A stretch of DNA of 38,368 nucleotides, taken from the NCBI GenBank assembly GCA_013043005.1, contig JABDOZ010000010.1, positions 1 to 38,368 of the forward strand. The letters run 5' to 3'. Positions 1-38,368 of this stretch are shown in pieces. The position numbers were made by a program, and so were the translations under genes. The stretch is from Flavobacteriaceae bacterium. Lineage in GTDB: Bacteria; Bacteroidota; Bacteroidia; Flavobacteriales; Flavobacteriaceae. Position 1 is the stretch's first letter. Each line of letters starts with the position of its first letter. The notes beneath the pieces were generated by a model. It made no database searches, was not told where the DNA came from, and saw only the letters and a program-made list of their open reading frames with translations.

Positions 1-2
1 AA

Positions 3-2579
3 ACCAATGAATTTATTGGTGTTAGTGTTGAAGAATTAAAAAAACTGCCCTTTTCAAATCTTAAAAAGTTCAAGGATAAATTAGTAATACAGCAACAGGT
101 AACCATCAGGAACAAACGTGATTTCAATGCGCATAGACTATTACGTGCTATCGATAAGAACACCTTATTGAGCAAGCTTGATACAAGTGAACAATGCAGG
201 CTAACCGATACCATGTTAAGCAAGAGAGAATTACTTGAAGCCTTTTCAGAATTTCCACACATCATTACTAATACTGAAAAATTATTGCAATCGTGCTTGA
301 TTCATTTTGATTTTGGAAATAGTAGAATTTCTCAAAATCAGCGTGTGTATTTAAACTCAAAAGAGGAAGATTATGAGTTACTGGTAAAACTTTGTGAAGA
401 AGGGCTTCCAAAACGCTATAGTAAGGTGACTGATACTGTAAAAAAACGCTTAAAAACAGAACTAAAGACCATTAAGGAAATGGATTTTGTATCCTATTTC
501 CTGATCAATCATGATATTGTGTCGTATTCAAAACGAAAGGGATACATTCATGTAGGCAGAGGTAGTGGAGCAAACAGCATTGTAGCCTATATCATTGGTA
601 TAACTGATGTGGATCCTATAGAACTGGATCTGTATTTTGAACGATTTATCAACCCTTACAGGTCATCACCTCCAGATTTTGATATTGATTTCTCCTGGAA
701 AGAGCGTGATGATGTTACAAACTATATTTTTGAACGCTTTGAACACGTTGCGCTACTTGCTACTTATAACACCTTTAAAAAGCGAGCGGTTGTCAGGGAG
801 TTGGGAAAAGTATTTGGGATGCCAAAAGAAGAGATCGATAAACTAAGCAGTGGACGATATAATCCTAATGACTTAGATGATATCGCTAAACTGGTCTTGA
901 AGTATGGTGAGCTGATCAAAGGGTTTCCTAATCATTTAAGTGTCCATTCCTGTGGTGTCTTGATCTTGGAGAAACCCATACATTATTACTCAGCAACCGA
1001 TCTGCCACCTAAAGGTTTTCCTACGGTTCAGTTTGATATGATAATTGCCGAAGATGCGGGTATTTTTAAGTTTGATATTCTGGGACAGCGTGGATTGGCA
1101 AAAATTAAAGACGCTATTGAAATTGTTAGACAAAACAGACCCGAATTACCACCTATAGATATTACAAGAGTAGAGCAATTTAAAAATGATAAGAACATCA
1201 ATAACCTGTTAAAAAAAGGGAAGGCTATTGGCGCTTATTATGTAGAATCGCCTGCAATGCGTGGTTTGATGACCAAATTGCAAACACAGGATTATTTGGG
1301 CTTGGTAGCTGCGAGTTCAATAATAAGACCAGGTGTTTCAAGTTCCGGAATGAAGAACGCTTTTATTATAAGACAACGCAACCCGGAAAAACGAAAGGAA
1401 GCAAACCCGATCCTGAACAAGATCATGCCAGAAACCTATGGTATCATGGTCTATCAGGAAGATGTATTAAAAGTAGCCAATCAGTTTGCAGGGTTGAATT
1501 TAGGAGAAGCCGATGTATTAAGACGTGGTATGAGTGGGAAATTCCGATCCAGATCTGAGTTTAAGGCAGTAGAGGAGAAGTTCATCAATAATTGCAGAGA
1601 CAGAGGCTATCCTGAAGAACTCATTTTTGAGGTTTGGAACCAGATAAAAAGTTTTGCGGGTTATGCTTTTGCAAAAGGACATTCTGCTTCCTATGCAGTA
1701 GAAAGCTATCAAAGTTTATATTTAAAATGCTATTTTCCTTTGGAGTTCATGGTGGCTGTACTCAATAATGGTGGTGGCTTTTACAGTGTAGCCCATTATA
1801 TTCATGAGACCAAAATGTGTGGAGGCAGCATACATGCACCTTGTATTAATACGAGTGATCATCCTAATATAATAATAGGAGAGGACATCTATTTAGGTTT
1901 TGGATATTTGAGGAGTTTAGAACGATTGGTCATAAAAAGGATACTATCAGAAAGGCAGCTCTTTGGTCCATTCAAGTCACTGGATGATTTCATTGACAGA
2001 GTGGCTATAAGTATTGAGCAATTAACCATTTTAATAAGGATTGGTGCTTTTAGATTTACCGATCTGCCAAAATGTGAATTACTGTGGCAGGCCATTTTTA
2101 AACTGAATGCGCACCAGGCCAAGACAACACAATCTAAATTATTTAAGATACAGCACAAAAAATTCAATATTCCTAAGCTCAATTCCAATTGGCTCGAAGA
2201 TGCCTATGATGAGATGGAATTACTGGGCTTTCCGCTATGTAATTATTTTGATCTGGTTGCAGAACCCATCAAAAGCAATATGGGAGCCAAGGATTTGGTT
2301 AACAATATCAATAAACCTGTGTTGATGTATGGTATTATGGTTCATACGCGATTTCATAAATCATCACAAGGTAAGCTGATGCGTTTTACCTGTTTTACAG
2401 ATCTGGATGGTGAGTATTTTGATACGGTTCATTTTACCAAGGTTGTGGAGAGATATCCAATTCATGGAACTGGTGTTTATGCTTGTTATGGTAAAGTGAC
2501 AGAAGAGTTTGATTTTTTTTCATTAGATATTATCTGGTCCAAAAAATTAAACTTAAAACCCGATCCAAGAGCAGCTTAA
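3..2579 (+). CDS. dnaE: DNA polymerase III alpha subunit (DnaE-type), 5'-partial; possibly the shorter error-prone paralogue
   Basis: Frame is open from window base 3 through the listed ORF (its TTG 'start' at 168 is internal). Contains PDFDIDF catalytic motif, GRGSGANSIVAYIIGITDVDPIELDLYFERFINP and SFAGYAFAKGHSASYA, all typical of C-family polymerases. Confidence 0.92.
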   Translation, partial: TNEFIGVSVEELKKLPFSNLKKFKDKLVIQQQVTIRNKRDFNAHRLLRAIDKNTLLSKLDTSEQCRLTDTMLSKRELLEAFSEFPHIITNTEKLLQSCLIHFDFGNSRISQNQRVYLNSKEEDYELLVKLCEEGLPKRYSKVTDTVKKRLKTELKTIKEMDFVSYFLINHDIVSYSKRKGYIHVGRGSGANSIVAYIIGITDVDPIELDLYFERFINPYRSSPPDFDIDFSWKERDDVTNYIFERFEHVALLATYNTFKKRAVVRELGKVFGMPKEEIDKLSSGRYNPNDLDDIAKLVLKYGELIKGFPNHLSVHSCGVLILEKPIHYYSATDLPPKGFPTVQFDMIIAEDAGIFKFDILGQRGLAKIKDAIEIVRQNRPELPPIDITRVEQFKNDKNINNLLKKGKAIGAYYVESPAMRGLMTKLQTQDYLGLVAASSIIRPGVSSSGMKNAFIIRQRNPEKRKEANPILNKIMPETYGIMVYQEDVLKVANQFAGLNLGEADVLRRGMSGKFRSRSEFKAVEEKFINNCRDRGYPEELIFEVWNQIKSFAGYAFAKGHSASYAVESYQSLYLKCYFPLEFMVAVLNNGGGFYSVAHYIHETKMCGGSIHAPCINTSDHPNIIIGEDIYLGFGYLRSLERLVIKRILSERQLFGPFKSLDDFIDRVAISIEQLTILIRIGAFRFTDLPKCELLWQAIFKLNAHQAKTTQSKLFKIQHKKFNIPKLNSNWLEDAYDEMELLGFPLCNYFDLVAEPIKSNMGAKDLVNNINKPVLMYGIMVHTRFHKSSQGKLMRFTCFTDLDGEYFDTVHFTKVVERYPIHGTGVYACYGKVTEEFDFFSLDIIWSKKLNLKPDPRAA

Positions 2580-2662
2580 ACTAAATAAAATAAAAAACCC
2601 CCATTGATTTGCACCAATAAGGATTTTAATTTGGTTGGTTAGTAGGTTTTTATTTAGGTAAA

Positions 2663-3430
2663 TTAATCACCACTCATTTCCTTATTATAGACCCATATTT
2701 CATCCCAGGTATTTGTAAATGCACGTTCCGCGTTATCTGCAAAGGCATCCCATTTATCTTCACCATATACTTCATTGAATGTTTTTCTGAATAAAGGGTC
2801 ATCATCCAATTCACCCCAGTTTTTCAGGAAACCTACTGTGGCGATATGTCGTCCAAGATCTCCTTGCCTGAATTCGTTATAGTAAATACCCCAAGGATTA
2901 ACGCCATCCATCTTTTTTACCACTTCACTAACCATAGTAAAGTGCGGTTTTACAGAAGAACCATTGTCACCATCAACTTCAAAATATCTAAAATATAAAA
3001 TAGGGTATTTTGAATTGTCACCATCTAGCATTGACGTGTTGTTAAGCTTATCATCCGCCTTCCAATATTCAACCGTGTGCATTTTTTTAATGTATGGCAT
3101 AACGTTATCTCTCCAGTCGGCATCATGACCACCTTCACTGGGCCTGGAATCATTATGTTTATGCATCATGGGTCCCATTTCCCATATTATATTACCCGCA
3201 TTAGGACCTGTTGTAATGTTGTAAACTGTTGCTTTATAAGGTCCTTCCTTATGGTAAGTTGCATTGTGTTTTCTCATATTTTCACCAAGAACCTTGAGTT
3301 TGGTGTAATCCGGTGTTAACATAATGTCTTCCCACATTTCGTAAGACTTGTCTTCTTGGGCATTAACAGTCATCATAGTTCCGCAAACAATGAAAACCAT
3401 GACGATTAATGAAATTGATTTTTTGATCAT
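2663..3430 (-). CDS. Secreted hypothetical protein with N-terminal signal peptide
   Basis: 255 aa ORF; MIKKSISLIVMVFIVCGTMMTVNAQ signal peptide; no family recognised. Confidence 0.8.
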   Translation of the reverse strand: MIKKSISLIVMVFIVCGTMMTVNAQEDKSYEMWEDIMLTPDYTKLKVLGENMRKHNATYHKEGPYKATVYNITTGPNAGNIIWEMGPMMHKHNDSRPSEGGHDADWRDNVMPYIKKMHTVEYWKADDKLNNTSMLDGDNSKYPILYFRYFEVDGDNGSSVKPHFTMVSEVVKKMDGVNPWGIYYNEFRQGDLGRHIATVGFLKNWGELDDDPLFRKTFNEVYGEDKWDAFADNAERAFTNTWDEIWVYNKEMSGD

Positions 3431-3736
3431 AATTTAAAATTTGTTGGTTAGTAATAATACCATACAACCATTGTATAGTAAATGCTTTAAAATTTTCGGG
3501 GGACTTGACACCTATAATAAATGAGCGCTATTGAAATGATCATTTAAGATAAATTATCAGTTTTGTAGGTGTTTAAATATATAAATTTTTTTTGAATATG
3601 TATGAATATTCTTTAATAGGGTCCTAAAGTATTATTACAAAATTAGTATCACAACTACTACAGTATTAAGATTTCAATTTGGAATAATTCATTAAATTAT
3701 GATATTTAACCAATCAAGTAGAATAAAATAAAATTT

Positions 3737-4303
3737 ATGGCTTCATTTACTTCAATACGAGAAAAACGTCTTTGGCTCTGGTCATTGGCAATAACGATTA
3801 CCATTTATTCTACACTTTTTTTCGGGCAACCGCTGGCAACCTTATTTGAAGACCAAAATGTACGTGCGGTCATCTTTGTGCTCGTCATGGTTTTGATTGG
3901 TACTGCCATAATGTTGTATTCCATAAAGACTCAACCGAGTAATACAGAAATTGCTGTAATACTGGGAGTCGTCGCTGTTTATATTATGTTTATACTAAGA
4001 TTGGGAATGCCGGAACGCAGCCATTTAATGGAATATAGTGTACTTGCAATTTTAATTCATAATGCAATTGTTGAACGCTTAAAAGGAGGTAGGCAGATAC
4101 ACTTTCCAACAGCATTTGCATTCCTTATGGCATTTTTAATTGGTGTGATTGATGAATGTATCCAATTATTTATTCCAGATAGGGTTTTTGACCCTGAAGA
4201 TATTATTTTCAATGCTTTGGCTGTAGCGATGGCAATTGGATCTAATGTACTTTTTAGCTGGGCAAGAAAGCGATTTAAAAAAAGAAAAAAAAATTATGAA
4301 TAG
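3737..4303 (+). CDS. VanZ-like family membrane protein
   Basis: 188 aa, multiple TM segments, 'RSHLMEYSVLAILI...FAFLMAFLIGVIDECIQLFIPDRVFDPEDIIFNALAVAMAI' VanZ-like signature (H..EY, DE..Q.F.P.R..D..D...N..G-like). Confidence 0.8.
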   Translation: MASFTSIREKRLWLWSLAITITIYSTLFFGQPLATLFEDQNVRAVIFVLVMVLIGTAIMLYSIKTQPSNTEIAVILGVVAVYIMFILRLGMPERSHLMEYSVLAILIHNAIVERLKGGRQIHFPTAFAFLMAFLIGVIDECIQLFIPDRVFDPEDIIFNALAVAMAIGSNVLFSWARKRFKKRKKNYE

Positions 4304-4445
4304 AAAAACTATATGAAGAATTTACTCAAGGAAAGATTTTAGACTAATTGAAAATTTTTACTCCTTTTGTCAATTATAGAATTAAATAGTCCTAAAAAAC
4401 CTATTGAATTCGATTAGATTTTTCCTTACAATAACGTTCTGCTAA

Positions 4446-6164
4446 TTACTTTTTCAATACTTTTAAATATTTAGTTAATCCTTTTGTGTTGGTAATTTTT
4501 AAAAAATACAGACCGCTTTTTCCATTAAAATTCAATTCAAATCGATTCGATTTTCTTATAATATCAGTTGGAATAATTTGACCCAACTGGTTAATCAAAC
4601 TTATTGAATAATGAGCAACATTACCCTTTAACTCTAAAACTAAAGGACCACTGGTTGGATTTGGATAAATTTTAAAATTGTTACCAGGATTATTTTCATT
4701 AATTCCAAGATTATCAGCACTCATTTTGTGTATAAAAATATCACCATTACCAAGAGGTGATAAGTTATATGTATTTGCTCCAGGATCGAAATCGACTTCT
4801 CCTCCTTCAAAACCACCTGTAGTAAAGATATTATCAGAAGTATCTAATGCAGAAGACCAAGAACTAACATAAACTTCTTCATCAGCACCTCCAAAATGTT
4901 TTGCCCAAACAAAAGTTCCCTCAGGGTTTAGCTTTACTATAAAAACATCTGAACTTCCTTGCGAGGTTAAATAATAATTACCAATACTTGGATCAAAATC
5001 ACTGGTTCCCCAAAACCACCCGGTTACAATTACGTTGCCTGAAGAGTCTAGTTTTATAGAATTTCCAGGTTCCTCTCCAGCTGGGCCTCCCATTGCTCTG
5101 GCCCATACAAAATTACCTGACATATCCAGTTTTTCAACGAAACAGTCTTGCCCTCCAGCAGAAGAAAGATTAAATGAACCAGTTCCCGGGTCAAAGTCAG
5201 GATTTCCAGAAAATTCACCAGTAATATAAATGTGGTTATTAGAATTATCTAAAGCAATTTCATGTCCTCGATCGGCTCCTGTATCACCTATTTTTTTAGC
5301 CCAAACAAAGCTGCCGGATGAAGCGAGTTTTAAAATATAAATATCTCTAGATCCAGATGATGCCAAATTAAATATTGCTGAATCGGGATTAAAATCTACA
5401 GTTCCCCGAAATGCGCCAGTTACATAGAGATAATCTCCAGAAGTATCTACTTTTATATCAACTCCTTCATCTCCGCTGTAACTTCCAATTCGTTTCGCCC
5501 AAACCAGATTTCCTATTGAATTGAGCTTAGCAATATATATATCATTACTTCCTGCAGAAGTAAGATTATGAATTCCCGTACTAGGATCAAAATCTACTGT
5601 TCCAGTAAAATCACCAGTAATATATACATTACCTTGAGAATCTAAATCTAGTGAATGTCCAGTTATATAATTGCCGGTTCCACCAAATTGTTTAGCCCAC
5701 AAAAAATTACCCGAATTATCCAGTTTTACAACAAAAGAGTCACTTGCCCCTATAGCTGTAAGATTATTGACACCTAATCCAGGGTTGAAATCAACATTTC
5801 CTCGAAAATTACCTGTAATGTAAAGGTTTTCGTTTTTATCACGGTCGATAAAAATCGCGTATTCATAATCTAAGCCTCCTATTTGTTTAGCCCACAGTAA
5901 GTTTCCTGATGAATCCATTTTTGAAATAAAAATGTCTGAATTTCCAACGGAAGTTAAATTGAATGAGTTCTCACTAGGATCAAAATCAGTAGTACCACTG
6001 AATAATCCTGTAGTATAAATATTTCCTGTTGCATCTGTAATAATGGAATAGCCTAATCCATAATCGGTACCTCCCATTTGTTTAGCCCACTCGAATTTAA
6101 CATCCTGGGCATTAGTTACCATAAATACTAATATGGTAATTAGTAGAGTAATTATTTTTTTCAT
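4446..6164 (-). CDS. Secreted SBBP-like repeat (predicted beta-propeller) protein with T9SS type A sorting domain
   Basis: 572 aa; signal peptide; 7 repeats with WAK..GG and TG.F.GT.DFDP..G..NL...G..D.F..KL; C-terminus 'FKIYPNPTSGPLVLEL...GLYFLKITNTKGLTKYLKVLKK' typical of type A T9SS sorting. Confidence 0.88.
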   Translation of the reverse strand: MKKIITLLITILVFMVTNAQDVKFEWAKQMGGTDYGLGYSIITDATGNIYTTGLFSGTTDFDPSENSFNLTSVGNSDIFISKMDSSGNLLWAKQIGGLDYEYAIFIDRDKNENLYITGNFRGNVDFNPGLGVNNLTAIGASDSFVVKLDNSGNFLWAKQFGGTGNYITGHSLDLDSQGNVYITGDFTGTVDFDPSTGIHNLTSAGSNDIYIAKLNSIGNLVWAKRIGSYSGDEGVDIKVDTSGDYLYVTGAFRGTVDFNPDSAIFNLASSGSRDIYILKLASSGSFVWAKKIGDTGADRGHEIALDNSNNHIYITGEFSGNPDFDPGTGSFNLSSAGGQDCFVEKLDMSGNFVWARAMGGPAGEEPGNSIKLDSSGNVIVTGWFWGTSDFDPSIGNYYLTSQGSSDVFIVKLNPEGTFVWAKHFGGADEEVYVSSWSSALDTSDNIFTTGGFEGGEVDFDPGANTYNLSPLGNGDIFIHKMSADNLGINENNPGNNFKIYPNPTSGPLVLELKGNVAHYSISLINQLGQIIPTDIIRKSNRFELNFNGKSGLYFLKITNTKGLTKYLKVLKK

Positions 6165-6214
6165 TTTAATTGATTTTATGTTGTAATAGTATTTTTTATT
6201 TCTATTTCAAAAGT

Positions 6215-6691
6215 TTATAAGTCTATTGTTACCACAGCAGATAAAACTTGTGATTTCTTCGTATTTAGATTTCCAAATGATAAAGATTCACGTTTTATAG
6301 AAAGTGATGCTTTTCTTTTGTTTTTTCCGGCTGAAATAAAAAATGGAATACTAGCAACAGCAGTGGCTCCCCCTAAAATAGCTATCATTCCGCCACCTCC
6401 TCCCTCAAATACATATCCCAATCCTTCCCAGCCGGTTGATTTAGACAACTTTTTATTGCTGTTATCCACAGTAACAAGACCTTTAACTGTAAGCGCCGCA
6501 CCAGCACCAAGCAAAATCCAGGCAGTAGTTTTTTGTCTTTTATGTTTTAAACTGTAGAAGTCATATTGTGTTTGTGTGAAATATTTATTCTTTTCCTGTG
6601 GAGGATCATCAGTTGAATTTTCAATAACTGGTCCATATGTATATTGGAAAGTCAAGATAAATATCAAAAATAAGTTGAAAGAGAATTTCAT
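6215..6691 (-). CDS. Hypothetical membrane/secreted protein
   Basis: 158 aa ORF with N-terminal hydrophobic signal and two hydrophobic segments; no family recognised. Confidence 0.6.
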   Translation of the reverse strand: MKFSFNLFLIFILTFQYTYGPVIENSTDDPPQEKNKYFTQTQYDFYSLKHKRQKTTAWILLGAGAALTVKGLVTVDNSNKKLSKSTGWEGLGYVFEGGGGGMIAILGGATAVASIPFFISAGKNKRKASLSIKRESLSFGNLNTKKSQVLSAVVTIDL

Positions 6692-7189
6692 AACTAATTG
6701 CTTTTAATTTTAGTCAGAAATCTATATTTGGAATAACACTTTAAATTACAAATTCAATAGCCACCAACCAATGATAATGGTCATGCTGTGAATTTCTATA
6801 TAAATGTATTTATGAAAAGTGAATAAGCGTTTTAAATTAATGCAAATACTAAAAAGTATTTTTATTAAAAATCACAAAATAAACCTTGAAATATTCGAAC
6901 AAGAAAAACTGATATAAAATTTATGGGCTTATTAAATTACTAGCAAAAGAAGTCCAGATCACAAATAGTTGATTAACTTTTAAATTTTATTTTTTTGAAT
7001 TTTAACATATTTTTAACTATATTCGGAACAATAACTAGCCAACTAAATCAACTGTTTTTGTTTCTACTATATAGATCTTATTTCGGTATTTTCAGCCAGT
7101 TATTAAATTATTATTTGGAGTTAGATCAGATTTCACCTGAACAAAGTTGGGGTGATACAGTATTCTATTATTAAATCAACTAAATAAAT

Positions 7190-7780
7190 ATGGCTATTTT
7201 AATTTCTTCTTTGCCAGATGGCATTCAAATTTTAGAGAATAGTAAATCAGAATTGGTATTGGAATATATTGAATATATGATCTTATATTTTGGCTTATCT
7301 CTAGCCATGATTATGATGATGTTAATACCTGTGGTTTTGTTTTTTTCAATGGTTGGGAATTATATATCCATGAGCGATTATTACAAAAAGCTGAATAGAG
7401 GCATTAACTTTCTAGAAAATAATAAAAAATCAAAATATTTGGAGTCTTTAAGAGATAAATATGTTAAATCATATTCCAATTTTTTTAAATATTTTAGTGC
7501 TATTGCTATCTGGAATATTTTCTCCCTACTATATATTATTGTAGGTTTTGATAGTTTTATTGCTGGTTTAAAGGAATATTTCTACTTTCCTTTTTACGTA
7601 TTTCAGACTTTGAATAAAGAAGAAATTTTCGATACAATCTATGTATTTAATTCAGAAGGCCTAATTATGTCAGCAATAATAATTCTAACTTTCTCTTTTT
7701 ATCACATAGGAAAATATGTAGGGCTTTATATTGCTAAAAATAAAATTAAAGAGAGAAATCTAAATTTAGTAATTAGTTAA
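7190..7780 (+). CDS. Hypothetical multi-pass membrane protein
   Basis: 196 aa with about four hydrophobic segments; ATG start in AT-rich leader. Confidence 0.65.
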   Translation: MAILISSLPDGIQILENSKSELVLEYIEYMILYFGLSLAMIMMMLIPVVLFFSMVGNYISMSDYYKKLNRGINFLENNKKSKYLESLRDKYVKSYSNFFKYFSAIAIWNIFSLLYIIVGFDSFIAGLKEYFYFPFYVFQTLNKEEIFDTIYVFNSEGLIMSAIIILTFSFYHIGKYVGLYIAKNKIKERNLNLVIS

Positions 7781-7833
7781 AAACAAGTTTGTTTCAATCT
7801 ATTTATATTATTTCTTAATTATTTCTAGACTAT

Positions 7834-8037
7834 TTAACTCTTTTTCTTAGTAAGATCTATTAATGGAAATACAATACCAAAAATAATGGCAAGCCTAAAA
7901 GATGTTTCCCAATCTACTTTTTGAACATCATTAAAAATCAAACTCCATAAATATGTTACAACCACAGTTACAATTAAAGTGACAGAAAAAAAAGTAAGAA
8001 ATCCGATTAAAAATTTTTTGAACCAATGATTTTTCAC
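7834..8037 (-). CDS. Small membrane protein (67 aa, two TM segments)
   Basis: MKNHWFKKFLIGFLTFFSVTLIVTVVVTYLWSLI...SFRLAIIFGIVFPLIDLTKKKS; ATG start, plausible small membrane protein. Confidence 0.55.
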   Translation of the reverse strand: MKNHWFKKFLIGFLTFFSVTLIVTVVVTYLWSLIFNDVQKVDWETSFRLAIIFGIVFPLIDLTKKKS

Positions 8038-8146
8038 TCTATAAAAAAATTAATGATTAAAGAATGAAATGTAATTAAAATGGCACATATTACCATTAAC
8101 ATTAAAAAAATATGTTTTTCAACATGCTAAGAAGAAATAATAAGAA

Positions 8147-8374
8147 CTAGGCAACTCGTTCCATTTTTTTAATGATGTACTGTTTCAATTTAGCTAAGTC
8201 AATCATCATTAACATCAGACTTACCTGATGTATGTCCTGAAATGATTCCTTTTTAGCAGTTTCGTCCAGTTTTTTGAATGTCTCTAATTGCTCAGGTAAA
8301 AGTTGTGATTGGTCTTTTCTTACCTCTTCTATAGCTTTTAATATAAAGTCTTTTTTAACCTTAAAATCATTCAT
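8147..8374 (-). CDS. Small hypothetical protein (start reassigned to internal ATG)
   Basis: Supplied ORF starts at 8410, but MNDFKVKKDFILKAIEEVRKDQ from the ATG at 8374 looks like the natural soluble start. Confidence 0.6.
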   Translation of the reverse strand: MNDFKVKKDFILKAIEEVRKDQSQLLPEQLETFKKLDETAKKESFQDIHQVSLMLMMIDLAKLKQYIIKKMERVA

Positions 8375-8589
8375 ACCTAAATATAACAAAAATCTAGCTA
8401 TTAAAATCATTGATTTAGTTAGAAATATTAACAGTTAATTCACGAGATTCCGCTTATAAGATGAAGCTGTTTTTCTTTTTTTATTTGGAGACAAATTTTT
8501 TAATTGAGCATTAAAACCCCCCAATATTTATCTAGCTTCTTTCATTACTATTAGTGACAATTATCATATTAAATCATGGTTGTTTCAGG

Positions 8590-8597
8590 TACCTTTG
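8590..8597 (+). promoter_or_regulatory. Possible Bacteroidota -7 element TACCTTTG upstream of the cDPG synthetase-like gene
   Basis: Matches TAnnTTTG, 39 nt before ATG at 8636; no clear -33 TTG seen. Confidence 0.35.
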
Positions 8598-8635
8598 AAG
8601 TTTAAATTTTATAACTAAAAAATAAACTAAATATT

Positions 8636-9997
8636 ATGAAAAAACGAGTCCTGATTATGGGTGCAGCTGGAAGAGATTTCCACAATTTCAACACTGTTTA
8701 TCGCGATAATAAAGATTACGAGGTCGTAGCTTTTACCGCAGCTCAAATTCCTGATATTAACGATAGAAAATATCCAGCTTCTCTCGCGGGTGAGCTGTAT
8801 CCAGAAGGAATTCCAATATTTGACGAAAAGGATCTGGAAGAACTAATTGTAAATTTAAAAGTAGATGATGTTGCGTTTGCATATTCTGATGTTCCTTATG
8901 AGTACATTATGCATAAAAGTGCTTTAGTAAATACTGCTGGTGCCAATTTCGTTCTTTTGGGAACCAAGGACACTGCAGTTAAAAGTGTGAAGCCGCTTAT
9001 AAGTGTTTGTGCCACCAGAACCGGTTGTGGAAAAAGTCAGACATCAAGACGACTTATCGAGATCCTCATGGAGCATCATTTAAAGGTGGTTGCCATTCGT
9101 CACCCAATGCCTTATGGGGATCTAGCAAAACAAAAAGTTCAGCGTTTTGCAACTGTAGAAGATTTAAAATTACATAAATGCACCATCGAAGAGATGGAAG
9201 AGTATGAACCTCATGTAGTTCGTGGAAACGTGATCTATGCAGGAGTTGATTATGAAGCCATTCTTAGGGCAGCAGAAAATGATCCTGACGGTTGTGATGT
9301 AGTTGTCTGGGATGGAGGTAATAACGATTTCTCGTTCTATCAGTCAGATCTCTATATAACGGTTACCGATCCTCATAGAGCAGGCCACGGAATGAAATAT
9401 TATCCTGGTGAAGTCAATCTAAGAATGTCTGACGCTGTTATCATTAATAAAATAGATACAGCCAAACCAAAAGGTGTGGCAAAGATCAGAAAAATATTGT
9501 CTGAGGTCGTACCAACTGCAACTGTTATAGATGCTGCCTCACCAATTAGTGTCGAGGATGCTGGTTTGATACGAGACAAAAAAGTATTGGTTGTTGAGGA
9601 TGGTCCAACGTTGACCCATGGAGGTATGAAAATAGGAGCAGGCTCAGTGGCAGCTAAGAAATTTGGAGCCGCTAAAATTATTGATCCCAGACCATTTTTG
9701 GTAGGTAAGCTAAAAGAAACGTTCGATATCTATCCTAATATTGGAACCATTTTACCAGCTATGGGTTATGGTGAGCAACAACTAAAAGATCTTGAAGCCA
9801 CGATTAATGCTTGTGATTGCGATACTGTTATCATTGGAACTCCAATTGATCTAAGACGAGTGGTTAACATCAATAAACCGAGTACAAGAGTCAGTTATGA
9901 TTTGCAGTCTATTGGTAAACCGAACTTCGAGGATTTCGTTAAAGAATTCTTAGTAAAAAAAGGGATTGGAAACAGCATGGAAGAAATGTTTAGTTGA
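8636..9997 (+). CDS. Cyclic 2,3-diphosphoglycerate synthetase-like P-loop NTPase
   Basis: 453 aa; N-terminal Rossmann-like KKRVLIMGAAGRDFHNFN, P-loop ATRTGCGKSQTSRR, WDGGNNDFSFYQSDLYITVTDPHRAGHGMKYYPGE, NKID motif. Confidence 0.85.
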   Translation: MKKRVLIMGAAGRDFHNFNTVYRDNKDYEVVAFTAAQIPDINDRKYPASLAGELYPEGIPIFDEKDLEELIVNLKVDDVAFAYSDVPYEYIMHKSALVNTAGANFVLLGTKDTAVKSVKPLISVCATRTGCGKSQTSRRLIEILMEHHLKVVAIRHPMPYGDLAKQKVQRFATVEDLKLHKCTIEEMEEYEPHVVRGNVIYAGVDYEAILRAAENDPDGCDVVVWDGGNNDFSFYQSDLYITVTDPHRAGHGMKYYPGEVNLRMSDAVIINKIDTAKPKGVAKIRKILSEVVPTATVIDAASPISVEDAGLIRDKKVLVVEDGPTLTHGGMKIGAGSVAAKKFGAAKIIDPRPFLVGKLKETFDIYPNIGTILPAMGYGEQQLKDLEATINACDCDTVIIGTPIDLRRVVNINKPSTRVSYDLQSIGKPNFEDFVKEFLVKKGIGNSMEEMFS

Positions 9998-10023
9998 TTT
10001 AGTGATAAGTATGTACTTAAACG

Positions 10024-10057
10024 AAACATAGCACCTATTTAGGTGCTATGTTTTTTT
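10024..10057 (+). terminator. Rho-independent terminator
   Basis: AAACATAGCACCT-ATTT-AGGTGCTATGTTT perfect 13-bp stem followed by T run, just after stop of 8636..9997. Confidence 0.92.
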
Positions 10058-10069
10058 ATGGCTAAAAAA

Positions 10070-10110
10070 AAAACCAACCCTTCAATTGTAGTTTTTAAGA
10101 AGGGCTGGCT
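10070..10110 (-). terminator. Rho-independent terminator of asnA
   Basis: Minus strand GCCAGCCCTTC...GAAGGGTTGGT followed by a T10 run. Confidence 0.85.
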
Positions 10111-10152
10111 CAATTCATCTTGCTAGATTAGTCAACTTGTAATGTGATCAAA

Positions 10153-11280
10153 TCATTCTAAAACATGAATATTCTTCTCTCTGCAGATGGTTTTAAGTTC
10201 TTCCGGCCAAACGGAAACAGTCACTTCCCCTAAATGAGCCGTTCTTAGCAGATACATGTAGGTTCGGGCTTGTCCGATGCCTCCACCAATACTTAAAGGA
10301 ATTTCATCATTCAAGATAGCCTGATGATAAGGTAATTCGAGAAAATCCAATTGATCCGTCAATTCCAATTGAGCTTTTAGTGAATCTTTTGTGACTCTAA
10401 CTCCCATAGAAGTTAATTCATGTCGTCTTTGAGTTACCGGATTCCATACTAAAATATCACCATTTAGACCATACATCTGTTCGCCATTTTTAGTGATCGT
10501 TGGCGTGATCCAGTCATCATAATCTGCAGCACGCATTTCATGGGGATACCCATCTTTAAGCACAGATCCAATGCCGATTATAAATACAGCAGGATATTTT
10601 TTAATAAGTCTGGTTTCTCTTTCTTTCCTAGGAAGATCCGGGTACATGGCCAGAATTTCTTCTGCATGGAAGAATTTTAGTTCTTTCGGGAAATCTGGGA
10701 ATCTTGGATCATTCAATTCCGGGAATTTCTCTTTTACCATCATTCCGGCGCCATGAATGACTTTCCATATCTTTTTAACGGTATCTATTAAATAATCCAG
10801 ATTTCTGTCCTTTTCTGTGATTCGTTTTTCCCAATCCCATTGGTCTACATAAGACGAATGATCATGATCCAGGAAATAATCCTTTCTTACGGCTCTCATG
10901 TCTGTATTGATGCCTTGACCTACTTCACATTCAAACTGTGCCAATGCCATTCGTTTCCATTTGGTTGCTGCCTGCACCACTTGTGCCTGAATACGTTTTT
11001 TAAGTCCGAGTCCTGCGGGGAAATCAATAGGTGTTCTGGATCCATCTCTATCCAAATAATCGTTTACACCGCTGTCTTTACTTACAATTAATGGCACCTG
11101 AACCATTTGAAGATTGAGGGCTTCAGCCATACCTTTTTCAATATAATTTTTTATCATGTAAAGGGCTTCCATTCTCCTAAGAGGAGATTGAATTGCCTGG
11201 TAATTGTCTGGTAGGATCTCTTTTACTTTCTTGTAAGTACTAATTCCCGGTCCTGCCAGATCTGATTTTTTGTCGTACAT
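10153..11280 (-). CDS. asnA: Aspartate--ammonia ligase (asparagine synthetase A)
   Basis: 375 aa; 'LNLQMVQVPLIVSKDSGVNDYLDRDGSRTPIDF', 'ALAQFECEVGQGINTDMRAVRKD', 'DHDHSSYVDQWDWEK', 'SIGGGIGQARTYMYLLR' are AnsA-type class II-like synthetase motifs. Confidence 0.96.
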   Translation of the reverse strand: MYDKKSDLAGPGISTYKKVKEILPDNYQAIQSPLRRMEALYMIKNYIEKGMAEALNLQMVQVPLIVSKDSGVNDYLDRDGSRTPIDFPAGLGLKKRIQAQVVQAATKWKRMALAQFECEVGQGINTDMRAVRKDYFLDHDHSSYVDQWDWEKRITEKDRNLDYLIDTVKKIWKVIHGAGMMVKEKFPELNDPRFPDFPKELKFFHAEEILAMYPDLPRKERETRLIKKYPAVFIIGIGSVLKDGYPHEMRAADYDDWITPTITKNGEQMYGLNGDILVWNPVTQRRHELTSMGVRVTKDSLKAQLELTDQLDFLELPYHQAILNDEIPLSIGGGIGQARTYMYLLRTAHLGEVTVSVWPEELKTICREKNIHVLE

Positions 11281-11894
11281 ATTTTCGGATTTTATATAAA
11301 TTTGATTCTTCTTTTTTATGTGAAATAAATTTCTTCAAAAAGTAAATTAAAAACTATGATAAAAGTCAGTCTATAAGGATGTTAGTAAATAATAGGATAA
11401 TTTATTGAATAATCACAAATAGATTCTTTTCATCCAAAAATTATGAAAAAAGATATAAAACCTGTACAAAATTAACCCTATTAATAGGATATATTAATTG
11501 ACTAAAATATAGTTGTTGAATTCTTGAAAATTTTGTTAAGAGATCAAATCTGATGTGCAATAGCGATCTCCTTTGTCAAAAATTGTCACTTTAATAGAAT
11601 GCTTATAATTCTTAAAGATTTAGGGCAGTAAAACAGATCTTCTACTACTTATTGCCCCAAAATACTTAACTCTTTAGTTCTGCTTTAATTTTGATTGTTG
11701 CTAATTTAAGCAGGCAATTGATATGAAAAAGCCTTTCGTGCCATTTTGTGAGTTGAAAACATTTGTACTTAAGGTATAAATCCTGTATTTAATGCAATTT
11801 TAACAGTCCTAGTTCATTGATTGAGACATAATTAATTACAATAATTTGTTTTAAAATTTAAAATAATAGCTTTAATTTGTGACAAATTAGTATC

Positions 11895-12386
11895 ATGAAA
11901 AAGTTAAACACCCATTATTTTATACTTAGCCTGATATTTCTAATGGTTTTTTCATTGAGTTGCAGTGAAGATGACACCATTGGCAACAGGGGTCCGGAGG
12001 ATAGTTTTTTAGGTAAGAACGAGAAAATTGCATTTGAGGATAGAGATGATTTTATCTATAGATTTTTGAATAATACCACCAATCCTTTTGAACAATTTAA
12101 TATTGTGAATGAACCTGTGCAATGCTTTATGAATTACAGAAATTTTACAGAAGCACCTTTCTGGTATGAAAACTATGAGTTAATTGAAAATAGTGCGAAT
12201 ACACTTAAAATTCGCTATAGGGATATACAGGATGGCATTAATGCTGTTGATGTCACTATGGAATTCACCATTATAAGTGCCGGAAAAATAAATCTGAGAT
12301 GGAACGAATCCGAAGCAGCCGAAGATAACTGGATATTAAATCGAACAGGTCTGGCCTATACAGATTATGAACATGACTGTAATTAG
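11895..12386 (+). CDS. Putative lipoprotein
   Basis: 163 aa; N-terminal hydrophobic stretch then lipobox-like 'VFSLSCSEDD' (Cys at +1). Confidence 0.75.
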   Translation: MKKLNTHYFILSLIFLMVFSLSCSEDDTIGNRGPEDSFLGKNEKIAFEDRDDFIYRFLNNTTNPFEQFNIVNEPVQCFMNYRNFTEAPFWYENYELIENSANTLKIRYRDIQDGINAVDVTMEFTIISAGKINLRWNESEAAEDNWILNRTGLAYTDYEHDCN

Positions 12387-12449
12387 TATGCAGATAATAT
12401 TTTTAAGGAAATAATTGAAATTTAAGCCCTTTTATACCAAACTTTAATT

Positions 12450-13250
12450 ATGGAAGAAACTAAAAAAATCTCAAAAAAAGACATTAAAAAAGACTATGAA
12501 CAAGCTCTTGAAGACTTGCATAACGAACTCGTTCATCTTCAGGAATGGGTAAAGAATCAAGGCTTAAAAGTGGTCATCATTTTTGAAGGACGTGATGCTT
12601 CAGGTAAGGGAGGTACGATCAAACGTTTTACAGAGCCACTAAACCCAAGGGTCTGTCGAGTGGTAGCTTTAGGTGTTCCTACAGAAAAGGAAAAAACACA
12701 ATGGTATTTTCAAAGATATGTTCAACATTTGCCAGCTGCAGGGGAAATAGTTGTATTTGACAGAAGCTGGTACAACAGGGCTGGAGTTGAAAAGGTCATG
12801 GGCTTCTGTACCAATAAACAATACGAAGAGTTTTTACGTTCTTGTCCGGAATTTGAGCGTATGCTTGTAAGATCAGGAATCATTGTATTAAAATACTGGT
12901 TTTCTGTAAGTGATGAAGAGCAGGAGAAACGTTTTAAAGAGCGCATTAAAAATCCAATGAAACGATGGAAATTCAGTCCGATGGACCTTGAATCACGATC
13001 CAGGTGGTTAGAATACTCGAAAGCTAAGGACGATATGTTTGCACATACAGATACCAAACAAGTGCCTTGGTATGTTGTGAATGCAGATAATAAGAAAAAA
13101 GCTCGATTGAATTGCATTAGTCATATCATTAGTAAAATTCCGTATGAACCGATGAACTTTGAGCCAGTCATACTTCCGGAATTACCGAAACACGAAGGTT
13201 ATGTGAGGCCACCTTTGAATTATCAGACATTTGTACCGGAAAAGTATTAG
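12450..13250 (+). CDS. ppk2: Polyphosphate kinase 2 family protein
   Basis: 266 aa; Walker A 'EGRDASGKGGTIKRF', Walker B/lid 'FDRSWYNRAGVEKVMGFC', 'MDLESRSRWLEYSKAKDDMFAHTD'. Confidence 0.96.
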   Translation: MEETKKISKKDIKKDYEQALEDLHNELVHLQEWVKNQGLKVVIIFEGRDASGKGGTIKRFTEPLNPRVCRVVALGVPTEKEKTQWYFQRYVQHLPAAGEIVVFDRSWYNRAGVEKVMGFCTNKQYEEFLRSCPEFERMLVRSGIIVLKYWFSVSDEEQEKRFKERIKNPMKRWKFSPMDLESRSRWLEYSKAKDDMFAHTDTKQVPWYVVNADNKKKARLNCISHIISKIPYEPMNFEPVILPELPKHEGYVRPPLNYQTFVPEKY

Positions 13251-13330
13251 ACACAACCTTTATCGGGTTTCCTTTATTTTTATATTAGTTGGGATATACC
13301 TTAATTTATGTTGATAGTTATTTTCTGAGT

Positions 13331-14503
13331 TTAGTGTCTTAAAATTACTTTCACAACTTCTTTCTGGCTTTGAAAATAGTATACATCTTTAGATTGGAGA
13401 TCTTTATAGACCCTTAAGTTTTCCACATATAGAAATGCTCGGTACAGATAGCTGTATATTATCCGTTTTAAATAGAAGTATTTATTATTTCCACGAAAAT
13501 CAATGGCCTCAAGTGATTTTTTATCCGGTAATTTACTTTGTACTTCCAGTTGATAGTTCTTGATTTTAATAGAATTATCTTTTCTTTTCAACCAGCCTAA
13601 AGTCTTGTAGTAATAAGTATTGATATTTTTGTTGCGTAAGAATTGAAGTATCTGTAATTTCTTTGCAAGCCAGATCGCTTTCATTTTTGATCTGATATCT
13701 GAAGTGTCGTAAAACAGGTGATATTCAAATTCATATTCTGTATTTGCCCATCTTTTTTTATAGGCTACATTACCTTTGGAAAAATCTACAATTTTAACAT
13801 GATTTTTGATCAACCAATCCAGTAATATCATCCAATTGGTATGACCCAATCTGAATTTGGAATAATCAATATCATAGGTAGTTATAAATAAAAACACTGT
13901 ATTCTTTAAATGCATGTTCAAGCTAATATTAATTGGAGTTCGGTCATTATAAATGACAACTAAAGAAGCTTGTTTATTCAATATCATATTATAAACCTTT
14001 TCAGTATAAAGATCCCAATGCCTTAAATTCCGGTTATTGATGCCTTTTTCAAGAGACCTCAATTTCAACATGTCATAAAAGCGTGTGAAAAGCTCATCAT
14101 AATGTTGCTTGTCTATTCCTCCATAATATATTTTATGAGAAATGTTAAAACACAACTCTAATCGTTTCTTTGCAGATCGCAATAATTGGCGACTACTTTT
14201 ACTAAACCTTTCCTTTAAACAGGTATCCAGATCGCAGTATTTACTCAGATCGATGCAATATCCTTTATGCTGAAGAATTGATTTGAATCCAACCTCAGCC
14301 TTTAGATTCTTTTTACAGACGGATAAGAATGAGGGTACATCATATACTAAATGGATTACATTTCTAAGATCAGGAACAATAAGGGATTCTGCATTCAATA
14401 GGGCGGTACCTTCAATATTTTCAGATGCAGCGCTATAAAAAGCCGGTAGCTTTTTATTAAAGGCTATTTCATACATAAAATCTATTTTCTTAATCTGGGT
14501 CAT
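13331..14503 (-). CDS. BioF2-like / Acetyltransf_6-type GNAT acyltransferase, paralogue A
   Basis: 390 aa; motifs KKRLELCFNIS, YDIDYSKFRLGH, VDFSKGNVAYKKRW shared with the next two ORFs. Confidence 0.75.
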   Translation of the reverse strand: MTQIKKIDFMYEIAFNKKLPAFYSAASENIEGTALLNAESLIVPDLRNVIHLVYDVPSFLSVCKKNLKAEVGFKSILQHKGYCIDLSKYCDLDTCLKERFSKSSRQLLRSAKKRLELCFNISHKIYYGGIDKQHYDELFTRFYDMLKLRSLEKGINNRNLRHWDLYTEKVYNMILNKQASLVVIYNDRTPINISLNMHLKNTVFLFITTYDIDYSKFRLGHTNWMILLDWLIKNHVKIVDFSKGNVAYKKRWANTEYEFEYHLFYDTSDIRSKMKAIWLAKKLQILQFLRNKNINTYYYKTLGWLKRKDNSIKIKNYQLEVQSKLPDKKSLEAIDFRGNNKYFYLKRIIYSYLYRAFLYVENLRVYKDLQSKDVYYFQSQKEVVKVILRH

Positions 14504-14521
14504 TCTGAATTTGAATCGTTA

Positions 14522-15715
14522 TTAAATATGATCAACAATTACTTTTATTTTTGATTTAGTACCCATTATAATATAGTATTTTTCAAGGTTATTGATTTCA
14601 AATACTCCGACTTCTTCGGTTTTTGCAAAATTTAGATATTGGAAGTCATAAAGCGGTTTTCTCAAAAACGCATATTGCTTTTGTGCAATATCAATTTTAG
14701 TCATCGAATCATTTAATGGCAAAGATTCAATGACTTCTGACTTTATATTAAATTCTATTCTTTTTTTGTGTGATTGAAAATAGTTTTTTAAGGTCTTTCT
14801 ACAGTTTAAAAGTGATTTGGTTATTTTTTTCTTTTTTAAATAATCCTTTATGCGATATAAATTAATTAGTAATTGCACATAGGCTGATTTAAAAAGGAGA
14901 TTGTTTTTATAAATAAAATGATGTTCGTACGGGCGAATGCTATTACACCAAAATAGTTTATGGGAAACTTCACCCCACATTAGATCAAAGATTTTAAAAT
15001 TATTTTTAAAACACCAATCAATCTTTTTCAAATTAGCAAGTTGTCCAATTCCAAATTTAGAATAATCAATGTCATATGAGGATATCAGGCTTTGCATGAT
15101 ATTTTGAAAATGATAACTTAGTCCTATACTTATTGGTTTTTCTCCATCATAAATAACAAAAAAAGAGGCTCTCTTTTCTAAGATGAGTTGGTAAGTATGC
15201 TCTATAAGATAGGACCAATGATCCTGCAAATAAAAAACATCTTGACGTTGATCGAATCTTCTGTTAATTAATAATTCTAAATGTTTAAATAAATAGTCGT
15301 AGTGATCTCTGGAAATGGCTCCGTAATGAAATCTGTAAGTGATCGGAAAGCACGTTTCTAATCTTCGCGTTTTTGATCTTAATTGTTTTCTTTGTTTAGA
15401 ATTCATGATGCCTTTCAAATAAGATTCGATATCGGCATATCCTTCAAGATTAACCATAAAATCATCAATTCTATAAAACTTTATATGCTTGTAGCTTGAT
15501 GAATTATCAGAGAGTTTTACATCAAAATAAGGAGGTACAAATTTAATTTCATGTAATTCATTTCCAACAGAGCTAATAGTAACATGATTGATATTTATGA
15601 TTTCTGAATTATCAATTTTGTTAAAAACAGAACCCAAAAATGGGTTGATCTTTTTATTTTGAAAGAAATCAAATGTGAAGTTATATTGTAAACGTCTAAA
15701 ATGGTTTAATAACAT
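14522..15715 (-). CDS. BioF2-like / Acetyltransf_6-type GNAT acyltransferase, paralogue B (diverged motif)
   Basis: 397 aa; TRRLETCFPIT, YDIDYSKFGIGQ; FDFSKG position reads FDLMWGEVSHKLFW. Confidence 0.72.
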   Translation of the reverse strand: MLLNHFRRLQYNFTFDFFQNKKINPFLGSVFNKIDNSEIININHVTISSVGNELHEIKFVPPYFDVKLSDNSSSYKHIKFYRIDDFMVNLEGYADIESYLKGIMNSKQRKQLRSKTRRLETCFPITYRFHYGAISRDHYDYLFKHLELLINRRFDQRQDVFYLQDHWSYLIEHTYQLILEKRASFFVIYDGEKPISIGLSYHFQNIMQSLISSYDIDYSKFGIGQLANLKKIDWCFKNNFKIFDLMWGEVSHKLFWCNSIRPYEHHFIYKNNLLFKSAYVQLLINLYRIKDYLKKKKITKSLLNCRKTLKNYFQSHKKRIEFNIKSEVIESLPLNDSMTKIDIAQKQYAFLRKPLYDFQYLNFAKTEEVGVFEINNLEKYYIIMGTKSKIKVIVDHI

Positions 15716-15720
15716 AATTT

Positions 15721-16977
15721 CTATTTATTAACAACCAACATTCTATTGACTTTTTTCCCTTTTAAGATATAATTGGATTGATCATTTTTTAATTGAAATA
15801 TATCAAGGTCTTTTAGCTTTTCTCTATTGAGGAACAAAAATTCGTTGGCCGCTGGTTTTAAGGCGCTTAGCCCATCTGATGGAAAATCAATTTTTAACAA
15901 ATCACGTTCTTTATATGGTTGTGTGATTTCTTCAAATCTGAATTCAGGAATGGATTTAATTCGTTTAGTCTCATTTTTGAACCAATAAGTCAATTTATGT
16001 AATATTAAGTTTACTTTTCTGTCTCTTAAAAACTGCTTGAATAAGAAGAAATTTAAAATTACAAAAGCTGTAATTTTAGATCTTAAGGAAGTTGTGTTAT
16101 AATAAACATGGTAGTCAAAGTCATAGCATTTATCCTTCCAATGTGTTTTATAATCAAAATGACCTTTAGAAAAATCAAAAACCTGAATGCTATTTTTAAA
16201 ACACCAGGAAAACAGATTAAGCAAGGCAACTTTACCAAGATGGAATTTAGAATAATCCGTATCAAAAACAGTGATAGCATGAAATAGAATATTATCTGAT
16301 AAATAGTTAAATGTTATTGCTATTGGGTTAGAATTTTCAAAAACAACAAATAATGCAGCTTTCTTCTCTAGAATCATAGGATAGGCAACATCATGATAAA
16401 AAGCCCATTCATTTGGATTAAGATTATTATTAGTTATTTGTTTATCTGTAAATCTTTTTTCAAGCAGTGTTTTGAATTTTTCAAATATGAATTCATAATT
16501 TTCTTTGGTTATATCACCATGAAACATTTTGTATGATATGTCAAAGCATAATTCCAACCGTCTTTCATACCTCTTAAATTTGGATCTTGTTTTATTACTG
16601 AAAATGGACTGTATATAATCCTGAAGATCACTATATTTTTTCAGGTTTACTAAATATCCGGGATATTGTTTTATTCTATGAATGTTTAATCGATATGGCA
16701 AATCTGAGGTGTCAATATCAAAGTAATCGGGAACATCATAGATCAGGATAACAGAATTTTTTAAATTTTCGATTTCTGTTTTCTTTAGTTTATACGAAAT
16801 TCCTTTTGTAAGATTTCGTCCTACATTTATATAAATTGGAAGTTTAGAAGACCGATAAAATCGCAGACCTTTTATAAAATTAAATTTAAAAACAGGTTTT
16901 TCTTTGTTAAACTGATTTAACCATTTTGTCGAAAAAATATCAGACACAAAGGGATTTTGTTTAATCTGCACGGGCAA
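15721..16977 (-). CDS. BioF2-like / Acetyltransf_6-type GNAT acyltransferase, paralogue C
   Basis: 418 aa; ERRLELCFDIS, FDTDYSKFHLGK, FDFSKGHFDYKTHW. Confidence 0.75.
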   Translation of the reverse strand: MPVQIKQNPFVSDIFSTKWLNQFNKEKPVFKFNFIKGLRFYRSSKLPIYINVGRNLTKGISYKLKKTEIENLKNSVILIYDVPDYFDIDTSDLPYRLNIHRIKQYPGYLVNLKKYSDLQDYIQSIFSNKTRSKFKRYERRLELCFDISYKMFHGDITKENYEFIFEKFKTLLEKRFTDKQITNNNLNPNEWAFYHDVAYPMILEKKAALFVVFENSNPIAITFNYLSDNILFHAITVFDTDYSKFHLGKVALLNLFSWCFKNSIQVFDFSKGHFDYKTHWKDKCYDFDYHVYYNTTSLRSKITAFVILNFFLFKQFLRDRKVNLILHKLTYWFKNETKRIKSIPEFRFEEITQPYKERDLLKIDFPSDGLSALKPAANEFLFLNREKLKDLDIFQLKNDQSNYILKGKKVNRMLVVNK

Positions 16978-18022
16978 CTAAATTGTTAACATTAGATCTG
17001 TATTCAGGGAAAAAAGAAGTTTCAATCTTACCTTGTTTTTTAACCAGATCATTGTACACAGTCTGATTTACGATCAAGTTCCATGTATTAAAATCTTTGA
17101 AGTCCTTAGAAAATGAGGATTTGAATCTAAATAAAGAATCCTTTGAATTGCCACCTATTCCTCCACCCAGGTTATAGAATTGCAAGCCTCTTTCTGTAGC
17201 TTCAATTCGCATCTCATCTATCAGCAATTTAGTAGGTGTTAAATGTGAAAATTCGAATCTGGTACCAGATAAATGATATTGTACTATATTGTTGGTGGTT
17301 ACAAATAAACTACCTGCTACAGTTTCACCAGATCTAATATCTATCACTAATAGAATTTCTGCATCAAATTGATCACTATTCAATAATGCAGTAAAATAAT
17401 CTTCATCAAAATAAAAATACTCATCAGCATTCAATCGTCTCATATTATTATGATAGATATCTATAAATTCTTTCAATTCCTCTTTAGATTCTAATTTTTT
17501 TACAATACAATTTCTTCTGGATTTGTTAATATATGTTCTAAGCCTTTCCTGATAATTCCTTTTTTGGATATTTAAGTTTAATTTTAAATCTATGTTTACG
17601 ACTTTCCCATGATTAATGATGTCACCATAATTTTTTAATAGGATCTTTTGGTTATCAATATAGGGATTCAGCCTCGTAAAAACTGAAATAATATTATTAT
17701 CCTCAAAGAAGAGACGCAATTTTTCAATAAAAAATGTGTTATCAAAATTCGAATTAATGTTTCGTGAGATGGGCCCTGAATATCCGTAGACTGAGGTAGC
17801 ATCAAAATAGTCTGAGTTCGCAATTTTTCGTATCAGAAAAGGCATGGCAATACAAGTATTTCCTTTTGAATATTTAAGTAAAACCGGATAGGCATCTTCA
17901 GTCTGCTCAATTATATGATATTCATAGGTATGATAGAAATCATAAACACCTATGGCGTCCAGAGTTTTACCCCATTGGTCTCCAGAAGTAATTACTTCTA
18001 TATTTATGTTGTCTAATCTCAT
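16961..18022 (-). CDS. FemAB/GNAT-like acyl- or aminoacyl-transferase
   Basis: 353 aa; 'YDFYHTYEYHIIEQ', 'SVYGYSGPIS', 'YHLSGTRFEFSHLTPTKLLIDEMRIEATERGLQFYNLGGGIGGNSKDSLFRFKSSFSKDF' typical of FemAB-like GNAT proteins; overlaps the next gene by 17 bp. Confidence 0.8.
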   Translation of the reverse strand: MRLDNINIEVITSGDQWGKTLDAIGVYDFYHTYEYHIIEQTEDAYPVLLKYSKGNTCIAMPFLIRKIANSDYFDATSVYGYSGPISRNINSNFDNTFFIEKLRLFFEDNNIISVFTRLNPYIDNQKILLKNYGDIINHGKVVNIDLKLNLNIQKRNYQERLRTYINKSRRNCIVKKLESKEELKEFIDIYHNNMRRLNADEYFYFDEDYFTALLNSDQFDAEILLVIDIRSGETVAGSLFVTTNNIVQYHLSGTRFEFSHLTPTKLLIDEMRIEATERGLQFYNLGGGIGGNSKDSLFRFKSSFSKDFKDFNTWNLIVNQTVYNDLVKKQGKIETSFFPEYRSNVNNLVARAD

Positions 18023-18076
18023 AGATCCATTTCGTTTACCATTATATTTTTTTGGTAATTCATCTTTTGTTAGTAA

Positions 18077-18721
18077 TTAATTATAATCTTTAAGTTTAAA
18101 ATTCCAATGGATTTTTTTAAACAAAACAATACTTAAATATAAGGTTAGATGCTTTGAATTCAATTTCCTTTTAAATTTAATTGATGATTTATTAAAATAA
18201 TTAGTAATACTGTATTTCACATCTTTTCCCTTTTCTCTGAGTAATTGATAACTTTTATAACGCAAATACGGAGCTAAATTCTTGCCTCTGTATTCGTGAA
18301 AGGTCCACATATTTAAAAGGTAAGCCTCGTTATCCTTGAGTTTAAACAGTCTCTTATTGTATGTAAAGTCATTTAATTCAATGAATGTATAGGCTGCTAT
18401 GGTATTATTATTTTTAAGACCTACACATAACTGACCATTTTTAAAACCTTTAATTAATTCATTTCCTAATCTCTTTGGTACTTTACTGGCAATCAGACCT
18501 ACTTCTTCCTTAGTTAAATACTTGACCTTGAAATCTTCAGGATTACATATAATCGGGGGTTCATTACATGGAGTGTACTCCTCCTGAACCCAATAATAAG
18601 GGAGGACATTTATACCAATGCGCACCAATCTATTCCGAATACCTAAAAGCAGTAAACCATTATTTATGATATTCCAAAATCGTTTGGTTGCCGAAATTGT
18701 ATGACCTTGAGTTACTGCCAT
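18077..18721 (-). CDS. GNAT-like acetyltransferase
   Basis: 214 aa; 'AYLLNMWTFHEYRGKNLAPYLRYKSYQLLREKG' resembles the GNAT acetyl-CoA binding region (xxYRGKxxAxxL). Confidence 0.65.
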   Translation of the reverse strand: MAVTQGHTISATKRFWNIINNGLLLLGIRNRLVRIGINVLPYYWVQEEYTPCNEPPIICNPEDFKVKYLTKEEVGLIASKVPKRLGNELIKGFKNGQLCVGLKNNNTIAAYTFIELNDFTYNKRLFKLKDNEAYLLNMWTFHEYRGKNLAPYLRYKSYQLLREKGKDVKYSITNYFNKSSIKFKRKLNSKHLTLYLSIVLFKKIHWNFKLKDYN

Positions 18722-18726
18722 CGATT

Positions 18727-19611
18727 TTAATTAAAAACCTTAATTTTGTCTTTACGACCATAGACTCCATTTCCAGGTTCCAGTTGCATCTTTTCCCTGA
18801 ACTCAGCAGCAGACAGTAATTCTCTTCCATTGGCTTTAGCAATGGTATGAATTCGGTTTAACAGATCTTCATTGGTTGCTAACTGTGTTCGTTTGTTGTC
18901 ATACCAAATATTATCTTCCAGACCAATTCGAACACCGCCTCCAATGGCTAAAGACAACGAATTCATAGTAAGCTGTGCGTTACCAATTCCGGCAAGACTC
19001 CATAACGAATTATCAGGCAGATCATTAATCATAACGCCCGCATGAAGTAAATTGGCTTGAGCACAAGCGATATTCCCCAGTAAAAGATTAAAGTAATAAG
19101 GTGGTTCAATTAACTTTTTTTTGATGAGATATTTGGCAAAATTGATCATGCCTATATCAAAGGCTTCCAGTTCAGGAACGATACCCTTGTCCTTCATGAT
19201 GGTTGCCAGGTCACAAATCATATTAGGAGTATTGACACTAGCAATTCTATTGAAATTCAAAGAACTTAATGTTAGGCTTCCCATATCTGGTTTCAACCCA
19301 TCCTCTAACAAAAGTGGGTCAGCTCGCTGCAATAATTCTTTAAAGGTTCGTCCACTTAAGGATGCACAAATAACAAGTTGTGGTGCATATTTTCGTATAC
19401 CTTTAATGATATTAGCATATATGGATTTATCATAGGTTGGGACACTAGTTTTTGGATCTCTTGCATGCAAATGGACCATAGTAATGCCAATTTCTGATGC
19501 ACGATGAACATCTTCCACTATTTCAGATACACTCAAAGGAACATGTGATGTCATTTCCTTTGTCGGGATCATACCAGTTGGAGTAAAGTTTAAGATAAAT
19601 TTTTCAGACAT
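18727..19611 (-). CDS. BKACE family protein (beta-keto acid cleavage enzyme, DUF849; 3-keto-5-aminohexanoate cleavage-like)
   Basis: 294 aa; 'TPTGMIPTKEMTSHVPLSVSEIVEDVHRASEIGITMVHLHARDPKT', 'DNSLWSLAGIGNAQLTMNSLSLAIGGGVRIGLEDNIWYD' are strong BKACE motifs. Confidence 0.92.
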   Translation of the reverse strand: MSEKFILNFTPTGMIPTKEMTSHVPLSVSEIVEDVHRASEIGITMVHLHARDPKTSVPTYDKSIYANIIKGIRKYAPQLVICASLSGRTFKELLQRADPLLLEDGLKPDMGSLTLSSLNFNRIASVNTPNMICDLATIMKDKGIVPELEAFDIGMINFAKYLIKKKLIEPPYYFNLLLGNIACAQANLLHAGVMINDLPDNSLWSLAGIGNAQLTMNSLSLAIGGGVRIGLEDNIWYDNKRTQLATNEDLLNRIHTIAKANGRELLSAAEFREKMQLEPGNGVYGRKDKIKVFN

Positions 19612-19818
19612 AAATTTAATAATTCAAGCATGGTTAGAAGTTTACAGGTGATTACTTGGGATAGCTTGCTATTAATAAATTTATTGGTACAATTTACATT
19701 ATTTTCTTTCAAAAAATAAATTTGAAGTATTTTTTTCGTTCATTGTTTAAATTACACATACCAAGTGTAATGAAGCTGTATATTTTAATATTATTATTTA
19801 CATTTGAACGGTTATTGT

Positions 19819-20313
19819 TCAATATATTTTGAGCAACTTTGTAATTAGCACTTTTGAAGCTTCCTGTATTCCCGGCGCTAAATTCTCTCCTGGGCCTGCC
19901 ACATTTAAAATTTCCGGTTTGACAGTGACCAACCAATCTGTTATGTTCCGTAGAGTATTTACTTCTTTAATTTCACATATTAAAAATGGCTTATTCAATT
20001 GAATACAAAATCGTATTGTCCATTCAGTTCCTGAATCCATTTTACAATCGCGATCTGGTACGAAGACCAAAGTTGCATCAGAATCTCTGACATTCCATTC
20101 TGTTCTTAACGAACGTGGAACACCAAGAGCAATATTACTGCATTCATTTGGTGTTTCTTTTATTGGTAAATCATCTGGTATTCTTCCATCTTCAGCCTCG
20201 CGATCGGGAGGACACCAGCCTCCTACATTCATACCTAATTCAATCGCAGCCTCCAATGCGCCTCTGTCTACTCCAGTCTGACCTCCTGAAATTATTTTTT
20301 TTATCTTAAACAT
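19819..20313 (-). CDS. Putative molybdenum carrier / YpsA-like Rossmann protein
   Basis: 164 aa; 'IISGGQTGVDRGALEAAIELGMNVGGWCPPDREAEDGRIPDDLPIKETP' is the hallmark of this family. Confidence 0.85.
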   Translation of the reverse strand: MFKIKKIISGGQTGVDRGALEAAIELGMNVGGWCPPDREAEDGRIPDDLPIKETPNECSNIALGVPRSLRTEWNVRDSDATLVFVPDRDCKMDSGTEWTIRFCIQLNKPFLICEIKEVNTLRNITDWLVTVKPEILNVAGPGENLAPGIQEASKVLITKLLKIY

Positions 20314-20330
20314 GACCCAAAATGAATAAT

Positions 20331-22574
20331 TTAAAGAAACTTTCTAAACCATTTTTTGACAATGACAGGGGCTAAAATAAGGTCTACGGCTAAAGTGATC
20401 AAGACTATTATACCTACTAGTAAACCAAGGATGAAAATCTCTAAAGATCCTGAACTCATTAAAATGAAGAAACCACCAATCAGAATTATACTGGTTGCTA
20501 AAATAGCTTTACCACATTCCAGCACAGCAATTCTAATGGATTCTTCAACTGAATTACCTTTTCGTCTTTCCCATTGAAATTTACTCAACAAGTGAATGGT
20601 ATCATCTACTGCAATTACAAATCCTACAGTAAAAATAAGTGAAATTTCAGCCCTGAGGTCTATACCTAAAAAACCCATTATTCCTGCCGTTATCATAAGT
20701 GGAATTAAATTAAGAAAGACCGCTAAAACCGCTAATGCCATATTTTTGAATACCAATCCTAAGGTTAAGGAAACCACCAGAATAGCAATGAATAATCCAA
20801 TAAACGTATTTTGAATACTTTTTTTCTGTGATATATCAATGAGCAGATCAATACCAGAAAGCCTGGCTGTGATGGGTTTATCTTGTATTATCTTATTAAC
20901 TTCATCAAGAATACTTTTATTTATCGCTTCAATTTTGTGCCTGCCATAATCTGGCATTTGTGCTGTAAATTTGAAGCGGGACTTTTCTTTATTCCTCAAA
21001 TAGTCTTTGGTTAGGAATTGTGATAACTCTTTTTCATATTTCTTGACGGTTTTTTTATCTGATGGCAGGGGTTTTTCCATGAAAGTACCTGGGTAATAAG
21101 CTTGATGAATGGTCTGATAATAGTTTACCGGGGATTTCACAAAATTCAAATTTGGATTGGCTTTAAGAAAATTATGAATAGTGTATACCGTTTTCAATAG
21201 TTCAGGTTCATTCAATGCCTGATCGCTCTGAGATGATAGGATCAATTCAAAAGTCCTGGAACCTCCAAAATTATTTTCAAAGAATTCATAACTTTTATAG
21301 AGGTCTGTTTTCTTGTTAATTGAGTAATGACTACTATTTGTATCGATCAAAGTAATTCCATAACTACTGACTAATAGTAGCAAGGCAAATAGAATAATTA
21401 TTGAATTCCGATATTTAAAAAGTCTGTCTAACAGTATAAAAATCTTTTCAGACAACCTGTTAAAGGGCTTGCCAATGGTAAATAAATTTCCTGTTTTTAG
21501 GCCAATAAAAAAGATAGGCAAGAATACGAGAGTTAGTAAAAATGTCAAGAGAACCAAAATAGCCGATTCTACACCAAAGTTTCTCATAGCCTGCATTGGT
21601 GAAAGGTATAACACCAAAAACCCAACAGCGGTAGTAAAGGATGTTATCAATGTGGTCCAGCCGATTTCTTTAAGAGTGTTAACAGTAGCCTCCTTAGAAG
21701 ACAATCCTTTTTTAAATTCCGTATCATATTTTATACATAGATGGATAACGTCAGAGACGGCTACTATTAATATGATTGTAGGAAAAAGATTGGACATCGT
21801 GCTAATCGATTTCCCAAAAAGCACCATGCCACCCAGAAATAAAATGATTACAATAAGGACCAATAGAACGGGGAACAGCAAAGCAATGGGTTTTTTAAAG
21901 ATAAATATCAGGCTTAGACATAAAAAAATAAATATCCAAAAACTAAAAGTTAGAATTTCTTTTATCAATATATTCTTAAAGGAAACGTCAATCACTTCTC
22001 TTCCCCATAAGAATGTTTCAAGGTCATTAAACTCAGTTCTCAAGTTATTGATGTCTGATATCAATATGTCCGATTGTTTGGCATCAAGATTCTCCTCAAA
22101 TTCTATCCAAAGGAAAAGGGTATTACCATCAGCATTAATAAAGTTTTTGGGAAGTTCATCGTTGAAGATCTTTTTTTTATTGAAGGACAACTTTTCTGAG
22201 TTCTCAAATCTTAAATAGTTGACTCCAATTATACCTAACATACTTTTAACCGGAAAGGATAAATTGAGCAGGCTGTTTACCTTTTTGACATTGTTAATAT
22301 TTTTCAAACTATCCGTTATCTGTTCAATGGATTTAAGATAATTAATATTAAAAACTGAGTCAGGACTTTTAACACTTAACAAGATTATATTTTCCTGACT
22401 GGAAAATTCTGATTTCAAATTCTCATAAAAAGCATAATCTGCGTCTTCTTCGTGGAAGAACTGAGATATGTCAGCATCAACCTGAATAAAAGGTGCTTTT
22501 AAACCAGCGATAATTAAAATTAATGTCAAAAGAATTAAGTAGAAATACCTGTATTTTATAAGAGCATTGATCAT
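20331..22574 (-). CDS. MMPL/RND superfamily transporter
   Basis: 747 aa; two 6-TM halves with large loops; duplicated motifs 'VAVSDVIHLCIKYDTEFKKG...LITSFTTAVGFLVL' and 'FVIAVDDTIHLLSKFQWERRKG...LATSIILIGGFFIL'. Confidence 0.9.
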   Translation of the reverse strand: MINALIKYRYFYLILLTLILIIAGLKAPFIQVDADISQFFHEEDADYAFYENLKSEFSSQENIILLSVKSPDSVFNINYLKSIEQITDSLKNINNVKKVNSLLNLSFPVKSMLGIIGVNYLRFENSEKLSFNKKKIFNDELPKNFINADGNTLFLWIEFEENLDAKQSDILISDINNLRTEFNDLETFLWGREVIDVSFKNILIKEILTFSFWIFIFLCLSLIFIFKKPIALLFPVLLVLIVIILFLGGMVLFGKSISTMSNLFPTIILIVAVSDVIHLCIKYDTEFKKGLSSKEATVNTLKEIGWTTLITSFTTAVGFLVLYLSPMQAMRNFGVESAILVLLTFLLTLVFLPIFFIGLKTGNLFTIGKPFNRLSEKIFILLDRLFKYRNSIIILFALLLLVSSYGITLIDTNSSHYSINKKTDLYKSYEFFENNFGGSRTFELILSSQSDQALNEPELLKTVYTIHNFLKANPNLNFVKSPVNYYQTIHQAYYPGTFMEKPLPSDKKTVKKYEKELSQFLTKDYLRNKEKSRFKFTAQMPDYGRHKIEAINKSILDEVNKIIQDKPITARLSGIDLLIDISQKKSIQNTFIGLFIAILVVSLTLGLVFKNMALAVLAVFLNLIPLMITAGIMGFLGIDLRAEISLIFTVGFVIAVDDTIHLLSKFQWERRKGNSVEESIRIAVLECGKAILATSIILIGGFFILMSSGSLEIFILGLLVGIIVLITLAVDLILAPVIVKKWFRKFL

Positions 22575-22771
22575 TAATGGCTGGTTCTCCTGATTAAAAA
22601 TTACAAGATAGGAAGGATTGAGTTAAACTAACCACAACTTGCAATTTTTTGGTATGTACCAACCAATAAAATTTCTTGCTATTCATTGCACAATTACTAT
22701 CTTAGTTTTTTCAAAATTGTGTCAAGAATCATCTAGCAGATAACCAATCTAATTAAAAAGCATATACAATC

Positions 22772-24124
22772 ATGAATAAAATAGCTACTAAATTATCGCT
22801 CAAGGAAAAATTAGGATATGGAGTAGGAGATACGGCTTCTCATTTCGTTTGGGATATGGTAGGATTCTGGATCTTGATTTTTTATACTGACACATTCGGT
22901 ATTTCTGCGGCAGCGGCAGGAACCATAATGCTGATAGCCAGATTCTGGGATATGATAAGCGACCCGATCATGGGTGTAATTGCCGACCGTACCAATACAA
23001 GATGGGGAAAATTCAGACCTTATATATTATGGATGGCATTGCCTTATGCCGTTTTAGCGGTTATGACCTTTTCCACACCAGACCTTGGTTCTTCGGGAAA
23101 AGTGATCTATGCCGGAACAACTTATTTGTTGCTTATGACCGTATTTACGGCTATTAACTTACCGTATTCATCATTAGGTGCTGTTATGACTGCAGACTCT
23201 TATGAACGTACTGAACTGAATTCTTATCGATTTGTATTTGCTTTTATAGGTCAGCTGATCGTATCCGGTACTGCTTTGACATTGGCACGCTATTTTGGAA
23301 AAGGTGATGATGCAGCAGGTTACCAGATAACGATCATTCTCTTTTCAATAATTAGTTTCGCATTGTTCATGGTTACCTTCTCGACAACCAAAGAACGTGT
23401 TGAACCGCCTAAAGAGCAAAAGGAATCCTTGAAGGAGGATTTCAGAAATCTTTTAAAGAACAAACCATGGCTCATCCTATTCTTTGTTGGTGTTATTTCT
23501 TTTGTCATGTTTGCCCTTCAAAACTTATCAATTGCCTATTATTTTAAATATTACATAGGTAATGAAGAAAATGTGCAATTGTTTAATGTAATAGGAACGA
23601 TTGCCTTGATAATTACAATTCCGTTTTCTAAATCCCTGTCAAAGCGCTTTGGAAAACGAAACGTATTTCTCGCGAGTTCTTTGATCTCCGGACTGTTCTT
23701 TATGCTTCTATATATTCCTGGAGAGAAGAGCCTTTTCGCTATCTACACACTTAATATTTTCGCAAAAATGGCCTATGCGCCTGCAGTTCCTCTGTTGTGG
23801 ACTATGTTGGCAGAAGCTGCAGACTATTCGGAATGGAAAACAGGTAGAAGATCTACAGGTCTCGTTTTTTCTGCAGCCACCTTTGCGCAAAAGGCTGGTT
23901 GGGGTATAGGGGGAGCATTAGCTGGATGGTTGCTCGCTATTTTTGAATTCACACCTAACGTGGAGCAAACAGAAACAGCGATAACCGGAATTAAGCTTAT
24001 GATATCAGTTGTTCCTGGCCTATTGTATATGACGTGTGCAATTTTCCTGTTTTACTACCCCATAAATAAAAAAATGGCGAAACAAATGCAGGACGAACTG
24101 GAAGAACGAAAAAGTATATCTTAA
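22772..24124 (+). CDS. MFS transporter of the GPH (glycoside-pentoside-hexuronide:cation symporter) type
   Basis: 450 aa, 12 TM-like; 'DMISDPIMGVIADRTNTRWGKFRPYILW' is diagnostic of MelB-like GPH symporters. Confidence 0.92.
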   Translation: MNKIATKLSLKEKLGYGVGDTASHFVWDMVGFWILIFYTDTFGISAAAAGTIMLIARFWDMISDPIMGVIADRTNTRWGKFRPYILWMALPYAVLAVMTFSTPDLGSSGKVIYAGTTYLLLMTVFTAINLPYSSLGAVMTADSYERTELNSYRFVFAFIGQLIVSGTALTLARYFGKGDDAAGYQITIILFSIISFALFMVTFSTTKERVEPPKEQKESLKEDFRNLLKNKPWLILFFVGVISFVMFALQNLSIAYYFKYYIGNEENVQLFNVIGTIALIITIPFSKSLSKRFGKRNVFLASSLISGLFFMLLYIPGEKSLFAIYTLNIFAKMAYAPAVPLLWTMLAEAADYSEWKTGRRSTGLVFSAATFAQKAGWGIGGALAGWLLAIFEFTPNVEQTETAITGIKLMISVVPGLLYMTCAIFLFYYPINKKMAKQMQDELEERKSIS

Positions 24125-24372
24125 TAATTGAAGACAAGATTTAGAAAATTCGATCCGAGTAAGGGATGCCTCGTATTAATAGCTGTTGATTAACTTTCGT
24201 CCATATTTTTTTGCTATTCATAGAGTTTTTTGTGATAACCCATAGGTTTAAGCGATATTGTATATGCTATTAATCACAAACATTGGATTTTATAATTCAT
24301 TCATCTTCCCTTATCTTCAAAAGTGATTTTATAGTAGTTTAAATTAATTAGTAACAATTAAATTACGTGATC

Positions 24373-24477
24373 ATGAGATCCCTCAACATTGCAAAAAAAT
24401 CGATAGTTGTGCTATTGCTTTCTATTGTATTAACCTTATTTGTTTTATTGACCTATAACGTCATCTATAATTTATAG
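24373..24477 (+). CDS. Candidate small single-TM protein, 34 aa (not in the supplied ORF track)
   Basis: ATG-initiated: MRSLNIAKKSIVVLLLSIVLTLFVLLTYNVIYNL*, positively charged N-terminus then one TM helix. Confidence 0.4.
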   Translation: MRSLNIAKKSIVVLLLSIVLTLFVLLTYNVIYNL

Positions 24478-24622
24478 AATTCAGATAAGAACTAAATTAT
24501 CAGTTTTCTAGGATTGGTCGTAATGATCCTAGTTATGAATTGACAATCTAATCCAAATTTCCATAGTGTCTATTTTCTCATAAATATTTTCTACTTTTAA
24601 TGCTAAAGCAGAACATATTTTT

Positions 24623-25018
24623 ATGACTGATTTAGGAACTATTTTCTCTGGTATTAGAACAGCTATTTCAGTAACAGATAAAGTTTTACCCAAAAAAGGT
24701 ACCAGGATAAATGATAAAGTTAAAGCTGTATCTGCAATGCAGCGTGCCATCAACACAACAGAGGCCTATTTAACCAGGTCCAAGAATCACTACATCCCTA
24801 ATGAACAGCTATCTAACTTATGGTTAGATGCATTCACAGCTATGATTAAGATTGACAAGCAGTTAGCTTTAAGTTTAAGACAGAAAAGTAAGTTTTGGTC
24901 AAACCCTCAGAAATGGATAAAAGAAGATGGAGCTATGGAATTAATTCCAGATCTGAACGGATTAAATGAAAAATGCGAAATGATACTTCTTGAATTACAG
25001 AAACGTAAGAAACTCTGA
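24623..25018 (+). CDS. Hypothetical protein, 131 aa
   Basis: ATG start, helical soluble composition, no family recognised. Confidence 0.65.
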   Translation: MTDLGTIFSGIRTAISVTDKVLPKKGTRINDKVKAVSAMQRAINTTEAYLTRSKNHYIPNEQLSNLWLDAFTAMIKIDKQLALSLRQKSKFWSNPQKWIKEDGAMELIPDLNGLNEKCEMILLELQKRKKL

Positions 25019-25138
25019 AAAGGCATTTCTTGCTAATCATAAATTCTGACTGTAGTTGGCAGTACTGCACCATAAATTTATGGCATGTATTCTTTAATTA
25101 ACAAATGAGATATTAAATGAAAGATTATAACAAAAACA

Positions 25139-25168
25139 AAAAACCCAACGCACCAGTGTTGAGTTTTT
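25139..25168 (-). terminator. Terminator downstream of tRNA-Met
   Basis: Minus strand AAAACTCAAC...GTTGGGTTTT stem (one G-U) followed by a T run. Confidence 0.75.
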
Positions 25169-25175
25169 GCTAATG

Positions 25176-25249
25176 TAGCGAGAACGAGAATTGAACTCGT
25201 GACCTCCGGGTTATGAATCCGACGCTCTAACCAACTGAGCTACCTCGCC
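25176..25249 (-). tRNA. tRNA-Met (CAT anticodon); CCA not encoded
   Basis: Minus strand GGCGAGGTAGCTCAGTTGGTTAGAGCGTCGGATTCATAACCCGGAGGTCACGAGTTCAATTCTCGTTCTCGCTA; acceptor, D, anticodon and T arms pair; anticodon loop TTCATAA. Confidence 0.95.
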
Positions 25250-25373
25250 ATTTATTGATGGCTGCAAATATAAAAACAAAAAATAGCAGTGCAAACTTAA
25301 GTACTCAAATTATTTTCCACTTTTTTTTATTATATCTAAATATTGTATATATTGAGCATCTTAATACCAATTC

Positions 25374-25769
25374 ATGGAAGAGAAGACCAAATTTGAGATT
25401 GAATTTCCTATTCACGCATCACCTCAATTATTGTATCAATATATTTCAACACCTTCGGGATTATCTGAGTGGTTTGCGGACAACGTGAATTCTCGCGGTG
25501 AACTCTTTACTTTTATCTGGGACGACAGTGAAGAACGCGCTAGATTACTTACCAAAAAAAATGGTGAACGCGTAAAATTCAAATGGTTGGATAATGGCGA
25601 TGATGAGAATAGTAGTTACTACTTTGAAATTAGAATCCAGGTTGATGAGATTACTAAAGATGTGTCTTTAATGATCACTGATTTTTCTGAAGAAGATGAA
25701 GTGGATGAAGCCAAAATGCTTTGGGACAATCAGATCTCAGATCTAAAACATGTTTTAGGTTCTACTTAA
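25374..25769 (+). CDS. START-like / SRPBCC (AHSA1-like) domain protein
   Basis: 131 aa; 'EFPIHASPQLLYQYISTPSGLSEWFADNVNSRGELFTFIWDDSEERARLL' typical of START-like proteins. Confidence 0.85.
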   Translation: MEEKTKFEIEFPIHASPQLLYQYISTPSGLSEWFADNVNSRGELFTFIWDDSEERARLLTKKNGERVKFKWLDNGDDENSSYYFEIRIQVDEITKDVSLMITDFSEEDEVDEAKMLWDNQISDLKHVLGST

Positions 25770-25791
25770 TAAAAATATTAGTATTTAATCC

Positions 25792-25799
25792 TATATTTG
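25792..25799 (+). promoter_or_regulatory. Bacteroidota -7 element TATATTTG upstream of the aminotransferase gene
   Basis: Exact TAnnTTTG; no TTG at the expected -33 position. Confidence 0.5.
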
Positions 25800-25803
25800 T
25801 CCC

Positions 25804-25832
25804 GTCCCGATAGCTATCGGGATATTCGGGAC
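25804..25832. repeat. Palindromic element GTCCCGATAGCTATCGGGATATTCGGGAC
   Basis: TCCCGATAGCTATCGGGA (25805-25822) is a perfect 18-bp palindrome; alternative GTCCCGA/TCGGGAC pairing (25804-25810 with 25826-25832). Confidence 0.85.
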
Positions 25833-25838
25833 TTTTTT

Positions 25839-26678
25839 ATGATCAATTTTAACGGAACCCTTACCGACAATACTAATATATCCATTAACAACAGAGGTTA
25901 TCGGTATGGTGATTATTTATTTGAGACCATTAAGGTTGTAAATAATAAGATTCTTTTCTGGGAAGATCATTACTTCAGGCTAATGGCATCAATGCGTATT
26001 TTAAGGATGGAGATTCCTATGTCTTTCACTATGGAATTCCTGCAACAGCAAATTTTGGATACCCTTAATGCAAATGCCCTTCAGGACTCTGACGCCAAAG
26101 TGAGGCTACTCGTAAACAGAGCAGAAGGTGGCTTGTATTTACCAACGAACAATACTGTTGATTACATAGTAACTGCAGAAGAACTGCCATATGATTTTTA
26201 TCTTTTACAAGACGAGCAATATGAGGTGGACCTCTTCAAGGATTACTATGTGTCACCAGACTTGCTTTCAACTTTAAAGACGAATAACAAAGCACTGAAT
26301 GTTGTGGGAAGTGTGTATGCTAGCGAAAATGATCTTGATAATTGTCTTATCCTGAATACCAATAAGAATGTAGTAGAGGCACTAAATGGCAACCTGTTTT
26401 TATTAAAAGATAAGATGCTTAAAACACCTCCATTAAAAGATGGGTGCTTAAAGGGCATTATGCGTAAACAGATATTGGATATTGCCAGAATCATACCTGA
26501 AATATCAGTTATTGAGGAATCCATTTCACCTTTTGAATTGCAAAAAGTGGATGAAATGTTCATTACCAATGTAATTCAGGGAATTGTTCCGGTAACTAAA
26601 TACAGGAAAAAGACCTACAGAACAGAATTTTCACGTTCCTTACTGTCTAAACTAAATACAAAAATAAGGCTGGATTAA
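25839..26678 (+). CDS. Aminotransferase class IV (branched-chain / aminodeoxychorismate lyase-like)
   Basis: Start reassigned from TTG 25797 to ATG 25839. 'NRGYRYGDYLFETIKVVNNKILFWEDHYFRL', 'DNCLILNTNKNVVEALNGNLFLLKDKMLKTPPLKDGCLKGIMR' are class IV PLP signatures. Confidence 0.9.
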   Translation: MINFNGTLTDNTNISINNRGYRYGDYLFETIKVVNNKILFWEDHYFRLMASMRILRMEIPMSFTMEFLQQQILDTLNANALQDSDAKVRLLVNRAEGGLYLPTNNTVDYIVTAEELPYDFYLLQDEQYEVDLFKDYYVSPDLLSTLKTNNKALNVVGSVYASENDLDNCLILNTNKNVVEALNGNLFLLKDKMLKTPPLKDGCLKGIMRKQILDIARIIPEISVIEESISPFELQKVDEMFITNVIQGIVPVTKYRKKTYRTEFSRSLLSKLNTKIRLD

Positions 26679-27235
26679 TTATAACTGGGGTTTTCCGGTG
26701 CATTGGACCAGATGCTGTATTTACCACCTAATTCCAGCATTTTTTCTTTCCAGAACGTATTATCTTCCTTTGAGATAATCTCTGTGTTGTAACTGTTACT
26801 AACAACTACCCAGGAGTTTGAATTCAATTCATCTTCCAACTGATTTTCATCCCATCCGGAATATCCCAGAAAGAAACGAATGTCCTTGCTGGTAACCTGT
26901 TCTGTATTTATAAGGCTAATTATGGTCGTAAAATCACCACCCCAAAATATGCCATTAGAAATTTCAATACTATTGGGAATCAGTTCTGGAATCTGATGGA
27001 TAAAGTACAGGTTGTCCTGCTCTACTGGTCCGCCATTATAGACTTTGAATTCTAATTCAATTTCCGGCACGAGTTCTGTAACACCAAATTCAAAAGGTTT
27101 GTTCAATATAAATCCAATGGAGCCCTCTTCGGTATGATCTGCTAGAATAACAACGGATCTGTTAAATGAAATGTCACCAATAATAGAAGGTTCCGCAATT
27201 AAAAGATTACCTTTTTTTGGCTTTGTAAGTATCAT
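26675..27235 (-). CDS. YqgE/AlgH family protein
   Basis: 186 aa; 'KKGNLLIAEPSI..DISFNRSVVILADHTEEGSIGFILNKP' and 'FFLGYSGWDENQLEDELNSNSWVV'. Confidence 0.94.
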   Translation of the reverse strand: MILTKPKKGNLLIAEPSIIGDISFNRSVVILADHTEEGSIGFILNKPFEFGVTELVPEIELEFKVYNGGPVEQDNLYFIHQIPELIPNSIEISNGIFWGGDFTTIISLINTEQVTSKDIRFFLGYSGWDENQLEDELNSNSWVVVSNSYNTEIISKEDNTFWKEKMLELGGKYSIWSNAPENPSYN

Positions 27236-27309
27236 GGCTGCATTTGATTTATTAACTAAAATAGAATTAATTTCTTGAAAATCAAATTATTTGCATTTTT
27301 TCACATAAA

Positions 27310-27334
27310 AAAAGCTCCTACAAAAGGAGCTTTT
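27310..27334 (-). terminator. Terminator downstream of the HU-family gene
   Basis: AAAAGCTCCT-ACAAA-AGGAGCTTTT; T run on the minus-strand transcript. Confidence 0.85.
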
Positions 27335-27358
27335 CTGTAAGTTTTATAAACGTTTTTC

Positions 27359-27631
27359 TTAGTTTACAGCACGCGATAAATCAGAACCAGCTTTAAATTT
27401 CACAACATTTTTTGCTTTGATTCTTATAGTTTTACCAGTTTGAGGGTTTCTTCCATCTCTGGCAGCTCTTCTTGTAACTGACCAAGAACCGAATCCTACT
27501 AAAGAAACTCTATTTCCTTTTTGAAGCGCACCTTCTATATCAATTAACATAGACTCTAATGCTTTTTTTGCTGCTGCTTTAGTAATTCCAGCACTTTCTG
27601 CCATTCCTTCGATTAAATCTGTTTTGTTCAT
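27359..27631 (-). CDS. HU family DNA-binding protein
   Basis: 90 aa; 'MNKTDLIEGMAESAGITKAAAKKALESM...GFGSWSVTRRAARDGRNPQTGKTIRIKAKNVVKFKAG'. Confidence 0.97.
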   Translation of the reverse strand: MNKTDLIEGMAESAGITKAAAKKALESMLIDIEGALQKGNRVSLVGFGSWSVTRRAARDGRNPQTGKTIRIKAKNVVKFKAGSDLSRAVN

Positions 27632-27694
27632 AATTTAATTTTTAATTATTATTAATAAAATAGTTGGGTTAAACGTTATTGTTATATCCATTTG

Positions 27695-27724
27695 CAAAAT
27701 TATATCTAAAATCCAATCACGCAA
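27695..27724 (-). promoter_or_regulatory. Bacteroidota-type promoter of the HU-family gene
   Basis: Minus strand TTG-N19-TAATTTTG, matching the TTG-N19-TAnnTTTG consensus. Confidence 0.75.
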
Positions 27725-27819
27725 GTAATAGCAAGGGAAAAGCCATTATTTGTTGATAACTTCAAATATTTGTTAATAAAGCATAGGGCTTTTTCTCATT
27801 TTATTTAATTGCAAGAATA

Positions 27820-28782
27820 CTAAGGGTTTGAAAGCATTTTGGCATCCTCATGAAATCGATAGCCATTTAACAGTGATTTTATATTCATCTTTTGCTTTCC
27901 CGGAAGCTGAATTGTTTTTAAGAAAATGTAACCATCTGGCACAGAAACTTTTACTTCTTTTTTAGTGGTTTCAATAGTGCCAACCGTATTTGTATGCTTT
28001 TCTTTTGATATTTCTACCTTGTAGATCTTAATGTTTAACGTTTGCTTGTTATTATAAAGTTGAGTCCATGCCACTGGATAGGGATCAAGTCCTCTTACTT
28101 TATTATAGATGTTTTCGGTTGAGGTTTTCCAGTTAATTCTGCAATTTTCCTTATTCAGTTTATAGGCGGTCTTAATATCGATCTTGTCTGGTTGAGGTGT
28201 TGTTTTTACTGTATTGGTCTCTATTAATTTAACCGTCTCCAGAACAAGATTGCTTCCTATTTCCATCAGTTTATCATGCAGGCTTCCTGCCGTTTCGGTT
28301 GGATCAATAGATACTTCTTTTTGCTTGATCATTTCACCGGTATCTATCTTTTCATCTATAAAAAAAGTTGAAACCCCTGTTTTGGTCTCACCGTTGATCA
28401 GTACCCAGTTAATGGGAGCAGCTCCTCTGTAATCTGGCAGAAGTGAAGCATGTAAGTTAAAAGTGCCATACTTTGGCATATCCCAGACCACTTTGGGTAA
28501 CATCCTGAAAGCAACCACTATTTGAAGGTTCGATTTTAAAGATTGTAGTTCTTTTAAAAAATCTTCATTTTTTAAATTAGTGGGTTGCATAACTCTCAGG
28601 TTTTGTGACACCGCATAAATTTTAACAGCACTTTCATGCAATTTCAAACCCCTACCGGCTGGTTTGTCTGGCGCTGTGATCACCCCAACAACCTTATATC
28701 CCTCATTAATGAGTTTTTTTAAGGTACTAACTGCAAAATCAGGAGTTCCCATAAATATGATTCGCAACTTTCTTTTCTTCAT
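27820..28782 (-). CDS. fmt: Methionyl-tRNA formyltransferase
   Basis: 320 aa; 'RIIFMGTPDFAVSTLKKLI', 'FNLHASLLPDYRGAAPINWVLINGETKTGVSTFFIDEKIDTGEMI'. Confidence 0.97.
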   Translation of the reverse strand: MKKRKLRIIFMGTPDFAVSTLKKLINEGYKVVGVITAPDKPAGRGLKLHESAVKIYAVSQNLRVMQPTNLKNEDFLKELQSLKSNLQIVVAFRMLPKVVWDMPKYGTFNLHASLLPDYRGAAPINWVLINGETKTGVSTFFIDEKIDTGEMIKQKEVSIDPTETAGSLHDKLMEIGSNLVLETVKLIETNTVKTTPQPDKIDIKTAYKLNKENCRINWKTSTENIYNKVRGLDPYPVAWTQLYNNKQTLNIKIYKVEISKEKHTNTVGTIETTKKEVKVSVPDGYIFLKTIQLPGKQKMNIKSLLNGYRFHEDAKMLSNP

Positions 28783-30683
28783 TATTTTAGTCTATAGGTG
28801 TTAGATCTTGTTATTGCTATACGGTCATCTTCCAGCATTTCAACTATACATTTCTTGATTTCATCTTCTGATCTTGAAAGGTTTTCGGCTAGTTTTCTTG
28901 ATGAAAGATTCGTTTCTTTTAGTGCTTCTAAAATATTGCTTTTAATCATAATATAATCGGACTTTTCCGGTTTTTCTTTATTCTGAATACAAACAGAACA
29001 GATGCCGCAAGGTTCTGGATTGGTCTCACCAAAATAACGAAGTAACTGAATGTTTTTACAAATCGTATCATCATTGATGTATTGTATCACAGCTTTCACC
29101 TGATCCTGTTTCAGTTTATGTTGAACCTCAATGGTTTTGGCAATGCGGTTAATGGTCTTGTCATCTTCTCTGGGCTGAATAAAGGTGATCTCAGTATCTG
29201 ACTTCCCTAGTTTTAAGTTGATGACCTCATCAGCCTCCAATTGCTTTAAGGTGGCAATCACAGCTTTTTCAGTTGTATTGACCTTAGAGGCAATTAAACC
29301 AATGTTGACCTTTACTTCCTGATCAAAGATACCTCCATAAGTTCTCAAGATAGATTTGGTTATTAAACTTATATTCTGGTTGTTTTTAAGATAAACAAAC
29401 AATTGATCTCCAGTCAATTTGAATTGCAACCAAGAGCTATTCTTGAATTGTGGGGTTAGACTGATTACACTGTTTCGGTCTAGAAGCTGTAGGGCATTAT
29501 AGGCGGTTATACCTGATAATTCATAGGTCCTGCAAAAAGCATTGAAATCAAAATCAAAAGTAGTATAAGCACCTTCACCATAAGAGATCTGAAAATAATT
29601 ACAAAGTTTCTTATAGATGTGTTTAATAAGAGAAATAGATGGTAACACTTTTAAGAATTGATTCTTAAGCATGGTTTCATCAGATTTATTAGCAAGTATA
29701 ATAGCATAGGCTTTGTCTCCATTTCGGCCTGCTCTTCCAGCTTCTTGAAAATAGCTCTCTAAACTTTCGGGTAAATTAATGTGTATGACAGTTTTTACAC
29801 TGGGTTTATCAATTCCCATTCCAAAAGCATTCGTAGCGACAATAACTTGTTTTCTGTTATTTAACCAATCCTCTAATCGGCTGTCTTTTTCTTCACTGGA
29901 AATGCCTCCGTGATAAAATGTACTTGAAAATCCTTTACTTTCCAGATACTTACTGATATCAATGGAATACTTTCTGCTTCTTACATATACTATTGAAGAC
30001 TCTTTATTCTTTTTAAGGATTTTTTCTAGTTGATAATGCTTGTCCTCTTCTCTAAAAACCATATAAGCCAGATTTTCTCTTGCAAAGGATTGTTTGAATA
30101 GTTTTGGCTCTAGCAGATCCAGTTCCACAATGATGTCATCTACTACCTGAGGTCTTGCAGAGGCCGTTAAGGCAATAATATTGATGCCGGGATGAAGGTC
30201 TCTCAGGATCTTGATATGTTTATAGCTGGGTCTAAAATCGTTTCCCCATTGCGAGATGCAATGCGCTTCATCAACAGCAATTAGATTAACGTTCATTTGT
30301 TTGATACGGTTCTGTACCAATTCCTGTTGCAGGCGTTCTGGTGATAAATACAGGAATTTATAGTTGCCATAGATGCAATTATCCAGTAATGTATCCAACT
30401 CCTTAATTGGAATGCCACTTGTGAGTGCCATGGCTTTAATGTTTTTGTTCATGAGGCTCTTAACCTGATCCTTCATTAAAGCAATGAGAGGAGAAATAAC
30501 GATGCATATACCTTCCCTGGCTAAAGCCGGTACTTGAAAACAAATTGATTTGCCGCCTCCAGTTGGCAACAATGCAAAGGTATCTTTATCAGCCATTACA
30601 CTGTTTATAATATCCTCTTGCAAAGGCTTAAAACTGGTAAAATTCCAATAACGTTCTAGTATTTGAATTGGATGTTCCATCAA
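28782..30683 (-). CDS. recQ: ATP-dependent DNA helicase RecQ-type
   Basis: 633 aa; 'FALLPTGGGKSICFQVPAL', 'DEAHCISQWGNDFRPSYKHI', 'VATNAFGMGIDKPSVKTVIHINLPESLESYFQEAGRAGRNG', Cys cluster C..C..C. Confidence 0.96.
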   Translation of the reverse strand: MMEHPIQILERYWNFTSFKPLQEDIINSVMADKDTFALLPTGGGKSICFQVPALAREGICIVISPLIALMKDQVKSLMNKNIKAMALTSGIPIKELDTLLDNCIYGNYKFLYLSPERLQQELVQNRIKQMNVNLIAVDEAHCISQWGNDFRPSYKHIKILRDLHPGINIIALTASARPQVVDDIIVELDLLEPKLFKQSFARENLAYMVFREEDKHYQLEKILKKNKESSIVYVRSRKYSIDISKYLESKGFSSTFYHGGISSEEKDSRLEDWLNNRKQVIVATNAFGMGIDKPSVKTVIHINLPESLESYFQEAGRAGRNGDKAYAIILANKSDETMLKNQFLKVLPSISLIKHIYKKLCNYFQISYGEGAYTTFDFDFNAFCRTYELSGITAYNALQLLDRNSVISLTPQFKNSSWLQFKLTGDQLFVYLKNNQNISLITKSILRTYGGIFDQEVKVNIGLIASKVNTTEKAVIATLKQLEADEVINLKLGKSDTEITFIQPREDDKTINRIAKTIEVQHKLKQDQVKAVIQYINDDTICKNIQLLRYFGETNPEPCGICSVCIQNKEKPEKSDYIMIKSNILEALKETNLSSRKLAENLSRSEDEIKKCIVEMLEDDRIAITRSNTYRLK

Positions 30684-31222
30684 ATAGAACCAATTATATC
30701 TAAAATATGATCAGCGCGTTTTTTAACATTTTCAAATGGAACGTCAATAAGATGATAGTCGTATCGCTCGTAAGTGTTTAATAAATGATGATGAATTTTA
30801 ACAGCCTGTTCAAAGTTTTCATACCGTTCACTATCACTAACATATATTTCCTGCCATGGTGATAAGATAAATACATGATCGTAAACATGAGTTTTACATG
30901 TTTCTATAAATTCCATGGGATAAATGTCACCTATATAATCCATATATGCCAAAACGTCTGGTATGCCTCTATCCATAAACACCAGCTCAGAATCTGAATT
31001 ATTTGCCTCTGTGAACTGTTTTTTTCTCCCTTTAAGAAGTAATTCGCTAAAAAGCAGCGGATTAGTTAAAAACAGTTGTTCTGTGCCGTTTTTTCTGGCT
31101 TCCAAAGTGACTTGTCTCGAAATTTCAAGCATGCAATTATGACCGCGTTGAAGCAGTTCTGCAATAATTGCAGATTTTCCGGTTCCCGGACCTCCTGTTA
31201 TGACTATTTTTTTTACATCCAA
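30680..31222 (-). CDS. AAA-type ATPase/kinase (AAA_28, NadR/TTD14-like)
   Basis: 180 aa; P-loop 'KIVITGGPGTGKSAIIAELLQRGHNCMLEISRQV', 'VFMDRGIPDVLAYMDYIG'. Confidence 0.82.
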   Translation of the reverse strand: MDVKKIVITGGPGTGKSAIIAELLQRGHNCMLEISRQVTLEARKNGTEQLFLTNPLLFSELLLKGRKKQFTEANNSDSELVFMDRGIPDVLAYMDYIGDIYPMEFIETCKTHVYDHVFILSPWQEIYVSDSERYENFEQAVKIHHHLLNTYERYDYHLIDVPFENVKKRADHILDIIGSI

Positions 31223-31275
31223 TTTGGCAGGATTTTGGTTATAAAATTAGTAAATAAAATATGCATTCTAAACTG

Positions 31276-31283
31276 TATATTTG
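31276..31283 (+). promoter_or_regulatory. -7 element TATATTTG for the DUF493 gene
   Basis: Exact TAnnTTTG 18 nt before ATG at 31302. Confidence 0.5.
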
Positions 31284-31301
31284 AAAAGTAAAAAATATCT
31301 T

Positions 31302-31595
31302 ATGAGTACCGACAGAAATAGAGACGCTTTTTATATAAAATTAAAGCAGCAGTTAACTGAAACCAGTTTGTGGCCAAGTATATATCTTTACAAGTTTATC
31401 ATAAAATCTGATAAGCAAAAGATCATTCAAATAGAAGAATATTTCAATAATATGGGCGCTGTCATAAATACGGTCAAATCTAAAAAAGGAAACTACACGA
31501 GTGTTTCGGTGAATGTAAAGATGAAAAATCCGGATTTAGTCATTGCAAAATACCGAGAAATAGAACAAAATATTGAAGGCGTAATTTCATTGTAA
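31302..31595 (+). CDS. DUF493 family protein
   Basis: Start reassigned from TTG 31281 (inside promoter) to ATG 31302; 'YLYKFIIKSDKQKIIQIEEYF...VKSKKGNYTSVSVNVKMKNPDLVIAKYREIEQNIEGVISL'. Confidence 0.85.
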   Translation: MSTDRNRDAFYIKLKQQLTETSLWPSIYLYKFIIKSDKQKIIQIEEYFNNMGAVINTVKSKKGNYTSVSVNVKMKNPDLVIAKYREIEQNIEGVISL

Positions 31596-31682
31596 TTAAG
31601 TGCATGAATTCTATTTTTTTCCGTAATTTGCGAGGGTAAGAATACTTCAACAACTATTATTTAATTCTACACATATTTTATT

Positions 31683-32315
31683 TTGATAGATGATCTAGAA
31701 TACAACACGGAACGGGAACATTTGATAATTCCTGAATATGGCAGGCATATTCAAAAGATGATAAACTACGCTAAATCACGAGAGACTAAAGAAGAGCGAA
31801 ACAAACTGGCCAAAGCCATAATTTCAGTAATGGGAAATTTACAACCTCATTTCAGAGATGTACCCGATTTTCAGCATAAGCTTTGGGATCAGTTATTCAT
31901 CATGTCTAATTTTGAATTAGATGCCGATTCACCTTATGAAAAACCGTCTCAGGAATTGTTGGCCGAAAGACCAGAACCTTTAAAATATCCACAAAATCAT
32001 CCTAAGTACAGGTTCTATGGTAACAATATTAAAACCATGATAGATGTATGCAAAACCTGGGAAGAAGGTGAGATGAAAGAGGCATTAAAGTATACCATTG
32101 CCAACCACATGAAAAAGTGTTTCCTGAATTGGAATAAAGATACGGTTGAGGATTCTGTGATCTTTGAACATCTGTTTGAATTATCTGAAGGAAAAATCAA
32201 TATGAAAGATTCTAAAGAGAATCTTGCAGATTCTTCCAGTTTAATGAGGAGTAAGAAAAAATTTACTGGTAAAAAAGGACAAAAGAAGTCCAATAAATAC
32301 AAAAAGCGTTACTAA
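31683..32315 (+). CDS. DUF4290 domain protein
   Basis: 210 aa; 'DDLEYNTEREHLIIPEYGRHIQKMINYAKS...' N-terminus typical of this Bacteroidota family; TTG start. Confidence 0.88.
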   Translation: MIDDLEYNTEREHLIIPEYGRHIQKMINYAKSRETKEERNKLAKAIISVMGNLQPHFRDVPDFQHKLWDQLFIMSNFELDADSPYEKPSQELLAERPEPLKYPQNHPKYRFYGNNIKTMIDVCKTWEEGEMKEALKYTIANHMKKCFLNWNKDTVEDSVIFEHLFELSEGKINMKDSKENLADSSSLMRSKKKFTGKKGQKKSNKYKKRY

Positions 32316-32337
32316 TAAATAACAGTCTTCTATCTCT

Positions 32338-33648
32338 ATGAAAACTTTCAAAATTGAAGGAGGTCACAAGCTCAAAGGTGACATCCAGCCTCAAGGCGCA
32401 AAGAACGAAGCCTTACAAATTTTATGTGCTGTCCTGCTAACTTCAGAGAAGGTAAAAATTAACAACATCCCTGATATTGTTGATGTTAATAAATTGATCA
32501 AATTATTAGAGAATCTTGGAGTCAAGGTTAAAAAAATTGATAAAGGCTCATTTGAGTTTCAAGCTGATGAAGTAGATCTTGAGTATCTTGAATCTGATGC
32601 TTTTAAGGTTGATGGAAGAGGATTAAGAGGCTCAATAATGATCGTTGGACCCCTTTTAGCCCGTTTTGGTAAAGGTTATATTCCTAAGCCCGGAGGTGAT
32701 AAAATTGGTCGCAGAAGACTAGATACACATTTTGAAGGATTCATAAATCTAGGCGCCAAGTTTAGGTATAATACCGAAGATACGTTCTATGGTGTTGAAG
32801 CCAAAGAGTTAAAGGGTACAAACATGTTACTAGATGAGGCTTCTGTTACCGGAACTGCCAATATTGTAATGGCGGCTGTTTTAGCCAAGGGAAAGACCAG
32901 TATCTATAATGCAGCATGCGAACCCTATTTGCAACAGCTTTGTAAAATGCTGAACAGAATGGGAGCTAAGATAAGCGGCATTGGGTCTAATTATTTACAT
33001 ATTGAAGGCGTTAGTGAATTGAAAGGAACCGAGCATACTATGTTGCCCGATATGATAGAGATTGGGAGTTGGATCGGTCTGGCAGCCATTACCAGAAGTG
33101 AGCTGACCATTAAGAATGTCAGTTGGGACGATCTTGGGCAAATTCCGAATGTATTTAGAAAACTGGGAATTATTGTTGAACGAAAAGGAGACGATATTCA
33201 TATACCAGAGCATAAGAACGGCTATGAAATACAAAATTATATTGATGGGTCCATATTGTCTGTTGCTGATGCTCCTTGGCCAGGATTTACTCCAGATTTG
33301 TTGAGTATTGTTTTAGTAGTTGCCACGCAGGCCAGAGGCGAAGTACTGGTGCATCAAAAAATGTTCGAGAGCCGTTTGTTCTTTGTAGATAAATTGTTGG
33401 ATATGGGAGCTAAAATTATATTATGTGATCCTCATAGAGCAACCGTAATTGGTCATGATTTTAAATCGAACTTAAAAGCAACAACCATGACGTCGCCAGA
33501 TATTAGAGCTGGAGTTTCACTGTTAATTGCAGCTTTATCTGCAGATGGTGTCTCTACCATTCATAATATTGAACAAATAGACAGAGGCTATGAAAATATT
33601 GACGAACGACTCCGAGCCATTGGAGCTAAGATTGAAAGACTGGATTAA
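32338..33648 (+). CDS. murA: UDP-N-acetylglucosamine 1-carboxyvinyltransferase
   Basis: 436 aa; 'GGHKLKGDIQPQGAKNEALQILCAVLL', 'MLPDMIEIGSWIGLAAI', 'DIRAGVSLLIAALSADGVSTIHNIEQIDRGYENIDERL'. Confidence 0.97.
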   Translation: MKTFKIEGGHKLKGDIQPQGAKNEALQILCAVLLTSEKVKINNIPDIVDVNKLIKLLENLGVKVKKIDKGSFEFQADEVDLEYLESDAFKVDGRGLRGSIMIVGPLLARFGKGYIPKPGGDKIGRRRLDTHFEGFINLGAKFRYNTEDTFYGVEAKELKGTNMLLDEASVTGTANIVMAAVLAKGKTSIYNAACEPYLQQLCKMLNRMGAKISGIGSNYLHIEGVSELKGTEHTMLPDMIEIGSWIGLAAITRSELTIKNVSWDDLGQIPNVFRKLGIIVERKGDDIHIPEHKNGYEIQNYIDGSILSVADAPWPGFTPDLLSIVLVVATQARGEVLVHQKMFESRLFFVDKLLDMGAKIILCDPHRATVIGHDFKSNLKATTMTSPDIRAGVSLLIAALSADGVSTIHNIEQIDRGYENIDERLRAIGAKIERLD

Positions 33649-33658
33649 GAAAAACTAT

Positions 33659-34975
33659 TTAAGATAGTGCTGACTTGTAAGTCGTCAAACAGCGTTCTCT
33701 CGCATATTTATGATCGACTATTTGGGAAGGGTAGGTGAGTTCCTGATAGTTCGGAACCCATTTCTTAATGTATTGTTGATCTTTATCGAATTTTTGGATT
33801 TGAGTGGTGGGATTGAATATCCTGAAATAAGGAGCCGCATCAACACCACAACCTGCAACCCATTGCCAGTTCCCAACATTGCTGGCCATTTCGTAATCGT
33901 GCAATTTTTCTGCAAAATAAGCTTCGCCCCAACGCCAGTCAATTAATAAATGCTTGCATAAAAAACTGCCAACCAACATGCGCACTCTGTTGTGCATAAA
34001 TCCAGTTTCATTGAGTTGTCGCATGCCTGCATCAACTAAAGGGTAACCTGTTTCACCTCGACACCATAGTTTAAATTCTTCCTCATTATTTCGCCATTCA
34101 ATTCGGTCATATTGTGGTTTAAAACTATTGGAAACTGTTTGAGGAAAATGCCAGAGAATTTGCATGAAGAATTCCCGCCAGATCAATTCCTTTAAAAAAG
34201 TAATATTTTTAAACTTCGATGCTTTTCCTACAATCTGTCTAATACTAATTGTCCCGAAACGCAAATGCGGCCCAATCCTGGAAGTTGATTCCTTAGCCGG
34301 AAAATTTCTGGTTGACTCGTAATTATCAATTATATCATCATTCGTAGAATATTCTTCAACTGGAATCGAGGATTTCTCGAATCCTATATCTTTTAACGAT
34401 AAAAAAGATAATTCTTTAGATTTAATCACATTATCGAGCAATTCTCCTGACGCATAAAACTTAATGCCTTCACTATTGAATTTTTCCAACCATTTTCTGG
34501 AGTAGGGTGTATACACCTTATACGGTAATCCATCGTCTTTTACAACCTCATCGCGCTCAAAGATTACCTGGTCTTTATACGATTTAAATAGGATTTTTTC
34601 TTGGCTTAGCAAAGATTCAATGTCCTTATCTCTGGAAATGGCATATGGTTCGTAATCATGGTTTGTGTATACTGCATTGACAGTATATTTTTCAAGCAGT
34701 TGTTTAAATATATGTATAGGCTTTCCGTGGAAGATCGATAAACTGCTACCATGATCATTCAGTTGATGATTGATCTGTTGTAATTGCTCATGAATAAAAG
34801 TAACACGAGCATCGTCTTTTGGTAATTTATCAAGTATATCTGTATCAAAAATAAATATCGGAAGAACTGGGTGATCAGAATTTAAGGCATGAAGTAAACC
34901 AACATTATCTTGTAACCTAAGATCACGACGAAACCAAAATACAGCAATCGATTTGTTCATTTTAGTATTTACCAA
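33659..34975 (-). CDS. phr: Deoxyribodipyrimidine photo-lyase / cryptochrome
   Basis: 438 aa; 'VFWFRRDLRLQDNVGLLHAL', 'TGYPLVDAGMRQLNETGFMHNRVRMLVGSFLCKHLLIDWRWGEAYFAEKLHDYEMASNVGNWQWVAGCGVDAAPYFRIFNP'. Confidence 0.97.
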   Translation of the reverse strand: MVNTKMNKSIAVFWFRRDLRLQDNVGLLHALNSDHPVLPIFIFDTDILDKLPKDDARVTFIHEQLQQINHQLNDHGSSLSIFHGKPIHIFKQLLEKYTVNAVYTNHDYEPYAISRDKDIESLLSQEKILFKSYKDQVIFERDEVVKDDGLPYKVYTPYSRKWLEKFNSEGIKFYASGELLDNVIKSKELSFLSLKDIGFEKSSIPVEEYSTNDDIIDNYESTRNFPAKESTSRIGPHLRFGTISIRQIVGKASKFKNITFLKELIWREFFMQILWHFPQTVSNSFKPQYDRIEWRNNEEEFKLWCRGETGYPLVDAGMRQLNETGFMHNRVRMLVGSFLCKHLLIDWRWGEAYFAEKLHDYEMASNVGNWQWVAGCGVDAAPYFRIFNPTTQIQKFDKDQQYIKKWVPNYQELTYPSQIVDHKYARERCLTTYKSALS

Positions 34976-35423
34976 ATAGCTCCTCTAATTTAGTCTTTCT
35001 GTAACTAAAGATCTCATCTAATTTAGGTTTTACTAAAATTGGATGTACTAACTGTCCTAGCCATCCTAAAGGAATTTTGTAATCAATAATATCCTCCATC
35101 TCAACACCACCTTCAATTTCCTTTATAAAATGTTTATGATGCCATAAAGAATAAGGTCCAAATCGTTGTTCGTCAACAAAATATTGCTTATCCCTAACAT
35201 GCGTAATCTCTGTAACCCACTTTGTTTTAATTCCCATTACAGGAGTCACGACATATTGAATGATCTGCCCCGGAAACATAGGTCTGTCCGCACCGGAAAG
35301 GATATCAAAACTCATGTAATCTGGAGTGATGGTTTTCAAGTTGGCTGGATTTGATAAAAACTCCCATGCCTGATCTACACTGATAGGTAGATTTTGCTTT
35401 TTATGTAACGTAAATACCTTCAT
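34962..35423 (-). CDS. SRPBCC (START-like/polyketide cyclase-like) protein
   Basis: 153 aa; 'LPISVDQAWEFLSNPANLKTITPDYMSFDILSG...DEQRFGPYSLWHHKHFIKEIEGGVEMEDIIDYKIPLG'. Confidence 0.85.
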   Translation of the reverse strand: MKVFTLHKKQNLPISVDQAWEFLSNPANLKTITPDYMSFDILSGADRPMFPGQIIQYVVTPVMGIKTKWVTEITHVRDKQYFVDEQRFGPYSLWHHKHFIKEIEGGVEMEDIIDYKIPLGWLGQLVHPILVKPKLDEIFSYRKTKLEELFGKY

Positions 35424-35427
35424 TCAT

Positions 35428-35598
35428 TTAGTCTTTTTGCAAGACTTCTATTTGCATAAGGATCTTTTGAGCTTCAGCATATTTTTCATCACTTTTAGCT
35501 CTATCCACACTCGATAATTTGTGCCACTGGCTCATTAATTGCTCATACTCTTTTTGCAGAGTATCCAGTTTTGATTTTTTTCTAAAAATGCCTAACAT
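35428..35598 (-). CDS. Lacal_2735-type small protein, 56 aa (not in the supplied ORF track)
   Basis: MLGIFRKKSKLDTLQKEYEQLMSQWHKLSSVDRAKSDEKYAEAQKILMQIEVLQKD*; fits exactly between neighbours with 4-5 bp gaps. Confidence 0.85.
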   Translation of the reverse strand: MLGIFRKKSKLDTLQKEYEQLMSQWHKLSSVDRAKSDEKYAEAQKILMQIEVLQKD

Positions 35599-35603
35599 GA
35601 TTT

Positions 35604-36152
35604 TTATTTTAAATAATTAGTGATCTTAGAACTCATCGGTTTGGTAACCGATAAATAATAATCTATTAAATGTCCTTTTTCGTCAACCAGATACTTTTGG
35701 AAATTCCATTTTACAGAAGACGACTTGTTTCCGTTTATTTCTTTTTTGGTTAACCAAGCGTACAGCGGATGTTGTTTATCGCCTTTGACATCAATCTTTT
35801 CGGTCATTAAGAAATCAACGCCATAATTAACCTGACAGAATGATTGAATTTGATCCGCACTTCCTGGTTCCTGGCTTCCAAACTGATTGCAGGGCAAACC
35901 AATTACCACTAAATTGTCTTTGTATGTTTCATGGAGTTTCTGCAAGTCTTTATATTGACCGGTAAAACCACACTTTGAAGCTGTATTGACAAATAAAATT
36001 TTCTTTCCTTTAAATTCTGAGAGGTCAATGTTTTCTCCGGAAAGGCTACTTATTTCAATATCGTAAATACTTGTTTTGGGATCCTGCACTGAGGACTGAG
36101 ATTTTCCAAATAATGGAAGAATTAAACACATAGTTAATATTTTTAAATTCAT
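35604..36152 (-). CDS. Glutathione peroxidase family protein
   Basis: 182 aa with signal-like N-terminus; 'KILFVNTASKCGFTGQYKDLQKLHETYKDNLVVIGLPCNQFGSQEPGS', 'WNFQKYLVDEKG'. Confidence 0.95.
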   Translation of the reverse strand: MNLKILTMCLILPLFGKSQSSVQDPKTSIYDIEISSLSGENIDLSEFKGKKILFVNTASKCGFTGQYKDLQKLHETYKDNLVVIGLPCNQFGSQEPGSADQIQSFCQVNYGVDFLMTEKIDVKGDKQHPLYAWLTKKEINGNKSSSVKWNFQKYLVDEKGHLIDYYLSVTKPMSSKITNYLK

Positions 36153-36156
36153 ATTA

Positions 36157-36840
36157 TTAAATTTTAAAAGTTACAATGCCGCAATCCATTTCAAAGATCT
36201 GACCTGATATGGATCCAGCTTTCTCTGACAGTAAAAAGTCTGCCATATCTGCTACTTCCTCCGGATTTAAGAATTTTTTCAAGGGATGACGTTCTGTTAT
36301 ATTTTCGATCATTTTTTCGTTTCTCAACAACTTTGATGCGAGTTCAGTATCTGTAACCGTTGGAGCAATCGCATTGATTCGTATTGATGGCGCTAACTCC
36401 GCACCTAAGGACTTAACCAGCCCTTCTACACCCGATTTTGCTGTTGCAATACTGGCATGAAAAGGCATTCCAAGCTTCGAGGCTACCGTACTGAATAGTA
36501 AGATGGAAGGCTTAGCACCATTCTTTAAAACTGGTAAATATTTCTGGATACTTTTTACCGCTCCCAAAACGTTAATTTCAAAATCTGATTTGAAATCGTC
36601 TAGGCTTAATCTTGTAATGGGTTTAAGATTGATACTTCCCGGACAATAAACCAAGGCATCTGCCGATTCTATATCAGGAAGATCATTTTCCAAAACATTA
36701 CAACTGTGGTGTGTTAAATTTTTGTCTGAAAAATCAGGAGCAGTTCTGCTGATATTTATAACCTGATTGGAAGGCAACAATGTTTTTGCAATTGCTTTAC
36801 CAATACCTTTACTGCCTCCTACAATTATTATCTTTTTCAT
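36157..36840 (-). CDS. Short-chain dehydrogenase/reductase
   Basis: 227 aa; 'KIIIVGGSKGIGKAIAKTLL', 'HASIATAKSGVEGLVKSLGAELAPSIRINAIAPTVTDT'; catalytic position HASIATAKSG lacks the canonical YxxxK Tyr. Confidence 0.9.
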   Translation of the reverse strand: MKKIIIVGGSKGIGKAIAKTLLPSNQVINISRTAPDFSDKNLTHHSCNVLENDLPDIESADALVYCPGSINLKPITRLSLDDFKSDFEINVLGAVKSIQKYLPVLKNGAKPSILLFSTVASKLGMPFHASIATAKSGVEGLVKSLGAELAPSIRINAIAPTVTDTELASKLLRNEKMIENITERHPLKKFLNPEEVADMADFLLSEKAGSISGQIFEMDCGIVTFKI

Positions 36841-37064
36841 ATCGTTGTGAGAGGTCTTCCTTTTAATCGTTTTTCAATTCGTTGTTTCACTGCTGTCAAT
36901 CGCTTCATTAGTTCCATGATATTCTGATCTTTTTCTTTTTTATATACTTCATTTAAACCCAAAATGAGAGCTTTTGCCTCTCTGGATGCTAAAACCCGTT
37001 CACTTGTATTTTTGAAAGACTGTTTACGGTTTTCAAATTCTTTCGCTTTTTCTATTATATTCAT
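36837..37064 (-). CDS. Small hypothetical helical protein (75 aa)
   Basis: Embedded in operon with 4-bp overlap to SDR and 4-bp gap to folE; charged helical sequence. Confidence 0.75.
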   Translation of the reverse strand: MNIIEKAKEFENRKQSFKNTSERVLASREAKALILGLNEVYKKEKDQNIMELMKRLTAVKQRIEKRLKGRPLTTI

Positions 37065-37068
37065 GGAA

Positions 37069-37761
37069 TTAATCGTTTAAATAATTTTGTAATTCTGCAA
37101 TTTTCGAAGGTGAATCGAAAAGTCCACCATAGTAAGCCGTTACCGTTGATGAAGTATCATCTTTAATTCCTCGTGAAGATACACATAAATGTTTAGCATC
37201 AATAATAACCGCGACACTGCTAGTTCCTAAAATTGACTTTAATTCCTCTGCAATCTGATTGGTTAATCGCTCTTGGACCTGCGGTCTTTTTGCATAATAC
37301 TGAACTATACGGTTTAATTTTGAGAGACCTATCACTTTACCTGAAGACACATAAGCAACATGTGCCTTACCAATGATAGGTACAAAATGATGCTCGCAAT
37401 TGGAGTAAAACGTTATGTTTTTTTCTACCAGCATCTGATTGTATCGATACTTATTATCGAATAAGGCCACCTTTGGTTTGTTTTCGGGATTCAATCCTGA
37501 AAATATTTCATCAATATACATCTTGGCTACTCGTTGAGGTGTTCCTTTTAATGAGTCATCATTAAGATCCAATCCCATAACATCCATAATTTCTTCAAAC
37601 AGGATAGCTATTCTTTCTTTCTTTTCTTCATCGGACATTTTGAAAGCATCAGATTTCATAGGGGTTTGCAGGCCTGTATACAAATGATCATCTCCAATAT
37701 CCTCGATCGTAAAACCGTTGAGTTTATGACCGTTTAATTTTGTTAATGTGTTATTTTTCAT
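37069..37761 (-). CDS. folE: GTP cyclohydrolase I
   Basis: 230 aa; 'NITFYSNCEHHFVPIIGKAHVAYVSSGKVIGLSKLNRIVQYYAKRPQVQERLTNQIAEEL'. Confidence 0.97.
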   Translation of the reverse strand: MKNNTLTKLNGHKLNGFTIEDIGDDHLYTGLQTPMKSDAFKMSDEEKKERIAILFEEIMDVMGLDLNDDSLKGTPQRVAKMYIDEIFSGLNPENKPKVALFDNKYRYNQMLVEKNITFYSNCEHHFVPIIGKAHVAYVSSGKVIGLSKLNRIVQYYAKRPQVQERLTNQIAEELKSILGTSSVAVIIDAKHLCVSSRGIKDDTSSTVTAYYGGLFDSPSKIAELQNYLND

Positions 37762-37775
37762 TTTCCTAGCAATTT

Positions 37776-38054
37776 TTATCGTTTTGACACTTTATTGTTT
37801 GATATAGATCGTTGTCTGCTACATTTAAAACGCGCTTCATTAAATGACCTTAACTTTTGATGTTTTGTTTTTCTTCCTTGTACTCGCTTTCGCCATAACC
37901 TGAAACTACTCGGTTTTAACTCTTTTCTCATAATTTCAATCACATCTTGCTCAGATAATTGAAATTGAAATTGTATGGCTTCGAAAGGTGTTCGGTCTTC
38001 CCATGCCATCTCAATGACTCGATCTATCTCTTGTCTGTTTTTATCATAATGCAT
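37776..38054 (-). CDS. TIGR03643-type small protein
   Basis: 92 aa; 'EIDRVIEMAWEDRTPFEAIQFQFQLSEQDVIEIMRKELKPSSFRLWRKRVQGRKTKHQ'. Confidence 0.88.
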   Translation of the reverse strand: MHYDKNRQEIDRVIEMAWEDRTPFEAIQFQFQLSEQDVIEIMRKELKPSSFRLWRKRVQGRKTKHQKLRSFNEARFKCSRQRSISNNKVSKR

Positions 38055-38368
38055 ACTGAAAATCGTATTGCATATCGTATTTTACTTTCTGATCCATCAG
38101 CTTATCGAAAAACCTTTTATTCTCTTTAAAGGTTTTATTGTTCTTAAAATGAATAAATCGTCCCTGAGCATGAATACTGGATCCATTTACCTTGTATATG
38201 ACCAAATGATAATAAGGAATGACCCAGGCAAAATTTCTTAATCCTTTATTGATTCGTATTAATATGCCTTTCGGTCTTAGTTCAATATTTGCATAATTAA
38301 TGTCTGATACTGTATTGATCAATAAGCCCATATTCGGACTAACTTCATCGACTATCAAGCGCTTGGAC
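38044..38368 (-). CDS. Hypothetical protein, partial (runs off right edge)
   Basis: Frame open to the window end (SKRLIVDEVSPNMGLL...); overlaps the TIGR03643-type gene by 11 bp. Confidence 0.7.
   Translation of the reverse strand, partial: SKRLIVDEVSPNMGLLINTVSDINYANIELRPKGILIRINKGLRNFAWVIPYYHLVIYKVNGSSIHAQGRFIHFKNNKTFKENKRFFDKLMDQKVKYDMQYDFQYAL

Follow-up and report, generated by a model that had tools for sequence, protein, structure and literature searches.

A BKACE-family enzyme and its conserved acyltransferase partner in a six-gene run of a Flavobacteriaceae genome, with a possible role in glycan decoration

Results

A six-gene run made of two modules

The window, that is, the whole 38,368-nucleotide stretch of Flavobacteriaceae DNA analyzed here, carries six complete open reading frames (ORFs) in one run on the minus strand (positions 13331-19611). 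Counted from the 13331 end, they are separated by 18, 5, -17, 54 and 5 bp, in exact agreement with the gene order and spacing given in an earlier note on this DNA. The run begins with a gene for a BKACE (DUF849)-family enzyme (18727..19611), followed by that for a GNAT acyltransferase of 214 amino acids with N-terminal helices (18077..18721), assigned by its fold and adjacency, which is the conserved partner of this BKACE subgroup. Next come a FemAB-family transferase of the type found in exopolysaccharide loci (16961..18022; PF02388, E=1.4e-14) and three BioF2-like/Acetyltransf_6 transferases matching PF13480: transferase 1, with a TTG start (15721..16977; E=4.5e-12), and transferases 2 (14522..15715; E=2.2e-12) and 3 (13331..14503; E=1.6e-4), both belonging to the family that forms arrays. 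The same six-gene order was found again in locus L059 and, with the middle BioF2 gene split, in locus L055; thus, the ORFs of the run are not chance. Only three loci are known to have this layout, and two of these share flanks; the flanks of L059 and L055 are unlike those in the window. The run consists of two modules, BKACE with GNAT and FemAB with the three BioF2-like transferases.

The other window genes scanned are housekeeping genes, namely a DNA polymerase III alpha fragment, asnA, ppk2, a formyltransferase, a recQ-like helicase and an EPSP-synthase-family gene. No glycosyltransferase, priming sugar transferase or flippase was found in the run or in the remainder of the window, of which the scan covered all but about 10 ORFs. 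Upstream of the run, across a 207-bp gap, lie two further minus-strand genes, encoding a cpYpsA protein and an MMPL transporter. Two regulatory candidates were rejected: the motif TTG-N(17-21)-TAnnTTTG, considered as a conserved promoter or operator, precedes only 1 of the 90 BKACE genes, which is not that of the window, and a palindrome upstream of the window BKACE, considered as an operator, is not conserved. Scans for sigma-70-like and terminator-like signals gave results near shuffle level.

Residues and reaction of the BKACE-family enzyme

BKACE enzymes convert a beta-keto acid and acetyl-CoA into acetoacetate and an acyl-CoA. The window protein matches PF05853 over profile positions 1-274 of 274 with 250.6 bits (cut-off 24.8; E=2.4e-74), and its subgroup is marked by the conserved motif FTPTGMIPTK. 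Comparison with Kce showed that H47, H49 and E232, which we take from work on Kce to be the zinc ligands, as well as the presumably catalytic S84, E149, R228 and D233, are kept (25-26 of 26 sequences). Two further Kce positions differ: Glu14, to which we assume a role in amine binding, is Ile15 in the window enzyme, and Tyr145 is replaced by Phe151 in all 88 of the 90 loci with a readable motif. None of the NCBIfam BKACE equivalog cut-offs was reached, be it for Kce (208.6 versus 382 bits), for the 3-oxoadipate enzyme (170.7 versus 350 bits) or for the dioxohexanoate enzyme; the Kce score gives no sign of the lysine-fermentation subgroup, membership in which would have spoken against the earlier note. 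Furthermore, no catabolic operon was recognized beside BKACE in the loci read, an acyltransferase gene being found there instead. Judged from its sequence, the window BKACE is probably an enzyme that makes an acyl donor by a putative retro-Claisen cleavage.

A different activity has to be considered. BsfD, a DUF849 enzyme with Phe in place of Tyr145, acetylates its substrate and does not cleave it (PMC12871164, where some BKACE residue roles are also given), and BKACE activity is missing from one or more of the seven groups into which DUF849 enzymes have been divided (PMC4922564). By analogy with BsfD, which acts in flavophos synthesis, the window enzyme might be a C-acetyltransferase or another Claisen-type enzyme, the beta-diketo or acetoacetyl product of which would be used or modified by the GNAT; the invariant Phe151 and Ile15 would fit this activity. 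However, Phe at the Tyr145 position is also present in 3no5, 3chv, 3fa5 and the Kce-like L053, so that Phe151 is neither diagnostic nor decisive for BKACE membership, and we rejected the replacement as proof of BsfD-like acetylation. Since the zinc ligands and the remaining catalytic residues are also conserved, we regard such a different activity as unlikely.

A conserved and mobile BKACE-GNAT pair

The 214-amino-acid protein matches Acetyltransf_1 weakly, below the curated Pfam cut-off (E=0.0013), and no relative was found by sequence among solved structures. When modeled with AlphaFold (mean pLDDT 89), the protein resembles GNAT structures, with Foldseek E-values down to 3e-8, and the R-G-x-x-x-A acyl-CoA loop of GNAT enzymes is kept (R145, G146 and A150). 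The GNAT gene adjoins BKACE in 74 of 90 loci, with GNAT remnants in 3 more, and the two genes mostly overlap or lie within about 20 bp of each other; in L119, their order is swapped with the adjacency kept. Among 400 genomes of the family, 23 encode both proteins and 4 the GNAT only (co-occurrence p ~3e-30; this and the other genome-wide associations were computed without correction for phylogeny). Moreover, the BKACE and GNAT distances correlate (Mantel r=0.56, a value reached by 0 of 999 permutations). A phylum-wide search with the GNAT, conducted on a sample dominated by complete genomes from the same family and from one genus, returned its own genome only. The BKACE subgroup occurs in Bacteroidota and, in metagenome-assembled genomes, in Omnitrophota, Planctomycetota and Desulfobacterota; Gelidibacter algens and Arenibacter echinorum are among its cultured carriers. 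Thus, BKACE and the 214-amino-acid GNAT form a conserved, mobile and co-inherited pair.

The partner is replaceable. Of the 88 informative BKACE loci, 77 have the GNAT or its remnant, 8 a hexapeptide (NeuD/PglD-like) acyltransferase unrelated to the GNAT, and 1 (L129) a different GNAT of 364 amino acids; the change from GNAT to hexapeptide acyltransferase happened independently at least twice on the tree. In our analysis, nothing argues more strongly for this BKACE feeding an acyl-CoA-type transferase than the exchange of its partner for unrelated acyltransferases; together with the conservation and co-inheritance of the pair, the exchange strengthens the earlier proposal that BKACE works with an acyltransferase.

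Homologs of the FemAB and BioF2-like transferases lie in exopolysaccharide loci

The window FemAB is 44-57% identical to FemAB proteins of L055, L059 and the exopolysaccharide loci L152, L153, L154, L159 and L160. BioF2-like transferase 1 is 45-48% identical to the FemAB-adjoining BioF2 proteins of L152, L153, L154 and L159, and represents the usual type of FemAB partner in such loci. In other Flavobacteriaceae, homologs of the module are arrayed in tandem within exopolysaccharide loci, which also hold a priming sugar transferase, GT4, GT2 and MBOAT genes. The top PDB matches of the AlphaFold model of transferase 1 were FemX, MprF, Sbb17 and A-PGS, with E-values of ~1e-9 to 6e-9, TM-scores of 0.4-0.6 and ~10% identity for FemX, MprF and Sbb17. 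The latter three are aminoacyl-tRNA-dependent transferases. From this predicted structure and, for FemAB, from its sequence, FemAB and the BioF2-like proteins look like aminoacyl-tRNA-dependent enzymes, and the BKACE product is probably not their substrate, since the lookalikes of the BioF2 model draw on aminoacyl-tRNA.

These observations bear on the model of the earlier note, in which all five transferases load one unusual BKACE-made acyl-CoA onto a carrier. The tight co-directional run, seen in three loci, speaks for this model; against it stand the aminoacyl-tRNA-dependent enzymes as the best solved relatives of the BioF2 model, the presence of the FemAB/BioF2 module beside BKACE in only 3 of ~89 loci, and its wide occurrence without BKACE. 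BioF2 was found in 55 of 280 BKACE-negative genomes of the family. Its frequency is higher among BKACE genomes (13 of 21; p=6e-5, uncorrected for phylogeny), which speaks for the decoration reading discussed below. We consider a single acyl-CoA for all five enzymes highly improbable. The synteny of BKACE with its neighbors, which the earlier note had named as a test of its model, holds for the GNAT and generally not for the other four genes.

Glycan genes around BKACE relatives

Four distant BKACE relatives adjoin glycan genes. In L127, the neighbors recognized by Pfam are a flippase, a DegT aminotransferase, WbqC, a hexapeptide protein and GT2, and subsets of such clusters lie beside BKACE in L130, L131 and L133. 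In Winogradskyella and Gelidibacter, BKACE is accompanied by a sugar-transfer ATP-grasp and an adenylating-type ligase, and the gene order in L084 is ATP-grasp-FemAB-BKACE-GNAT-FemAB. Overall, decoration genes are enriched within 3 genes of BKACE (OR 3.2, p=3e-6). Thus, the earlier view that the locus is not capsule-like stands for the window itself and does not extend to these relatives or to the FemAB/BioF2 homologs inside exopolysaccharide loci, whereas the guess of an envelope decoration gains support, contextual in kind. In the genome studied here, priming sugar transferases are encoded on other contigs (C16 and C59). By reading, the copy on C59 is adjoined by GT2-like and CapK-like ORFs.

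The same neighborhoods can be read differently. In most Flavobacteriaceae, the BKACE-GNAT pair stands alone amid housekeeping genes (dnaK and topoisomerase, for example), with no glycan gene adjoining, and FemAB/BioF2 arrays mostly lie elsewhere in the genome than BKACE. The pair might therefore be a self-contained path to a soluble N-acylated small molecule (an amino acid, a polyamine or a signal), next to which FemAB and BioF2 genes with an unrelated exopolysaccharide job came to lie by chance in one lineage; their presence beside the pair in only three loci agrees with this. However, the partners and neighbors of BKACE are repeatedly of glycan-decoration types, and L059 and L055 repeat the six-gene order despite their different flanks. 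We hold the soluble product to be a serious but rather unlikely alternative.

Discussion

We tentatively favor the reading of the run as a composite cassette that furnishes a surface glycan, the main locus of which lies elsewhere, with an acylated aminoacyl decoration, and put the chances of this reading a little short of even. It draws on what sequences and predicted structures reveal of the gene content, the conserved BKACE-GNAT unit, the replacement of its partner, the fold predicted for BioF2, which is FemX/MprF-like, and the exopolysaccharide context of FemAB and BioF2 homologs. From a beta-keto acid and acetyl-CoA, BKACE would form an acyl-CoA that is short and probably uncharged. The neighboring GNAT would move its acyl group onto an amino group; at loci with the hexapeptide NeuD/PglD-type enzyme, that enzyme would fill this role. 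FemAB and the BioF2-like trio would take amino acids from aminoacyl-tRNA, probably a single one per enzyme and in sequence, and load them onto an amino sugar of the surface glycan that is linked to a lipid or a nucleotide; we infer this aminoacylation from their fold and from the exopolysaccharide loci in which their homologs lie. Subsequent N-acylation by the GNAT would cap either the amino sugar or the final amino acid, and the glycan backbone would be built by genes elsewhere in the genome.

A more speculative extension, which we think unlikely to hold, is that a horizontally spread BKACE-acyltransferase cassette produces an unusual acyl group and places it on glycans as a cap, and that tandem arrays of 1-7 FemX-like BioF2 enzymes build tRNA-dependent, non-ribosomal amino-acid chains on exopolysaccharide repeat units of Flavobacteriaceae, with chain length perhaps governed by array size; this would be an undescribed route of decoration. 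A BKACE subgroup annotated by default as a lysine-fermentation enzyme gains a testable biosynthetic role and a named partner, and tandem FemX-like arrays emerge as candidates for building peptides on exopolysaccharides. If this holds, it would account for some of the variety of acyl groups and amino acids on the surface glycans of marine bacteria.

A limited literature search yielded no published account of the cassette, no paper pairing a BKACE annotation with GNAT in a relevant way, and no direct precedent in the literature on WbqC, FemAB and DUF849. Several known systems are nevertheless related in part. The window enzyme shares with Kce and its relatives in the BKACE/DUF849 family (PF05853) the full-length match, the zinc ligands and most catalytic residues, but differs from Kce by Ile for Glu14, Phe for Tyr145 and an acyltransferase neighbor in place of a catabolic operon. 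BsfD of the flavophos pathway is likewise a DUF849 enzyme in a biosynthetic setting with Phe for Tyr145 (PMC12871164); the window BKACE is distant from it (E=1e-28), and no phosphonate gene was found among the window genes scanned. With FemX, MprF and Sbb17, the BioF2-like proteins share the predicted fold and FemAB the sequence family, whereas identity is only ~10% and homologs of these putatively tRNA-using enzymes form tandem arrays inside exopolysaccharide loci. The R-group genes wfpC-G of F. psychrophilum combine a dedicated acyl supply with a PglD-type acyltransferase, for which N-acylation of a surface-glycan 4-amino sugar is predicted (PMC6519341). No wfp-type ACP or ketoacyl synthase is encoded among the six genes, and a PglD-like partner occurs only at other loci. 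The likeness to wfpC-G lies in the pairing of a dedicated acyl supply with an acyltransferase: the acyl maker there is thought to comprise ACP, ketoacyl synthases and a reductase (PMC6519341), whereas in the present system a BKACE is the candidate for this task and a GNAT the usual transferase.

Two modules in the six-gene run

The six minus-strand open reading frames, encoding a BKACE (18727-19611), a 214-aa GNAT (18077-18721), a FemAB (16961-18022) and three BioF2-like proteins (15721-16977, 14522-15715 and 13331-14503), were confirmed at these positions, with gaps from the BKACE onward of 5, 54, -17, 5 and 18 bp. Pfam recognized BKACE, FemAB and three Acetyltransf_6 genes (the third marginally), and matched the GNAT weakly. 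The AlphaFold model of the GNAT (pLDDT 89) resembles solved GNATs at TM ~0.5, with matches including glucosamine N-acetyltransferase, glycine N-acyltransferase and mycothiol synthase. The window corresponds to a single contig of a genome of 2.2 Mb and 73.5% completeness, and its relatives are Flavobacteriaceae (same loci, where matchable to named records). The six-gene finding is real yet composite: the BKACE-acyltransferase cassette is the strong result of our analysis, and we infer by reasoning its assignment to glycans and a tRNA-dependent role for the FemAB/BioF2 module.

Elsewhere in the window, an 803-aa DNA polymerase III alpha ORF (168-2579), starting near the contig edge, is apparently a fragment. 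Upstream of the BKACE, at a distance of 207 bp, the minus strand (19819-22574) carries a cpYpsA SLOG-family gene and an MMPL/RND-type exporter (HAE3-like), neither of which was seen beside other BKACE genes. The palindrome TTACACTTGGTATGTGTAA (19752-19770, minus strand) precedes the BKACE start by ~140 bp; it is a possible regulator site and is not conserved upstream of other BKACE loci.

BKACE is paired with an acyltransferase

Among 400 family genomes, BKACE matches were found in 26 (24 of the window BKACE's subgroup at full or near-full length, one fragment and one at 33% identity) and the GNAT in 27; 23 carried both, 3 BKACE without GNAT and 4 (G170, G187, G196 and G213) GNAT without BKACE. 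Separately, L135 and L136 hold a GNAT without BKACE at chromosomal sites (beside topoisomerase or dnaK) occupied by BKACE-GNAT in other genomes.

Scanning of genome contigs yielded 80 BKACE loci, mostly from Flavobacteriaceae but also Bacteroidales, and the final deduplicated set comprised 90. A same-strand GNAT adjoined BKACE in 74 of the 90, a hexapeptide (NeuD/PglD-like) acyltransferase took its place in 8, and neither was present in 8. Two loci were uninformative (L053, a different BKACE subgroup; L056, a contig edge); GNAT remnants adjoined BKACE in L070, L095 and L123, another GNAT in L129, and no acyltransferase in L060 or L132. An acyltransferase or its remnant thus adjoins BKACE in 86/88 informative loci. 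The hexapeptide partner requires at least 2 changes on the tree. Maribacter arenosus (G282) carries two BKACE copies (L032 and L033), whose partner is the GNAT in one case and a hexapeptide acyltransferase in the other, so that both partner types can be compared naturally within a single genome.

Distances among the BKACE proteins correlate with those among the GNATs, and the remaining neighbours vary between loci; in many Flavobacteriaceae the pair stands alone amid housekeeping genes. Omnitrophota, Sedimentisphaerales (Planctomycetota) and Desulfobulbaceae MAGs, in which binning errors are possible, carry BKACE at 67-69% identity, suggesting spread by horizontal transfer.

Compared with Kce, the lysine-fermentation enzyme, the window BKACE keeps the Zn ligands and most catalytic residues but has Ile15 for Glu14 and Phe151 for Tyr145, and scores below the cut-off of every NCBIfam BKACE equivalog. 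Some members of published DUF849 groups lack BKACE activity (PMC4922564), and BsfD, a DUF849 enzyme of the flavophos pathway that also has this Phe, C-acetylates its substrate without cleavage (PMC12871164). Yet the closest relatives with a solved structure (3no5, 3chv and 3fa5, uncharacterised by their titles) have Phe as well; therefore, the active site is no proof, and it is the partner genes that make acyl-CoA formation likely. Deoxyribonate catabolism, in which a BKACE is proposed to yield glyceryl-CoA (PMC6365646), suggests that BKACEs can form hydroxyacyl-CoA.

FemAB and BioF2-like genes form a separate module

All six genes are found together again in two loci, L059 (Flavobacteriaceae NORP142) and L055 (Urechidicola MAG6), the latter with its middle BioF2 split. 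These are the nearest BKACE relatives by tree path length, albeit without strong support, and they share flanks that differ from the window's. BioF2 homologs occur in 68/301 family genomes, often in tandem. Independently of BKACE, L149-L163 hold tandem BioF2-like FemX-fold arrays of up to seven genes in Flavobacteriaceae exopolysaccharide loci. All 15 BioF2 loci read contain one or more genes that cluster with MBOAT, priming sugar transferase or GT4 genes (family names Pfam-checked in L154). In these loci FemAB repeatedly has the first BioF2 close behind it, and the window proteins are 44-52% (FemAB) and 45-48% (first BioF2) identical to such pairs.

The BioF2 model (pLDDT 92) is nearest to FemX, MprF/LPG synthase, A-PGS and the streptothricin peptide synthase Sbb17. 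By PDB title or as established, all of these enzymes depend on aminoacyl-tRNA, so that, judging from the model, amino-acid addition is more likely than acyl-CoA use. The earlier note had proposed a single system in which all five transferases use the BKACE-derived acyl-CoA; the evidence supports a BKACE working with an acyltransferase, but not use of that acyl-CoA by FemAB and the BioF2-like enzymes.

A proposed link to glycan decoration

A distant BKACE relative (L127) lies alongside a flippase, DegT aminotransferase, WbqC, hexapeptide transferase and GT2 (Pfam-checked), and three others (L130, L131 and L133) have similar glycan-gene neighbours, assigned by clustering. Winogradskyella and Gelidibacter BKACE loci carry a sugar-transfer ATP-grasp together with a ligase of adenylating type (CapK/PaaK-like); the ligase had no Pfam match and was named by reading its sequence. 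The order in L084 is ATP-grasp, FemAB, BKACE, GNAT, FemAB. Decoration genes are enriched within 3 genes of BKACE in a test that ignores kinship, with an optimistic p-value because the families were picked after viewing the neighbourhoods. BioF2 is commoner in genomes with BKACE (13/21 versus 55/280), kinship again being ignored and the 301-genome BioF2 set being assumed a subset of the 400. The closest functional precedent is the wfp locus of F. psychrophilum, in which 3,5-dihydroxyhexanoate is predicted to be put on an amino sugar by a dedicated acyl pathway together with a PglD homolog (PMC6519341).
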